Below, piece after piece: positions 1 through 64,000 of a stretch of DNA of 64,000 bases. The position numbers and the translations under genes are program-made. The DNA is from Allorhodopirellula heiligendammensis (lineage in GTDB: Bacteria; Planctomycetota; Planctomycetia; Pirellulales; Pirellulaceae), in the NCBI RefSeq assembly GCF_007860105.1, contig NZ_SJPU01000004.1:186001-250000 (forward strand). The letters are read 5' to 3'. The notes under the pieces were generated by a model. It saw only the letters and a list, made by a program, of their open reading frames with translations. It had not been told where the DNA came from and ran no database searches. Numbering within the stretch: position 1 is the stretch's first letter; each line of letters begins with the position of its first letter.

Positions 1-1
1 G

Positions 2-1435
2 GGCCGCTACAGTTTCCTGGGATCGAAACCGCTGGCGAGATTCGCTGCCAAAGCCAAAACGATCACGCAGACGGACATGGTCACCGGTGAGACCGTGACA
101 TCGCAGAGCGACGATCCGTTGGACGAGTTCCGCAAGCGGTTTCACGATCGTACCGCCACCGTCGACGCGTTGCCTCCCTTCATCGGTGGCGCCATTGGCT
201 ATGCGGGCTACGATGTTGTGAGATATGTCGAAGATCTGCCCGATACGACGCAGGACGATCGAGATCTTCCGGACCTGGATTTCGCGTTCTACCACACGCT
301 CTGTGTGTTCGATCATGTGGACAAGACGATCACGGTCGTGTCGTTGGCGGATTGTCGGGGGATTTCCGCGGAGCCATCGTCGACTGACGACTCCGCCCCT
401 CATGCGAACCAAACAAACTCAGGCTCCGACAAACAGAGTCGCCTGGCCGCACAGCACACTGATCCTGCCGCTGCATTCGCAGAGGCCGCTGCGGAGGTAG
501 ATCGAACCATCGAGAGCCTCAATCAACCTCTGCCACACCAGTGCGAAGAGATTCTCGATGCTGACCAGAGCCAGCGATTACCGGTGGAGTCGAATTTCAC
601 GCGCGACTCGTTTTGTGATGCGGTTCGAACCTGTGTCGAATACATCCGCGCTGGCGACGTCTTTCAAGTCGTTCCCAGCCAGCGTTTGACGGTGCGTAGT
701 GACGTCGATCCGTTCGCTGTCTATCGCTCGCTACGCGTAGTGAATCCATCGCCGTTCATGTTCTTTGTCCGCACGCCGGAATGTGTGCTCGTCGGCTGCA
801 GTCCCGAGATCATGTGCCGGGTCAAAGATGGCATGGTGACGGTGCGACCGCTCGCGGGGACGCGGCCGCGTGGTGCAAGTGAGGCGGAGGACGTCGCGCT
901 CGAAAAAGAACTTTTGGCAGACCCCAAGGAGCGCGCCGAGCACGTCATGTTGGTCGATCTGGGACGCAATGATATTGGTCGGGTGGCTCAATTCGGCAGT
1001 GTCGAGTTAACCGAAGTCATGGTGATCGAGCGATACTCGCACGTCATGCACATCAGCAGCGAGGTGCGTGGCCAATTGCGAAAAGGACTCGATGCATTCG
1101 ACGCGTTGAAAGCCTGCCTCCCAGCGGGTACCGTTTCCGGAGCTCCCAAAGTCCGGGCGATGGCAGTCATCGACGAGATCGAACCGCACCGGCGAGGGCC
1201 CTACGGCGGTGCGGTCGGCTACATTGACTACCGCGGAAACATGGATACATGCTTGGCTCTCCGCACCATCGTTTTCCAGAACAATGCCTACCACGTGCAG
1301 GCGGGCTGTGGCGTCGTCGCTGATAGCGACCCCGACAAAGAATACGAAGAGACGCTCAATAAAGCCCGTGCGCTTATCGCCGCAATTGAGTGGACGATCG
1401 CCCGGCAGCAAAATCGCCAGACCGCCTTGTCGTGA
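2..1435 (+). CDS. trpE: Anthranilate synthase component I (5' end outside window)
   Basis: Converts chorismate plus ammonia (from the TrpG glutaminase) to anthranilate, the first step of tryptophan synthesis in the cytoplasm. The frame is open from base 2, so the gene begins before the window; about 477 residues are visible. The upstream piece encodes GRYSFLGSKP, typical of the TrpE N-terminal domain. The C-terminal chorismate-binding domain has the family signatures GTRPRG, DPKERAEHVMLVDLGRND, AGTVSGAPK and QAGCGVVADS. A weakly conserved, polar stretch (Ser/Thr/Asp/Gln-rich, about bases 365-470) separates the N-terminal and catalytic domains and looks like a lineage-specific linker. No trpG follows; the next gene is convergent. 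Aminodeoxychorismate synthase (PabB) is the main alternative, but the N-terminal part favours TrpE. Confidence 0.92.
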   Translation, partial: GRYSFLGSKPLARFAAKAKTITQTDMVTGETVTSQSDDPLDEFRKRFHDRTATVDALPPFIGGAIGYAGYDVVRYVEDLPDTTQDDRDLPDLDFAFYHTLCVFDHVDKTITVVSLADCRGISAEPSSTDDSAPHANQTNSGSDKQSRLAAQHTDPAAAFAEAAAEVDRTIESLNQPLPHQCEEILDADQSQRLPVESNFTRDSFCDAVRTCVEYIRAGDVFQVVPSQRLTVRSDVDPFAVYRSLRVVNPSPFMFFVRTPECVLVGCSPEIMCRVKDGMVTVRPLAGTRPRGASEAEDVALEKELLADPKERAEHVMLVDLGRNDIGRVAQFGSVELTEVMVIERYSHVMHISSEVRGQLRKGLDAFDALKACLPAGTVSGAPKVRAMAVIDEIEPHRRGPYGGAVGYIDYRGNMDTCLALRTIVFQNNAYHVQAGCGVVADSDPDKEYEETLNKARALIAAIEWTIARQQNRQTALS

Positions 1436-1520
1436 TCAGGTAGTGTGCCGCCACTCCCGGGACAACCGCACGACGGACGTCCGGCACGCCGCACCGGCAA
1501 ACGCGCCCGCTTCGGGAAGC

Positions 1521-1919
1521 CTAGTCGGCGTGAATCGTCTCAGGAATCTCCTCGCCTGCAGGCACGAGCCGCATGGAAATACTGTTAACGCAGTGGCGGG
1601 TGTTCTTTTCCGTCAGCCGCTCGCCTTGAAACACATGCCCCAAGTGCCCGCCGCAGTTCTTGCACATAATTTCGGTGCGCCGCCCGTCGGCATCGACTTC
1701 GTGCAGGATGGCGCCTTCGATCTCATCGTCAAAACTCGGCCAACCACAATGACTGTCGAACTTATCGTCGCTGCGGTACAGCGGTGCGTTGCACTGGCGA
1801 CAGATATAGGTGCCCGCGTCCTTCGTATTGGTATATCCACCGGGGCCTGGGGCTTCGGTGCCTTTCTTCAGGATCACACGGGCCTCTTCGGCGCTGAGTG
1901 GGTTGTAGGACTCTTGCAT
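1521..1919 (-). CDS. msrB: Peptide methionine-R-sulfoxide reductase
   Basis: Repairs oxidised protein methionine by reducing the R epimer of methionine sulfoxide. At 132 residues it is a single SelR/MsrB domain of normal length. Two zinc-binding CxxC pairs are visible (Cys40/Cys43 and Cys86/Cys89). The catalytic cysteine is Cys110 in RHCVNS, where some relatives carry selenocysteine, and a likely resolving cysteine is Cys58 in HCGWPSF. No signal peptide is present, so it should act in the cytoplasm. The ATG overlaps the stop of the upstream membrane-protein gene in the sequence TGATG, so translation of the two is probably coupled. Confidence 0.95.
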
Positions 1920-2932
1920 CAGGCATCCTCCATCGAAGTTGGGGTGGGCAGCTCGGGATCTGAAACTCCCAGCGGATGGTCCGCTTCAAATTTCGCATCG
2001 GTTCGCGCTTCAACGGCTCCACTGTAAATCTCGTGTGCGACTAACACAATCATGCCGACGAACAGCGGCAGCAAGTAATACAGAATGCGAAAGATCAGCA
2101 CCGATGCCAACACTGGTTGACCAACGGTATCTTTCAGCAAGGTCCAGAGAATGAGTTCGAGCACGCCCAAACCACCGGGCACCTGGGAAATCAGTGAGAT
2201 GACAATGGCAACCAAGTAGGCCGCCAGCACCATCGGAAAAGGAACCACTGCATTCCCAGGCATGACGAGGTACAGGGCGGTGGCCGAGATCAGCAGATCG
2301 ACTGCCGCGACAGACGCTTGGACGGTTGCCAGGCCCAAGGACGGCGGTCGCAGGTGCAACTTGCCAATGGGCCAAGGTTTGTGCCAGAACGCGCACACCA
2401 GCCCGTAAAAAACACTGATGCTGAGCAGAATAATACCAAGCGTCCGAGTACCGAAGGGCAACGCATACTTCTCCGGCAACTCGACCGGTGCGAGCGTCAA
2501 GGCGACACCACCGAGCACGCAGACGCCCGACCAAAACGTCAGGCCTAATACGGAAACCAACGCGACAATCTGTGTGTGGGTCAGCCCCCAGCGGTGGTAG
2601 AACCGATAGCGAATCGGAGCGGCGGCGATGAGCGTGCCGAGATTATTCCCGAGTGAGTATCCAAGAAATGACACCAGCAAAACCCGGCGCAGAGGTAGGA
2701 CGCGGCGTACATAGCGCAGGGCGAGCAGGTCGTAACAGGCAAGTAGCCCATAGTTCAACGCGATTAAGAATGCGGCAATGAATAGGTATGCTGGCTGAAC
2801 ACTCGTCAGGCCGTGAACGAATTCTTCCCGCGAGACCTTGCCTGCTTCGTTGAGCAGCAGCCGAATAGCAAAGACAAACAACACCAGCGCCATCGCTGGA
2901 CCAACGAGCTTGCGAGGATCAACCTTGAACAC
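1919..2932 (-). CDS. UPF0104 / lysylphosphatidylglycerol-synthase-type membrane protein
   Basis: A 337-residue polytopic inner-membrane protein with about eight hydrophobic segments. It matches the transmembrane (flippase-like) domain of the lysylphosphatidylglycerol synthase/UPF0104 family, including a [11 protein letters not shown] stretch typical of that domain. It has no soluble aminoacyl-transferase domain of the MprF type, so lysyl transfer to lipid is not implied; lipid translocation or a glycolipid-related role is possible but unproven. The C-terminal tail after the last helix is polar and acidic. The stop overlaps the msrB start (TGATG), giving a two-gene unit. The substrate cannot be read from the sequence. 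Confidence 0.8.
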
Positions 2933-3095
2933 GGGAAGTTAACGCTCGCTGACATTGCGGGAGGAAAATTCGGGGACACCAACATCCGAGGACGCGACCG
3001 AGATATCGGGAACACCGCACCTTCAAAGGACCGATTAGGTTGCAGCCAATCCGATCGCGGTATCGTAGCAGGGTTGTTAAGCGCTGCCTGCTCCT

Positions 3096-3635
3096 CTACT
3101 GCCACTGACCCGCGTTGACCGGGGGCCGGCGGTGATTGATCTCTTCGAGTTTCAAGTCTCGGTACCGCTGCTCCAGTTCTCTCAAATCCTCATCGGAAGG
3201 CTGCTCGGGCGGTTCCAATCCATCCGTGTCCATGATGTCGCGTTCACCATTCTGGCTGGGCGAAGGCACAGCGCCGTCCGCGGGCAAATTCCCGCTACCG
3301 CCGTTGGATTCGAATCGATTCGCTGTATCCTCGCCGTCAGACTCCGCTCGCTGGGAAAGATCCGACTGCCGACTGCCACCGGGGTCAAAAATGCTTCCTA
3401 CCCGACCGGAGTCGCGATTCGTTCGCTGCCATATGCCGCCGTAGGACGGATACGCATCGTCATCACAGTCTGCACATAGACGACAGCCTCCGAGCAGCAT
3501 CAGAACGCAGAGCATACCACCGATCCACCGCTTACTCGCAGAAGCAATCACCTGGCCGGGCACAGCGGGCGTGTGCGCGAGAGCACTTGAGGCGGAACGA
3601 ATGGAGTGCGAACGAGTGCGGCGGGAAACAGTCAT
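3096..3635 (-). CDS. Small Cys-containing lipoprotein of unknown function
   Basis: I chose the ATG at 3635 (179 residues) because it places a signal peptide (basic Arg/Ser region, then a hydrophobic core ending LMLLGGC) near the N-terminus; a longer form from 3731 is possible. Cys51 follows LGG and fits a lipobox, predicting a lipid-anchored protein. The mature start, CRLCADCDDD followed by a Tyr/Gly/Trp segment and SGRVGSIFDPGG, looks like a short conserved module. The rest is polar and Ser/Gly/Asn-rich, ending in a charged probable helix (ELEQRYRDLKLEEI). I do not recognise a function. Confidence 0.65.
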   Translation of the reverse strand: MTVSRRTRSHSIRSASSALAHTPAVPGQVIASASKRWIGGMLCVLMLLGGCRLCADCDDDAYPSYGGIWQRTNRDSGRVGSIFDPGGSRQSDLSQRAESDGEDTANRFESNGGSGNLPADGAVPSPSQNGERDIMDTDGLEPPEQPSDEDLRELEQRYRDLKLEEINHRRPPVNAGQWQ

Positions 3636-3924
3636 GGCGGGAACCGAAATTGAATTGCATTTCCAAAAACGTCGGGTGGCAAACTTGGCCATTTTTGTTT
3701 TCGGCCGTTCGCAGGCGATGGCCTGAGTCAAAATGGGAAGAATTTGCCGGTTGTTCCGCCGCGGTTGAACTTTATGTCAGAAAATTTAAAAAATTACTCA
3801 AGTTCGACCTTCCCCGACGTGTGCAAAATAGGTGAAAAGCGACCTGTCGGGTTGGCAAGGACGCGAATCGGACGCTCGAACAGCACGTTCGAACCTCATC
3901 GGCGACACACAGGGATGTAACATT

Positions 3925-4218
3925 ATGGCTCAGTTTGTATTCATTACCTCCGCATTTAGCGTGCTTGGTCTCCCCTTAATTGCGATCGCCGCACTGATGC
4001 TAGCGAAATTGACCACAGGGACCGCAGCCCGACGTGCTGAACGCCGATTTCTGGCCGTCCTGATCGTGATGTCGCTGGTCACCGCCCATACTGTGATGAC
4101 ACAGAACGCTGCGTGGCTGATCCACACCGCGACACTGTCTCTGATGGTAGTAGGTTCGCTTTGGATTCCAGGGCAACATGCTTACAATAAATCAGAGGAC
4201 CCGTTCTTTGCCGGTTGA
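3925..4218 (+). CDS. Small hydrophobic membrane protein, unknown
   Basis: A 97-residue protein starting at MAQFVFITSA. It has three hydrophobic segments (about residues 5-28, 43-60 and 66-80) separated by a basic loop RRAERR, so it should be a small three-helix inner-membrane protein. An upstream in-frame ATG at 3832 would add a polar stretch unlike the rest and is less likely. It sits alone between a divergently transcribed lipoprotein gene and aroA. No family is recognised. Confidence 0.6.
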   Translation: MAQFVFITSAFSVLGLPLIAIAALMLAKLTTGTAARRAERRFLAVLIVMSLVTAHTVMTQNAAWLIHTATLSLMVVGSLWIPGQHAYNKSEDPFFAG

Positions 4219-4343
4219 GTGAGCCATCAGGCTGAAGAATGCAGATCGAACGCCTGCTCTTCCGGAGTGGAGGACTGTGCAATGGCCATCGACCTGTCGC
4301 AGCCTCGGCTTAGAAAACTACCCACTGTTCTGACTTCCCTGCC

Positions 4344-5801
4344 ATGCCCGCCGCTATGACCGATAATATCGCATCCGTTCCGACCACACGGGTGAGCGTC
4401 GTTCCGGGGGGGCCGGTCGACGGTGAAATACAGCCACCAGGCAGCAAGAGCCTGACCAACCGCGCATTAATTTGTGCCGCCTTCGCAAGCGGAACAAGCC
4501 GACTGAGCGGGACGCTCGTCAGCGAAGACACCGAGGTAATGATCGAGTCGCTGGCCAAGATTGGAGTGTCGATCAAACCTATCGATGGTGGCCAGTCGCT
4601 GGTCGTCGATGGCGTTGGCGGTGTTGTCAGTGACGACGCCCGTCGCATCAGCAACGACGCACCTGTGGAGATGTTCATCGCCAACAGCGGAACGACGATC
4701 CGCTTCCTGACCGCAGCGCTCACTGCTTTCGGTGGACGGTATCGTCTGGCAGGTATTCCGCGGATGCATGAGCGACCGATCGGCGATCTGGTCGACGCGA
4801 TCGAACCGATGATCGAGGGTCAAATTGTGGCGACCTCACCTGGAAAATGTCCTCCCGTGGAGATCGACTCCAAAGGTTGGTCAGGCGAATCCCTCCGGGT
4901 CAGCGGAGGCGTCAGCAGCCAATATCTCAGTGGTCTCATGATGGCCGCCCCGATTGCCAGCAAGTCCGTTGAGATTCAGATCCTCGGTGACATGGTCTCG
5001 ATGCCGTATGTACGGATGACCGCTGACCTGATGGCCGCATTCGGTGGCCGGACTGGGTTGCAACATGATGCTGACGGCAGGCTATCGAGCGTCACCATCA
5101 ACGGGGACTACCAAGGTGCCGAAGTGTCGATCGAACCTGATGCATCTGCCGCGAGTTACTTTTGGGCGGCAGCGGCCGTCGCGGGTGGAAGTGTCTTGGT
5201 ACGGGACCTCAGCGAGGATGCCTCTCAAGGCGATGTCGGCTTTGCCCGCGTACTCGAACAGATGGGTTGTGAGTACACCAGCACCGGCGAAGGGATTCGC
5301 ATTACCAACGGCCCTCAGTCGACGCCTCCCCCCAACTCCGCATCCTCCTCCTCCCCATTGCTCTGCGGTATCGACGTGGAGATGGGGGAGATAAGTGACA
5401 CCGTGCAAACACTCTCGGTTGTCGCACTCTTTGCGGACGGGCCGACTAGGATCCGCGGCGTTGCCCACAATCGCTTCAAGGAAACGGACCGAATCGGCAA
5501 CCTTGCCATTGAGCTGCGTAAATTGGGAGCGCGAATTGACGAGCATGACGATGGGTTGACCGTGTATCCATTGACTGCCGAGCGCATGGCGAGCGATTCG
5601 CCTGTTGTCCTGGAGACCTACAATGATCACCGCATGGCGATGAGCTTTGCATTGCTCGGACTGCGCATAGGCGGGATTGAAATACTGAACCCCGCCTGCA
5701 CTCGCAAAACGTATCCCGAGTTCTGGGCCGACCTGGAAATGTTGACGGGACGTGCTCATCACTGGTCTTCTGAGGCCCCGCACGCGGAGCCGGTGACGTG
5801 A
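4344..5801 (+). CDS. aroA: 3-phosphoshikimate 1-carboxyvinyltransferase (EPSP synthase)
   Basis: Joins shikimate-3-phosphate and phosphoenolpyruvate to make EPSP, the sixth step of the shikimate pathway. The 485-residue protein shows PPGSKSLTNRA (residues 31-41, substrate-binding Lys/Ser), NSGTTIRF (active-site loop), RFKETDRI and YNDHRMAMS. The active-site loop keeps the Gly of the class I NAGTAMRP motif but has Phe in place of the Pro. It is somewhat longer than the usual 430-450 residues because of a Pro/Ser-rich insert (about residues 325-340). The ATG at 4344 is followed by another in-frame ATG at 4356; either could be used. The stop overlaps the next start (ATGA), suggesting coupled translation. 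Confidence 0.95.
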   Translation: MPAAMTDNIASVPTTRVSVVPGGPVDGEIQPPGSKSLTNRALICAAFASGTSRLSGTLVSEDTEVMIESLAKIGVSIKPIDGGQSLVVDGVGGVVSDDARRISNDAPVEMFIANSGTTIRFLTAALTAFGGRYRLAGIPRMHERPIGDLVDAIEPMIEGQIVATSPGKCPPVEIDSKGWSGESLRVSGGVSSQYLSGLMMAAPIASKSVEIQILGDMVSMPYVRMTADLMAAFGGRTGLQHDADGRLSSVTINGDYQGAEVSIEPDASAASYFWAAAAVAGGSVLVRDLSEDASQGDVGFARVLEQMGCEYTSTGEGIRITNGPQSTPPPNSASSSSPLLCGIDVEMGEISDTVQTLSVVALFADGPTRIRGVAHNRFKETDRIGNLAIELRKLGARIDEHDDGLTVYPLTAERMASDSPVVLETYNDHRMAMSFALLGLRIGGIEILNPACTRKTYPEFWADLEMLTGRAHHWSSEAPHAEPVT

Positions 5802-6553
5802 GCCTCTTGATCACCTGCGACACCGGCGGCTGGAAGACTCCCACGCGATTACGCTCGCATCTCGACGACACGGAGCTGTCGTCAAGCGACCAAATGGTTG
5901 CAGGAGAAATTGGGATCGATCGATTGGTGCGTCAAGGGATCGACCGAGAAGCAAATTTTGCGACCCGCCGGCTGGCCTATTGCAGCGGCGGCATCGCGAT
6001 CTGCAATGAGTACCGAGCAGACTTGATTGATGTTGGCCGGTCGCTACACCACCGCGATCTCTTTTCGCCGGCTGTGCGTGAGTTGCCTGCCGCGACCCGC
6101 TCTGCCATCATCGAGGAGATTTACAGCCCGTACCGCACTCGCGTCGAACGCCAGTTGCTCGACATGCTGCGAACGTGGTCTTACGTTGTGCATCTATCGG
6201 TTCGCACCTTCAACGCGAAGACTCGCGACGGGCGGTGGCGGCGTGGTGACATTGGGCTGCTGTACGATCCATCACGCGAAGACGAAGTTGATTGGTGCAT
6301 GGATTTGGTCGAAGAGCTCTACCACACAGCTCCCGATCTCAAAGTGCGTCGCAATCATCCCTGGCGTGGCACCAACGATTCGCTGACAAAAGCACTTCGC
6401 GGCCAGTTCCTACCAGATGTTTATTTGGGGATCGAAGTCGTCCTCAACCGCTCTTGGGTGGCGAGATCGGTGGCTTGCCGCGATGAGACGCTCAGTTTGA
6501 TTGGTGATGCCATCGGCGAGCTGACAGGTGATCTCATCGAGCGGGCAGCTTGA
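5798..6553 (+). CDS. N-formylglutamate amidohydrolase-like protein
   Basis: A 251-residue protein resembling the predicted N-formylglutamate amidohydrolase family (zinc-type hydrolases). Visible signatures are the N-terminal ITCDTGGWKTP, which replaces the usual TCEHGG-type motif, then ADLIDVGRS, RRGDIGLLYDPSR (about 148-160) and RRNHPWRGTND (184-194) before a final segment with LGIEVVLNRSW. It begins inside the aroA stop (4-base overlap), so it is co-transcribed with aroA. No histidine-degradation genes are nearby, so the physiological substrate may be another N-acylated amino acid or small amide; this is inference. Confidence 0.72.
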   Translation: MSLLITCDTGGWKTPTRLRSHLDDTELSSSDQMVAGEIGIDRLVRQGIDREANFATRRLAYCSGGIAICNEYRADLIDVGRSLHHRDLFSPAVRELPAATRSAIIEEIYSPYRTRVERQLLDMLRTWSYVVHLSVRTFNAKTRDGRWRRGDIGLLYDPSREDEVDWCMDLVEELYHTAPDLKVRRNHPWRGTNDSLTKALRGQFLPDVYLGIEVVLNRSWVARSVACRDETLSLIGDAIGELTGDLIERAA

Positions 6554-6658
6554 ATGGGCACGTTGCGACTGTCGCGAATACTCGGGTTTTTCCGCACAAT
6601 CGAAAATCTGAGGATTTTGGCTCACGAATGCGTCGATACGTGAGATAGAAGCACACGC

Positions 6659-7471
6659 ATGAAGCGATCCATGTGCGTTTCAAGGACGAAGCTGGTCTTC
6701 TTTTCACCATCCAGCTTGAGAGTCCCTGCTGTGCGAAGTCTTACCATCGGTGCCGTGATCGTTTGCGGGGGCACCATCGCCGCGCTGCCTTTTCGCCGAG
6801 CCTCGGTTGATCCGGCGCCCCACACCGCGTCGCATAGCCCAGTGTCTGATTTTGAATCGGAACTCGCGGTTACCAATGACAATGCCACCTACGATCCGTC
6901 GTACGATCCCTGGTACGTCGATCCACACGCCAACGGCAGCGTGCGCGAATCGCGTACCCGTTCCAGCACTGCGATGTCGCTGGCCTCTCAAGCTCAGTCA
7001 CCCGAGTCCATGCGTGGCATCCCGTCCGATGCGCAGCCGCGCCCACGGCGTGATCTGCGCTTACCACTGACCTACGATGATCTCGCGGTGCCGTTGACTG
7101 CGACCCAGTTCAGTGACGGACGATTCGATGCTTTGGCAAGCCGGCAGACATCGCCTCAGCAGCCGCGTAGCAATCCCATGGTCGCTGTCAGCCGTCAGTA
7201 CGAGTCGATGCGGGTGGCTGCTGACGACCAGCCCAACGCCGTCGCCAAGCTTCCACCTTGGCAAATGGCAGACGACCTTCCGCAGTCCATTCTACAGAAA
7301 ACTTCGCGGCCGAGCACATCGAGCACATCGAGCGAAACAGCAAGCAGTGGAGCACCGCAGCCCAGCGCGGTGGTCGGGCGGTTGGCGAGCGACTCCCGCC
7401 CCAATCAAACCGAGGTGGTCACTGAGCCTGCTCCTGCCCGCCAGCGATATTGGATCCGCCAACCGGACTGA
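6659..7471 (+). CDS. Exported or membrane-anchored protein, unknown, upstream of parAB
   Basis: A 270-residue protein with a basic N-terminus and one hydrophobic segment (about residues 24-44, VRSLTIGAVIVCGGTIAALPF) that could be a signal peptide or anchor. The remainder is low in hydrophobics and rich in Ser, Pro, Arg and Gln, including a Ser/Thr tract near the C-terminus (STSSTSSETASS), and so probably disordered. It lies directly upstream of a terminator and parA but is separated by about 200 bases. No domain is recognised. Start codons further downstream within the leader are possible. Confidence 0.6.
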   Translation: MKRSMCVSRTKLVFFSPSSLRVPAVRSLTIGAVIVCGGTIAALPFRRASVDPAPHTASHSPVSDFESELAVTNDNATYDPSYDPWYVDPHANGSVRESRTRSSTAMSLASQAQSPESMRGIPSDAQPRPRRDLRLPLTYDDLAVPLTATQFSDGRFDALASRQTSPQQPRSNPMVAVSRQYESMRVAADDQPNAVAKLPPWQMADDLPQSILQKTSRPSTSSTSSETASSGAPQPSAVVGRLASDSRPNQTEVVTEPAPARQRYWIRQPD

Positions 7472-7529
7472 CTCCAAGTTGGGGCGACTACAGCATCCGC
7501 CGTCAGGCCGCGAGCACAGCGGCCCGATG

Positions 7530-7628
7530 GTTCCATGTGAAACGTCCCTAGAAGATTCCACTCCCCCTCGTCAAGGTCGGTTTCGTGTGAAACCGACCTT
7601 GTTTTTTTGAACGAGTTTCACCTAAAAC
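7530..7628. promoter_or_regulatory. Cluster of three parS-like ParB-binding sites
   Basis: The bacterial parS core is GTTTCACGTGAAAC. Three 14-base sites here match it at 12 of 14 positions: 7530-7543 (GTTCCATGTGAAAC), 7580-7593 (GTTTCGTGTGAAAC) and 7615-7628 (GTTTCACCTAAAAC). They lie in the 150 bases before the parA start. With equal base frequencies a two-mismatch site is expected about 3 times per million positions (819/4^14), so three in 100 bases is not chance. They are likely binding sites for the ParB encoded just downstream, for segregation, autoregulation or both (inference). Confidence 0.7.
7573..7608 (+). terminator. Rho-independent terminator before parA
   Basis: A perfect 12-base stem (7573-7584 with 7589-7600), a GTGT loop and then GTTTTTTT. 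It should end transcripts from the 6659-7471 gene. Its stem centre is itself one of the parS-like palindromes. Confidence 0.85.
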
Positions 7629-7677
7629 CAACCGGTAAAGTGAGTCGACTAGGACGCATCATTAGGAACACCCCACC

Positions 7678-8424
7678 GTGGCTCGAATCTTCAGTGTCGT
7701 TAACCAGAAAGGCGGTGTCGGCAAAACGACGACGTCCGTAAACCTTTCCGCGGCATTGGCTCTCGCCGGGAACCGTACGCTGCTGATCGACATCGATCCA
7801 CAATGCAATGCCACCGGTGCGGTCGGCGTGGACCCCGCCTCGCGTCATGCACTTCTCGGTGACTCACCGCTGGGCGAATCGGTAATCCAAACTGAGACCC
7901 CAGGGCTCAGTCTCCTACCAGGCAGTCGTCGGTTTCAAGACGCAGACGTGATGGCCAATTCCGATGCAAACGCGACCGTCAGGCTACGAGGTCATCTCGA
8001 TAGTGTCATGGGCGATTACGACTACATCCTCATTGACTGCCCGCCAAGCGCTGGCGCGATGACGGAGACCGCCCTGACGGCGAGCACCGAAGTGATGATT
8101 CCGATCCAGTGCGAATACTTTGCGATGGTCGGTGTAGCTCAATTGATCGGGACCATCAAGAAGGTCATCGGAGCCACCAATGGACGACTGACCTTTGGTG
8201 GGATCCTGTTAACAATGTACGACGAGTCGCTCGAGCTGACTCGTGAGATCGACGAAGATGTTCGCGATTTTTTCGGCGACATCGTTTTTGAGAATGTCGT
8301 GCCGCGGGACGTCGCACTCTGCGAGGCCCCCAGCCACGGCCAAACTGTTTTTCAATATGCTCCGCGAAGCCGCGGTGCATTCGCTTATACTCAACTGTGC
8401 ATGGAGGTGCTGCAACGTGACTAA
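7678..8424 (+). CDS. parA: Chromosome-partitioning ATPase ParA/Soj
   Basis: A 248-residue Walker-type ATPase that, with ParB and parS, segregates the chromosome origin region. Residues 9-20 carry the deviant Walker [13 protein letters not shown], followed by DIDPQCNATGA; Walker B is DYILIDCPPS, and the C-terminal region has the ParA-type EAPSHGQTV. The start is GTG at 7678. parB begins inside its 3' end, so the two are one operon. Compared with typical Soj proteins the C-terminus is short by a few residues but complete. The upstream parS-like cluster suggests ParB-mediated autoregulation. Confidence 0.93.
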   Translation: MARIFSVVNQKGGVGKTTTSVNLSAALALAGNRTLLIDIDPQCNATGAVGVDPASRHALLGDSPLGESVIQTETPGLSLLPGSRRFQDADVMANSDANATVRLRGHLDSVMGDYDYILIDCPPSAGAMTETALTASTEVMIPIQCEYFAMVGVAQLIGTIKKVIGATNGRLTFGGILLTMYDESLELTREIDEDVRDFFGDIVFENVVPRDVALCEAPSHGQTVFQYAPRSRGAFAYTQLCMEVLQRD

Positions 8425-9499
8425 TGCAACGACTCAAGGTTCTTCATCTGGCTCCTCGCCTCGCAGCGGCGGCGGCACTCAACGCTCAGGTGGAGGCAAG
8501 GACCGACGCCTCGGCAAGGGACTTGCGGCTCTCCTCGGGGAGCCCATGGACGATGACGGCATGCCGGTCGAAGAGCCAAGTACCTTCGCTCCGGAGGGCA
8601 AGTCCGCAGGGAACGCAAGCCAGTCGGCAAGAGATTCCGAGCAGGCAAACGTCGCTTCGATTCGCACGCTTGAAATACCAATTGATGAGATTGGTGCCAA
8701 TCCCTTCCAGCCGCGCCGCGAGTTCAATCCCGACGAGATCGCGTCACTCGCTGAAAGTATTAAGAACCACCAACAGCTCCAGCCGGTGCTCGTTCGTGTT
8801 GTCGACGGCAAGTATCAACTCATCAGTGGTGAACGACGACTCCGCGCGACAATCCACGCTGGCCTGAAATCAATTCGAGCCGAAGTACGTGAAGCCGATG
8901 ATCGCCTCGTCGCCGAGCTCGCAATCATCGAGAACCTGCAACGCAAGGATCTCAATCCCATCGAAAAAGCCATGTCCTTCAAACGCTACATTGACGAGCA
9001 TCAATGCAAGCAGGATGATCTTGCGCGGCGCTTAAGCATCGACCGAAGTACGATCGCCAACCTCATGCGATTGCTTGAACTTCCAGCCTCCATTCTCGAG
9101 ATGGTTACCACTGGCGAGCTCACCGTGGGCCACGCACGTGCGCTGCTACCTATCGGCGAAGAGGATGTTCAAGTTCAGATGGCCGGAAAGATCTTGGCAG
9201 AGAACTGGAATGTGCGGGTGACCGAAAGTGCCGTCGGCGAGATGCTTCGTAACGAAGAGGATGCGGATACGGGTGTGAAGGTCACGAATAAGTCGCGACA
9301 GAAACGCAAACCCATTCCGCCGCACATCGAGGCCATGCAGCAAGAAATGAGAATGGTGTTTGGGACCAAGGTTGAAATCAAAGCTTCAGCGCGCAGCCGC
9401 GGCAAGATCACTATCCACTTCACCGATGCGGATGAGTTTGAGCGTCTTCGAGATTTGCTTGGTGCGGCGGCCCGCCCGCAACTCAAGGTTGCTGGGTGA
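8417..9499 (+). CDS. parB: ParB family partition protein / CTPase
   Basis: About 360 residues. I chose the GTG at 8417, which overlaps the parA stop by eight bases; longer readings would run inside parA. The N-terminus has a Gly/Ser-rich stretch followed by RRLGKGLAALLGE, the usual ParA-contacting peptide of ParB. The CTP/nucleotide domain shows NPFQPRREF (about 85-93) and SGERRLRA (about 134-141). The HTH region follows (LARRLSIDRSTIANLMRLLELP), then a linker and a basic C-terminal dimerisation segment. It should load at parS and spread along DNA. Nothing essential appears missing. Confidence 0.94.
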   Translation: MTNATTQGSSSGSSPRSGGGTQRSGGGKDRRLGKGLAALLGEPMDDDGMPVEEPSTFAPEGKSAGNASQSARDSEQANVASIRTLEIPIDEIGANPFQPRREFNPDEIASLAESIKNHQQLQPVLVRVVDGKYQLISGERRLRATIHAGLKSIRAEVREADDRLVAELAIIENLQRKDLNPIEKAMSFKRYIDEHQCKQDDLARRLSIDRSTIANLMRLLELPASILEMVTTGELTVGHARALLPIGEEDVQVQMAGKILAENWNVRVTESAVGEMLRNEEDADTGVKVTNKSRQKRKPIPPHIEAMQQEMRMVFGTKVEIKASARSRGKITIHFTDADEFERLRDLLGAAARPQLKVAG

Positions 9500-9912
9500 T
9501 CTGAAAGGTCGACTGGGCGAGGCCTGTGCAGACGCTTTGCATGTTGGCGAGCGTCCGTGGGCCAGCTTGGTGGTCTGCCCGATACAAGGCGCTCGGGCGG
9601 CCGCGTCATGCGGAATCTTGGGCTCGGTTGGGCTCGGTTGGGGTCGGGGAGTCGGGACAAATAGCAGGGCGACCGCAGGGATTATGAGGTCGCCAAATTC
9701 CTTCCCACAGCAGTGGCCGGCAGCGGTCACTTGTGAGCTGCCGGGAGAAGCCATCGCACTACGTCAGATCTTTTCTGAAGGAGGCGCGAAATCAGGGGTC
9801 GCATTATCGCGATCGAGCCCCTCACCACTACTTGCCGACTCAGTGCGCCCGTATGCTAAGCGGGTTTCACGCTGTTTCACAGGCTTTGTAGTTCTATCGC
9901 TGAGGCTCGCTC
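9500..9912. other. Intergenic region after parB
   Basis: 413 bases with no supportable gene. The only structure seen is a short direct repeat of GGCTCGGTTG (9621-9630 and 9631-9640) inside a G-rich run. No convincing terminator with a T tract was found. Open frames here overlap the end of parB out of frame and lack family features. Confidence 0.5.
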
Positions 9913-10479
9913 ATGACCGCCAAGAACCTCTCGCTTCAAATCTTGCCAGTCGACGTCGACCGGGATTGTGTTGAGATCGCGACCATCTACCGTCACTATG
10001 TGCTCAATACTTTCGCGACCTTCGAGGAGGTTCCGCCGAGCAGTTCGGAAATGCAGCAGCGGATCGCAGCTTGTCTCGACGGAGGGTATCCCTATGTGGT
10101 GGCGAAGGTCGACGGCGTGTGCGTAGGATTTGCCGGAACGAAGTTGTTTTACGGACGTACAGCATTTCATCCGAGTGCGGAGAACAGCATCTTCCTGGAT
10201 CCCGGTTTCTGCGGGCATGGGATCGGCACGCTGTTGCTGACTCGATTGATCGACGATTGCAGTCAGCGCGGGATTCTCAATCTCGTAGCGCTCATTGGCG
10301 GCGGGGCGCGGAATGAAAGCTCGACCCGATTGCATGCAAGCTGCGGGTTCGAGCTGGTAGGAAACGTTCGGAATGTTGGTCGCAAGATTGGTCAGCTGCA
10401 CGACATGTCAATCATGCAGCTCGTCCTGCCGCGGAACGAGCGCACAGTCAAGTACGTGCAAAGCGTGAGCGACTCTTGA
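9913..10479 (+). CDS. GNAT-family N-acetyltransferase (phosphinothricin acetyltransferase-like)
   Basis: A 188-residue acetyl-CoA-dependent N-acetyltransferase. The acetyl-CoA-binding motif A is seen as IFLDPGFCGHGIGTLLLTRLI (about residues 92-112), preceded by the YRHYVLNTFATFEEVPPS segment characteristic of the Pat/Bar-like subgroup and followed by an SxxLHxxxGFE-like element (STRLHASCGFELVG). Family members acetylate small amines, methionine sulfone, phosphinothricin or similar; the substrate here is unknown. Monocistronic by appearance. Confidence 0.82.
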   Translation: MTAKNLSLQILPVDVDRDCVEIATIYRHYVLNTFATFEEVPPSSSEMQQRIAACLDGGYPYVVAKVDGVCVGFAGTKLFYGRTAFHPSAENSIFLDPGFCGHGIGTLLLTRLIDDCSQRGILNLVALIGGGARNESSTRLHASCGFELVGNVRNVGRKIGQLHDMSIMQLVLPRNERTVKYVQSVSDS

Positions 10480-10862
10480 GGACACCGTCAACACGGGCGG
10501 CTACACCCTCCCCCCTTTCCATCGCTTCCGCTCGCCGTGGAGTCCGGTTCTGCGGTTTGTGCAGATTGTTTCAATGCTGTTGGTTCCCACGTTCGTAACC
10601 TTCGCATGATCGCGACCAGCGAACCTGGTTTTTCGTCGGTGACGTCGACGATAGCAAGGTTGACGACGAGCGAAAGTTTATGGGGCACGTCGTCTTTCGG
10701 GCTTAGGTAGTCTACGGAACTCCCACCGTCGATTCTGCTGGGCTCGAACGAGTTGTGAATAAGTGGAATGCCGGCAACGATTGCCGTGATGTTTCACGTA
10801 TCACGTTCGCCCCGTGCACCTCCCCCACACTGCAACGGATGCCTCCACCAGGCATTGGAACA
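10480..10862. other. Intergenic region before a large unknown gene
   Basis: 383 bases without a supportable gene. It contains one parS-like half site (TGTTTCACGT at 10790-10799, whole site 11/14) and one near-match to a DnaA box (TGTGAATAA at 10754-10762); both are at chance level alone. Confidence 0.4.
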
Positions 10863-13800
10863 ATGGACAAGGACGTTAAACGAGCACTGCTTTTGTGGCC
10901 TACACTCGCATCGACTGCGCTGGTCGCGGCGACGACGCTACCAATGTGTTGGGACTCGCAGTTTTACTCCACGTCACTGCGGTCGTTAACGACAAGCTCG
11001 ACCACTGTGGCGAGAATCGTGTCGACTGTCCATGGTTTCCTCGGCTCTGTGCATGACGTTGACGAGAGCTCAATGCAGGTTGCGAGTGTCGATACAGAGG
11101 AACTGGCCAACAGTTCGATGTTTCGCTCGCTTCGCGACGTGTCTCCGATGCATCGCCCGGACCGGGGCATGCGAGGGTTGGCGACACCGACGCGATTCGC
11201 TGGCGGATCACTGGAAGCCAGCGGGATCGGCATTGTTTCGGGGGATGGTCGCGACGAGGGCGGACGCTCGTCAGAGGCAGCGGACTTGGGATCGAGCTCC
11301 CAGGTGATCGCTCGGACGTTGTTGGCACCGGTATTAGACCCGGTGGCGGAGCTCGCGGGATACTCGGGACAGGAGCCAATTGCTTCAGCCAGTCTCGACC
11401 TCCCCTCCATTCTTGCCCCAGGAATGGACGATCCCTTCACCGCCACCGGGAACCCGTCTCAACAGGTCATTGCAGATCGCGACAATGTCGGCGATTGGAT
11501 GCGGCGGCTGAATCGTGGCGCAACCTTGGCGATGGCGGCATCAGCAGAACAACCGAAGATCGCGGTGGTGCATTGTATTGGCTCCCCGACACCCCAACCG
11601 ATCGAGTATGTAGCTAAAGTCAAGAGCCCGAACGCTCGCGGGGATGCTCAGCAGGAACCTAGCGACGCATCCAGCCCCGCGACGAATCACGCGAAACTCT
11701 CGTCCGCAATCGCTCGCAGTCCCGTGACATGGCCGCAACCAGTCCAGCTCTACGAGGATCTCGCGGTCATTTCTACGGACGCTGACCTCGTGTTGTCCCA
11801 GCGGCGTAGCGAGAGCGACAGCATGTTAACGTCATTGTCGTCGCCGTCCAGCATCAACGCCGGATCGCTGCAACGTCGAACCAACGCGCAGATCATTGCG
11901 GAACTGTTTGATCGTGCCGACCAACTTGAAAACAACCGACCTGATCACCACCGAGTCACCGCGCCAGAGCGTGAGCGGCAGTCCACAACACTTGCAATGG
12001 GACAGTGGGCCGCTGACGTCGAGCGTTCGCTAGATGAACTACGCAGTCTGCCGCGAATCGGCGATGAACGCAGCGGAGAGCAGATCCGCGAACTCAAGGA
12101 ACTGTCTGAAACAGGGTTGCAGTTAGCCGAACGAGTGCCGGCACGCGACCAACAAGTCCGATGGCTACGAGCGTCCCACGCGCTCTCCCGTCGGGCTGCC
12201 GTTTGGGGACCGATTTGGCGATTGGCTCGTATGTCCGGTGACGAACAACAATCACCCGCCAGTCAAGTTGCAACATCGGTCCCCGGCGTTGAGCAGTCAG
12301 GAGATAGCGTAGGGTATTCGCTAGCACGCTTTCAACCGAACACTCCCGAGCCGAATCGAGTGAGCCAGCCCCAACAGGTTGCCGTACTCGTAGCAGCCGT
12401 CCGCCAACAGCTAAGCACGACGGGTGATGAATCCGGCTGGTCCGCATTCCTACTCCTCGACGAAATCGAGGCGGTTGCTGCGAGCTACGATGCAGACGAG
12501 CGCGCCTTGCTCGCCCAGCGATTTTTGTCGCGGCTGGATCAGTTCTCGCTGAAGAGCGAGCATCGCAAATGGTTACAACATCACGCGATCCGGCAACTGG
12601 CAGTTTCCCTACAATCGTGGACCGCTCAGCCAATCGATTACGCTCGACTGCTCGGCGATCTGGAGCGGGGGGAGACCGATTCCATCGACCTGGCGGCGAT
12701 CAAGGTCAGTGAGGCATTCCAGACTTTGCGGTTTTCCGAAAGCGTGGAAGCGGCACGCGTGGCCAAGGCGATTGACGTGACCTATCGCAACGCAAATGTG
12801 CGAACAGCCATTTCCTCGGAGATGCTCAATCGATTTCTGCCAACCGTTCCGACACGTACCGAGCCGATCCAAGCGACGATACTCGGCAATTCCGTGCGGG
12901 GTGTGAGCACGGTTAGGTCGGACCTCAATCTGCAACTCATTCCGTCACCCCATGCGTGGCAACTTTCCTTAGGAACTTTCGGTGACGTCCAAACACAAAG
13001 CCGCGGCGGACAGTCTGGGGTGACTGTCTTAAGCAGTGGCCACAACAATTTTAATGCCCGCACACCGGTGACCATTCGCCCCAATGGGTACCAAATCGGT
13101 CAAACCGAAGTGAGCGTAACCGGCGATCAGCGTTTGCGAGGTATTCGAAGTTCCTATGACGGCTGGCCGCTGATTGGATCGCTCGTGCACGGGATCGCGG
13201 AAAGTCGTTTCGAAGATGCATTGCCGGTGGCAGAACGCATTAGCAACGAACGAATTCGTGGTGAAGTCACTGCTGAATTGCAGACGCAGCTCACGCAGAA
13301 GACTCGTGGTGCCGAAACGCAGTTGAGTGACCTCGTCCTAGGTCCGCTCGGCCGGCTCAACCTCGATCCCAAAGTCATTGATCTGGAAACGACACCGCAG
13401 CGTCTCGTGGCGAGATATCGGTTGGCGGGCGATTGGCAATTGGCATCGCACACCCCGCGCCCGCGTGCGTGGAGCGACAGCTTGGTGAGTGTGCAGATCC
13501 ATCAATCTGCTCTGAACAATACTCTGGAGCGATTGCTCCCCACAGGTCACGCCAAATCGATTCAACAGTTCTACGCCGACACGTTGGAACTGTTCGGCCA
13601 GGACGCCAAGCCGTTGCCGGATGATGTGCCGGGCGAGGCCATGATCGAGTTTGCCTCCACGCGACCGATCACCGTTGAGATGGTCGACGGCAAAGTCTGG
13701 ATTACACTGCGAGTCGTGCGGCTAGCGGAGCCTGAAGGTTCCGCGTTGACGAGGTTCATCGTACGCGCGGGGTACGCGCCCAAGGTTAACGGTCTCGATG

Positions 13801-14066
13801 CACACCTCGTCCGCGACGGGCACCTCAGCATCAGCGGTCCGGGCATGACGATGGGCCAACGCATTGCCGTCCGTGCATTATTCAACAAGATACTCTCGGA
13901 GCAACGCCCCATTCCCCTAACCGGACCGAGAATCATCAGGCATCCCGCCATGCAAGGGCTGGCAATTAGCCAGCTTGAATTGCGGGATGGTTGGCTGGCC
14001 CTCGCCATCAGTCCCGAGAGCTCGCCCCGCGTGGCTGCCATCGAGGCATCACAGGTAAGTCGATGA
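10863..14066 (+). CDS. Large exported or membrane-anchored protein, unknown
   Basis: 1067 residues from the ATG at 10863, chosen because MDKDVKRALLLWPTLASTAL gives a basic start and hydrophobic core like a signal peptide or anchor; an upstream ATG at 10755 would put a polar 36-residue extension in front. Roughly residues 30-350 are Ser/Thr/Asp-rich and look disordered. About 380-640 is mainly helical with many Arg/Glu/Gln. The C-terminal third is beta-rich with repeated short hydrophobic strands (SVRGVSTVRSDLNLQLIP; VTIRPNGYQIGQTEVSV), suggesting a folded extracytoplasmic domain. No catalytic motif is recognised. Confidence 0.75.
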   Translation: MDKDVKRALLLWPTLASTALVAATTLPMCWDSQFYSTSLRSLTTSSTTVARIVSTVHGFLGSVHDVDESSMQVASVDTEELANSSMFRSLRDVSPMHRPDRGMRGLATPTRFAGGSLEASGIGIVSGDGRDEGGRSSEAADLGSSSQVIARTLLAPVLDPVAELAGYSGQEPIASASLDLPSILAPGMDDPFTATGNPSQQVIADRDNVGDWMRRLNRGATLAMAASAEQPKIAVVHCIGSPTPQPIEYVAKVKSPNARGDAQQEPSDASSPATNHAKLSSAIARSPVTWPQPVQLYEDLAVISTDADLVLSQRRSESDSMLTSLSSPSSINAGSLQRRTNAQIIAELFDRADQLENNRPDHHRVTAPERERQSTTLAMGQWAADVERSLDELRSLPRIGDERSGEQIRELKELSETGLQLAERVPARDQQVRWLRASHALSRRAAVWGPIWRLARMSGDEQQSPASQVATSVPGVEQSGDSVGYSLARFQPNTPEPNRVSQPQQVAVLVAAVRQQLSTTGDESGWSAFLLLDEIEAVAASYDADERALLAQRFLSRLDQFSLKSEHRKWLQHHAIRQLAVSLQSWTAQPIDYARLLGDLERGETDSIDLAAIKVSEAFQTLRFSESVEAARVAKAIDVTYRNANVRTAISSEMLNRFLPTVPTRTEPIQATILGNSVRGVSTVRSDLNLQLIPSPHAWQLSLGTFGDVQTQSRGGQSGVTVLSSGHNNFNARTPVTIRPNGYQIGQTEVSVTGDQRLRGIRSSYDGWPLIGSLVHGIAESRFEDALPVAERISNERIRGEVTAELQTQLTQKTRGAETQLSDLVLGPLGRLNLDPKVIDLETTPQRLVARYRLAGDWQLASHTPRPRAWSDSLVSVQIHQSALNNTLERLLPTGHAKSIQQFYADTLELFGQDAKPLPDDVPGEAMIEFASTRPITVEMVDGKVWITLRVVRLAEPEGSALTRFIVRAGYAPKVNGLDAHLVRDGHLSISGPGMTMGQRIAVRALFNKILSEQRPIPLTGPRIIRHPAMQGLAISQLELRDGWLALAISPESSPRVAAIEASQVSR

Positions 14067-14302
14067 CCAACGGCGGAAAATCGCTTGGCGTTGGATCGGC
14101 GTGGTACGACGCGCAGGACAACGCCGCGCGGTGTCGGCTGCTTTTATTCTGCCCGGGCGGTTTAGATGGGCCACACTCGCGGCCTTCGAACGGTAGACAA
14201 GATTCGAGTTTGGATCAGCAGCGGCAGAGCGCGAACGCGAGCAACTTGCAAAGCTACGAAAGATCGCCCCCGCGAGCATGACTCTTCATCAGCAAACAAT
14301 AT

Positions 14303-16387
<2,085 letters not shown>

Positions 16388-16461
16388 GACGACATGATCA
16401 GCGATTAGCTTCGGATGGTTCGCTATTGAGCCCAGGAGCTTTGGGGGCCAACAATCGTGGC

Positions 16462-16522
16462 TTGGGACGATGTTCCCAATCGCGGGCGTTAAGGCTCGGA
16501 CGGGACTCTGGTCCCATCCTAC
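16462..16522. repeat. Two short palindromes after gapA, REP-like
   Basis: TTGGGA (16462-16467) pairs with TCCCAA (16474-16479). A second imperfect palindrome spans 16498-16522: GGACGGGAC and GTCCCATCC pair around a short TCTG loop with one mismatch, followed by TAC. Such GC-rich intergenic palindromes are typical of REP-type elements; the copy number elsewhere cannot be seen here. Confidence 0.45.
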
Positions 16523-16548
16523 CTAAGATCGCTGCATCCATTACCATG

Positions 16549-16580
16549 AAGGCGTGATGAATCGTCATCACGCCTTTTTT
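16549..16580 (+). terminator. Rho-independent terminator of gapA
   Basis: Perfect 12-base stem (AAGGCGTGATGA at 16549-16560 with its complement at 16565-16576), ATCG loop, and a T tract continuing to 16580. Confidence 0.88.
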
Positions 16581-16613
16581 GTTTCTCTCCACCGCCTACA
16601 GTCGCCAGCCGAA

Positions 16614-16641
16614 AAGCTAGCAGCTAGAAGCTAGAAGCTAG
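16614..16641. repeat. Four-copy GCTAG heptamer repeat upstream of obg
   Basis: Four near-identical 7-base units (two variable bases plus GCTAG) lie end to end, ending 14 bases before the obg start, where a ribosome-binding site would be expected. No good Shine-Dalgarno sequence is visible between the repeat and the ATG. Confidence 0.6.
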
Positions 16642-16654
16642 TAGCTTTCTCAGA

Positions 16655-17911
16655 ATGTTCATTGATCGCGTCGAAGTTGAATTCACTGCTGGTAGAGGCG
16701 GCGACGGTTGCACGAGCTTCCGGCGTGAAAAGTTTGTCCCCCGGGGCGGTCCCGATGGTGGTGACGGCGGGAAAGGCGGTAGCATTGTCTTCGAAGCTCG
16801 TGTCGGGGTGAACTCACTGGCAGCGTTTGCCAATCGTCGTTTTTTTCGCGCCGAGAAGGGACGGCACGGTGAAGGCTCCCTACGCCACGGGCGCAAAGGC
16901 CGTGAAATGCGACTGTACGTCCCCTGTGGAACGAGCGTCATTGACATCGCCGATGGTTTCGTGATCAAGGATCTGACAACCCCCGGTGAAACATTCGTGC
17001 TGTGTCGCGGCGGGCGAGGTGGACACGGCAACGCCCGATTCAAGACGTCGACCAATCAAGTTCCGCGAATCCACACCGACGGCGAACCCGGCGAGGAACG
17101 TCATGTCGTGCTGGAGCTGAAATCCATTGCGGATGTTGGATTGATCGGCAAGCCCAATGCAGGCAAAAGCACCTTGCTCTCTCGCATTTCGAGCGCCCGA
17201 CCCGAGATTGCTGATTACCCGTTCACGACCAAGTTTCCGAATCTCGGCATTGTTGACGTCGATCAAGAACGTTCGTTTGTCACCGCCGATATCCCAGGCC
17301 TGATCGAAGGTGCCAGCGAAGGTATCGGCCTGGGGCACGAATTTCTACGGCACGTCGAGCGGGCCGGTTTGCTCGTGCACCTCGTAGAACCCACGCCGGT
17401 CGATGGAAGTGACCCCATCGAAAACTATGTAGCGATCCGTGAGGAGTTGCGGCAGTATGACGAGAGTCTGGCCGATCGTGACGAAATGGTGGTGCTCACG
17501 AAGAGCGAACTCGACCTCGATGGCGAAGTCTTTTCGCGAATGCAGCAGTACTTCACCGATCATCCCGTTGAACACACACGCGAGTTGTTTTCAATCAGTG
17601 CCGCCGCGGAGATTGGACTGCGCGACCTCGTCGAGGCCATCATGGTCCGTGTCGCCGCCCGACGCCAGCAGATGCTGGAGGCGGGCGAAGAGCTGAGCCC
17701 GATCCGGGAAGTCGATGTGCCCGCCGAGAGTAAGAAAAAGCGACGCGTGCCGCCGCACAAGTTGGGTCCGACCGCGTCGCTCTCCAACGATCATCAAGCT
17801 CGAGATATTCCGGAAATGTGGGGCAAGCAATCGCCGATGGGGCGTACTATTGCGCCTCCGGAGACCAGCGAGGGCAATCGTCCGCGGGATACGTCGGACG
17901 AGCAACCGTGA
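16655..17911 (+). CDS. obg: GTPase Obg/CgtA
   Basis: Essential ribosome-associated GTPase acting in 50S assembly and stress control. The 418-residue protein starts with the glycine-rich Obg fold ([26 protein letters not shown]) and continues with a G domain: G1 GKPNAGKST near residue 165, G2/G3 around [12 protein letters not shown] and [11 protein letters not shown], and G4 as LTKSELD in place of NKxD. There is no recognisable OCT domain; instead the C-terminal ~75 residues carry a basic patch ([12 protein letters not shown]) and a polar tail. The stop overlaps the coaX GTG (GTGA), so the two are coupled. Confidence 0.95.
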
Positions 17912-18669
17912 TCATTGGGATCGACGTCGGCAATACAGCAATCAAACTCGCGTTCGCACACGAATCCGAGGCCATCGTCAAACGAGTCTCCGACCCCGAG
18001 GCGATCGAGTCGCTATCGCAAACGCTCTGGGCGGCTTCGCGAAGCGAACCAGCGGACATTCGCATCGCCAGTGTCAACCGCACCAAAACGCATGAGTTGA
18101 TTGAACGCACGCAAACGAAGGCTGGAACAAACACTGCCTTTCGTCAAATCACTCATACGGATTTGCCCCTTGCGGTCGAAACCGATTCTCCCGAACGGGT
18201 TGGGATCGATCGTCTGGTTGGCTGTTACGGTGCGGCGAAGGTCTATCGCCTGCCGCTCGTTGTGGTCGATGCCGGGACGACGGTGACAGTTGACCTCGTA
18301 GATTCCGAGGGCATTTATCGAGGCGGGGCGATCATCCCCGGGCTCGAGATGCAAACCAGAGCCCTGGCCGCAGGGACGGATGCCCTTCCCCACATCGACT
18401 GGCAGGATTCGTGCGAATCCGCCAGCCTCGCTGCGCCGCATTGCGTGCCCGCCAAGGACACCATTTCAGCGATTCGACTGGGGATCTTGTCAAGTGTCGT
18501 GGGCGGCATCGAGCGCCTCGTGCGTTTATACGGCAACCCGTCCTGTGTTGTGGTCACCGGCGGCGACTGCCAGTGCATTGCTGCCGCTCTGCAGATTTCG
18601 TCACAACACGATTTTAACACCCACCTGCATCCCCACTTGGTCTGCCGCACATTAGCGAGTTTGGGCTAA
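17908..18669 (+). CDS. coaX: Type III pantothenate kinase
   Basis: Phosphorylates pantothenate, the first step of coenzyme A synthesis. The 253-residue length is normal for CoaX. I chose the GTG at 17908, within the obg stop, because it gives the N-terminal [14 protein letters not shown] phosphate-binding motif immediately. Other signatures are [28 protein letters not shown] and a [15 protein letters not shown] segment, followed by VVTGGD near the C-terminus. This acetate/sugar-kinase-fold enzyme normally needs a monovalent cation and is not feedback-inhibited by CoA (family knowledge). Confidence 0.93.
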
Positions 18670-18727
18670 CAACCGAGCGACGACGGCAGAGACGCCAGTG
18701 CATCCCGTCAAGCGTGGCCTCCCAACT

Positions 18728-19387
18728 TCAAATCAATGCGACCTCGCCCCACAGTGACGGATCTTCCGTGACCGGAAACTGTTCACTCAAGGTCAACGAC
18801 TGGTTCCCCAGTTCGCGGTCGGCGACCGTGTAGAAGAATCCCATTCGAGGTTGATCGATGGGTTCGTAGCCAGTCATGGCATCGGCGGGGATCCAGCCTG
18901 ACATTTCGTAGCCATCGTGCTTCGGCGCTGCATGGATCTTGAGAGCCTGACTACCGATGGGTTTCGGGTTGCCGCGAGCGCGGTTGATCGGAACGAGCTG
19001 CGCGACGGGCCGTTCCCGTTGCGGCCCGCCCCCGGCGGGCAGCCAAAGGAATCGATGGCAGTGCTGTGTGGCACGGTGAATATTCGGACTGTTTCGGGTA
19101 TCCATCCATAAATGCAACCCGTCACTTTCATCCAGGCGGGTGTCGCGGCACCAGGGCATGGCTCGTTTGCCAGCAACCTTGACCGAAAACCCGATCCCCT
19201 CGACTGACCAAGCGATGCGAAGGTCCGCGAAGATCGGCCCCCCCGACAAGGCGGCGAAAGAGGGCATGCGGCACGATTCCGGCAGCTTGATACCGCGTGA
19301 TGTCCATTCCATCTTCTGCTTAAGCAACCGGACCTCAAACCGAAACAGAATAGTTGGGTCAACGAGCTGTTTGGAATCAGGGGGCAT
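18728..19387 (-). CDS. Hypothetical protein resembling carbohydrate-binding (CBM9-like) domains
   Basis: 219 residues from the ATG at 19387 (a TTG two codons earlier is an alternative). No signal peptide is seen. The central part (GIGFSVKVAGKRAMPWCRD, then ESDGLHLWMDTRNSPNIHRA and HRFLWLPAGGG) resembles the beta-sandwich of CBM9/DOMON-like modules, where an aromatic-rich face binds ligand. The C-terminal part contains EMSGWIPADAMTGYEP and a likely strand PRMGFFYTVADREL. It is convergent with coaX. Function unknown; the CBM9-like assignment is from pattern resemblance only. Confidence 0.6.
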   Translation of the reverse strand: MPPDSKQLVDPTILFRFEVRLLKQKMEWTSRGIKLPESCRMPSFAALSGGPIFADLRIAWSVEGIGFSVKVAGKRAMPWCRDTRLDESDGLHLWMDTRNSPNIHRATQHCHRFLWLPAGGGPQRERPVAQLVPINRARGNPKPIGSQALKIHAAPKHDGYEMSGWIPADAMTGYEPIDQPRMGFFYTVADRELGNQSLTLSEQFPVTEDPSLWGEVALI

Positions 19388-19824
19388 GAGCAATCAATCT
19401 GCATTGCGGAGGAAAACGAAGCATTCCGTCAGTGTGGGGCGAGAAGATCGAACGATCAAGCCGGCGATCACGCGAACCTTTCCCTTCAATCCATACAAGC
19501 GGGCAGTTTTCACGAAAAGGACAAGTTTAGCTTATCGAATCTTACCGCCCAGTCGGTGAGGTCGTCGATAACGTGCTATGCCGCGATCGATGCAGGTCGG
19601 CACACGGGCGAGAAAGCCGGTTTCTTATCTACTATCCGGTTCGCACTTTCATCCGTGCCGGCCTACATCGATCGAATCCCACCTCAACTTTCCCACCTCG
19701 TGCGGGCGTTGTTTATTGCTCGCTAACCTCCGAGATCCGTCGCCGTTCATCCCCGTGAAACGCCCATACCGGGCTGGTTCATGCCCGCGAAGGATCGCAG
19801 GTTTTTATACATAGGATTATTCAA
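19388..19824. other. Intergenic leader region
   Basis: 437 bases between divergent genes. No family-like reading frame was found. The last 30 bases before the ATG at 19825 are AT-rich (TTTTTATACATAGGATTATT), giving a weak -10-like TATACA and an AGGA ribosome-binding site. Confidence 0.4.
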
Positions 19825-21618
19825 ATGAAATCGCAATCATTCAAAACAATTAAAAAACTCGCCTCACGCTTCTGTGCAACTCGTCGCGGACGTCGCCGCC
19901 GGATGCTGCTAGCGGCATTCTTTACCGGCGGCTCGCTCCTCGCCGCGGCAGCTCCTGCTCTGGCGGCTGACGGTCCGCCTCCCTATCTCGGCGGAATCTC
20001 TATCCTCGTTCATGAGTTCGTTCCCGAAACGAACCTGTCTCCTGTCTTCAGCAAAGACCATGACTCTCTCCTCCCCCCAACGCCGCTCCACCGCACATCG
20101 ACTCAATTCAGTCAGTCCATCGCGGCAGCGGTCAGTGCATCTGCCGACAGAATTGGTATCCCGGTGGAGCAGTTTCTAGAACCCTACGCAGTGGTGGGGC
20201 GGCTGGGGTCGGTCACTCCAGACTCAAGCACCTATCCATTGCGGCCAATTGAATCGGCACCGTTAGCAACGACATCGCTGGAGAAATCTCCCGCCGCCGA
20301 TGAGAAACTCGATTTGGTCGCAACATCCCCAGCCGATCAACAACAGCAGACCACCGATGTCGCTGCACTGGATTGCTGGTGGCTTGGCGAGGACGCGTTG
20401 AATTGGATCGCTGAACTCTCCGAGACGGACGAGCTGTTCTTAAGTCCGACTGAGGAGTCAAGTGACCTCGTCGCCGACGAAGTGGTGACAGGTATCGGTT
20501 CGGCACCAGTGATCGCCACGATTCCAGACGCATACTTTCCTTACGACATCGCTCAGCGGGATATTGAACTGGACTACCTGGCGTTGACCACCGTTCAACC
20601 GATTCGTCCGAAGAACTATGTTGCCCTCGACAATCCGCCGCATGTTGAGAACGCTGCTGAAATCGCGATCGTGGAACCTGAAATTCAGAGTTCTCCCGAA
20701 TGTCTGCTCGAAGAGTTGATCCATGACACTAACGAATTTGCTGAGCAGAATAGTCTCCATGAGCTGACGCTCATGGCCGTGGGAGAAACCGTTGGAAGTT
20801 GGTTTGCATCGACGCTCGGCGAAACCGCCGAGACCGAGCAGCTGGCGGAGGACAGTTCAGATGAGCCGGTCACCCTGGCAGTATTGGCTGAGGGCGAGGA
20901 GCCCGTCGCAGACGGAAATCCGCCTGCTGACGCCGCAGCAGAAGCTTCCGCTGTGGTCGCCTCAGTGGAGGTTGTTGTCGACGAGCCCTCAACGCCTGGC
21001 GTTGAGGAAGTCGCCATAGCCGAAGTCATCACGATGGAGATTGATGGAGAGCTAATTCCGGCACCAATCGCCGACGACGCGCCAAACGCGGCGACAGAGG
21101 AACAGGTCGCCACTGACGAGCTGGAGATCCCATCGGTTGAAGAGGTCGCCGTGGCAGAAGTCGTTACCATGGAGGTCCAAAGTGAATTAATCGCGGTGTC
21201 GGATATTGACGCCGCCGCTGATGCGGATACACCGGAGCAATCCATCGTCAGCGAGACGGAAGGCCCCGCCTCCTCCGAAATTGCCGTAGCCGAAATTGCC
21301 GTGGCCAAAATTGTAGCGATCAACATGGAGGGCGATGAGCAATCGGGCTCTGGCGTCATGGAAGCTTGGGAATTGGACGTGATCGAGCAACTCGCGTCCA
21401 ACGAAGAGTCGGCACCGGAGGCCGTAGCCACCGCTGCGGATGAGCTGGCGTTGACCCCGCCAGTCGAAGAACTCACGCTGCTAGACGTAATCGAGACGCT
21501 CAATCAATGGCGAAGCAATGCGTTGGCAACGCTACTAACGCCAGTCGATGCGAGCGAGCTGCCAGCACCCGAAGTTGCTGAAAAGGCGGACACGTCCAGC
21601 GATAGCGTGATCCGCTAA
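19825..21618 (+). CDS. Acidic exported protein with internal repeats, unknown
   Basis: A 597-residue protein with a clear N-terminal export signal: a Lys/Arg-rich start (FCATRRGRRRRM), a hydrophobic core and an Ala-rich cleavage site near PALA-ADG (about residue 48). The mature protein is strongly acidic and Ala/Glu/Val-rich. Three imperfect copies of a unit beginning VEEVA(I/V)AEV(I/V)TME start near residues 393, 438 and 485, spaced about 45 residues, the third degenerate. Two Trp-containing segments (DCWWLGEDALNW; VGSWFAS) are the only aromatic-rich patches. No catalytic motif. It probably acts in the periplasm or envelope. Confidence 0.7.
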   Translation: MKSQSFKTIKKLASRFCATRRGRRRRMLLAAFFTGGSLLAAAAPALAADGPPPYLGGISILVHEFVPETNLSPVFSKDHDSLLPPTPLHRTSTQFSQSIAAAVSASADRIGIPVEQFLEPYAVVGRLGSVTPDSSTYPLRPIESAPLATTSLEKSPAADEKLDLVATSPADQQQQTTDVAALDCWWLGEDALNWIAELSETDELFLSPTEESSDLVADEVVTGIGSAPVIATIPDAYFPYDIAQRDIELDYLALTTVQPIRPKNYVALDNPPHVENAAEIAIVEPEIQSSPECLLEELIHDTNEFAEQNSLHELTLMAVGETVGSWFASTLGETAETEQLAEDSSDEPVTLAVLAEGEEPVADGNPPADAAAEASAVVASVEVVVDEPSTPGVEEVAIAEVITMEIDGELIPAPIADDAPNAATEEQVATDELEIPSVEEVAVAEVVTMEVQSELIAVSDIDAAADADTPEQSIVSETEGPASSEIAVAEIAVAKIVAINMEGDEQSGSGVMEAWELDVIEQLASNEESAPEAVATAADELALTPPVEELTLLDVIETLNQWRSNALATLLTPVDASELPAPEVAEKADTSSDSVIR

Positions 21619-21889
21619 GGATTGAGAAGTCCCTGCGTAGGGTGATTCATCCCCGTAATTCGTTGCGTGGACGAGGAGGTGCTCTCCAACGCGATACTGA
21701 CGCGTTGGGGGGCGAGCCGCCTGCACAGAATCAGCTGGAGCATTGCAGCGCGTGGATCTTCACATCCACCCTCCAACGCTCCGTGAGCATCAGCAGCGGA
21801 ACGATTGCCGACCGCGGCTGGCCCGCACGCCATACGATCCCGGTATACAATTCAGAAGCCTGAATTACCTTCAACCGGGAGATGATACG

Positions 21890-23149
21890 ATGCGATCGAC
21901 AGTACCTGCCAATGCAACCCCGTCTGACAACCGTACGCTGCTGGCGGTGTGTTCCGCATGGCTGGTATCAACGCTACTGGGAGCCCCTGTCTACGCAGTC
22001 GATTTCACCCCGCGAGTCCTCGACGCTCACCCCGGAAAAGTCGTCTATGCCGTGACAATTGCCGACATCAATAGTGACGGTGCGGACGACATCGTGTGCG
22101 TGACAGAAAGCCGCGTGTTGTGCTACGAAGCTCCAGATTGGCGGGCCCGCGTGCTACTCGATGGCGTGACTCAAACTGACAATGTGTGCGTTGCGCCACT
22201 GGATATTGACCGGGATGGCCATGTTGATCTAGCACTCGGTGCCGGTTGGCCCACCCAAGGTGGAACAATTCAGTGGCTCTCACGTGGCGAGAATATTGAC
22301 GATCCTTGGCAACTCTATCCCATCACTTCCGAACCATGGACACATCGGATGCGATGGGCAGATGTGCTCGGTAAAGGTGAGCCACAGCTGGTCGTCTCGC
22401 CGCTCAATGCGTCGGTTCACCCTGGGGGTGTACGTCTACTGGCGTTGGAGATTCCTGGCGATCCCCGCGTTGATCGCTGGAAGCCCACTCTCCTCAACAG
22501 CGATCTCAATCGGATGCACAACCATTGGTGTGTCGCGCCCGATGAACTTGGCATGCCAACTGTATCCAACGAGCAGCGTCCGGTAACTCTGACGGCCAGT
22601 GTGGAGGGGATCTCAGTGATATCGCCCGATCCTGATGCACAGCATAACTACAGACGTCTGACGTTGTTGCCAGGTGCTGACGGCGATGAGCCATCACAGC
22701 GAGGTGTGGGCGAAGTCAAACTGGGGCAACTGGCCGATGGCACCAAATTCCTCGCAACGATCGAACCGATGCACGGCACCCACGCGGTGGTCTACCTCCT
22801 CCAAGGTGCGCTGACGGACAAATCGCCCGAGCGAACGGTCTTGACCGACAAACTGCTCGGTGGTCATGCCGTGTGGTGCGCGGACATTGATCGCGACGGT
22901 AGTGACGAGATCGTCGTTGGCTACCGTGACGCCAATCCCGCGGTCGGCATCCTGCTGTATGATCGCCAGCACGATGGCAGTTGGACGGAGCAGCGCGTCG
23001 GGAACGAAGTCGCTTGCGAGGATCTGGTGGTTGAGGACGTCAACGGTGACGGCTGGCCCGATATTATCGCTGGCGGTCGGGCGACTCACAACTTGGTGCT
23101 GTATCTCAATCGCGGCGGCCGGACGCAACCCATTCGCGAACACGAATGA
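21890..23149 (+). CDS. Secreted FG-GAP/VCBS repeat protein
   Basis: 419 residues from the ATG at 21890, preceded by a GGGAG ribosome-binding site. A signal peptide ends near PVYA-VDF (about residue 36). The mature protein is a beta-propeller of FG-GAP/VCBS repeats, each carrying a calcium-binding loop: IADINSDGADDIVCV, LDIDRDGHVDLALG, ADIDRDGSDEIVVGY and EDVNGDGWPDIIAGG are the clearest, at both ends of the protein, with weaker blades between. Such proteins bind surfaces, polysaccharides or partners outside the cell; no enzyme domain is present. Confidence 0.85.
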   Translation: MRSTVPANATPSDNRTLLAVCSAWLVSTLLGAPVYAVDFTPRVLDAHPGKVVYAVTIADINSDGADDIVCVTESRVLCYEAPDWRARVLLDGVTQTDNVCVAPLDIDRDGHVDLALGAGWPTQGGTIQWLSRGENIDDPWQLYPITSEPWTHRMRWADVLGKGEPQLVVSPLNASVHPGGVRLLALEIPGDPRVDRWKPTLLNSDLNRMHNHWCVAPDELGMPTVSNEQRPVTLTASVEGISVISPDPDAQHNYRRLTLLPGADGDEPSQRGVGEVKLGQLADGTKFLATIEPMHGTHAVVYLLQGALTDKSPERTVLTDKLLGGHAVWCADIDRDGSDEIVVGYRDANPAVGILLYDRQHDGSWTEQRVGNEVACEDLVVEDVNGDGWPDIIAGGRATHNLVLYLNRGGRTQPIREHE

Positions 23150-23216
23150 GAGTGCCGGCTCGCCGCTTTCACTAGCGAAACCTCTCGACGGTGAATTTTC
23201 CACCGACAGCTCCCTG

Positions 23217-25640
23217 TTACTCCCTGACGATTAAGTTCTCAGCCGTTTTCACTAATCCGACAAATTCGGTGCGAAGTCCGTGAGGGTCCGAACCCATGGA
23301 GTTTTCGGCCGCTCGCTCGACGTTTTCATAGGTCCATGAGCCCACGAATGGACTGTTTCGCAGCAGCATCCCAAACGCGGCCACCGAGGTGGCGAATCGG
23401 AAATCCGCGTCTGCTTGATCAAACGGAGTCTGCGAATCGGTGAGCACTCGCGTCATCAGCTTGCTAGTCTCACCTTGCGGCGCCTTGTAGCGTAGTTTTA
23501 GGGTCAATACCTCGTCGCTCAGTGGTTTGTCCTGGGCAGATTCCTCGGTCGCCGGTTCCTTTTCTGACTCCGTCGAAGCATTGGGTTGATACTTCAGCGG
23601 ATCGACGGGAGGTGCGACGGCGTCAACTTCGACGCCTGCGGGAACAATCTCGTACAGAGCCGTCACCTGATGGCCGGCACCAATCTCGCCCGCGTCCTTG
23701 GTATCGTCATTGAAATCTTCCTTGGCGAGCAGGCGGTTTTCGTAGCCAATCAGTCGGTATGACGAAACCACCGCCGGATTGAATTCAATTTGAATCTTCA
23801 CATCTTTGGCGACCGTCACGAGTGTTCCAGCCAACTGATCAACGAGCACTTTTCGTGCCTCGGCGATCGTGTCGACAAACGCGTAATTGCCTTCAGCGTC
23901 GTTGGAGATTTTTTCCATCATCGCGTCGTTGTGGTTGCCCATTCCAAAGCCGAGCACGGTCAGATCAATGCCCGACTTAGCCTGCGTTCTGGCCTCACGC
24001 ACCAACGCGTCGGTACCAGTCATACCGACGTTGAAGTCACCGTCACTGCACAGGATCACGCGGTTGACGCCACCCTTGAGCAAATGCTCCCGAGCAGTGG
24101 CGTAGGCCAGTTGCAGCCCCGCACCGCCATTGGTGCTACCGCCAGCCTGCAATTGCGTTAAGGACCGGAGAATACGCTGTCGCTCTTCAACAGGCGTCGA
24201 ATCGAGTACCAAGCCGGCCGAGCCCGCATATACGACGATTGCGACACGGTCATCATCGCGTAATTCGTCCAGTAGCACCTTGAGGCCCTCGATCACCAAT
24301 GGCAGTTTATTCGGTTGGCTCATCGAACCGCTGGTATCGATCAAGAACACGAGGTTGCATTGGGGACGTTCTTGCTCGGTCAGACTTTTCGCTTGCAGGC
24401 CAACTCGTACGAGCCGATGTTCCGGATTCCAGGGACAGATCGTCGCGGTCATCGCTGCAGCGAACGGATCACTCGATTCGCCATCGATCGCAGTGGGACC
24501 GGTGTAGTCATAATCGAAGTAGTTGACCATCTCTTCGATCCGGACCGCATCGGGACGTGGCAGTTGATTGCTCTGCAGATAGCTGCGAACCTTGGCGTAG
24601 CTCGCCGTATCGACATCGATGGAGAACGTGCTCAGAGGATGCTCGGAAACACGACGGAACTCATTTTCGTCAAGCGGGGAAAACTTGTCGCCCGGTGAAC
24701 CTGGGCCAGTACCCTGGTCGGTCAGCCTGGTCTCCATGGGCATAGGCATCGCTAGATCGATACTGTCGGCATTACGTCCTAAGGTTTGGAGACGCGTGGC
24801 TTCACCGCCGACGCCCATCATGGCGCCGTCCATATCTGCATCCATGCTCATCTCCTCCATCGCCTCTGCATCCATACCATATTCATCCATGCCCATCACT
24901 CGGCTGAGGCGTGCAGGTTTTTCTTTGACCGCTGCGCCTGCGGCAGGCAAGTCCACTTCCTTTTTAGCGATCTCACCACGTGCACTCTCAGCCGCGAGGG
25001 GAGCTGAGGGAGGGGCAACACCTCGGGCAGTCTTCAAACTCCGAGTAGCCGCTGCCGGCTCGGGGCCGCCAGAGGTTCGCATGCCAGACTCCATCACTGC
25101 CATCTTTTCTTGCTCGGCGACCTCGACCGATGCGGTTTCGACGACCGATGCAGACTCCATCGACCTGAATTCGGTTGGTTGAGGCCCCCGTGTCACTTCG
25201 GCGTCAGTGATCAACTCATTGCTGGACCGTGCAGTCTCCAGTTCCAGGGACGGCGTTTCGTCGGAAACCGAAGTGCTCGCGGTCTGTACCGTTTGCATCT
25301 GCCACATTGGGACCGCGACGGCGAGCATGAGGATCGACGCGGCGACCGCCCACAAAGCGATTCGTAGCCCTGTGCTCGCGCCACCGACTCGAGGCTTAAC
25401 GGCGGGTGCAGCGGCCCCCGTGATTTCATCGCGACGGTCTGCGTCGAGCATGGGCGCCGGCATCGCTGCGTAGAATCCCGAGAGTTGTTCTGTTACGCGT
25501 CTCGCTTCGTCAACTGCTTTTGCCAAAAGCGGTTGCTGTTGCATCTCGGCTTCAAACTCGGCCGTCTCGGTGGGCGACAGCTCGTTCATCACGTACGCCG
25601 TGATGCGTGGATCGTCCCAGTATGGATTGGTTGTGGACAT
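23217..25640 (-). CDS. Membrane VWA-domain protein with anti-sigma-like N-terminus (YfbK-like)
   Basis: 807 residues from the ATG at 25640. Residues 1-90 (WDDPRITAYVMNELSPTE onward) resemble the cytoplasmic region of anti-sigma factors, without zinc ligands. One transmembrane helix lies at about 92-113. A disordered linker follows, with a strikingly Met/Asp-rich stretch (about 248-280). The extracytoplasmic part is the YfbK-type region containing a von Willebrand A domain with a MIDAS metal site (FLIDTSGSMS near residue 433) and a C-terminal domain. It lies directly downstream of an ECF sigma gene on the same strand, implying that it may hold or release that sigma factor in response to an envelope signal (inference). 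Confidence 0.85.
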   Translation of the reverse strand: MSTTNPYWDDPRITAYVMNELSPTETAEFEAEMQQQPLLAKAVDEARRVTEQLSGFYAAMPAPMLDADRRDEITGAAAPAVKPRVGGASTGLRIALWAVAASILMLAVAVPMWQMQTVQTASTSVSDETPSLELETARSSNELITDAEVTRGPQPTEFRSMESASVVETASVEVAEQEKMAVMESGMRTSGGPEPAAATRSLKTARGVAPPSAPLAAESARGEIAKKEVDLPAAGAAVKEKPARLSRVMGMDEYGMDAEAMEEMSMDADMDGAMMGVGGEATRLQTLGRNADSIDLAMPMPMETRLTDQGTGPGSPGDKFSPLDENEFRRVSEHPLSTFSIDVDTASYAKVRSYLQSNQLPRPDAVRIEEMVNYFDYDYTGPTAIDGESSDPFAAAMTATICPWNPEHRLVRVGLQAKSLTEQERPQCNLVFLIDTSGSMSQPNKLPLVIEGLKVLLDELRDDDRVAIVVYAGSAGLVLDSTPVEERQRILRSLTQLQAGGSTNGGAGLQLAYATAREHLLKGGVNRVILCSDGDFNVGMTGTDALVREARTQAKSGIDLTVLGFGMGNHNDAMMEKISNDAEGNYAFVDTIAEARKVLVDQLAGTLVTVAKDVKIQIEFNPAVVSSYRLIGYENRLLAKEDFNDDTKDAGEIGAGHQVTALYEIVPAGVEVDAVAPPVDPLKYQPNASTESEKEPATEESAQDKPLSDEVLTLKLRYKAPQGETSKLMTRVLTDSQTPFDQADADFRFATSVAAFGMLLRNSPFVGSWTYENVERAAENSMGSDPHGLRTEFVGLVKTAENLIVRE

Positions 25641-25692
25641 GTTCGTAACCCTATGAATTGATATGTGTTTGTTCGCTGGTGACACCGGTGTG

Positions 25693-26310
25693 CTAGGCGG
25701 TCACGAGTTGATCTCGCAGGGACGCGACCGCTTGGTGAAGATGAAAGCCGACGTTGGAGGTGGTCAGGCCGGTGACGTCCGCGATCTCGCGATAGCTCAG
25801 CCCGGCTTGCATGCGAAGCTGCAAAATCTCGCGTTGCTTCGGAGTCAGTGAGCCGATCGAGTCGGCCACGCGGCGATGTTCTTCACTGGCCAAGGCGGCG
25901 TCCGCTGGGGTGGGACCAGGATCCATCACCGCGGCTTCGGGGGCGCTGTCGCCCTGCTCGTCGAAGCCGCGCCGCGTGGCGAAGCTTTGAGGTGTTTTTT
26001 TGCGTTGCATGTCAATCACTCGCGTTCGGCAGACCGTGAACAACCAGGGTGCCAGTCGGGCGGCAAACTCGGCCAATGTCGGGGGTTCGTCACTACTAGC
26101 GACTTGGCGGGCTTTGCGACACAACTGCAAGAAAGTTTCTTGCACCGCGTCCTGAGCGGCGACTGGGTCCCGTAGGATGCCGCCAGCGTACGACAGCAGG
26201 CTGCGCTGATGCTCGTCGACGGCGCGAGCAATCATTTCGCTCGGGTCATCGGTTTCGTTTGCACCGCAGACGTCGCCGATAGCACCCTCAACAGCTTTGT
26301 GGGCCGCCAT
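25693..26310 (-). CDS. ECF-type RNA polymerase sigma factor
   Basis: A 205-residue extracytoplasmic-function sigma factor. Region 2 is around GGILRDPVAAQDAVQETF (-10 recognition and core binding). Region 4 near the C-terminus, LTPKQREILQLRMQAGLSYR onward, forms an HTH for the -35 element. A longer than usual linker, Gly/Asp/Pro-rich (about 115-140), separates them. It is followed 50 bases later by the VWA/anti-sigma-like gene, so the pair is probably one operon. A perfect inverted repeat (26371-26387) lies upstream between it and the divergent helicase gene. Confidence 0.88.
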   Translation of the reverse strand: MAAHKAVEGAIGDVCGANETDDPSEMIARAVDEHQRSLLSYAGGILRDPVAAQDAVQETFLQLCRKARQVASSDEPPTLAEFAARLAPWLFTVCRTRVIDMQRKKTPQSFATRRGFDEQGDSAPEAAVMDPGPTPADAALASEEHRRVADSIGSLTPKQREILQLRMQAGLSYREIADVTGLTTSNVGFHLHQAVASLRDQLVTA

Positions 26311-26370
26311 GGTGGTTCAACTCAGAATTGGAAAAGACTAAAAATGAGGCGAAACCGATCCGCCTACGAG

Positions 26371-26387
26371 TGACAACGTGCTTGTCA
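26371..26387. promoter_or_regulatory. Palindrome between divergent sigma and helicase genes
   Basis: TGACAA (26371-26376) and TTGTCA (26382-26387) form a perfect inverted repeat around CGTGC, 21 bases before the helicase ATG and about 60 bases before the sigma-factor start. Its position fits an operator for one or both genes; the binder is unknown. Confidence 0.4.
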
Positions 26388-26408
26388 TGACTTTATTAGT
26401 AGAAATCC

Positions 26409-29198
26409 ATGACACTCGCCCATCGTATCGCCGTGACGCCGCTAGGGCACCTTCATCTCGTCGCGGGCACGGACGAAGACGTCGCCTACGGGGTCGCGGC
26501 AGAATTGCCCGTGAAACTGGTTAAAACCTTCAAAGAGTCCCCCGCGGCGGGACTAAGCTATTCAGTCTCCTCACGTGCCGATGGTCCACTGCCCGCGCCG
26601 CTACAGTTCTGGCGTGCCTTCGCCAATCGGTATTTTACAGCTCTCCGGCGCAGCAATTCGACGGGTGGCGGGGATTGGCGGTCGCCTGAACCGCCCGACG
26701 CCGCGACCTTGAAGGAGATTCTGGCCGAGGCACCACCCATGCTGGGCTTGGAATACGCCAGTCCCGAAACGCTCGTCGAACTGTGGGATCTCCTCGATGA
26801 GCACACGTCTGTTCAGGCGAAACGACGCAAAGGTGGTTTGGCGGCGTATTTGCATTCGCTACGCCCCGAGTGGAACCTGCACGGTCGAGTGACGTTCCAC
26901 TTAGCCGAGAACAAGAAAAACCCTGAGCGTCCGTTCGCCTTTCTGGCAACGTATACGAGCAGTGAGACGACCGGCGCGACACCGCGTCATGTCCCACTTT
27001 CGGAAGCACTCAAGGCATCTATCTCCAGCGGCAATTCGGAGCAACTCGATGCGTTGCTCACGCCCGTCTCACGGGCGGCGGAGGCATGTCCAGCCATCGC
27101 GAAGCTGCTCGACTCCAAAGCTCTGTTTTCACCCCAGGCGTGGGGCATATCCCAAGCGTTTGAGTTCTTCTCCAGCGTGCCACAGATCGAGGATTCGGGC
27201 GTCATCGTCCGGATTCCCGACTGGTGGAACGCCTCTCGACCGCCACGACCGCAAGTCACTGTGCGGGTGGGTTCGAAGCAGCAAGCCAGGCTCGGTAGTG
27301 AGTCGCTCGACCTGGACGTGGGCATCACCCTCGATGGTCAGCCGCTGAGTGATGACGAGCTCGAACAGTTGATGGCCGCTCGCGAGGGCATGACTTTGCT
27401 GCGTGGGAAATGGGTGCAGGTCGACGCGGATCATTTGCAATCCGCCCTGCAGCAATGGAAAGATCTTCGCGACGCTCATGCCTCCGGGATAGGTTTCCTC
27501 GAAGGTATGAGATTGCTCGCAGGAGCGGCGATCACTGGTGACGACGTTGATGAATCGGTGCAGCCTTGGACACGGATCGAGGCCGGCGACTGGCTCCGCG
27601 AAACGCTGGGGAAACTGCGCAGTCCTAATGGCAAAGTAGAAATTACGGAGAACTCTCACCTGCGAGCAACCCTGCGTCCCTACCAGTCCGATGGTGTCGC
27701 TTGGCTATATTTTGCGACGCAATTGGGACTCGGTGTTTGTCTCGCCGATGACATGGGTCTGGGAAAAACAATTCAAGTCATCTCGCTGTTGCTACACCTG
27801 AAATATCCAGGTGGATCCGAGACCAGAGGAACGGCCAAGACGCAGCGTCAAGGAAAAACAAAGGGTGCGTCCAAAGTTGCTGCGAAGGCCCAGCAAAGCC
27901 GCCCGAGTTTGTTGATTCTACCCACCTCCTTGCTCGGCAATTGGCAGCGTGAGGTTGAACGCTTTGCCCCTGATCTGAACATGCTGGTCGCTCATCGCAG
28001 CAACCTCGATGCTGATACGCTCAAACGAATCGCGGCCAATCCCACCGCCGAACTGGCCCCGTACGATCTCGTGGCAACCACCTACGGACTGGCGCGTCGT
28101 CAAAAATGGTTAACGGAGATAGATTGGAATCTCGTTATCTTGGACGAGGCGCAAGCGATCAAGAACTCCGGTGCAGCACAAACAAAGGCAATTAAAAAGA
28201 TTCCAGGTCGTGGACGGATCCTGCTGTCCGGCACGCCGGTGGAGAATCATCTTGGCGATCTGTGGTCTCTATTTGATTTCTGCGCCCCTGGTCTGCTCGG
28301 TACCGCAGCCGCGTTCAAGCGTTTTGTGAATGCAAAAGACGAGGATGCACGCGCGCAACGGCTCGCCAGCGTCCGCAAATTGATTCAACCCTACGTGTTG
28401 CGGAGGATGAAGACCGATCCGCAAATCGTGCCAGATCTACCGCAGAAAACCGAAATGCGAGTTGATTGCGGACTGACCCGGGTGCAGACAACGTTGTACA
28501 AGGCCGTTACCGACGATCTTAAAGATTCCCTCGAGGTTGCTAGCGGGATCCAGCGTCGAGGGATGGTGCTGGGGGCGCTGATGCAGCTCAAACAGATTTG
28601 CAACCACCCCGCGTTGCATCTCAAACAGTCGGACTTCTCACCGGACGATTCGGGCAAGTTCTCAGAGCTTCGGACGATTGCTGAGACGCTGATCGAGAAG
28701 CAAGAAAAGATGCTTGTCTTCACACAGTTTCAGTCGATGTGTGGACCGCTTGCCGACTACCTCTCAGGTATTTTCGAGCGTGAGGGTTTGGTGCTTACCG
28801 GGAAAACGGCAACAAAAAAACGTAGCCAATTGGTCAATGAATTCCAAGCTGAGACGGGGCCACCGTTTTTTGTGATTTCGGTCAAAGCGGGTGGTACAGG
28901 GCTGAATCTCACGGCCGCCTCGCACGTGGTGCATTTTGATCGTTGGTGGAACCCCGCGGTGGAGGATCAAGCTACGGATCGAGCGTTTCGGATCGGCCAA
29001 AGACGCAATGTCCTCGTCCACAAGTTTGTCTGTCGTGGTTCACTCGAAGAGAAAATAGATGATATGATTCGCGACAAGAAAGCACTCAGTCGCGAATTGT
29101 TTGGTGCCCAGGGCAAAGACGAAATGCAGCTGACCGAAATGAACGATGCGCAACTTCTCGATTTCGTGTCGCTCGATCTCAACAAGGCAACCGCGTAG
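26409..29198 (+). CDS. SNF2-family DNA helicase/translocase
   Basis: A 929-residue superfamily 2 (Swi2/Snf2) ATPase. The N-terminal ~400 residues match the bacterial SNF2-associated region. The motor has motif I DDMGLGKTIQ (about 447-456), motif II DEAQ (about 578), motif III LLSGTPVEN, and motifs V-VI KAGGTGLNLT and DRAFRIGQ (about 830-865). A basic Lys/Gln/Thr-rich insertion lies between motifs I and Ia (about 480-505). Bacterial SNF2 proteins of this type move on DNA or remodel protein-DNA complexes. The SWIM protein gene follows on the same strand, a recurrent pairing in bacteria. Confidence 0.94.
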   Translation: MTLAHRIAVTPLGHLHLVAGTDEDVAYGVAAELPVKLVKTFKESPAAGLSYSVSSRADGPLPAPLQFWRAFANRYFTALRRSNSTGGGDWRSPEPPDAATLKEILAEAPPMLGLEYASPETLVELWDLLDEHTSVQAKRRKGGLAAYLHSLRPEWNLHGRVTFHLAENKKNPERPFAFLATYTSSETTGATPRHVPLSEALKASISSGNSEQLDALLTPVSRAAEACPAIAKLLDSKALFSPQAWGISQAFEFFSSVPQIEDSGVIVRIPDWWNASRPPRPQVTVRVGSKQQARLGSESLDLDVGITLDGQPLSDDELEQLMAAREGMTLLRGKWVQVDADHLQSALQQWKDLRDAHASGIGFLEGMRLLAGAAITGDDVDESVQPWTRIEAGDWLRETLGKLRSPNGKVEITENSHLRATLRPYQSDGVAWLYFATQLGLGVCLADDMGLGKTIQVISLLLHLKYPGGSETRGTAKTQRQGKTKGASKVAAKAQQSRPSLLILPTSLLGNWQREVERFAPDLNMLVAHRSNLDADTLKRIAANPTAELAPYDLVATTYGLARRQKWLTEIDWNLVILDEAQAIKNSGAAQTKAIKKIPGRGRILLSGTPVENHLGDLWSLFDFCAPGLLGTAAAFKRFVNAKDEDARAQRLASVRKLIQPYVLRRMKTDPQIVPDLPQKTEMRVDCGLTRVQTTLYKAVTDDLKDSLEVASGIQRRGMVLGALMQLKQICNHPALHLKQSDFSPDDSGKFSELRTIAETLIEKQEKMLVFTQFQSMCGPLADYLSGIFEREGLVLTGKTATKKRSQLVNEFQAETGPPFFVISVKAGGTGLNLTAASHVVHFDRWWNPAVEDQATDRAFRIGQRRNVLVHKFVCRGSLEEKIDDMIRDKKALSRELFGAQGKDEMQLTEMNDAQLLDFVSLDLNKATA

Positions 29199-29305
29199 CC
29201 AGGTTCACTTCCAACGTCGATTCCACCGTTTGACGACGGTACCGATTCTGGGCATGCAGCCCCTTGTATTACTTTTGCTTAATGGATTTTCAAGGATTCA
29301 ACTAC

Positions 29306-30370
29306 ATGTCATGGTACGGAGGATTCGCACCCTATGTGCCGGTCGCCCAGCGTCTCGCACGCGGCAACAAGGCGGCCGCCAAACGCATTAAGAAGGGTCA
29401 GAGCCTGCAGCCGCTTAACATCTCGGGAACCAGAATCGCAACGACGTTCTGGGGCAAGAGCTGGTGCACTCATCTGGAAAAGTACAGTGACTACTCCAAT
29501 CGCCTACCGCGAGGGCGAACCTACGCGCGCAACGGATCGGTTGCCGACCTGCGAATCACGCGTGGTCAGATCACTGCGATGGTTTGCGGTTCGTCGCTAT
29601 ACGACATCACCATAAAAATCACGCCGCTAGCCGATACGGACTGGAAAGCAATTTGTCGTGACTGCAGCGCATCGATTCATTCGCTGATCGATCTGATGCG
29701 TGGCAAGCTCGGCGATGACGTGATCCGCCGCATGACGGATCCGAAACGCGGCATGTTTCCAGCGGGCAATGAGATTGAGATGAACTGCAATTGTCCCGAT
29801 GGTGCATCACTCTGCAAGCATCTCGCGGCCGCGCTCTACGGGGTTGGCAATCGGCTCGATACGGCACCCGAACTGCTGTTTTTGCTCCGTGGAGTGGATC
29901 AAAATGAACTGATCTCACAGGCCATGGTCGCTGAGAACGCCACATCCGCAATGGGCCTGGACAGTGACTCTGAACTTGCCGGTGAAGATCTGGGGGCGAT
30001 GTTTGGAATCGAGTTGGCGTCACCGGCGCAAACACCGATCGCGGCGAAAAAGTCGCGTAAAATGGTGAAAAAGAAGGTGGCAAAGAAGGTGGCGAAGAAG
30101 GCAGTGAAGAAAAAGACAGACGTTAGGAAGAAGCCGAAGGCAAAAGCGGTAAAGAAGAAGCCCACCAAACGCAAACAGGCTGCCCCGGCAACCGCGAAGG
30201 TCAAGTCAGTCAAGAAGCGCGTATCCAAACCGACGAATAAAAAGTCGACCAAAAAACGAATCGATAGTAATCGCACCGTGAACAAGCGAAAGGTTGTCAA
30301 GAAAAAATCTGCTGCCAAGAAAGCCACCAAGTCTGCCGATACCAGGGGAATTGTGATTCGGCTGAACTAG
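29306..30370 (+). CDS. SWIM zinc-finger protein with histone-H1-like Lys-rich tail
   Basis: 354 residues from the ATG at 29306, preceded by AAGGA at a good distance; upstream in-frame ATGs at 29264 and 29282 are less supported. Residues 1-230 contain the SNF2-partner region (FWGKSWCTHLEKY) and a SWIM finger CNCPDGASLCKH (CxC, six residues, CxH; about 161-172). From residue 249 to the end the protein is dominated by Lys/Ala/Val (KKKVAKKVAKKAVKKK and similar), like histone H1 or AlgP tails. SWIM fingers bind DNA or protein, and the tail should bind DNA nonspecifically. It probably works with the preceding helicase. Confidence 0.88.
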   Translation: MSWYGGFAPYVPVAQRLARGNKAAAKRIKKGQSLQPLNISGTRIATTFWGKSWCTHLEKYSDYSNRLPRGRTYARNGSVADLRITRGQITAMVCGSSLYDITIKITPLADTDWKAICRDCSASIHSLIDLMRGKLGDDVIRRMTDPKRGMFPAGNEIEMNCNCPDGASLCKHLAAALYGVGNRLDTAPELLFLLRGVDQNELISQAMVAENATSAMGLDSDSELAGEDLGAMFGIELASPAQTPIAAKKSRKMVKKKVAKKVAKKAVKKKTDVRKKPKAKAVKKKPTKRKQAAPATAKVKSVKKRVSKPTNKKSTKKRIDSNRTVNKRKVVKKKSAAKKATKSADTRGIVIRLN

Positions 30371-30450
30371 GGATCGCGTTACTTTCCAAAGAGACGTGGC
30401 GGCGAGTTTTCTGGATAGGCCTTCCTCGAAAAAACCAGCGTCAGAATGGT

Positions 30451-30547
30451 TGGCGACGCCTCTCGCCACCCACGCCGTAAACGGCTTTTAGCGTGAATGC
30501 GGTGATAAGTGCGTTTTTCTTCCAACCCCGGTCTGGCGTCCGGGGCT
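30451..30547. repeat. Palindrome-rich intergenic segment after the SWIM gene
   Basis: The gap 30371-30693 carries no gene but three hairpins: TGGCGA/TCGCCA (30451-30468); GCCG/CGGC followed by TTTT (30474-30489, a weak terminator candidate); and CCCCGG/CCGGGG (30526-30545) within a longer imperfect palindrome. The last resembles REP-type repeats. The remainder of the gap shows nothing. Confidence 0.45.
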
Positions 30548-30693
30548 ACTGCCTGCCGTCGATATCGCGACTCAGAACAGCGGAACAGAACGGCAACGAA
30601 ATCAATGGTCGAAAAACCATATCAACCTCGACTCCGTCGCAGCGTGGGCTAGTGTTTAACGACTTCTGAGCCCAATCATTGGGGCAGTCCTGC

Positions 30694-31458
30694 TCAGGCA
30701 TTCTGAATGCGAAAAGCGAGCTGCTGCAGCTCGCTGGCGAGGTCCACGTTGATGACGGCTACTGCCGAGGAAACTCTCAGCGTGGTGGGAGCGAAGTTCA
30801 GGATTCCTTGGATGCCCAACGCCACGACTTGGGCGGCCACCTCTTTCGCTTGTTCGCTTGGTACGGCGAGGATTGCCAGTTCGGGTTTCAGTTCCCGCAG
30901 TACCGGTTCGAGTTGGTCCATGGGCAAAATCTTTGTATTCCCAACGACGCCACCAATCTTGGTCGGGTCGGTATCGAATGCAGCAGCCAGCGAAAATCCG
31001 AGTCGCTCGAACCCGCGATAGCGGAGTAGAGCATTGCCGAGGAACCCGACCCCGATCATCACGGCCTTCCAGTGCACGCCGCTGCCCAAAACGACCCCGA
31101 TATGATCAGCAAGTGATGCGACATCGTACCCCACACCACGCCGGCCCACCGACCCAATCGAACTGAGGTCCCGTCGGACGACGGCAGCCGAGACGTTTAC
31201 CATCGCCGCTAAGTCGCGACTGTTCGTCGACGTTTGCCCAGCATCGAGCAAGCGATGTAGTTCGCGAAAGTAAAGGCTCAGCCGCCCGACGGCCGGAGTG
31301 GATAAATCCGTACGAACGATTTCATTGGAACCAGCTCCATCCGGGTGCCCAGCTGAGATTGGTGGATTCATGGAAGGTGGCATATCGAGGATGGGGTCAA
31401 AAAACGGATAATCGGTAAAACCGGAACGGACGGCACGTTTGCACAGCCTAGACCCCAT
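30694..31458 (-). CDS. rex: Redox-sensing transcriptional repressor Rex
   Basis: A 254-residue repressor that senses the NADH/NAD ratio and controls fermentation and respiration genes. The N-terminal winged helix is seen in YFRELHRLLDAGQTSTNSRD and DLSSIGSVGRRGVGYDV; the Rossmann NAD(H) site is MIGVGFLGNALLRYRGF, where the usual third glycine of GxGxxG is replaced by Phe-Leu-Gly spacing typical of Rex. FAPTTLRV near the C-terminus is a Rex signature. The first ~45 residues are not conserved; ATGs at 31383 or 31371 may be the true start. No TTGTGA-N6-TCACAA Rex box was seen upstream. Confidence 0.88.
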   Translation of the reverse strand: MGSRLCKRAVRSGFTDYPFFDPILDMPPSMNPPISAGHPDGAGSNEIVRTDLSTPAVGRLSLYFRELHRLLDAGQTSTNSRDLAAMVNVSAAVVRRDLSSIGSVGRRGVGYDVASLADHIGVVLGSGVHWKAVMIGVGFLGNALLRYRGFERLGFSLAAAFDTDPTKIGGVVGNTKILPMDQLEPVLRELKPELAILAVPSEQAKEVAAQVVALGIQGILNFAPTTLRVSSAVAVINVDLASELQQLAFRIQNA

Positions 31459-31814
31459 ATTTTACCTGGTCGGACACCTTTCTTTGTTCCATGATTCATC
31501 CGCAGACGATGTAGTTTGTGCATCGAAATCATTTTCGCTATCCCTCACGCCTTGTGTACGTGTTAGCGGCGAGTGATTGCAACTCGACCCTCCCGCTCTT
31601 GTAAGCGACCGACCGGCTTTAGTGTGGCCGACGGGCACCACGCGGACAAGAGACATCGGGGACGCAACGCGGTATCTACCGTTTTCGCTCCGCATGGACT
31701 GGGTTGGTGGGAATGAATTGCGATGTTGATGGGCGATGCCGGGGGGTTCCGGCTGCCAGTGGAAAGCTAAGTCCTACAACGCTTTTAAACGTTGTTACTT
31801 GAGAGGAAAGTGTT
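31459..31814. other. Leader region of the YTV gene with an inverted repeat
   Basis: 356 bases with no gene. Near its 3' end ACAACG (31776-31781) and CGTTGT (31790-31795) form a perfect inverted repeat around CTTTTAAA; it is followed by a strong ribosome-binding site (GAGAGGAAAG, 31801-31810) seven bases from the ATG. The repeat could be an operator or an mRNA hairpin close to the start site. Confidence 0.5.
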
Positions 31815-33623
31815 ATGAAAAGGTTGTGGTTACTACCCGCACTCGCGTTGATCGCGGTTGTGTCGGGTGCCAATGCTGCTCATGCTGCTTATTGTAGCAC
31901 GATCAGTTACCAAGGCTGCAGCAGCTGTGGCGGCGGCTCTGTCGTTGCCGATGGTGGTGTTGTCTCCGACGACTCGGTCGTCGTTGATGGTTCCGTTGCT
32001 GTTGCCGCTCCTGGTGTGGTCACCAGCGAAGGTGCTGGAAATGGATCGTACACCGTGATGCGGACAGTTCGCGAGACTGTGATGGAACAAGTCCAAGAGA
32101 CTCGCCATCGTACACGGAACGAAACGTACTATGTTGACCAAGTTGTCAATCGCACTCGGATGGTGCCGGAAACGGTCCAAAAAGAAGTGCAGTACACCGT
32201 CATGGTGCCAACGTACGAAACTCGCGAAAAGACGATCAACTACACAGTCAACAAACCTGTGTACGAAACTCGCTCACGAGTGATCAACTACACCGTTAAG
32301 AAACCTGTGTATGAAACTCGTCAAAAGACGATCAACTACACTGTTAGCAAGCCCGTTTACGAGCAACACGAGCGTGTGATCAACTACACGGTCCAAAAGC
32401 CCGTCTACGAGACTCGCACCAAGACGATCAACTACACCGTCAACAAGCCAGTGTACGAGACTCGTCAAAAGACGATCAACTACACCGTGATGAAACCCGT
32501 TTACGAAACTCGTACACGGAACATCAACTACACGGTCTACAACACCGTGCGTGAAGACAAAGTTCGCACAGAGAACTACACCGTTACGGTTCCAGTCCAG
32601 TACACCAAGACCATTCAGGTCAAGGGTGGACATTGGGACACAGTTACCGAAACGGTTCCTGGCCCAATGATTCGTCGTACCGTGCGTGAGCCCGGCACAT
32701 GCCACTACGACCCAACCACCTGCCGTACGGTATACTGCCCCGGCAAGTGCCGCGTCGAGTGTGTTCAAGGCTGCCCCAAGACAATCTGCAAGAAGGTCTG
32801 GGTTCCTACCTGTGAAGAACGAGAAATCACCTGCACGAAGTACGTGAAAGAATGCCGCACCCGCGAAATTCCTTACACCGTATGCCGTCGTGTTCCTGAG
32901 TGCCGTACCAAGGTTTGCGAATACAAAGTTTGCAAGATGGTCCCAGAATGCCGCACAAAGACCTGCAACTATACCGTTTGCAAGATGGTCCCAGAGTGCC
33001 GCACCAAGACCTGCGAATACAAAGTTTGCAAGATGGTTTGCGAAAACCGTCAAAAGGTTTGCAAGTACACAACTTGCAAGATGGTTCAAGAATGCCGCAC
33101 CAAGACCTGCAACTACACCGTGTGCAAGATGGTTTGCGAAAACCGTCAAAAGACTTGCAACTACACTGTGTGCAAGATGGTCCCAGAATGCCGCACCAAG
33201 GTTTGCACGTACAAAGTTTGCAAGATGGTTCCCGAATGCCGCACCAAGACCGTGTGCCACACGGTTTGCCGCAAAGAATGCTACCAAGAAACGATCCGCG
33301 TTGCTAAGTGCCGCAAAGTTTGCGAGCCTTACACCGTGACCAAGTGCGTTCCTCGCGTCGTCTGCCGTCAAGTTCCCGTCACCGTTTGCTGCCCAGAACC
33401 TTGCTGCAATGCAGCTAGCTCCTGCGACAACGGTTGCGACACTTGCGGATCGGCTTCGGATTGCGGTTGTGCAAACGACTGCTGCGAACCAGCCCCTTGC
33501 TGTGCTCCTCGTCAATCGTGCCTGAAGGGCCTGTTGAACAAACTGTTCCACAACCACAACTGCGGATGCGATTGCCAAGTTGCTGAGCCTTGCTGCGACG
33601 CAGCACCGGCTTGCGGATGCTAA
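31815..33623 (+). CDS. YTV-repeat, Cys-rich envelope protein
   Basis: A 602-residue exported protein of the planctomycete YTV family, whose members have been found as cell-wall proteins (family knowledge). The signal peptide ends near AHA-AYC (about residue 24). After a Gly/Val/Ser segment come two repeat arrays. Residues 130-257 hold eight 16-residue units of the type KPVYETRxKTINYTV. Residues 357-484 hold eight units of the type CKMVPECRTKTCNYTV. A Cys-rich linker (about 295-356) joins them, and the C-terminal ~110 residues are also very rich in Cys. Abundant cysteines suggest a disulfide-linked layer. It is preceded by a strong ribosome-binding site and followed by a terminator, consistent with high expression. 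Confidence 0.9.
   Translation: MKRLWLLPALALIAVVSGANAAHAAYCSTISYQGCSSCGGGSVVADGGVVSDDSVVVDGSVAVAAPGVVTSEGAGNGSYTVMRTVRETVMEQVQETRHRTRNETYYVDQVVNRTRMVPETVQKEVQYTVMVPTYETREKTINYTVNKPVYETRSRVINYTVKKPVYETRQKTINYTVSKPVYEQHERVINYTVQKPVYETRTKTINYTVNKPVYETRQKTINYTVMKPVYETRTRNINYTVYNTVREDKVRTENYTVTVPVQYTKTIQVKGGHWDTVTETVPGPMIRRTVREPGTCHYDPTTCRTVYCPGKCRVECVQGCPKTICKKVWVPTCEEREITCTKYVKECRTREIPYTVCRRVPECRTKVCEYKVCKMVPECRTKTCNYTVCKMVPECRTKTCEYKVCKMVCENRQKVCKYTTCKMVQECRTKTCNYTVCKMVCENRQKTCNYTVCKMVPECRTKVCTYKVCKMVPECRTKTVCHTVCRKECYQETIRVAKCRKVCEPYTVTKCVPRVVCRQVPVTVCCPEPCCNAASSCDNGCDTCGSASDCGCANDCCEPAPCCAPRQSCLKGLLNKLFHNHNCGCDCQVAEPCCDAAPACGC
32202..32585 (+). repeat. Eight 48-bp tandem units, YTV N-terminal array
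   Basis: Eight in-frame copies of a 48-base unit encoding 16 residues ending in YTV. Cys is absent. The last copy (ending ENYTV) is the most diverged. Confidence 0.85.
32883..33266 (+). repeat. Eight 48-bp tandem units, YTV Cys-rich array
   Basis: Eight in-frame 48-base copies with the same 16-residue period as the upstream array. Cys occupies unit positions 1, 7 (or 5) and 12. Copies four and six share a CENRQK variant, suggesting duplication of a two-unit block. Confidence 0.85.
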
Positions 33624-33812
33624 TCATCCATCCTGATGGATTGAGTATCAAGCGAAGTTCAAGAGGACGCTTTCCACGCTGAATATCGCTTCCCCATAAC
33701 GAATTCCACTCACCGCGCCTGTTCGGATAACTTTACGAATAACGAGCAGCCGGTGGGGAATTCGGGCGGGGGGAACCGATCACAGAGTTGAGAAAACGTC
33801 GATACGCTCAAT

Positions 33813-33855
33813 CGGGGCTGAGTTTCTCCAAAAGAGAGACTCACCCCGTTTTTTT
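33813..33855 (+). terminator. Rho-independent terminator downstream of the YTV gene
   Basis: The gap 33624-34098 has no gene. A long stem (33813-33828 with 33834-33848, one bulged C and one G-T pair, CAAAA loop) is followed by seven T. A TATACT -10-like sequence at 34027-34032 may belong to the sulfatase promoter; its -35 is not clear. Confidence 0.85.
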
Positions 33856-34098
33856 ATGCGCCGACGACACTCTCGTCGCGGTCGCAGCGTCATCGCGCCA
33901 CGAAACATTGCCCTGCCATGTGGTCGCCAACGCAGACGCCTTCCCTCCGTCCTCGATAGTCGCGCTCGGAGAGTATTTTCGAGCGTCGGTCGCGGCAACA
34001 CCTCAGCAATAGGGACAGGGCGGTGCTATACTACCGGCCTGAGCGATCGGGGTGCGGCATCCTCGATCCCGCTACGTTCCCTGAGAAAGTCGGACACC

Positions 34099-35484
34099 AT
34101 GAGGCTCTTTTGGTTGCATTGCATCGTCACCCTGGTAGCGGCTAGTGCGTTGCTGTCACCGTCCGCGCGTGCGGAGGACAAGCGTCCGAACATTCTGCTC
34201 ATGTTCACCGACGACCAGCCGCAAAACGTCATGGGCTTCGCAGGTAACACAGCCGTCCACACGCCTCACATGGATTCACTTGCGCAACGCGGCATCTACT
34301 TCGACAATGCGTTCGTGACCACGCCAATCTGCTGCAGCAGCCGCGCATGTCTGTTCACCGGCCAACAAATGAATCGCCATGGGATCCGAGATTTCAAGGC
34401 CCCGCTGAGCGCCGCCGCGTTTGCCAAGACGTATCCCGCGATGTTACGGAAGTCGGGATATCGCACCGGCTATCTTGGCAAATACGCTATCGGCAACCCA
34501 GCCCTGCATCGACGCGAACTCTGTCTTCCTGCCAACAAGTTCGACGATTGGTACGGATTTCCGCAAAACATCGCGTACCGGCAGGACGTAGACGGGGAAG
34601 GCCAGTATTTGACCCAGGTGATGTCAGACAAAGCGATTGAGTTTCTACAACAGTCCACGCCGGACCAGCCGTTCTGCTTGACCGTCGCATTCAAAGAGCC
34701 ACACGGTCCATTCAATTATTTCGATCCCCTGACACCCAATATTTACGAAAACGCAGAACTCCCCTGCTCCCCCACGTTTACCGCTGACGATTTCGAGTCG
34801 CAACCCAAGTTCATTCGCGAGTCGTTGAATGGAGACAACAGCAGGGGCTTTCTCGCATCCAATGAACGTCTGCAGTCACACTTACGCACGTTCTACCGCA
34901 CGGTAACACGAGCAGATCAGGCGGTGGGCGAAATACTCGCTGCGCTCAAACAACTGAAGCTTGACGAGAATACCGTCATTATCTTCACGTCAGACCACGG
35001 TGACTTGCTTGGCGATCACGGTTTGTTTGGGAAGTGGCTACTCTATGAAGATTCCATTCGCGTTCCCCTGATTGTCTACGATCCTCGTATTCCGGAACCG
35101 CTGCGTTCTGGACGACGGGACGAACTTGCCCTCGGCATCGATCTCGCCCCCACGATGCTGGCGTTGGCGGGCATCACGCCTCCTGACGCAATGCAAGGCA
35201 AGGATTTGATGCCGGTTATCGACGGGAGTGCCGACAATTGGCGATCTCATTTTTATTGCGAACATACCTACAACACAGACCCACCACGTGCTCCCATTGC
35301 GGAGTCCGAAGGTATCCGAACAACCAAATGGAAGTACATTCGCTATCCTAACACGAACCCTGTTTTTGAGCAGCTCTTTGACTTGGATACCGATCCAGAG
35401 GAACGCACCAACCTGGCGGGGTCGGCTGACGCATCGGAAGTTGTCGCCGAACTACGGGCGCTGTGTGATAAAAGCGGAAACTGA
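34099..35484 (+). CDS. Exported sulfatase (arylsulfatase family)
   Basis: 461 residues from the ATG at 34099, which begins a normal signal peptide (hydrophobic core, cleavage near ARA-EDK, residue 24); longer readings upstream lack one. The alkaline-phosphatase-fold sulfatase domain shows RPNILLMFTDDQP (metal ligands), the active-site region ICCSSRACLFTG (Cys78-Arg82), GYLGKY, and TSDHGDLLGDHGLFGK. The formylglycine signature is normally CxPSR; here it reads CCSSR, lacking the proline. A C-terminal RTTKWKYIRYP segment is typical. It should hydrolyse sulfate esters, probably of marine polysaccharides, in the periplasm or outside (inference). Confidence 0.92.
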   Translation: MRLFWLHCIVTLVAASALLSPSARAEDKRPNILLMFTDDQPQNVMGFAGNTAVHTPHMDSLAQRGIYFDNAFVTTPICCSSRACLFTGQQMNRHGIRDFKAPLSAAAFAKTYPAMLRKSGYRTGYLGKYAIGNPALHRRELCLPANKFDDWYGFPQNIAYRQDVDGEGQYLTQVMSDKAIEFLQQSTPDQPFCLTVAFKEPHGPFNYFDPLTPNIYENAELPCSPTFTADDFESQPKFIRESLNGDNSRGFLASNERLQSHLRTFYRTVTRADQAVGEILAALKQLKLDENTVIIFTSDHGDLLGDHGLFGKWLLYEDSIRVPLIVYDPRIPEPLRSGRRDELALGIDLAPTMLALAGITPPDAMQGKDLMPVIDGSADNWRSHFYCEHTYNTDPPRAPIAESEGIRTTKWKYIRYPNTNPVFEQLFDLDTDPEERTNLAGSADASEVVAELRALCDKSGN

Positions 35485-35567
35485 CGAGGAAATGTCGCAG
35501 AACAGCATCGTCGACATCGGGTGAGCCTCGTGCTAAGTAGGAGCGGATCGTTTACCGGAAGATTGTT

Positions 35568-37238
35568 TTGACTACTGACACCATTGACCTGAGTCTCGAT
35601 GCCAATCCGTCGCCTTCCACGACGTTATCTGCGAAACGCGACTGGACGTTCTTTCACCGCCATGGGTTGTTGCTCGTTGTCCTCTCGCCGATTGTCGCCA
35701 ACTTGGTCGGCAGTGTCTTTAACATCTTGTATAATTTCTGGCAAATCGAGCCGCTGCTATCTCAACTCCAGATGGCGCGTTTCTCAGCGTGTTGGCAATG
35801 GTTCAACCTCGTCGTCTACCCGTTGGCGGTGCTGCTGTTTTTGATCCCGATTTATCAGCTGCGTCCCATCCATCACAGCCTGATCAACGGCACGAACGTG
35901 AGCGATGAAGATCTGGAGGCTTCGCGACGAAAGGTAGTGAATTTGCCCTGGTGGTTCTTGGCCGTCGCATCGATGGGCTGGTTGAGCTGCATTCCCGTCT
36001 TCCCGTTGGCGCTAGCCAGTCTGAATGAGCCGCTCTCGATCAACGTAGTAATTCATCTGACGACTTCCTTCCTGATTGCTTCGCTGATCGCGGTCACCCA
36101 TAGTTTCTTTGCGGTCGAACTGGTTATTCAGCAAACGTTGTTTCCGGTTTTCTTCCAGACAGGAACCCCTGCAAACGTCTCAGGCACTGCGCCGATGACA
36201 ATTTCTCAGCGTGGATTGATGTGGTCGGCATCGGCTGTCGTCAGTCCAGTGCTGTCACTGGTATTGTTAATTTTAGTACCTGACGCGACTCAAACAGCTC
36301 CCATATTTGCCGTCGTCGTGGCCGTTGTCGCAGTCAGTTTTGGCATCGCGACGTCGTGGTTACTAGGTCGTTTGGTAGCGTCACCGGTGTTAGAACTGCA
36401 GAGTGCCGCCCTGGCAGTTGCCAAGGGCGACTTAACCGCGAAAATCGAAACTCTCCGAGCAGACGAGTTCGGAATGCTGATCGATCAGTTCAATGCCATG
36501 ATCGCCGGGCTCGCTGAGCGGGAACGCTTGCAAGCAACATTTGGCCGGCACGTCGGCCGCGAGGCCGTCAAGCAGATCCTGGCGGCTCAGGATGCTCGTG
36601 ATGTAACTAACACGCCTGGAACTCTCGGAGGCACCAAGCAAATGATCACGGTGATGTTCGTGGATGTCCGCAATTTTACCGCTCATTCAGCAAACGCACC
36701 CGTTGACGATGTAATCGCCGGATTGAACTTAATGTTCGGCGAGGCGGTGAAGATTGTCGAGCAACACGGAGGGATGATTAACAAATTTCTAGGCGATGGT
36801 TTCATGGCTATCTTTGGAATCGGTGGTAATCCTTCCGCCAGTGAGCGACATGCCGATGATGCCGTCAATGCGGGGCGTAAACTTCTCACTCGCATCGAGG
36901 CAATGAAGGGCGATTTCGCTCGCGTTGGATGGTCCGAAATGAAGATCGGAGTGGGGATCAACACGGGCATCGCGATGGTGGGCAGCATCGGCGCGCCCGA
37001 ACGCCAGGAATATACTGCGATGGGCGACGCAGTGAACGTAGCGGCGCGGGTGGAAGCACTGACTAAGCGTGTCGGGCACGATTTGCTAGTTACTGAGGCG
37101 ACCCTCCATGCACTCTCAGCGTCCGATCATTTCACCGCATTGCCTCGTCAAGAAGTCCAGGGTAAGTGCGAAAGCCTGCGCGTGTACGGACTGATCGAAG
37201 ATAGCGAGCGGACGACTGAGGATAATCGATCACAGTGA
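35568..37238 (+). CDS. Class III adenylate cyclase with six-helix membrane domain and HAMP
   Basis: A 556-residue membrane cyclase starting at TTG (35568), with GGAAG as ribosome-binding site. About six transmembrane helices occupy residues 25-275. A HAMP linker follows (LGRLVASPVLELQSAALAVA), then the catalytic domain: metal-binding Asp in FVDVRNFT, KFLGDGFMAIFG, and YTAMGDAVNVAARVE. Lys in NKFLGDG and Thr in EYTAMGD are the residue types that select ATP in bacterial class III enzymes. The likely product is cAMP. The sensor input is unknown, and no neighbour is obviously controlled by it. Confidence 0.9.
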   Translation: MTTDTIDLSLDANPSPSTTLSAKRDWTFFHRHGLLLVVLSPIVANLVGSVFNILYNFWQIEPLLSQLQMARFSACWQWFNLVVYPLAVLLFLIPIYQLRPIHHSLINGTNVSDEDLEASRRKVVNLPWWFLAVASMGWLSCIPVFPLALASLNEPLSINVVIHLTTSFLIASLIAVTHSFFAVELVIQQTLFPVFFQTGTPANVSGTAPMTISQRGLMWSASAVVSPVLSLVLLILVPDATQTAPIFAVVVAVVAVSFGIATSWLLGRLVASPVLELQSAALAVAKGDLTAKIETLRADEFGMLIDQFNAMIAGLAERERLQATFGRHVGREAVKQILAAQDARDVTNTPGTLGGTKQMITVMFVDVRNFTAHSANAPVDDVIAGLNLMFGEAVKIVEQHGGMINKFLGDGFMAIFGIGGNPSASERHADDAVNAGRKLLTRIEAMKGDFARVGWSEMKIGVGINTGIAMVGSIGAPERQEYTAMGDAVNVAARVEALTKRVGHDLLVTEATLHALSASDHFTALPRQEVQGKCESLRVYGLIEDSERTTEDNRSQ

Positions 37239-37416
37239 CGTGATTTAATTTTCGTGGGCCGCTCCCCTACTGGATCGCTCGCTCGTGTTTCCCATGCGGT
37301 CGCCGTGGCACAGAACAACAGGTTCAAAACCTCACCCGATATTGGCATCGAGCGGCCCACTGGATGCATCTAAATGTCGAGCCGCCTGTTGAGTTAGTTG
37401 CTCTCGCTGCCCGAAT

Positions 37417-37476
37417 GCATCGCTACTAACTCGAGTGCATCGCTACTAACCCGAGTGCATCGCTACTAACCCGAGG
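37417..37476. repeat. Three-copy 20-bp tandem repeat
   Basis: GCATCGCTACTAACYCGAGT occurs three times end to end (37417, 37437, 37457), with a C/T difference at position 15 of copy one and a final G in copy three. It lies in a 318-base gap (37239-37556) without genes. Confidence 0.9.
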
Positions 37477-37518
37477 CGCAGGTGAGGAGCGAGGTAGACT
37501 GTCTTGCGAGCGTGTCGG

Positions 37519-37554
37519 ATGAACAACGCAACTTGCATGAACAACGCAACTTGC
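37519..37554. repeat. Two-copy 18-bp tandem repeat
   Basis: ATGAACAACGCAACTTGC is repeated exactly (37519-37536, 37537-37554), ending two bases before the stop of the minus-strand isomerase gene. Confidence 0.9.
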
Positions 37555-37556
37555 AA

Positions 37557-38600
37557 CTAGGCCGACCAGCGTCCCAGCATTCGATCAAGCGAATCCGATG
37601 TCTGGTAGACAAGCGCTTCTGGATAGTGCGGGTACGGATGGAAGTACTCGAACGTCACGTAGCCACGGTAGTTCGTTTTGTCGAGTTCCTCCATCACGGC
37701 AGGCCAGTTCGTCGTGCCATCGAGTAGCGGACGAAATGTCTCCAGTGAGTAGTCGGTGCCCTTTTTAGTGAACTCTTTAAAATGCACGTTCCGGATTCGC
37801 TCGCCTAGGATGGGAACCCAGTGTTCGGCAAATTGGAACATCGAAATATTCCCTGTATCGAAATGAACCTGGATGGCTTCGCTTCCAAAGCCATCGACAA
37901 ATTGGTTCATCTCCATGGGAGTCATCAGGAAACCATTGAAGAAGATGTTCTCCATGTTTAAGTAGACCCCGAATGTCTCTGCCTGGCGCACCAATTTTCC
38001 AACCGCCTGTTTTGCTCGCTTGAGGCAGACATCATTCGGCACCGGCTCGTGATCGTCACGCCAAGGGATGTGAACTGCACCAGGCACGACAAGCAAATTC
38101 TCCACTCCCATTTGGCTTGCGGCCTCAGCCATCATCCCCGCCAGTTCAACCCCGCGATCTCGCTTGGCGGAATCGTTGCTTGACAGCGGGTAGGGCCAAA
38201 ACAGAAAGCTGCATAAGCCACTGATCTCGATTCCGATCTCGTCGGCCATGTGCCGGATCGCAGCGAGCTGTTTGTTAGATGCTTTCGGCGAAAGATCATT
38301 CTCGAGATCGTAGTTGAGCTCGATGCCATCAAAGCCAGCTTGCTTGGCGAGCTGCATGCACTCTCGGAGTGTCATCCGGTCGGGATACGGGAACGCCCAC
38401 AGATTGATCGATTTACGAAACGAGTATTGCTTCGGAGATTGGCAACGATCATCGGGCGTGTTGGCTCGCGGGCTCCCGTCCGCATCCGCTGCATTCGCCA
38501 CCGAGCTACCCGCGGCTACCGCGGCTGTCGCGATCCCGCTCAACAATGCATCGCGGCGCGAGACGCCACGATTCTGAGCAAAAGGTCCATTAATCAACAT
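37557..38600 (-). CDS. Tat-exported sugar phosphate isomerase/epimerase (hydroxypyruvate-isomerase-like)
   Basis: A 347-residue xylose-isomerase-like TIM-barrel protein. The N-terminus has a twin-arginine-type leader (SRRDALLSGIATAAVAAG, residues 14-31), implying export in folded form. Barrel features include AGFDGIELNYD, a metal-ligand Glu in NMENIFF, HFDTGN, and a final VTFEYFHPYP. Relatives act on hydroxypyruvate, tagatose, inosose or similar sugars, and planctomycetes have many exported paralogues (family knowledge). The substrate is not readable. It follows the orphan ParA gene on the same strand, but a 68-base gap leaves the operon uncertain. Confidence 0.85.
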   Translation of the reverse strand: MLINGPFAQNRGVSRRDALLSGIATAAVAAGSSVANAADADGSPRANTPDDRCQSPKQYSFRKSINLWAFPYPDRMTLRECMQLAKQAGFDGIELNYDLENDLSPKASNKQLAAIRHMADEIGIEISGLCSFLFWPYPLSSNDSAKRDRGVELAGMMAEAASQMGVENLLVVPGAVHIPWRDDHEPVPNDVCLKRAKQAVGKLVRQAETFGVYLNMENIFFNGFLMTPMEMNQFVDGFGSEAIQVHFDTGNISMFQFAEHWVPILGERIRNVHFKEFTKKGTDYSLETFRPLLDGTTNWPAVMEELDKTNYRGYVTFEYFHPYPHYPEALVYQTSDSLDRMLGRWSA

Positions 38601-38668
38601 GAGCGTTCCCCGAGTGAGATAGTTGTCGCAATTTTACCCTATGCTCGTGCTCGGGGCTGCCCCCAATC

Positions 38669-39496
38669 CTACGCAGCGATCGGCGTGGCAATAGTCCCCA
38701 CTCGACTCGCCTCCTGAGCGATGACTTCGTCAGCCAGAGACTGATAGTCGATGGCGCCATTGCTTTCGCCGGAGTAGTCAAAGATTGACTTGCCAAAACT
38801 TGGAGCTTCCGCGAGCCGGATGTTTCGACGAATCCGTGTATCGAAGAACTTGGCATTTCGGAAGAACTCCCGAGAGTCTTTCGACGCGGTAAAGAATTCG
38901 TCGATGTCCGTACTGACCTCTGCTGCCAAACGCGTATTGGAGTCGTACATGCATAGCACAACACCGGACAGTCGCAGTCGGCTATTCATGCGTCGCGAAA
39001 CAACTTCAATGGTTCGCAGCAGTTTGCTGAGTCCATGCAGGGCGAGGAAGTGCGGCTGCAGCGGCAGAAAGACTTCCGAGACTGCAACTAACGCGTTGAT
39101 CGTCAGCACGCCAAGGCTGGGAGGGCAATCAAGGATCAGGTAGTCAAAGTCCTCATTGTCGTCGGCCAACTTATCGCTCAAGATCATCTCTCGACCGACT
39201 TCGCAGGCCAGCTCCATCTCAGCAGCCGCGAGATCGAGGTTGGAGGGCACGACGAACAGGTTCTCATCGACCTGCTGGCGTGCATCGCTCAGTGAGGCTT
39301 CCCCGCATAGCACTTCGTACATGGTCGCTTCACCATCAATGGCGGTGATGCCTAAGTGCAAGGATGCGTGAGCTTGCGGATCAAGATCCATCACGCACAC
39401 ACGGCGGCCAGCCCGAGCCAGAGCGGCGGCCAGATTCACGCTGCTGGTCGTTTTCCCAACACCGCCTTTTTGGTTGATAACTGCGATCGAACGCAT
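38669..39496 (-). CDS. Second ParA/Soj-type ATPase, without a ParB
   Basis: A 275-residue deviant-Walker ATPase: [20 protein letters not shown] at residues 8-27, [13 protein letters not shown], Walker [13 protein letters not shown] and the C-terminal [13 protein letters not shown]. It is as close to Soj as the parA at 7.7 kb but has no parB partner and no parS-like site nearby. Such orphan ParA proteins position other cargo (chemoreceptors, carboxysomes, conjugation or cell-division proteins), so the cargo here is unknown. A small unknown gene lies directly upstream and could encode a partner or adaptor (inference). Confidence 0.9.
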
Positions 39497-39566
39497 GACG
39501 CTTTTCCTATGAGAGGGCTGAGTAAACTAAGAACCGTGGCGGCGAAACTTTCCGCCGTCCACCTCG

Positions 39567-39815
39567 CTAACTGGACGTTCCACGTAGCGACTGGTAGGCC
39601 AACAAGACTTCGTACAAATCTGCATCAATTTTCACACAATCATCAGCGAAATCCCGCAACCAAGCTCGATTTGAGTCGCTGGCGTCAATCAGCAAACGAG
39701 TGATTTGCGCTAACGGGATCGAGACCGATTTCGCCTTCCCCAATCCAGACACACGGTCCATCTCCAGTTCGCGAACAAAGCTGTGTTTCTTCAATCGAGT
39801 GCAAGGCGGTATCAC
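39567..39815 (-). CDS. Small protein of unknown function upstream of the orphan ParA
   Basis: 82 residues; a shorter form could start at Met19 (39761). After a variable start the sequence KSVSIPLAQITRLLIDASDS and FADDCVKIDADLYEVLLAYQ looks like a compact helical protein with balanced charge, unlike the Arg/Ser-rich shadows typical of this GC-rich DNA. It lies 70 bases upstream of the orphan parA on the same strand. No family is recognised; the gene is likely but not certain. Confidence 0.55.
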   Translation of the reverse strand: MIPPCTRLKKHSFVRELEMDRVSGLGKAKSVSIPLAQITRLLIDASDSNRAWLRDFADDCVKIDADLYEVLLAYQSLRGTSS

Positions 39816-40173
39816 GGCAGTTCAATCTTTCGGCTAGAAACGAGTCGACGCAGGTGTGTGTAACAAGGCACGGCGACCCGACGCCAGACCGTCCTGCCAC
39901 CGAAGTATCGACTTTGACGGTTAGGCGACTTGATCGGAATTTGCGGGATCTGCTGGAATGAGTGGATTCTTTGCGGGTTGCCGCTGTGAGCATCCTGCGG
40001 GGCGGAATCTCGCCGACGAAGCGATTGGACCGGTCCACGCTGGAATCACGTCTGGAAATAGGCTATCGAGCCGCCATCATACGTGCGGGCGAGAGCGCCC
40101 TCAGCTCAGAAATTTTCGGCCGATGGAGCAGGCAACTAAAAATTGCGACCCCCGCCCGTGTGGGGAGCGTACA

Positions 40174-42543
40174 ATGGGACACAATGGATTGACTACTATT
40201 TCTGAACCCGTTTCCACCAATAGCACATCACCGATGGATCCGCTCAATCGCGTTCCGCCGTACAACCGTGCGCTGCCAGATAGCGATCGCCGTGGTGATG
40301 GAGACAATGCCGCTGGCAGCGAAGGTGACGGCAATCGGATTGATACGCAGCAGGACGTGGCCGCTAGCGGAGTTTCCGTCGATGAACTCATTCGCGAATT
40401 CGAGTTGGATCTCGGTGGCGACTCCCTCCAAGACGATTCGATCGATTCTCCGCCCCAGCGGGAGCAGTCTGGTACGCTCGGCGCCAACGAGGGCGACTTC
40501 GCCACCATTGGTGTCCGCAATCTCGAATGGCGTTTGCCAATCATACGCAGCGCCGCCCATCGCAGCGCCGATGCGATCGCGTCAAGTCAGCTGGTGGAAC
40601 CCTCCGAATCCAATGAACAGCAACTCACCCGAATCGTGCTATCGACCTACCGGTTGATCGATCCGCGATTCCGCGGCAGCTATTTCCAACAGGTTCGTGT
40701 GGGTCGGATGCTTCCGATCGTGCTGCAATCTGCTTCATGCATCGATGGGACGCCCCCCTCGTTGCAACCATCGAGTCAAGACGATCAGCAGCATGGTCTC
40801 CGTCTGTTCGGTCACATGATTCCGCAGCCCGCGACGGATCCGCCTGGCGTAGCTCCCCCAACCGCTCGACGGCCGTTTCGCCACCCTGTCAAACAACAGG
40901 CTTCTGATCAACGGCGCCTTCCGAAGATACATGCTAATTATCGAACCGAAGCCATCGAGGTGCTCGCTGAGTTACAATTCCGCTCCCGTTCGACGCGATG
41001 GACACGTTGGTTTCAGGGACCTCGTTTAATTGTCTCCCTCGCAGCTGCATCAATTCTATTAATTGCTGCAACCATCGGCTATCGGATGTCGCTGCCGCAA
41101 TCGGCAGAGGATCTGGCCGTGACACAGTCCACCCAGAAACTATCGGCGAGGAAGTCTCAACCGCTGATTCAGGAGGCACTCACCTCGCCCTTACCGCTGG
41201 CGCAACCCGCACCGCCACCTGCAGTTGCATCGCCTCCGCCGGAAGTGGCCTTACCCACATCCAATTCAGAGTTGACGGCACCGGAGACGATACCGACACG
41301 CCCGCCGGCTCCCTTGCCTGCCGTTCCAGACACCGCGATGCACACACCCACGCGCGATCAGGCCGAGCCCCACGAACTGACCACCGCCGAATTGATGGCA
41401 GCACTTGCGCGGGCTACCGAAATGCCTGACATCGGATTGCCCGCCCCGGATATCCCCACGCGCCCCGTACCCCAACTGCCGGATGATACGCCGCCTTCCA
41501 TCAATCCTCAGCCTGCGAATATCCCGCCTTCGTCGAATGGATCGAGCAACCCGGCTCCGCCTCCAGCGGAGGCACCCGACGTCATCCGAGATGCCCCCCT
41601 ACCGCCGCCCAGTAGTGCGGCAATTACGACAGCGACTTTAGATCTGTGGTCTGAAACAGATGCGGCCGGTCGTCGCTTCACGGCGGTCACCGCTGACGAA
41701 TTGATCGATTCCTGGGCTCTCATCGCAGATATCTCACGGTCCGGTTCCGCCGAAAACATGGCCGCACAGCGATTGATTGGACAAGCTTCTTGGTTGATTC
41801 ACCCGCTGGCGACGATTGTCGCCCAACTTCGAGCAACGGAGTTCTCAACGTCAGTACGCGTCGTTGGTGCCAGTGCACAGGAACTCGAGAACACGGCTAA
41901 CCTTGATGAGGATGAAACCGAGTTGTTACTCGATTCATGGCGAGCGGCTCGAAAACGAGTTGTGCGGACGAGCGACCTAGATCAAATGCTGCGCCAGGCC
42001 AATGTGCTATTAGACCGAATTCTGATCAGCAACCGACTCTCGCCACACGATCGCAGCAATCTATTAGCAGCGTTTCGCGTCGATGTGGAGCAGCTCGTAA
42101 AGATTTCTAGCGATCAAGAGGCCATTTCAGAAACCGATTCGCTCTGGCGCGCGATCGATACGCTGCCAAATTCAAACGAATGGGAACGTCTGGCTGCTGC
42201 CAAGCCTCCATCCGGCCTCATGGCCAGCATCTACTGCTTGCAACAGCGTCGCTGGGATGAGGGCCTGGCATGGCTCGGCCAGGCCAGCAATCCTGCCATC
42301 GCGGCAGCAGCTAAGGCCGAATGGAAACTGATTCAATCCGGCACGCTTCACAACCCCGAGGGGGTCACACTTGAGGAGGCGCGTGCCAATCTCGCCAGTC
42401 GTTGGAGCAAGATCGCGGACCGGCTCGAACCTCGCGAAGCGGCCGCCGTTCGCCTACACGCCATCATGCTCTGTGGCGACGCACCTCACATGGAATCCGA
42501 ACGCGAGGCCATGCGTGCCGAGCTGCCCGCTTATTTAGATTGA
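40174..42543 (+). CDS. Large single-pass membrane protein with Pro-rich linker, unknown
   Basis: 789 residues from the ATG at 40174, chosen because GGGGAG lies at the correct distance; an upstream ATG at 39958 would add an implausible Cys/Arg-rich stretch. Residues 1-280 are cytoplasmic by charge, with an acidic N-terminal part (VDELIREFELDLGGDS). A transmembrane helix lies at about 285-307 (SLAAASILLIAATIGYRM). A Pro/Thr/Ala-rich extracytoplasmic linker (about 315-480) follows, then a helical C-terminal domain of some 300 residues (LIDSWALIADISRS; LTRASDLDQ-like segments; EWERLAAAKPPSG). The layout resembles envelope-spanning scaffold or anchor proteins. No enzyme motif. Confidence 0.72.
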   Translation: MGHNGLTTISEPVSTNSTSPMDPLNRVPPYNRALPDSDRRGDGDNAAGSEGDGNRIDTQQDVAASGVSVDELIREFELDLGGDSLQDDSIDSPPQREQSGTLGANEGDFATIGVRNLEWRLPIIRSAAHRSADAIASSQLVEPSESNEQQLTRIVLSTYRLIDPRFRGSYFQQVRVGRMLPIVLQSASCIDGTPPSLQPSSQDDQQHGLRLFGHMIPQPATDPPGVAPPTARRPFRHPVKQQASDQRRLPKIHANYRTEAIEVLAELQFRSRSTRWTRWFQGPRLIVSLAAASILLIAATIGYRMSLPQSAEDLAVTQSTQKLSARKSQPLIQEALTSPLPLAQPAPPPAVASPPPEVALPTSNSELTAPETIPTRPPAPLPAVPDTAMHTPTRDQAEPHELTTAELMAALARATEMPDIGLPAPDIPTRPVPQLPDDTPPSINPQPANIPPSSNGSSNPAPPPAEAPDVIRDAPLPPPSSAAITTATLDLWSETDAAGRRFTAVTADELIDSWALIADISRSGSAENMAAQRLIGQASWLIHPLATIVAQLRATEFSTSVRVVGASAQELENTANLDEDETELLLDSWRAARKRVVRTSDLDQMLRQANVLLDRILISNRLSPHDRSNLLAAFRVDVEQLVKISSDQEAISETDSLWRAIDTLPNSNEWERLAAAKPPSGLMASIYCLQQRRWDEGLAWLGQASNPAIAAAAKAEWKLIQSGTLHNPEGVTLEEARANLASRWSKIADRLEPREAAAVRLHAIMLCGDAPHMESEREAMRAELPAYLD

Positions 42544-42687
42544 GAAGCTCAGCACAAATCACTACGATTCTCCCTCACGCGACTGAACCGCTTGAGTCGC
42601 TACCACCATCAGAGAGCGGCATCGACTCATCTGCATAAATCGCTTTGCCCGTTCACTCTGTGTCGGGCGAATTACCGAGCCTGAGAC

Positions 42688-44472
42688 TCACTCGACCGCA
42701 GTTTCGGCCATTTCGCCCAGTGCACCGACGCCAATGCGATGGCAGAAATCGCCAAAGCACTCACCTGGCTGGTGATTCTCTTTAAAATGGATGAAAACAG
42801 GTCGCAGGGTAGCCACGATTTCACTACGTGGCACTTGATCTTTGTAAATTTCTGCCATTTGATTACCCAGCAAATTACCGCCGAGAAACACGGTGTAGCG
42901 GCCTTCACCAGACTTTCCGTCCACGCTACGACCGACCAAGCCGATGTCGGCGTTGTAGGGACGGGCACAGCCATTGGGGCATCCCGTCATGCGAATTGTG
43001 AATTGCTCCTCGGCAAGCCCCAACTCACTCAATTCCGCTTCGACTTCATCAATCACGCCGGGTAGGGCGCGCTCGCTCTCAGTAACCGCCAGCCCACAGG
43101 TGGGCAGCGCCGGGCACGCGAATGAGAATCGGCGGGCGTTGCTGATCTGCTCAATCCTGACGACGCCGTGATCTGCCAAAATCTGTTCGATCTCGCCCCG
43201 TTTTTCCGGCTCGATATCGCAGAGGATGATGTTCTGCTGCATTGTCAGACGGGCGTTGCTAACGTGCCCGTTGAAGAGCACCCGAAAACAAGACTTCAGT
43301 TGCAGTTTGCCTTCATCTTTAACGCGTCCGTTCTCGATCGGCAGTCCCAGAAACCACTTTCCGTCCCCTTGCTCGTGCCAACCCATGTGGTCGTTGTGTC
43401 CACTCACGTCGGCGGCATGCGGTTCGGGCAATGGACGCGGCACGCTGCCATCAGCGACACCGCAGATTGCCTCCGCCTGTGACAGGTATTCTTCGACTTT
43501 CTGACGGAATGCGGGAATGCCGAGATTGTTAATCAGGTACTTCATTCTCGCCTGGCTACGATCTTCGCGATTACCGAAGTCACGCTGAACGAGAATAATT
43601 GCGGTGATGATCGGGAGTAAGTGCTCCGTCTTCACGAAAGTTAGACGCTTGGCGAGCGCCGGAAAGCAATTTTTCTTACTGGGCGTGGTGCCCATACCGC
43701 CACCGGCCAGAATATTGAAACCAATCAGCTCGTCGCCCTCGGTTACTCCGAGCAGCCCGAGATCGTTGTCGTAAATGTCGATGCAATTGTCATCGCACAA
43801 CGCCAATGCGATCTTAAACTTTCGCGGCAGGTACGCCTTTCCGTAGATGGGATCGGGTTCCGCCTCGACTGGCGGTCCGACAACCTGTTCCTTTTCACCA
43901 GTCTCTGGGTCTTTGACCCATATTTCGTGGTAAGCCTCAGTGGTGGGCTGGACATGAATCGCGATCTCATCAGCCAGTTTCTGAAGCTGGTCGCGAAGAC
44001 CGTTGTGGCGCAGCGGTGCCGGGCAGCAGCAGATGTTCCGCGTCACATCGCCACAGGCCGACTTAGTCGAGAGCTTGATCTCATTGATGCGATGAATCAC
44101 GCCCCACAAGTTATTCTTGACAACGCCGTGGAGCTGGATGCTCTGGCGGGTGGTGATCCGCATGGTGCCGTTGCCAAGTTCGTCGGCAATGTCGAGTTCA
44201 CCGAGCATTTGCGCAGCGGTGATCTTGCCGCCGGGAATCCGGTTGCGAACCATGAACGAGTAGGCTTTTCCGAGACCTTCCTTCCGTCGCGACTTACGCA
44301 GGTCCCGGTCGTCCTGCTGGTAGGTACCATGAAACTTCAATAGCTTCGTGGTTCCATCGGCGACTTGGTCGGTCGTTGGGTCGGCGAGCTCGGCCACGAT
44401 CGAACCACGCAGCCCGATGCTCTCTTCCTTGAGCAGCTCAATCTTGGACTTCTTAGGTTCTTCTTCACTCAT
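42688..44472 (-). CDS. sir: Assimilatory ferredoxin-sulfite/nitrite reductase
   Basis: A 594-residue siroheme/4Fe-4S reductase for the six-electron reduction of sulfite to sulfide (or nitrite to ammonia). The duplicated ferrite-like and siroheme domains are present. The cluster/siroheme cysteines are Cys453-x5-Cys459 (CPALPTCG) and Cys498-x3-Cys502 (TGCPNGC). The N-terminal RITTRQSIQLHGV motif and KSACGDVTRNICCCPAPL favour sulfite reductase over nitrite reductase, although the two families are hard to separate. It is convergent with the preceding gene and divergent from metH, which would use sulfur assimilated by this enzyme. Confidence 0.85.
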   Translation of the reverse strand: MSEEEPKKSKIELLKEESIGLRGSIVAELADPTTDQVADGTTKLLKFHGTYQQDDRDLRKSRRKEGLGKAYSFMVRNRIPGGKITAAQMLGELDIADELGNGTMRITTRQSIQLHGVVKNNLWGVIHRINEIKLSTKSACGDVTRNICCCPAPLRHNGLRDQLQKLADEIAIHVQPTTEAYHEIWVKDPETGEKEQVVGPPVEAEPDPIYGKAYLPRKFKIALALCDDNCIDIYDNDLGLLGVTEGDELIGFNILAGGGMGTTPSKKNCFPALAKRLTFVKTEHLLPIITAIILVQRDFGNREDRSQARMKYLINNLGIPAFRQKVEEYLSQAEAICGVADGSVPRPLPEPHAADVSGHNDHMGWHEQGDGKWFLGLPIENGRVKDEGKLQLKSCFRVLFNGHVSNARLTMQQNIILCDIEPEKRGEIEQILADHGVVRIEQISNARRFSFACPALPTCGLAVTESERALPGVIDEVEAELSELGLAEEQFTIRMTGCPNGCARPYNADIGLVGRSVDGKSGEGRYTVFLGGNLLGNQMAEIYKDQVPRSEIVATLRPVFIHFKENHQPGECFGDFCHRIGVGALGEMAETAVE

Positions 44473-44659
44473 CGACCAATTTCCTTCGTCTTGAAACGAC
44501 GCGGGTTAACGAATATCTGCAAAACAGCTATATAGGGGCGCATGTTTCTAGGTTTTAGTCGATTCGCTGTCAAGATCGCGCGATTCGGTAAGAATTCCCC
44601 TTTATGTTGGCGGCCAAACCGCCATCCGTTCTCTCCCAGTCATTTCAAACTCGACCGAC

Positions 44660-47600
44660 ATGCCATACGAAGCGTCTGACTCTCAACTGCATCACCTCAT
44701 CCGCGAGCGCATTTTGCTGCTCGATGGCGCCATGGGGACGATGATCCAGCGTTTCGGGCTGAGTGAAGCGGATGTGAGGGGTGACCGATTCGCTGACCAC
44801 CACAAGGACCTCAAGAATTTCTCTGATATCCTCTGCCTGACGCATCCAGACAAAATCACGGATATCCACCGCGCTTACTTTGAAGCGGGCAGTGACATTG
44901 TCGAGACCAACTCGTTTGGCGCCTCTCCGGTTGGTATGGTTGAATTCGACCTACCTTTGGAACTGGTCGACGAGATCAATCACGCGGCGGTCCGCTGCGC
45001 TCGAATTGCTGCCGATGAGTGGACCGAGCGCACCCCCGACAAACCACGTTTTGTGGCTGGTTCCATCGGTCCAACGACGAAACAGCTGGCGATCAGCACG
45101 GAAGACGACCCCGCCCACCGAGGGGCGACGTTCGAACAGATGGTTGACAGCTACCGCGCCCAAGTTGACTCACTGGTTGCCGCGGGCGTGGACATTCTCT
45201 TGCCCGAAACGGCGATCGATACGCTGAACCTGAAGGCCTGCTTATTCGCAATTTCTGATTTCTACCAAGCCGGCGGCCGCCGTGTGCCGGTCATGGCCAG
45301 CGGTACCTTCGGCGACGGCGGTCGGACATTCGTCAGTGCTCAGACTGTCGAAGCATTTTGGACCGCGATCAATCACTTCCCCCTGTTGTCGGTGGGTATG
45401 AACTGTGCCCTCGGTCCCGATGTGATGCGAGCGCACATCGAAGAATTGTCCCACGTCGCCGAAATCCCTGTCTCCTGCCACCCGAACGCCGGCCTACCGA
45501 ACGAGATGGGCGAGTTCGACCTCGGCCCCAAGGCGATGGCGGACAAGGTCGGCGAGTACGCTGATAACGGCTGGGTGAACATCCTCGGGGGATGCTGTGG
45601 AACGACGCCCGACCACATTCGCGCCATGGCCGAACGCATCAAGGGGCGGAAACCGAAGCAGGATTCCGTCGGCCCCGTCTATACGCGTCTGTCGGGCCAA
45701 ATGCCGATGGCGATGCGACCGGAGATCCCCTTCACAATGGTCGGCGAACGTACCAACGTGATGGGCAGCAAGAAGTTTGCTCGTCTGATCCGCGACGAAA
45801 AGTACGAAGAGGCCGTTGAAATCGCGCGCGAGCAAGTGGAAAACGGTGCGACGATCATCGACGTCAATTTCGACGAAGGCATGCTCGACGGCGTCGAGGC
45901 GATGACGCGTTTCCTGCGATTGATCGCGGGCGATCACGTCGCGGCAGCTGTGCCTGTGATGATCGACAGTAGCAAGTGGGAAGTCCTCGAAGCAGGATTG
46001 CGGAACGTTCAGGGCAAGGCGATCGTGAACTCGATTTCGCTGAAGGATGGCGAAGCCGAATTCCTGCGGCGTGCACGCTTAGTTCGGCAGTACGGCGCGG
46101 CCGCAGTCGTGATGGCCTTCGACGAAGAGGGACAAGCCGCTGACGAAGATAACAAGGTGCGAATTTGCAAACGCGCCTACGATCTGCTTACCAAGGAACT
46201 CGACTTCCCGACCGAAGACATTATTTTTGATCCGAACATTCTTACCATCGCCACCGGGATGGAAGAGCACAACAATTACGCAGTCGATTTCATCAATGCT
46301 GTCCGGCGGATCAAGGTCGAATGCCCCGGGGCCAAAACCAGTGGTGGTGTCAGTAACATTAGCTTCAGTTTCCGCGGCAACGACCCCGTCCGCGAAGCCA
46401 TTCACAGCGCGTTCCTCTACCACGCGATTGCCGCTGGCTTGGACATGGGAATCGTCAATGCGGGCCAGCTGGAGGTTTACGAACAGGTCCCCAAAGATCT
46501 GCTGGAGCGGGTCGAAGACGTACTGCTGAATCGGCGTAGTGACGCCACCGAGCGAATGCTCGAATTCGCCGAAACTGTGAAGAGCGGTGGCAAAAAGAAA
46601 TCTGGCGAGGATCTCGCATGGCGAAGTGAGCCGGTTGCCGAGCGGATGAAACACGCGCTCGTTAAAGGCATCGACAAGTACATCACCGAGGACACTGAGG
46701 AAGCTCGCCAGCATTTCGATCGCTGCATCCAAGTGATCGAAGGTCCCCTGATGGACGGCATGAAAGTCGTCGGCGATCTGTTTGGACAGGGCAAGATGTT
46801 CCTCCCCCAAGTCGTCAAGTCGGCGCGCGTGATGAAGAAGGCGGTTGCCTACCTCGAGCCCTACATGGACGAAGAGAAACGGTTGGCCGGAACCCAAGAC
46901 GAAGCCGCGCGGGGCAAGTTCCTCATCGCAACCGTCAAGGGTGACGTCCACGATATCGGTAAGAATATCGTTGGCGTCGTCTTGCAGTGCAATAACTACG
47001 AGGTCATCGATCTGGGCGTGATGGTATCCTCCGAAAAGATCCTGGAGGAGGCCATCAAGCAGAACGTGGACATGATCGGTTTAAGCGGCCTGATCACACC
47101 ATCGCTCGACGAGATGACACATGTCGCTCGGGAGATGAAACGAAGCGGGTTTACGATGCCGCTCTTGGTCGGCGGTGCCACCACAAGTGCTAAGCACACC
47201 GCCGTCAAGATCGCTCCCGGATACGACGGCCCCGTAATCCACGTGCTCGACGCGAGTCGCAGCGTGAACGTGGTCGAACGGTTGCTCAGCAAGGAACACC
47301 GTGACGAATTCATTGCTGATAACGTCGAAACACAAAAGAAACTCGTGGCCAGTTTCCAGGGTCGCAAGCAGACCCTTGTGCCCTACGCCGAAGCACTTGA
47401 AAAGCACTTCCAAACCGATTGGGCGAACGTCCAAATTGACAAGCCATCCTTCACTGGCACACGCGTGCTCAAGGACATTCCGCTTGCAGAGATTCGACCC
47501 TATATCGATTGGTCGCCCTTCTTCAGTACTTGGGAATTGAAGGGAAAGTATCCCAAGATTCTTCAGGACAAAGTCGTGGGCGAGCAAGCCAAAGAGCTGT

Positions 47601-48346
47601 TTCAAGATGCCAATAGCTTGCTCGACGAAGTCATCGCAGGCAAATTGCTGACCGCCAACGCGGTGTACGGTTTCTGGCCTGCAGCGAGCGATGGCGAGGA
47701 CGTGATCCTGTACACCGATGAGTCCCGGAGCGAGGAACTCTCACGGTTGCACTTCTTACGCCAGCAATGGGAGCGCAAGGGCCAAGCTGATTATCGTTCT
47801 CTGGCCGATTACATCGCGCCGCTTGACAGCGGTCGCGAAGACTATATCGGTGGCTTTGCCGTCACCACCGGCATCGGTGCCATGGAACTTGCGATGAAGT
47901 ACAAGGAGGAGCTCGATGACTACAAAGCCATCATGGTGCAAGCGATCGCAGACCGGCTCGCCGAAGGACTCGCCGAAATGCTCCACGAACGGGCTCGTGG
48001 TGACTGGGGATTCGGCAACTCAGAAGGACTATCCAAAGAAGAATTGATCGGTGAGAGCTACCGCGGTATCCGACCTGCTGCAGGTTATCCAGCCTGCCCG
48101 GATCACACTGAAAAGCGGACCCTCTTCGATTTACTCGACGCTGAAAAGCAGACCGGAATCGAACTCACCAGCAGCTATGCCATGACTCCCGGCGCTGCCG
48201 TGAGTGGCCTGTACTTCGGTCACCCCGAAGCTCGCTACTTCACGGTCGAACGGATGACCAAGGATCAAATCGAATCCTATGCGAAGCGGAAAGGCTGGCC
48301 GATTGAAACCGTCGAGCGTTGGCTGGCTCCCAATTTGGCGTACTAA
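44660..48346 (+). CDS. metH: Cobalamin-dependent methionine synthase
   Basis: Transfers methyl from 5-methyltetrahydrofolate via cobalamin to homocysteine, making methionine. At 1228 residues all four modules are present, close to the E. coli length. The homocysteine domain has the zinc-cysteine motif [10 protein letters not shown] (about 310) and GAMGTMIQ at the start; the folate domain starts at [12 protein letters not shown]; the cobalamin domain has [11 protein letters not shown] (about 761-771, His axial ligand); the reactivation domain ends with [17 protein letters not shown] (about 1132). No cobalamin riboswitch is evident in the 187-base upstream gap. Confidence 0.97.
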
Positions 48347-48469
48347 GAAACCGAGCCAATCCGTTGTACGTCGCGTCCCGACGGCGTCTACGCGAAACTC
48401 TTGGTATCCGCTATGCTGTGAAATTCCTATCCAGAGGCGGGACGTACGCAACAGGTTTTCTGACGAACG

Positions 48470-48817
48470 ATGAAGCTCATCATTGCCATTATTCAGCCCT
48501 CGCGGCTTGACGCCGTCAAAGAGGCCCTGACCCGAGTCGAAGTCCATCGCTTGACTGTGGTAGATTGTCAGGGGTTTGGTCGTCAGCGAGGCCAGACCGG
48601 TGGCATGCGCGGCCGCGACTACGGCGTCAATTTGCTACGAAAAGTACAGCTGCAGATAGGAGTTAACGAAGAATTCGTGCAGCCAACAATCGATGCGATC
48701 CTGGCCGGCGGGCGCAGTAGCGAACAAGGTGAACTCGGCGACGGTAAGATTTTTGTACTCCCCATCGACGACTGCATTCGCATCCGCACTGGTGAGCGCG
48801 GCAGCGACGCGATTTGA
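48470..48817 (+). CDS. glnB: P-II family nitrogen regulatory protein
   Basis: A 115-residue trimeric signal protein that binds ATP/ADP and 2-oxoglutarate and controls nitrogen metabolism. The fold is normal: MKLIIAIIQPSRLDAVKEAL, the T-loop after GFGRQRGQTGG, and the C-terminal signature GDGKIFVLPIDDCIRIRTGE. In the T-loop Tyr51, the uridylylation site of enteric GlnB, is kept, whereas Tyr46 is Met and the loop reads GGMRGRDYGVN. No amtB, glnA or glnD is adjacent. It follows metH on the same strand after 123 bases but is probably independent. Confidence 0.9.
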   Translation: MKLIIAIIQPSRLDAVKEALTRVEVHRLTVVDCQGFGRQRGQTGGMRGRDYGVNLLRKVQLQIGVNEEFVQPTIDAILAGGRSSEQGELGDGKIFVLPIDDCIRIRTGERGSDAI

Positions 48818-48911
48818 GTAGTGCCATGACCCGCCCCCGTGGTAAAATCACGCATAATCAACCCGCTGGACCACCCGTCTAGCACCTATTAGAATATCCC
48901 GCTAGTCAATT

Positions 48912-48984
48912 GGGGTTGTAGCTCAGCTGGGAGAGCGCTGCGTTCGCAATGCAGAGGTCGAGAGTTCAAATCTCTTCAGCTCCA
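48912..48984 (+). tRNA. tRNA-Ala (anticodon CGC)
   Basis: A 73-base cloverleaf: acceptor arm GGGGTTG/CAGCTCC (one G-T pair), D arm GCTC/GAGC, anticodon arm CTGCG-TTCGCAA-TGCAG, giving anticodon CGC for GCG codons, and T arm GAGAG-TTCAAAT-CTCTT. The discriminator is A; CCA is not encoded. A stable hairpin follows. It serves as the attachment site of the overlapping integrase gene. Confidence 0.93.
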
Positions 48985-50059
48985 CTACCGAATAGCCCGT
49001 AAAACCCTGCGTTTTGCGGGCTATTTCGCTATCTTGGCGCGAGTCCTGGCAGTTTGCCAATTCCGCCAAATCTGCCATGTTTTGACACTCTCTCCCAGAT
49101 TTCGGGGGAACAGGAGGGGGAACGAACTCTTGGTTGCTGGGCTCGATGGCACCACGTGATGGATCTTCAACCGGCGGGGCAAGCGTGATCGTCGGCAGTA
49201 GTTCGACCGCCCCGGCTTTGTCAAGCAGCCCCTCGTCGGTGTACGTGTTCATTGTCAACGCAATGTCGCTGTGACGCATCACGGCTTGCGCCGTACGAGG
49301 GGCAACGCCAGCGGACGACAAGTGCGTGCCTGTCGAGTGCCGCAGTGCGTGGATATGAACCCGGCGGCCTAGGTCGTCTATCTTATCGATCCCGGCGGCT
49401 ACCAGATCCCGGTTCAGGATCCGCAGCAGGCCCGTCGGCACGTTGAACACAAGATCATCAACGCTCTTGCCTTCAATCCACGCGGCAAGATCACACACCA
49501 AATCGCTCTTGAGCGGGACGCTACTGCCTTTGCGGTTCTTCTCATTGGCGCCCTGCAATCGAATGAACGGTACGTCTCCAAACGACACGTCACGAACCCG
49601 CAGCGTGCGTAGCTCGCGAGCCCGCAGACCCGTCAGCAGAGCCGTTTTGTAGATCAAGGCGCGTTCATGCCCCAACCGCAGCAGGTTCGCCCATCGACGC
49701 GGCCGCACGTTGGCACCTCGCTCGCCCTTCCGTGGTCCCGTGCGGATCGTCCGGGCTTCGTCCAGGGGACGGCGGCGGGCCACGTCAAACAACCGGCTCA
49801 GCTCCTCGTAGGTGATGGCTCGGGCTTCGCGGCGGCGGTCCTGCTTGACGTCCTTCAATCCGAAACCGTCAAATGGATTCGATGCAATCCGGCGCTCGCC
49901 TGTCATCGACGATTGCTTGCCGTCGAGTCGCTTGCCATACAACCACCAACCAAACGCCGTCCAGAGTGCCGCGTGCCAGTTGTAGGTACCAGCGGACATT
50001 TCAGCATCTTGCCGCAACCATTTCCGCAGCTTGCCAGCGTCCATAGCGAAAGGGGCCAC
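48923..50059 (-). pseudogene. Tyrosine recombinase/integrase, N-terminally truncated, overlapping tRNA-Ala
   Basis: A 378-codon frame with the complete catalytic domain of a phage-type integrase: Arg146 (TGLRARE), His237-x-x-Arg240 (HALRH), His263 (MRHSD) and Tyr273 (NTYT). A partial core-binding domain (KLRKWLRQDAE; FGWWLYGKR; NPFDGFG) is at the N-terminus, but the first ~100 residues expected are missing: an in-frame TAG lies at 50066-50068, two codons before the GTG. The last ~20 residues and the stop are encoded by the antisense strand of tRNA-Ala, as is common for integrases that target a tRNA 3' end. It is probably a remnant or a poorly active enzyme of an old integrated element extending to the right. 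Confidence 0.8.
48991..49025 (+). terminator. Strong hairpin just after tRNA-Ala
   Basis: Fifteen-base arms (48991-49005 with 49011-49025) with one G-T pair and a CCTGC loop. It probably ends the tRNA transcript and protects its 3' side, though only a short T run lies in the right arm. It is also inside the 3' coding part of the opposite-strand integrase. Confidence 0.55.
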
Positions 50060-50244
50060 CCTACTCTAGATTCCTTCGAGCGTTCTTTCAGCTGAAATTT
50101 GTAGCGCTGAGAGGCGAGGAACCGCCGGATCAAAGGCAAACCGGTTCCCCGCACGCAGGCAAATGGTGCAATTGCCGCAATGCAGCAACTGACCGCGCAG
50201 CGGATAACCTGAACCTGTCTTCGCGGCAGCATTCCGCGACGGCT

Positions 50245-51321
50245 TCAGACCGCTGAGAGGCCCAGCGGATTCCCGCTGGCGCACAGCCATCCCTGCCCGC
50301 GACGGCATGCTTCGCCCGCAAGGCTCTCCGGTGTGCCTGCCGCTCGTTTGAAGATCCGACCGAATTTCCGCACCACATCGCACCAGCCATGCGTGTCCAA
50401 GCCAATTCGCTGCAAGATCGGGGTCAGATGGGCTGGAATGCTGCCGATCTTATCAGCACGCAACTGGCGCCCCGTCCAATCGAGAAGTTCCAGATACCGC
50501 TCCATCGACACCGGAAGAAACCCCTTGCTGCTGGCCCGGCGTCCAGAGGACTCCATCGCAGGACCAACCTTGTCGGACTGTTCGTCAATCTCGACTGGGC
50601 TCATCCAACCACTGCGACGCCGAGCCCGACTCCGCTCCCAATCATGGGTGCTAGGCCGACGCCGATCCTGCCGCTCGCTCAAATCGTCAATCCGAGCCTT
50701 CGCTCCGGTGTAATCACTGGTCTCCGGAGTTTCCGCCAGCGCAGCACGAATCGGATTCAGATCAACGTACGCCGCGCACACCAGCAAACTGGATTCATCG
50801 AGCAAAATTTGCGCTCGGTATCTACCTTCCCAAAAGTGCCCGCGAACCTCGTCTTCAGCATTGCTCCTCCGCGCAATATTCTCAGCGGTGCACCGCATCC
50901 ACCAGCTGATATCGGACAGTCGAGTGCGACGTTCCGACAACACTTCGGGTTGGTTGAGGATCATGTCCAGCTCCGGCTTCGTGGGCTCCGCAGGCGAACC
51001 GTCCTCGTTTCGCCGCCGGGGGAATAGTCGCAGCCAACGCCGGGCCACTTCATCGTCCGACCAAGCTGCCGCCACATCCGCCCGACTGCGTAGGACCAGA
51101 TGAATGTGGTTGTGCATCACCGAAAAAGTCAAGCAATCGATCGCAAAGACCGAAGCCAGGAACTCCAGGCGATCACGAATCCAGCCACGCCGATGTTCGT
51201 ACGAGGTCCCCGTCAACGGATCATCGCCGCAAAGAAACGCACGGCGCACGCACCGCTGAATGCAATGCACCACCTGCACTTCGGATGGATCGAGAACTTC
51301 ACCACGAGCTTGACGAGGCAT
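50245..51321 (-). CDS. REP-associated tyrosine transposase (Y1/HUH, TnpA_REP type)
   Basis: A 358-residue single-domain-plus-tail transposase. The HUH motif is MHNHIHLVL (His72 and His74), and the catalytic tyrosine is Tyr185 in CAAYVDLNPIRA; FWEGRYRAQILLDE is typical of the family. It makes single-strand nicks at short palindromic repeats and is usually a single-copy domesticated gene linked to REP sequences. The C-terminal ~130 residues include a basic segment and appear complete. No IS200-type ends or target duplication are visible. A patch of short direct repeats lies upstream of its start (51417-51519). It sits beside the integrase scar. Confidence 0.85.
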   Translation of the reverse strand: MPRQARGEVLDPSEVQVVHCIQRCVRRAFLCGDDPLTGTSYEHRRGWIRDRLEFLASVFAIDCLTFSVMHNHIHLVLRSRADVAAAWSDDEVARRWLRLFPRRRNEDGSPAEPTKPELDMILNQPEVLSERRTRLSDISWWMRCTAENIARRSNAEDEVRGHFWEGRYRAQILLDESSLLVCAAYVDLNPIRAALAETPETSDYTGAKARIDDLSERQDRRRPSTHDWERSRARRRSGWMSPVEIDEQSDKVGPAMESSGRRASSKGFLPVSMERYLELLDWTGRQLRADKIGSIPAHLTPILQRIGLDTHGWCDVVRKFGRIFKRAAGTPESLAGEACRRGQGWLCASGNPLGLSAV

Positions 51322-51416
51322 CGTACCGACTCCGCAAAGAGAAACAGCAAGGCCGCAAAACCCTCACGACCATTTCCATCGTACGCGTTGCCGAGGATTA
51401 GTCAAATTGAAGTGTG

Positions 51417-51519
51417 CCTGTCCCTATATGGCTATATGGGCGGGCGGTCTTGCCTGTCCCTATACGGGCGCCTGTCCCTATGTATGCTAAACGGGCGCTA
51501 TATGGGCGCTATATGGGCG
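51417..51519. repeat. Interleaved short repeats upstream of the transposase
   Basis: The gap 51322-51546 carries CCTGTCCCTAT three times (51417, 51453, 51471) and CTATATGGGCG three times (51432, 51498, 51509, the last two in tandem). CCCTATAT and ATATGGG also form an imperfect hairpin at 51423-51440. There is no gene. Confidence 0.75.
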
Positions 51520-51546
51520 GATGGTGCGATCGGGTCTGGATCACTG

Positions 51547-52794
51547 CTATTTCATTAGGCTGTCGATCAGCATGGCCGCCTGCTCCGCCGCTGGAACATT
51601 GGTACCCGTCGACGGCGGCACAAAATGCTCACGTGCGAGTAGCTTGGTGAGCGTGGCGGGGAGGTCGCTATCTCGGCGAAGATATAATCCCAACTCGAAG
51701 CGTTCGACCCGCGCCGCATTATCGAATTGGTCGAAGGCCAGCGGGCGGATCATCTGGGGGACGCCGGCGTTGATGGCCCGGCTGGTCGTGCCGATCCCGC
51801 CGTGGTGAATAACGGCATGGCAGCGGGGTAACCACTGACCCAGCGGCACGTATCCGACGCTGCGCAGATTGGGATGCTGGACTCCGCCAGGGTTCGCAGG
51901 GCAACACCATACGACAGGAATTTGCCATGGCTGACAGAGCCTGGCAACCTCCAGCACAAAGTCCTGATCGCCGGGATGGGCCGATCCAGTCGTCACAAGC
52001 AAGGGACGATCGGTAGGAAGTTCCAATGCACTGACAGGCTCGATTCCATCGTCGAGCGGGAACCCAACGCACTGCAAGGACGCATTGTTGGAGGTACCCG
52101 CGGAGTAATGTTCAGCAATTTCAGGTGCAAACCACGCTGGATACAATCCGAGCAGCTGATCGGGCGACCGGCACCAGTCTTGCATCAACCGTCTACGAGG
52201 CGGCAGGCCCGCTCGAGCGTGTCGGGATTCGTTGATCACAGGACCGATCGCTCGATCGATCAGATAGCGATCGCCGAGCCAGTACGAAAGTCGATTTAAA
52301 CGTGGCCAGCCCACTGGCATCGCGGCACGAAACCAACCGCAATCCGGCATTAACCGCGGAGGCATTTCCGGGTGCCGCATCATCGAGGGGGCAAGATGGA
52401 TGCTCGACAGAGGACATGTGGGAACGGTTTCTCGAAATACCCGAGACGCAAAATCTAATGGATGGGCGACCAGCACGGTGCGGCCAGGCTCGGCCATCTC
52501 ATCGAGGAACTTGAGATGCGGATAAAAGAACTGTTCTGCGACTTCGCCAAGCACACGGCGGGCACCGGAAATGGGACGCCAGAACTCCCTCTGAGATGCG
52601 ACCGCGTGAAAAGCGTCACTATCGATCACCACATTGGCATGCATGCCAGCGTCGCGAACGACGTCTGCGTAGGGTTCAGCAACACTAACGTGGCACTCGT
52701 AGCCACGAGCAGCAAGGCTTCGGCCGATCGCAACGACCGGATTAACGTCGCCCCGTGAGCCTGGGGCTGACAGGATCGCTCGACGGGCGCTCAC
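51547..52794 (-). CDS. UDP-glucosyl/rhamnosyl-type glycosyltransferase (GT1 family)
   Basis: A 415-residue GT-B glycosyltransferase of the macrolide/sterol glucosyltransferase class. The N-terminus has GSRGDVNPVVAIGRSLAARG, typical of the UGT80/rhamnosyltransferase group; the donor-binding C-terminal signature is HHGGIGTTSRAINAGVPQMI followed by DQFDNAARVE. The acceptor may be a lipid or secondary metabolite; it cannot be read. The GTG start at 52794 lies within the stop of the sigma54-activator gene (GTGA), so it belongs to the minus-strand operon above rather than to the mobile-element scar. Confidence 0.87.
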   Translation of the reverse strand: MSARRAILSAPGSRGDVNPVVAIGRSLAARGYECHVSVAEPYADVVRDAGMHANVVIDSDAFHAVASQREFWRPISGARRVLGEVAEQFFYPHLKFLDEMAEPGRTVLVAHPLDFASRVFRETVPTCPLSSIHLAPSMMRHPEMPPRLMPDCGWFRAAMPVGWPRLNRLSYWLGDRYLIDRAIGPVINESRHARAGLPPRRRLMQDWCRSPDQLLGLYPAWFAPEIAEHYSAGTSNNASLQCVGFPLDDGIEPVSALELPTDRPLLVTTGSAHPGDQDFVLEVARLCQPWQIPVVWCCPANPGGVQHPNLRSVGYVPLGQWLPRCHAVIHHGGIGTTSRAINAGVPQMIRPLAFDQFDNAARVERFELGLYLRRDSDLPATLTKLLAREHFVPPSTGTNVPAAEQAAMLIDSLMK

Positions 52795-54602
52795 GCGCGT
52801 TCAATGTCGTATTCAGTGATTTTCCGATACGCGGTGGCGCGGCTGATGCCGAGCAGTTTGGCGGCTTCGGGCACCCCACCGCTGGAGCGGTTGAGTGCTT
52901 TTTCGATCAAACGTTTTTCCCATACATCAATTCGCAGCGTGTCGATGTTCGAGAGCCCCGCGTCACGCAGACCTAAGTCATCGTCAACAATCTCCGGTTC
53001 ATCAGCCATCACGACGGCACTGTCGATCACATTGCGTAATTGACGAACATTGCCCGGCCATGCGTACGAGAGCAAGCGTTCGCGCGCCGTCGCCGAGAGC
53101 GTCAATTGCGGTCGACCGTGCTGTAATAAAAAGTGAACGAGGAAGTGATCGATCAAGATATTGATGTCTTCGTCACGATCCCGCAGTGGCGGAACGGGCA
53201 ATTCGAATACACTCAGGCGGTAGAACAGGTCCTCTCGAAAACGGCCGTCACGAACAAACTCGGTCAAATCGCGATTGGTCGCGGCGATCACGCGCACGTC
53301 CACGCGAACCTGCTTGCTAGCACCGACCGGCAGAAAAGGATGGCCTTCTAGGATCCGCAGCAGTTTGGCTTGCCCTTCCATACTCATCTCACCGATTTCA
53401 TCAAGAAACAGCGTTCCCTGATCGGCCTGTTCGAATAGACCAACATGGTCGCTGTCGGCGCCAGTGAATGATCCTCTTTTATGTCCGAACAGTTGGCTTT
53501 CGAGCAAATCACGGGGGATGGCCGCACAGTTCACTGTCAACATCGGGCGGTCATTGCGGTTGCCGGCCCGGTGGACTGCCCGTGCAACGAGTTCCTTGCC
53601 CGAGCCGCTTTCGCCACGAATCAGCACCGAGCCGCTGGCCCGTCCCACTCGTTCGATCCGCTCCTTTAGCTTACGCATGGGGGCGCTCTCACCGATCAAC
53701 TCACCTTGGTCCGCATTGCGATTGGCGATGCGTTGATGCTCCACCCTCAAGTTCTCGGTGAGTGTTGACTGCGTCAGTCCCATCGCGAGCAGCCCCGCCG
53801 CGCCGAGCGCCAGGTCGATCAATGCATCACCGTAGGGTTCTGAGTTGCGATGAAAAATCAGCACTCCGAGCACCCGTTCGTCCGCTGTGATAGGAACCAG
53901 CAGACGCTGCATCGTCCCGCCATCGCTATCGGATGGGTCCGGGATTTCATTGAGGTAAACTTCGCCGCTCTTAGTGACGCGTCGCAATTGAGCGCGATCA
54001 AGTTTCACCGGAGGACTCTTCTTGGGGAATTGTCGGCGCATCTTCCAACGCCCGTCCCCGCCGTCGATCGCCAGCCCTGTCATTTCAGAGTACGTTCGCG
54101 CATGTAAAAGCTCGAGCGTGGTATCGATCACGTCATCCGGTTTCTGACCATGCAGGAGCGCCAGGCTGAGTTGATAGAGGTCGAGCAGATGCTGAGGCTG
54201 CTCGATCAAATCACCTGCTTCACGAACCACTTCGGCGTCGCGAGACTTCCAGCACTCGACGTCTTCGTAGACCGTCTGGGACAAGTCTTCACCGGAACCC
54301 GATTCATCGTCGCTGGAAATCAGCAACAATGCGGTCTTGCCAATCACAACTCGCGTCTGGTCAATCAAGCGCGCGTCGTCGACACGCTGTCCATTGACGA
54401 GGGTGCCATTACGGCTGTTAGTATCACGCAAGTGCCACGCATAATCCTCATAATAGACGACCGCATGGAACCGGCTGCTGTTGGGATCCGACAGCATGAT
54501 GTCACAGCCGTTGGCGCGACCGATGTGCATCGGGCGATCGCGGTCGAGGGGATACTGCGTCCCCTTTTCTTGACCATTCTGAATGGCCAGATAGGCAGCC
54601 AT
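52791..54602 (-). CDS. Sigma54 enhancer-binding regulator with FHA and GAF-like domains
   Basis: 603 residues from the ATG at 54602. An FHA phosphothreonine-binding domain is at residues 15-95 (IGRANGCDIMLSDP, SRFHAVV, NGTLVNG). A GAF-like sensor follows at about 135-280. The AAA+ activator domain has Walker A GESGSGKE (330-337), GSFTGA (377-382, the sigma54-contact loop with Ser for Ala) and Walker B TLFLDEIGE (397-405). A Fis-type HTH ends the protein (AAKLLGISRATAYRKITEY). FHA input suggests control by a Ser/Thr kinase; one is encoded 1.8 kb upstream on the same strand. It is coupled to genes on both sides by 4-5 base overlaps. Confidence 0.93.
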   Translation of the reverse strand: MAAYLAIQNGQEKGTQYPLDRDRPMHIGRANGCDIMLSDPNSSRFHAVVYYEDYAWHLRDTNSRNGTLVNGQRVDDARLIDQTRVVIGKTALLLISSDDESGSGEDLSQTVYEDVECWKSRDAEVVREAGDLIEQPQHLLDLYQLSLALLHGQKPDDVIDTTLELLHARTYSEMTGLAIDGGDGRWKMRRQFPKKSPPVKLDRAQLRRVTKSGEVYLNEIPDPSDSDGGTMQRLLVPITADERVLGVLIFHRNSEPYGDALIDLALGAAGLLAMGLTQSTLTENLRVEHQRIANRNADQGELIGESAPMRKLKERIERVGRASGSVLIRGESGSGKELVARAVHRAGNRNDRPMLTVNCAAIPRDLLESQLFGHKRGSFTGADSDHVGLFEQADQGTLFLDEIGEMSMEGQAKLLRILEGHPFLPVGASKQVRVDVRVIAATNRDLTEFVRDGRFREDLFYRLSVFELPVPPLRDRDEDINILIDHFLVHFLLQHGRPQLTLSATARERLLSYAWPGNVRQLRNVIDSAVVMADEPEIVDDDLGLRDAGLSNIDTLRIDVWEKRLIEKALNRSSGGVPEAAKLLGISRATAYRKITEYDIERA

Positions 54603-55582
54603 CAGCGGGTTCCTGTGTGAGTGAATTCTGCGAGCCGAGCGGACAAATCTTTCAATGCGATCGGAAACGCATGCGAAGTGCGGCCAACATCGCACCACCA
54701 GCGTTGAAGTACGCTTGAAAGGTCGTCCGGGTTCCCCTCCCCGGCTCCGCCGAGTGTCCTGGGCAGTTGAGTCGCAACCGCATCCTCAAGGGTCCAACCC
54801 AAATCAATTGCCGTGGCAATTGGCAACGTCGGTGCGGCGATCATGCCGGCCTCGGACGCGCGGTCAAAAATGAGTGGGATGATGCCAAGGGACCAGGGCA
54901 ATTCAGTGGGCGTCTTCAACTCGCCGAGATTCTTGACTTCACCCCCACTCAACGCATGCGTACGCGTGTGGGAATCGATGGCCATTTGGGTTAGCTGGTA
55001 CACCAACCGCAACCATTCGGGAACCTCGGGTGAGATGTCGGTCAATACCGCTTCAATCCAAACCGAGCTTTGATAAGTGCTGCGGCCTGCCGCGCCCGTC
55101 TGCAGAGGCTGGACCGCATGCACGGTAACACGGTTTGGCCACCAATTCGTCGGCGGATCACCACTCCAGATCTGATTGCCAATCAAACGCAGTAAACCGG
55201 GCCCGTATGCTTCATAGGTTTGCTTCAAAGGAGCGTATCGCAACCGCAATTGATCGGCCAACCGCGGCTGGTCACCCGCCAGCAGGCGGCGACAACTATC
55301 GAGCGAACGATGAATCGCGGCGGCCGTCTGCTCCGACTGCAATTGAGAATGGCCTGAACGCAATAGCGCAATTTCGCACAACGCAGGGGTCAGCGGAGCG
55401 TCGCTGCCCGCCGAGACCAACTCATCGCTCAATTGCTCCCAAAATAGGTTCTCATCCACGGCGGTCGAGATCAAGCGGTCGGTCATTTGCTGCGATTCTT
55501 TCACAAACGCGCGACTCGCAACCGGATCCTTCAATGAGAACTTAGCTCGACCATGTCGTACAGGCGATGCAGGGTGATTCAT
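54602..55582 (-). CDS. Conserved-looking protein of unknown function in the FHA regulator operon
   Basis: 326 residues from the ATG at 55582; an earlier ATG at 55678 would overlap aroH and is unlikely. It is soluble by composition, mostly helical, with Trp-rich segments (GNQIWSGDPPTNWWPNRV; LQRWWCDVGRTSH) and hydrophobic stretches PEWLRLVYQLTQMAID and LPWSLGIIPLIFDRASE. The stop overlaps the regulator ATG as TGATG. The close coupling suggests a partner or modulator of the regulator, but no domain is recognised. Confidence 0.72.
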   Translation of the reverse strand: MNHPASPVRHGRAKFSLKDPVASRAFVKESQQMTDRLISTAVDENLFWEQLSDELVSAGSDAPLTPALCEIALLRSGHSQLQSEQTAAAIHRSLDSCRRLLAGDQPRLADQLRLRYAPLKQTYEAYGPGLLRLIGNQIWSGDPPTNWWPNRVTVHAVQPLQTGAAGRSTYQSSVWIEAVLTDISPEVPEWLRLVYQLTQMAIDSHTRTHALSGGEVKNLGELKTPTELPWSLGIIPLIFDRASEAGMIAAPTLPIATAIDLGWTLEDAVATQLPRTLGGAGEGNPDDLSSVLQRWWCDVGRTSHAFPIALKDLSARLAEFTHTGTR

Positions 55583-55644
55583 CGCGGCGCAATGCTGCAC
55601 CATCCGAACCAAACTTAGCGATGTCGAAGCGAGCCAGTGGAGTT

Positions 55645-56073
55645 TCAACAGTCGTCTCGCATGTGATTTTGAATCCACTCTTCGAGCTCTTCGAAGTCGA
55701 CCGTTGGTACCTGGGTCAAATCTGGACGCAGCCGGACGGCGTCGCGAATGTAGATGTGATGAATCTCAGATTGCGATTTTACCGTATTCCAATGCAACAG
55801 AATGCGAATGCAGCGGGGCAGTGAACGTTCCACCGATACCTCGTAGCTGCACAACAAGGGAACTTCGAGCCACCCCAACTGGCGAGCTGCTAATGCGGGA
55901 AATTCGCTTTGCAAATCCTTCGTCACGGTAAAAATCGCGCTTGCGACATCTACGGTTTCAATCCCGTTGCGACGGATCATCAGTGCAAGCAACTGGGTTG
56001 TTGCTTTGAGAATTTCATCTCGATCATCCGTCGCGACTGTCGTCGCACCACGAACCCCCCGGCATACCGTCAT
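55645..56073 (-). CDS. aroH: Chorismate mutase, AroH type
   Basis: Rearranges chorismate to prephenate toward phenylalanine and tyrosine. 142 residues from the ATG at 56073 (a longer form from 56127 is possible). It is the trimeric monofunctional AroH class: RGATTVATDDRDEIL at the N-terminus, then CSYEVSVERSLPRCIR with Cys75, Glu78 and Arg90 at the same residue numbers as the B. subtilis active site. Ends with IHHIYIRDAVRLRPDL. It is the first gene of a compact minus-strand group, 62 bases before the next start. Confidence 0.9.
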   Translation of the reverse strand: MTVCRGVRGATTVATDDRDEILKATTQLLALMIRRNGIETVDVASAIFTVTKDLQSEFPALAARQLGWLEVPLLCSYEVSVERSLPRCIRILLHWNTVKSQSEIHHIYIRDAVRLRPDLTQVPTVDFEELEEWIQNHMRDDC

Positions 56074-56362
56074 CGTCAATGCAAATTGTTCAAGAATTGA
56101 AACTGGCTCACGGCTGGGACGTTTCACCAGCGGGGGTCAGAATACATACTATCTCAATTTGCGACTAGCCGTGTTTTCCCTTCGCGATGCTTTCGGGAAG
56201 TTTAGCAAACTTAGTTGAGAACGTGCTGTGCATGGGAGATGCCTCCCCCCTAACCGTTTGCATCGAGCAGGCGTTCGCAATGGGCGTGTGGATCCGCTTC
56301 ATACGGCGGGCGTGACCGACGCCTCGGAATGATGCCGAGCGGGCGGGTCGACAACAGTAAAC

Positions 56363-58792
56363 CTAAGCGACTGTCATTGTTTCACCGGGCTCGGCGGTCG
56401 AGTCTCGGTGCGCGGCATCCCTGGTGCTGTTCGCACCCAGGTCATCATCATCGTCATTGCTGCGGCGAACGGCCCACCACAGAACGACGGTGACCAGCAG
56501 GATCGCGGCGATAGCGGTTAAGCCTTCTCGAAACAAGGCTTTACGCAATTCGCCGACGGGACCAAGCACATCTGAGAGTCGGTACTGCACCAATACAAGC
56601 AGATCCGTTGGCCGTTTCTGACCTGGACTCGTGGCTGGATCCGGTCCTGGGCGCAACGCCTCACTCGGCCCCAGCGGAACGTCCACGTCGCTGGACGCCT
56701 GGCTGGGATCCTCAGGTAGCGTTACCGGTTGCATAGCGGCAAGCCATTCGCCGGCGTACGTCTTACCCCCGGGGGCTTGGGCCATGGGATCTCGATAATC
56801 GACATCACCACCCTCAAGCAATTGATCGACCAACTCCGAATCGACTTGAAATCGACTGTTTGACAGTGTTCTGCCTTCACGACGTTGCTGATCCATCAGA
56901 GGATGTTGTAGTACAGTGCCCCGCAGGGGCCCCTGCCGCGCCTCAACGAGCACCGCAACTTGGCTACCAGATCGTTGGCCAATCCATGTTTCGCTTCGGA
57001 CAGAGTCGTTTTCACGCAAAAGTTCAAAATCACCGAGATTAATTGTGGCAACAAACACCGCGTCGACTTGATGCGGCGCCACATCGGGCTGCAAATGAAT
57101 CGGCGTGCTGATCGCGACTTTCCACAGACCGGTCGAAGTACTCTGGAACGCGGACGATAGGTGCGTTGTTGGCAGCGGGTCGACTTCGTCCAGCGGCACT
57201 GTCTTGGGCAGGTCATCAAGCAGGCCATTGAAGTAGGTCCGGTAGGCGAAGTTTCGTCCCGCACTGTTTCGATCTCGCGAAACCGCCCCCCCGAACGCGC
57301 TGGCAAAAATGGTGCCCGAAGAATCAACGACAAATAGTGAGTCAATCAACTGTCGATGCACCGACTGACCGGCCTCGGAGGTATAAATTCGCAGACGTTC
57401 CTGAAGATAGTCATTGAGGATCAGTCGGATTGGATTGTCCAACAATCGATCCCGTTCATTGGTTTTGTCGAGCGCGGCGAGTGGTGTTGCCGATCTCCCA
57501 ATCGCCGCCAACGCCGATTTCGCATCCGGATCGGCGAGCGTGTCGTTGACGAGCTCCTTAAATTTCTTACGAGTCGCTTCGCTTTCGGTGACGTGGAAAT
57601 AGTGCTCGATCTCAGTTTCGAGCGTTTGCGCGGCGAAACGGGCGGCGAGTTGATTGCTGCCAAAAGCTTCGCGGCGAAGCGCGGTCGTTGCCGTTTCAGT
57701 GGCCCCGGTAATACCGCGGTAGGCGTACGCGCAGGTCGCAATGAGCAGCAGCAGCGGACCGGCAATCCCCAGTACCATGAGTGGACGTTGCTGCCGTTTT
57801 GCTTCACGTCGCTTCAGGTCATCAATGACCTGCTGCATATTGCTGTACCGCTGCTGGGGATCGACATGCAGGCACTTTTGTAAAATTCGCTTCAGTGCGC
57901 GGTCGACGTCGCGACGTGAAAGTGAGTCGACCGCCGGTGGCGCCGCAGAGATAGCCTCGCGATAGCGCGCGAGTCGTCCCGGCAGCGATCCCGCCGTATC
58001 AAGCTGAGAAAGCAGAGATTGATCGCGGTGGGGCGCGTTGCCCGATAGCATCCGGTACAGCAGCGCACCTGCAGCGTACACATCCCAGGCGCTATTCGGC
58101 GTGGAATTGAAATCGGCCTGCTCAGGTGCCATGTAGAACAGGGTACCCATCGCCGGGGTTTGGTCATGAGACATTCGACTCTGTCCAAAGTCCGCCAATC
58201 GAGGGTCATTGTCGTCGGCGATCAAGATATTCGCGGGTTTGACATCACAGTGCAGCACCCCCTTGCCATGACAATGGTTCAAGCCGACACAGATTTTCTG
58301 AAAGAGCGAAACCGCTTCGTTAAGAGGCAGTCGACCGCGCCGCAACAGTAGATCTTCGAGTGAGCCGCCTTCGACCAGCTCCATTACGTAGTACGGCGGG
58401 TCAGCGTCCCAGCCCACCTCCAAGACCTGCACGACATACCGATCACCCGAAAGCTGCACGAGATTCTTGACTTCACGTGAAAGCAGCGACCAATTCACCC
58501 CACCGCGATGCAGGTAGAATTTAACGGCAACACCGCGTCCCGTATTCAGGTTGCGACCAACCCAAACTTGCCCGAACGCGCCCGACCCGAGAAATCGCTC
58601 GACACGCACACCTGGCACCTCGGCCGGTGGCATCGTGGGCAACATGGAACGTCGCCGGGCAGCGGCTTGGTCCTGCATCCCCTGCGCTTCAGTAAGCTCG
58701 GGCTGCTGATCCTCGATATTGCGATCACGGGTGCCGTTGGCGCGGTCGTCGGGAGGCATCGGTAGGGAAGGATCAGACACCCTGATTTTCAC
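56363..58792 (-). CDS. Receptor-like Ser/Thr protein kinase with extracytoplasmic sensor
   Basis: An 809-residue Hanks-type kinase. The catalytic domain (about 60-330) has the glycine loop LGSGAFGQVWVG, Lys91, Glu107, catalytic HCDVKPAN (181-188), DFG (201-203) and APE (222-224). Cys replaces Arg of HRD, making it a non-RD kinase that may not need activation-loop phosphorylation. A transmembrane helix (about 340-362) leads to a ~395-residue extracytoplasmic region (FVVDSSGTIFASAFGG; AFVATINLGDF) that looks like a double-Cache sensor, then a second helix (about 758-778) and an acidic tail. It probably senses a ligand outside and phosphorylates cytoplasmic targets, perhaps the FHA regulator downstream (inference). 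Confidence 0.92.
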   Translation of the reverse strand: MKIRVSDPSLPMPPDDRANGTRDRNIEDQQPELTEAQGMQDQAAARRRSMLPTMPPAEVPGVRVERFLGSGAFGQVWVGRNLNTGRGVAVKFYLHRGGVNWSLLSREVKNLVQLSGDRYVVQVLEVGWDADPPYYVMELVEGGSLEDLLLRRGRLPLNEAVSLFQKICVGLNHCHGKGVLHCDVKPANILIADDNDPRLADFGQSRMSHDQTPAMGTLFYMAPEQADFNSTPNSAWDVYAAGALLYRMLSGNAPHRDQSLLSQLDTAGSLPGRLARYREAISAAPPAVDSLSRRDVDRALKRILQKCLHVDPQQRYSNMQQVIDDLKRREAKRQQRPLMVLGIAGPLLLLIATCAYAYRGITGATETATTALRREAFGSNQLAARFAAQTLETEIEHYFHVTESEATRKKFKELVNDTLADPDAKSALAAIGRSATPLAALDKTNERDRLLDNPIRLILNDYLQERLRIYTSEAGQSVHRQLIDSLFVVDSSGTIFASAFGGAVSRDRNSAGRNFAYRTYFNGLLDDLPKTVPLDEVDPLPTTHLSSAFQSTSTGLWKVAISTPIHLQPDVAPHQVDAVFVATINLGDFELLRENDSVRSETWIGQRSGSQVAVLVEARQGPLRGTVLQHPLMDQQRREGRTLSNSRFQVDSELVDQLLEGGDVDYRDPMAQAPGGKTYAGEWLAAMQPVTLPEDPSQASSDVDVPLGPSEALRPGPDPATSPGQKRPTDLLVLVQYRLSDVLGPVGELRKALFREGLTAIAAILLVTVVLWWAVRRSNDDDDDLGANSTRDAAHRDSTAEPGETMTVA

Positions 58793-59174
58793 TTGGGTTG
58801 GTGTGTGTCGGCATTTGAAGGACGATGCGAGCCCAAACAGGTATGTTGTTCAACGGCATGGCCAGCGCTGCCTGTTGGCCCTCAGTAAGGCGGCCGAAGA
58901 CGCACTCGTTTCGACACGGTATCGCAAGCTCGCACATCCATTGTGTTGGTACGGAGACATGCTCATCATCGGATGCAAGTCGGGTCACACGCAACCCGGC
59001 AATGAGCAAACCCAGGTGAGCATGCGGAGGTGGCTATGCAGCATGGGGCCAACTCACTCGTGTCGGCACGGGTGGGTGAAACCATCGACCCGGCAGGTTA
59101 GAATGCCTCCGCCCCTCGACGTAGGGAGCACGCATTCCCAGTTCCTTGTCTAATCTTTTCGCCAGCGAGTCGCG
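58793..59174. other. Divergent intergenic region
   Basis: 382 bases between the kinase (minus) and zinc-ribbon (plus) genes. No gene or strong structure seen; promoters for both must lie here. Confidence 0.4.
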
Positions 59175-59927
59175 ATGTCGATTCAAGTCACCTGCCCGCA
59201 TTGTTACAAACGATTTCAGGTCAGCGACAAATTCGCGGGCAAATCGGGGCCCTGCCCAGCATGCAAAAAATCGATCAAGGTCCCTGAGCTGACCGAACAG
59301 GTCGTCGTTCACGCACCAGTTGACGATTCGCCGAAAGACTCCAAGGGACGCAGCGTTCTCAAGCCGATTACGGCCGAAGACCCGGTACTCACCAACCGAA
59401 TGTTGTTCATCGCGACGGGATGTGTCGTCGGGTTGTTCGCGATTGCGTTGGGATTTCGCATTTCCGGAGGCGTGCCGTTAGGGGCACAGATACTCGGCGC
59501 GATCTTGCTGGCGCCCCCCCTCACGCGGATCGGTTACACGTTCGTGCATGACCGAGAGTTAGCCCCCTACACCGGAGTTGAACTGAGAAATCGGGTACTC
59601 GTTTGCTCCGCATTGTTCGTGGCGACTTGGATCGTCTACGCGTTCATCCCTGGATATGTCTTTGAATTGGATGCTCCGCGGGAGATGTCGTGGACGATCG
59701 CCGCAGTTACATTCTGCGTGATGTTGGTACTGGGGACGTTTGCCTCGGTCGCTTGCTTTGAACTTGAGTTCCCTAACGGCCTGGCCCATGCGGGTTTTTA
59801 CTATTCGATCGTCATTATCTTAGCGTTGGTCGCTGGTGTGACGCTTGCCGGTGTAGAACCAACCGGCGGTCGTCGTGTCATTCCGGATTCGGCTGTCGAG
59901 ATGCCGGCCCAACCCGCGGCCCGTTGA
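59175..59927 (+). CDS. Membrane protein with N-terminal zinc ribbon, unknown
   Basis: A 250-residue protein. The N-terminus is a short zinc ribbon, Cys7-x2-Cys10 and Cys27-x2-Cys30 (CPHC, CPAC), of the MJ0042 type found at the start of many planctomycete and proteobacterial proteins. After a polar linker come about five transmembrane helices (roughly 75-95, 98-115, 135-155, 168-190, 200-220) and a polar tail. It is followed 40 bases later by an HD-domain gene on the same strand, probably co-transcribed. Function unknown. Confidence 0.75.
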   Translation: MSIQVTCPHCYKRFQVSDKFAGKSGPCPACKKSIKVPELTEQVVVHAPVDDSPKDSKGRSVLKPITAEDPVLTNRMLFIATGCVVGLFAIALGFRISGGVPLGAQILGAILLAPPLTRIGYTFVHDRELAPYTGVELRNRVLVCSALFVATWIVYAFIPGYVFELDAPREMSWTIAAVTFCVMLVLGTFASVACFELEFPNGLAHAGFYYSIVIILALVAGVTLAGVEPTGGRRVIPDSAVEMPAQPAAR

Positions 59928-59967
59928 TGCCGATCCGAAAGTGCCGCATAGAAGGCGTAACCGCGTG

Positions 59968-61398
59968 ATGACGACCATTCCAGAGATTGCAGCGCTGCGC
60001 CGCGGCGCTTCTCGACTGCGCATTCCGCCATCGATCGATGTCCCAATGACCGAGCGGGTCCGGCGACTCGTCGATGCTCCGCCAATGCGCCGACTCGCGT
60101 CGATCAGCCAACTCGGCTTAGTATCGCTGGTCTATCCTGGGGCGACGCACAGCCGCCTGGAACATTCACTTGGGGTGTACGCAAATTCGCTGCGTCTGCT
60201 CGACCAGTTCAGCTCGCTAGACGCCCCGTTTGCTGCCAGTGCCCAGGAAGCATTTGTGGTCGCCGCGCTGGTCCATGATGCCGGTCACTGGCCGTTCTGC
60301 CACCCGATTGAAGATATGGGAGACTCTCTTCGCCGGCGCTCCGGCCAGGGACGCCAAGGCATATTGAAACACGAAGATCGAGTCGCAGCGATCCTCTGTC
60401 ACTCTGAAATCGCCGACTGTTTGCAACGAGACTGGAGTTGCAATGCTGATGACGTGATGTCGATCCTCCGCCCTCAAACGCATGCCAAGCGACCGCATTG
60501 TCAGCTATCCGGTAGCGATGTCGCATTTCTGGCAAGTTGTCTGAGCGGTCCGATCGACATCGACAAGCTCGATTATTTGCAGCGTGACAGCTTGCACTCG
60601 GGGGTGCCATACGGTCGCAACTTCGATCCTGATCGAATCATCTCGGCATTGTGTATTCATCCGAATCAGCCTCGCCTGGCCATTAGTGAGAAGGGACGCA
60701 CCGCGGCGGAGATGATGGTGTTCGGCCGCTACGTGATGTTCAGCGAGGTGTACTGGCACCATACGGTTCGAGCCGCCACGGCGATGCTCCAGCGAGCCCT
60801 GTTCGCATTCCAGAACGAAACGACAGCCAGCCGCACGCAACTCGACTTTGATCTCGCCTCATGGTGCGACCTGTCGGATGCGGACTGGATCGCATCGCTG
60901 CGCAGCGCAGCAGCGCATGGCAGCGACACTCCGGTGCAGAAATTGGTGGACGGTCTATTTGGGGCTTCACGCGTGCTGCTCAAGCGCGCTGCGGAATTCA
61001 ATGTTGAATCGGGCGGACGGGTGCACGCGACGCTGGCTCGCCGTCCCTACTGGTGGTTGGTTGAGTGCTCGCGAGCTCTGGCGAGAATACTTAGTTTCGA
61101 GGTTGGAACCGACATCGATCCAACGCTGGTTCTGATCGATGCACCTCCGGTCAAGTTAGAAGTCGACATCAACATTGACGTCATCACCCGCACCGGGGAC
61201 GTGATGCCGCTGGGCGACGTTTCTCCCGTCGCTTCGGTTCTCGCCAATCGTCAATTCGACAACCATGTCAAACGGGTCCGTGTCTTCGTGCCCGCCGATG
61301 TCCGCGAAGCACTCCTACATTCGCACAGCAACTTGAATCGCAAGATGCAAGAATGGTTAGTGCAGGCAGCCGAGCAGACACAGGACACAGTTGTCTGA
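59968..61398 (+). CDS. HD-domain phosphohydrolase (dNTPase-like)
   Basis: 476 residues from the ATG at 59968; a longer reading from 59875 overlaps the previous gene and is unlikely. It belongs to the HD family related to dGTPase/SAMHD1: RRLASISQLGLVSLVYPGAT then THSRLEHSLGV (His66), the metal-binding HD in LVHDAGHWPF (103-104) and GPIDIDKLDYLQRDSLHSGV with a later metal Asp. Relatives hydrolyse deoxynucleoside triphosphates or other phosphoesters; the substrate is not established here. The C-terminal ~150 residues are less conserved, with a possible beta-sheet domain (LEVDINIDVITRTGDVM). Confidence 0.87.
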   Translation: MTTIPEIAALRRGASRLRIPPSIDVPMTERVRRLVDAPPMRRLASISQLGLVSLVYPGATHSRLEHSLGVYANSLRLLDQFSSLDAPFAASAQEAFVVAALVHDAGHWPFCHPIEDMGDSLRRRSGQGRQGILKHEDRVAAILCHSEIADCLQRDWSCNADDVMSILRPQTHAKRPHCQLSGSDVAFLASCLSGPIDIDKLDYLQRDSLHSGVPYGRNFDPDRIISALCIHPNQPRLAISEKGRTAAEMMVFGRYVMFSEVYWHHTVRAATAMLQRALFAFQNETTASRTQLDFDLASWCDLSDADWIASLRSAAAHGSDTPVQKLVDGLFGASRVLLKRAAEFNVESGGRVHATLARRPYWWLVECSRALARILSFEVGTDIDPTLVLIDAPPVKLEVDINIDVITRTGDVMPLGDVSPVASVLANRQFDNHVKRVRVFVPADVREALLHSHSNLNRKMQEWLVQAAEQTQDTVV

Positions 61399-61791
61399 GA
61401 GGCGTACCTTGTACCTGCAGGGCGTCCCTAACAGCCTGTTGGGCTGGTGCTTGCGGTGCCCGAATGCACCAAAAACCCATGACAGCAATCGCGTCACTAT
61501 GGTCACATCTGACGCCGAATACTCTTCCGAATACTGAGCGGCAAACCAAATTAAATTGATTTTCGATCTTGACCGAATGGATCAGATGGGAACAATTGGC
61601 ATCTAACGCCGAGCGAGTTGGGATGGAATTCCTGAACTGCACTCATTCGGCAAACACGGGAACGGATTTCCTGTGGGGTTTTTCCACTGTCGGGGGCATG
61701 TTGGCTGTGAATGAATTTCACAGCTCGGGTGCTAAAACCCGCTTGGGGATAAGCGATTTCGACCATTATGCGTCAGCAAGGAGGCGACGAA
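61399..61791. promoter_or_regulatory. Upstream region of the Mur-like gene with a 21-bp palindrome
   Basis: 393 bases with no gene. GCTGTGAA (61704-61711) and TTCACAGC (61717-61724) form a perfect inverted repeat around TGAAT, 67 bases before the ATG. Its arms contain TGTGA and TCACA, as in CRP-family and Rex sites, but the spacer is 7 rather than 6. A perfect AAGGAGG ribosome-binding site (61778-61784) is seven bases from the ATG at 61792 and decides that start. Confidence 0.55.
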
Positions 61792-63576
61792 ATGCATCAC
61801 TCAATCAATCGTTCGTTCGAGTTTTCCAACATTCGTGAACACTTCGGTTCGGGTGTTTCGAGACGCTCGGTTTCGGTCGCGTCAACCGCTGTAGTTCCCA
61901 AAACACTTAGAACGAGTGTCGATCTCCATGATCGAATCTCAGCAGATCTCGATTCAGAATGCGAGACAGCCGAGCCTTCCCAGACCGTGCAGACAGCCAC
62001 CGCAGGCACGCGGTCGCTCGCCTCATTGCTGCCTAATTCGCGATTCTTTTCCGGTAGGGATGTTCACTTTTGCTCCATCGCCGAGTCGGCCGCAACCTGT
62101 GAACCGGGTCAGCTAGTTGTTTATCGCATTGGTCTGGACAGCCCTGAGGAGCTCATCTGCGACGCGTTGGCACATGGTGCGGCGGGGATACTGACCGAGC
62201 AGATTTTGCCGGTGCCATTGCCCCAATGCATTGTCGCCGATACCGATCGCGCCTTAGCGGAACTGGCCGCTCAGGACTCGATTGCCGAGAACGGACTCCG
62301 CCCAGACCAACGCTTGTTGACGATCGGGATCGTTGGCGAGAACGGTAAAGGGACGACCGCATTGTGTCTGGCGACGATTCTTCGCGACATCCCCTGCCGG
62401 GTGGCTTACCAAACCGATCTCGGTCATAGCGACGGAATTACGAAGGAGGTCTCGGAACAGACGAAGCTTACGGGGGCGAGCCTGATGGACCACCTCAGTC
62501 AGGCTGCCGATGCCGGTGCAGCGGTATCGATTTTTGAGCTGGATTCCAATGTGCTCCGTCGTGGCGGTTACGATCAGATCGGATTGGATGTGCTAGTGAT
62601 CACGTCGAATAGTTCGGCGCGCTCCGACTTTGGCCCTTCTGCTGTGCATTGCGCTCTGGAACGGGTTCGCAACGACGGTGTCGTTGTCGTCGGAAACGAA
62701 GACCGTCGCAGTAAGCGTGCTATCAGCGAATTGGGGCTGACCACTCTCACCTACGGCGTCAACATCAGTGCCGATGTCTCGTTGCAGACCATCGGTGTCC
62801 AAGACGGCGTGTTGACCGGAATGATCCGGCACGAAATGAACTCTGCCATGATGGAGTCCCATCTCGGCCAGGGAGTATTCACTGCGTCCTTAGCTGCCGC
62901 TGCTGCTGTCGGCGTCGCGACGAACAACCCATTGGTCCAGATCGCCGAATCTCTGAGCGAATTGCGTGACCTCCCTGGGCGCTGTCAATGCATCGTGTCG
63001 GACGACTGGAATGTTTCGCAGGCAAGCCCCAGGATGCTGCTTGACGTCGCGGGTTCGCCGCACCGTATGGAGTTCATCCTCGACTCGCTCAGTGGGCAAA
63101 GGCAATCTAGCTCGCCAGACGTGATTTCGATGAATCCTCACGCCCGTGCTCACATCAGCAATCCAGCCAAGGTCTGGTGCGTCCTCTCCATCTCCAGTGG
63201 TGATAATGAAGAGACATTAGCTCGTTATGGCCGCCTGCTCGAAACGATGGCCGACCACTGCGTACTGACTTGCGAGCCAAGCTCCAAGGAGCGTTTTTTG
63301 AGACTGAGTCACTGCGTGCTCGACGGCGTCGATGATTGTGCAGCCATCCGACTCGTAGCTGATCAGGATCGTGCGATTGCTTGGGCAGCTCACGCAGCCA
63401 GTCCCCGCGACACCATCGTCGTACTCGGCGGCGTTGACCGCGCAGCACCGCATACTCAGCGGCAAGATCTGCAGCGCCTACAGGATCTGATGACAGGGTT
63501 GCAGCGGCAAGTCGCCGGGACCGTGGCCAAGCCAGTGTCGCAGACGATGTTAAAGGTGTACCAGCCTGAGGGATAA
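61792..63576 (+). CDS. Mur-ligase-like protein, divergent MurE paralogue
   Basis: 594 residues from the ATG at 61792, supported by AAGGAGG. The layout is that of a MurE-type ligase: an N-terminal UDP-substrate-binding-like domain (about 70-160), a central ATPase domain and a C-terminal domain. The P-loop reads GIVGENGKGTT (179-189); MurE has GTNGKTT, so a glycine follows the Lys. The DNPR substrate motif of MurE is not seen, and the conserved carbamylated-Lys region is hard to place. It may have lost peptide-ligase activity or act on another substrate. Residues 1-70 are an unusual polar extension. A ligase role is inference. Confidence 0.75.
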   Translation: MHHSINRSFEFSNIREHFGSGVSRRSVSVASTAVVPKTLRTSVDLHDRISADLDSECETAEPSQTVQTATAGTRSLASLLPNSRFFSGRDVHFCSIAESAATCEPGQLVVYRIGLDSPEELICDALAHGAAGILTEQILPVPLPQCIVADTDRALAELAAQDSIAENGLRPDQRLLTIGIVGENGKGTTALCLATILRDIPCRVAYQTDLGHSDGITKEVSEQTKLTGASLMDHLSQAADAGAAVSIFELDSNVLRRGGYDQIGLDVLVITSNSSARSDFGPSAVHCALERVRNDGVVVVGNEDRRSKRAISELGLTTLTYGVNISADVSLQTIGVQDGVLTGMIRHEMNSAMMESHLGQGVFTASLAAAAAVGVATNNPLVQIAESLSELRDLPGRCQCIVSDDWNVSQASPRMLLDVAGSPHRMEFILDSLSGQRQSSSPDVISMNPHARAHISNPAKVWCVLSISSGDNEETLARYGRLLETMADHCVLTCEPSSKERFLRLSHCVLDGVDDCAAIRLVADQDRAIAWAAHAASPRDTIVVLGGVDRAAPHTQRQDLQRLQDLMTGLQRQVAGTVAKPVSQTMLKVYQPEG

Positions 63577-63704
63577 GTGGCAGGACCATCTGACTCAGTT
63601 GTCAGAGGCTTGGTGGCACACAGTCGCAAACGCCAATTCGCTACCATGGAACGGCAGCCCCGTTGAGACGTTTCCCTTCCGTCTTTCTTCCGTATGCTGG
63701 AACC

Positions 63705-64000
63705 ATGCCTGATAGTCTCTACCTTGCCACCAACGAGAACGCGTCCGGCAAACGGATGGTGGCTCTCGGCGTGATGGAATTGGCGATGCGGCGATTCAGT
63801 CGCGTCGTCTTCTTTCGGCCTGTGGTACATGCAAACCCAGCGGACGATCAGAGCATTCGATTGATGCGAACGCGGTATCGGCTCGCTGCGATTCCCGATC
63901 AAATGCATGGCGTGACCCGACAAGAGGCGCGCCGGATGCTCGCCGAGGATCGCTATGACGAATTGATTCAAAGGATCCAGCAGCGGTTTAAGCGTTTGCA
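63705..64000 (+). CDS. pta: Pta-like phosphotransacetylase, N-terminal part (runs off window)
   Basis: Only the first 98 codons are visible; the gene continues beyond the window. The N-terminus (MPDSLYLATNENASGKRMVA and RRFSRVVFFRPVV) matches the P-loop-like N-terminal domain of long phosphate acetyltransferases, where the phosphate loop is ATNENASGK rather than a perfect Walker A. Phosphotransacetylase interconverts acetyl-CoA and acetyl phosphate. A stand-alone DRTGG/AAA_26 protein is the alternative, since the catalytic domain is not in view. The preferred ATG is 63705. Confidence 0.72.
   Translation, partial: MPDSLYLATNENASGKRMVALGVMELAMRRFSRVVFFRPVVHANPADDQSIRLMRTRYRLAAIPDQMHGVTRQEARRMLAEDRYDELIQRIQQRFKRL

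Follow-up and report, generated by a model that had tools for sequence, protein, structure and literature searches.

The two repeat arrays of a planctomycete YTV protein appear to be the strands of one giant antiparallel beta-hairpin

A YTV-family gene with two arrays of one repeat unit

The window analysed here, the whole stretch of 64,000 nucleotides, carries on its forward strand an open reading frame of 602 residues whose product matches the Pfam YTV profile (PF07639) at 292.3 bits against a gathering score of 21. With 64 Cys in 602 residues the protein is Cys-rich, as are the YTV wall proteins of planctomycetes. The gene and its parts are as follows.

31815..33623, + strand: YTV-family protein, 602 aa, 64 Cys (PF07639, E 6.1e-89, 9 stretches)
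31815..31886, + strand: probable Sec signal peptide, residues 1-24 (sequence reading, hydrophobicity scan)
32046..32201, + strand: leader, residues 78-129, where the outgoing strand would begin (leader HMM match, homology to the C-side leader)
32202..32585, + strand: N array, residues 130-257, eight 16-residue units without Cys, predicted outgoing strand
32586..32882, + strand: linker, residues 258-356, predicted hairpin tip with the turn near 299-304 (AlphaFold2 fragment, tip covariation)
32883..33266, + strand: C array, residues 357-484, eight 16-residue units with three Cys each, predicted returning strand
33267..33389, + strand: trailer, residues 485-525, predicted end of the returning strand, facing the leader (trailer HMM, covariation with the leader)
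33390..33620, + strand: Cys-rich tail, residues 526-602, outside the predicted hairpin (sequence)

Two basic residues, a hydrophobic core and an Ala-rich end follow one another in residues 1-24, so read from the sequence the N-terminus resembles a signal peptide, and the protein may be exported. The neighbouring gene on the opposite strand (30694-31458) encodes a CoA-binding domain together with a DNA-binding N-terminal domain, a combination known from redox-sensing Rex repressors. Further along the window, a 20-bp tandem repeat of 3.3 copies lies between two open reading frames (37410-37475), with an 18-bp repeat nearby (37519-37555).

The first-pass annotation had described eight units of 16 residues in each array, and this was borne out: residues 130-257 and 357-484 map exactly to positions 32202-33266, and the autocorrelation at lag 16 is 0.52 in the N part and 0.48 in the C part, compared with 0.02-0.04 at lags 15 and 17. 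One extra degenerate unit precedes each array (residues 114-129 and 341-356), and units 1 and 8 of the N array are themselves degenerate. A common register of the two arrays also held, as N and C units are 45% identical in register and 0-12% identical at the 15 other registers, a level of in-register identity that none of 200000 column permutations reached; different periods, or a failure of the arrays to align when tested statistically, were not seen. Some details of the unit have to be corrected. Cys at position 12 is found in seven of the eight C units, unit 8 having Cys at 13 instead; Cys at position 7 (or 5) stands as six units with Cys at 7 and two, units 4 and 6, with Cys at 5; and YTV at positions 14-16 is not uniform, the C units reading YTV, YKV, YTT or HTV there.

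Pairing of the two arrays

In the AlphaFold2 model of the full protein, residues 78-281 and 322-525 form two continuous strands of exactly 204 residues each, the first starting at residue 78 in the leader. This model was poor (mean pLDDT 51.2, pTM 0.20), with pLDDT below 50 nearly throughout the Cys-rich tail (residues 526-602), and we took its strand pair only as a hint at pairing between the N array and the Cys array; such pairing was then tested with sequence data independent of the model. A fragment covering residues 196-407 (26 sequences) was modelled better, at a mean pLDDT of 88.3, and has two continuous strands of 85 residues (197-281 and 322-406) followed toward the tip by the short strand pairs 285-291/312-318 and 295-299/304-308; the residue numbers of all strand pairs sum to 603. 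Within the linker this places Trp274 opposite Trp329, and 99 of 113 unique proteins have Trp in the two places. Under the rule i+j=603, position p of an N unit lies opposite position q of a C unit where p+q is 6 or 22, making Lys2 and Val4, Glu6 and Val16, and Arg8 and Tyr14 reciprocal partners across the strands, so that the unit is complementary to itself. The two arrays appear to form, as its opposite strands, a single giant antiparallel beta-hairpin that spans approximately residues 78-525, an architecture supported by sequence and prediction rather than by direct observation. The YTV family itself was already known; the relation of its two arrays as one hairpin is new. Readings of the protein as a solenoid or as separate domains find no support in the predicted strands or in the covariation ladder described below.

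The profile of family alignment A1 found no PDB chain at E values up to 1. When the fragment model was compared with the PDB by Foldseek, TM-scores were at most 0.20 among the 50 matches listed, and there is therefore no PDB fold match; the best of these matches were proteins with long beta-hairpins (the lysenin pore, the collar and tail of phage phi29, and others). Hairpins of the lysenin and phi29 type are portions of larger folds, whereas the hairpin of the window protein would be nearly the whole protein. The Pfam YTV model likewise differs from what we describe, being a repeat of 43 positions, whereas the window protein has 16-residue units in two arms.

We measured the covariation between the arms as corrected mutual information, giving offsets relative to the pairing predicted. 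Near the linker (111 sequences, effective number 62) it is 0.094 at offset 0, 0.067 at -2 and 0.076 at +2 and does not exceed 0.015 at any other offset from -20 to 20, and 27 of the 30 top pairs lie within 2 of the prediction, where 10.6% are expected. At the open end, where the paired residues are hundreds of positions apart in the chain, the values at 0 and +/-2 are 0.072, 0.061 and 0.050 (83 sequences, effective number 49), others are at most 0.016, and 20 of the 30 top pairs lie within 2. At the tip (86 sequences) the highest values belong to the expected sum of 55 (0.055) and to 53 (0.054), the next being 0.017. The signal is weaker in the middle of the arrays. For whole arms of 196 residues (36 sequences, effective number 10), the values are 0.028, 0.045 and 0.048 at offsets 0 and +/-2, displacement by one complete unit (+/-16) leaves no more than 0.005, and ghost signals stand at -14 (0.023) and -18 (0.024); in the middle and far thirds of these arms offset 0 (0.023 and 0.021) falls below the largest other offset (0.026 and 0.025), and +/-2 stays above background at 0.038-0.056. 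For arms of 164 residues (17 sequences), offsets 0 and -2 rise above the rest in each of the three zones, and +2 does not exceed background in the middle one. The ladder of covariation is thus well defined beside the linker and towards the open end, present at the tip and weaker in mid-array, and a signal at 0 and +/-2 with none at odd offsets is characteristic of beta pairing. Antiparallel ladders between N arms or between C arms were also looked for by covariation; nothing clear stood out, so these ladders show nothing of how hairpins pack.

A hairpin paired along its whole length would have arms of equal length. We gathered 165 loci (30, 35, several of which were the same genes, and 100), with a linker match in 164, and defined one arm as running from the start of the leader to Trp28 of the linker model and the other from Trp83 to the end of the trailer, using HMM anchors in place of earlier regex anchors. 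Exclusion of 34 of the 164 loci lacking an anchor, 5 open reading frames that were open and 2 with weak anchors left 123 proteins, 112 of them unique. The 34 unanchored loci include a large group (L196-L230, mostly family f23), for which the arm-length rule lies largely outside the count, L036, whose arms were unequal by 32 residues with the regex anchors, and L171, in which the frame appears to change near the end; L154, for which the leader anchor is probably incorrect, was kept among the unequal ones. The arms were equal within one residue in 97 of the 123 anchored proteins, duplicates included, and in 87 of the 112 unique ones. Those of the window protein measure 196 and 196 residues, and the lengths found among equal arms are 132, 148, 164, 170, 180, 184, 188, 194, 196, 198, 202, 212, 228, 280, 284, 308, 328, 332, 340 and 374. 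Related species share arm lengths, and we also drew one random member per linker cluster: on average 36.3 of 52 had equal arms (lowest 34), compared with 4.1 on average and at most 11 after shuffling. Looser linker clusters gave 11.3 of 17 (shuffled maximum 8) and 7.4 of 13 (shuffled maximum 5), and taking the commonest pair to represent each cluster, a favourable choice, gave 37 of 52 (shuffled maximum 13 of 100000). Every one of the 113 unique N arms has an even number of residues, as do 107 of 113 C arms, which fits a need to preserve the alternation of the strand.

Arms were unequal in 25 of the 112 unique proteins, two of them from one single-contig genome, and in the 26 unequal rows the difference ranges from -128 to +96 residues. 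Repeat collapse in draft assemblies may explain part of these cases, because equal arms were more frequent in genomes of one to three contigs, a set typed by hand from contig counts and titles (31 of 33, against 56 of 79 in the others; Fisher p=0.006). Unit numbers were compared among relatives, as the first-pass annotation had proposed: the C array lacks four units in Rhodopirellula sallentina and two in the BR-MGV assembly of R. baltica, both being many-contig assemblies. The C arm is correspondingly 64 residues shorter than the N arm in the former (L049) and 32 shorter in the latter (L050), by either deletion or assembly collapse.

Some relatives mix units of 14 and 16 residues, and in these the order of units in the N array, read outward from the linker, is the order in the C array. 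The proteins with equal arms show 14 distinct pattern pairs, in which 151 of 161 units agree in mirrored order and 87 in direct order, whereas shuffling gave a mean of 95.4 in mirrored order (sd 5.4, maximum 121 of 5000); this count omits the first C unit next to the linker. With that unit set by hand to 16 residues, the figures become 165 of 175 mirrored, 119 direct and 104.8 shuffled. The ten pairs having at least two short units in both arms agree at 121 of 127 units in mirrored order, at 63 in direct order and at a mean of 70 after shuffling. The order of units was re-examined after hand counts in L053 and L171 had matched; an initial trim without the linker-adjacent C unit had shown little agreement, and the trim was then set to the i+j=603 geometry. 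L177 disagrees (6 of 9 units, as far as its segmentation is reliable). Proteins with unequal arms, allowed one block gap, separate the two orders less well, with 152 of 156 mirrored, 137 direct and a shuffled mean of 111 (maximum 125), the hand-set unit included. In L171, from a single-contig genome (G050), each array carries by hand count about three copies of a 76-residue super-repeat that match in the order of 14- and 16-residue units.

The same strands could also pair between molecules, the N arm of one chain lying along the C arm of another in a swapped antiparallel dimer or an endless ribbon, and matched lengths, mirrored order and covariation do not separate such pairing from pairing within a chain. 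The linker, however, speaks for a turn: the modelled pairing runs through the tip to a tight turn at the same sum of 603, the covariation at the tip peaks at the sum expected of a hairpin and at 2 below it, and the spacing across the linker is 55 residues in 112 of 130 rows. We consider intermolecular pairing unlikely for these reasons.

Cysteines and the history of the arrays

If the arms pair as predicted, Cys residues of the two arrays do not meet. Among 81 unique proteins with equal arms, 703 Cys of the N arrays and 1472 of the C arrays form 0 facing pairs, where 84.2 are expected by composition, the zero reflecting a rule at the level of the unit that is repeated by periodicity and descent and not 84 independent events. 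In the window protein no Cys of the returning strand has Cys opposite to it; the residues there are Tyr, Thr, Lys, Arg and a few others. The 21 facing Cys pairs that do exist are confined to the final 45 residues at the open end, 18 of them at the first leader residue; the first leader and last trailer residues are thus both Cys and face each other in 18 of the 81 proteins, a possible clasp in some clades, with Ser at this place in the window protein. By parity, the side that bears the conserved Trp pair also bears 497 of the 703 N-array and 1074 of the 1472 C-array Cys. Because no array Cys faces another, the disulfides of the arrays probably join different hairpins.

These observations bear on the earlier proposal that one array had become a disulfide scaffold, which is doubtful for bonds within the molecule given the absence of facing array Cys. 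The three Cys of each C unit and the Cys-free N array of the window protein would suit two independent repeat domains, of which the second is an intramolecular scaffold; yet the arms match in length, unit order and residue covariation as strands of one hairpin and not as two independent scaffolds, no Cys in the arrays face each other, and disulfides between near neighbours on one extended strand would be strained. We regard independent domains as very improbable.

The common ancestry of the arrays, also proposed before, is supported by their in-register identity. The similarity extends beyond the arrays: hhalign shows the N-side leader to be homologous to the residues that precede the C array (probability 96%, E 1.2e-9), at a score of 43 where 60 column shuffles reached at most 14.9. 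Because leaders on both sides are homologous, the module that was duplicated was probably a larger, self-pairing one. An ancestral unit able to pair with its own copies would account for the conservation of identical positions in the two arrays. The split of the arrays is old, because residues common to both use the same codon at about the expected rate (51%, 49% expected). Block duplication inside the C array is supported as well, by the units with Cys at 5 and by excess codon sharing (0.74 versus 0.58 within the array). Of 17 relatives with readable arrays, 11 have the Cys-at-5 units exactly at places 4 and 6, and DNA identity is 85% between these sub-type copies and 90% between copies 2 and 5. 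By codon sharing, copying within the C array is younger than the split of the arrays.

Defining a Cys-carrying array as one with at least 0.4 Cys per 16 residues, we counted, among 111 arrays of each kind, 110 Cys-carrying C arrays and 65 Cys-carrying N arrays, the other 46 N arrays being Cys-poor. Parsimony changes the Cys state of the N array 9 times and tentatively places a Cys-poor N array at the root, in a tree that is rooted on paralogs with 14-residue units and has some weakly supported deep branches.

That equal arms arose by a mutational link between the arrays or by shared ancestry alone, with no pairing, is hardly credible, for although the arrays are homologous and arm lengths are common to related species, copying between arrays predicts the direct order of units, which is not the order seen, and the covariation at offsets 0 and +/-2 is a mark of beta pairing.

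The YTV family and the planctomycete wall

A YTV-family protein is present in 196 of 198 genomes sampled from the class Planctomycetia, and the best named relative of the window protein, from Rhodopirellula solitaria, is 93% identical in the best segment. In a draw of 244 genomes across the phylum, 20 matches were listed, 18 in the class of the window (its own genome included) and two in other classes, both of these weak (E 4.7e-5 and 7.8e-4); 204 further rows had no match. A match on a Halobaculum plasmid is a repeat rich in Thr, Val and Glu without the YTV pattern, and one in Comamonadaceae lies mostly opposite a copper resistance gene; both were taken as chance.

The genome itself holds three more matches. 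One (L234, G000:C1:1829500-1834500) is a second two-arm YTV-like protein with a 628-residue frame, only 4 Cys and both arms near 164 residues by HMM matches; because this protein has two arms with so few Cys, the hairpin may not need Cys. The third YTV protein (L235, G000:C2:2265500-2271000) has a 691-residue frame, few Cys in its N arm and units of about 14 residues by reading, and the fourth match (L236, G000:C4:83500-88500) is a 451-residue frame with only a short YTV-like stretch.

The location of the family in the wall is taken from papers on relatives. Walls isolated by boiling in 10% SDS had YTV proteins as major constituents (PMC5287468), and wall preparations of R. baltica and Gemmataceae contained YTV proteins rich in Cys, the genes being reportedly confined to Planctomycetales (PMC8567305). 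In Planctopirus limnophila a YTV protein is among the essential genes restricted to planctomycetes, with a role in wall rigidity suggested from its cysteines (PMC10632474), and the planctomycete wall has been described as a protein sacculus with disulfide bonds (PMC2754498). In the accessible parts of the open-licence literature on YTV proteins we found no description of a fold, a hairpin or a two-arm architecture.

Pairing, register, matched arms, mirrored units and the absence of facing Cys are supported by comparison of sequences; export, disulfides between hairpins, a sheet or net, and assembly in the wall are inferred. The leader and N array would run out, the linker would turn, and the Cys array and trailer would return in register, giving a hairpin of about 224 residues per side. 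An extended strand rises 0.33 nm per residue, so such a hairpin would reach about 74 nm if fully extended. The array Cys, which face no Cys on the opposite strand in the proteins examined, are probably kept free for bonds with neighbouring hairpins and would so build the detergent-resistant protein wall of planctomycetes. We hold it highly probable that the window protein is an exported protein forming one giant two-stranded hairpin whose array Cys are probably free to cross-link neighbours into the wall. The Cys-rich outer membrane proteins of chlamydiae, within the wider PVC group, are disulfide-linked envelope proteins too.

On balance, and by a modest degree, we favour the view that the family represents an unrecognized wall architecture, in which single-hairpin proteins with arms from about 130 to at least 370 residues grow by matched units added to both arms, and their Cys, absent from facing positions, cross-link neighbours into a covalent fabric. 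With the register specified, predictions on the length of fibres, the partners in disulfides and the mode of assembly can be tested directly, and a hairpin of some 450 residues would, if true, lie at an extreme of protein folding.
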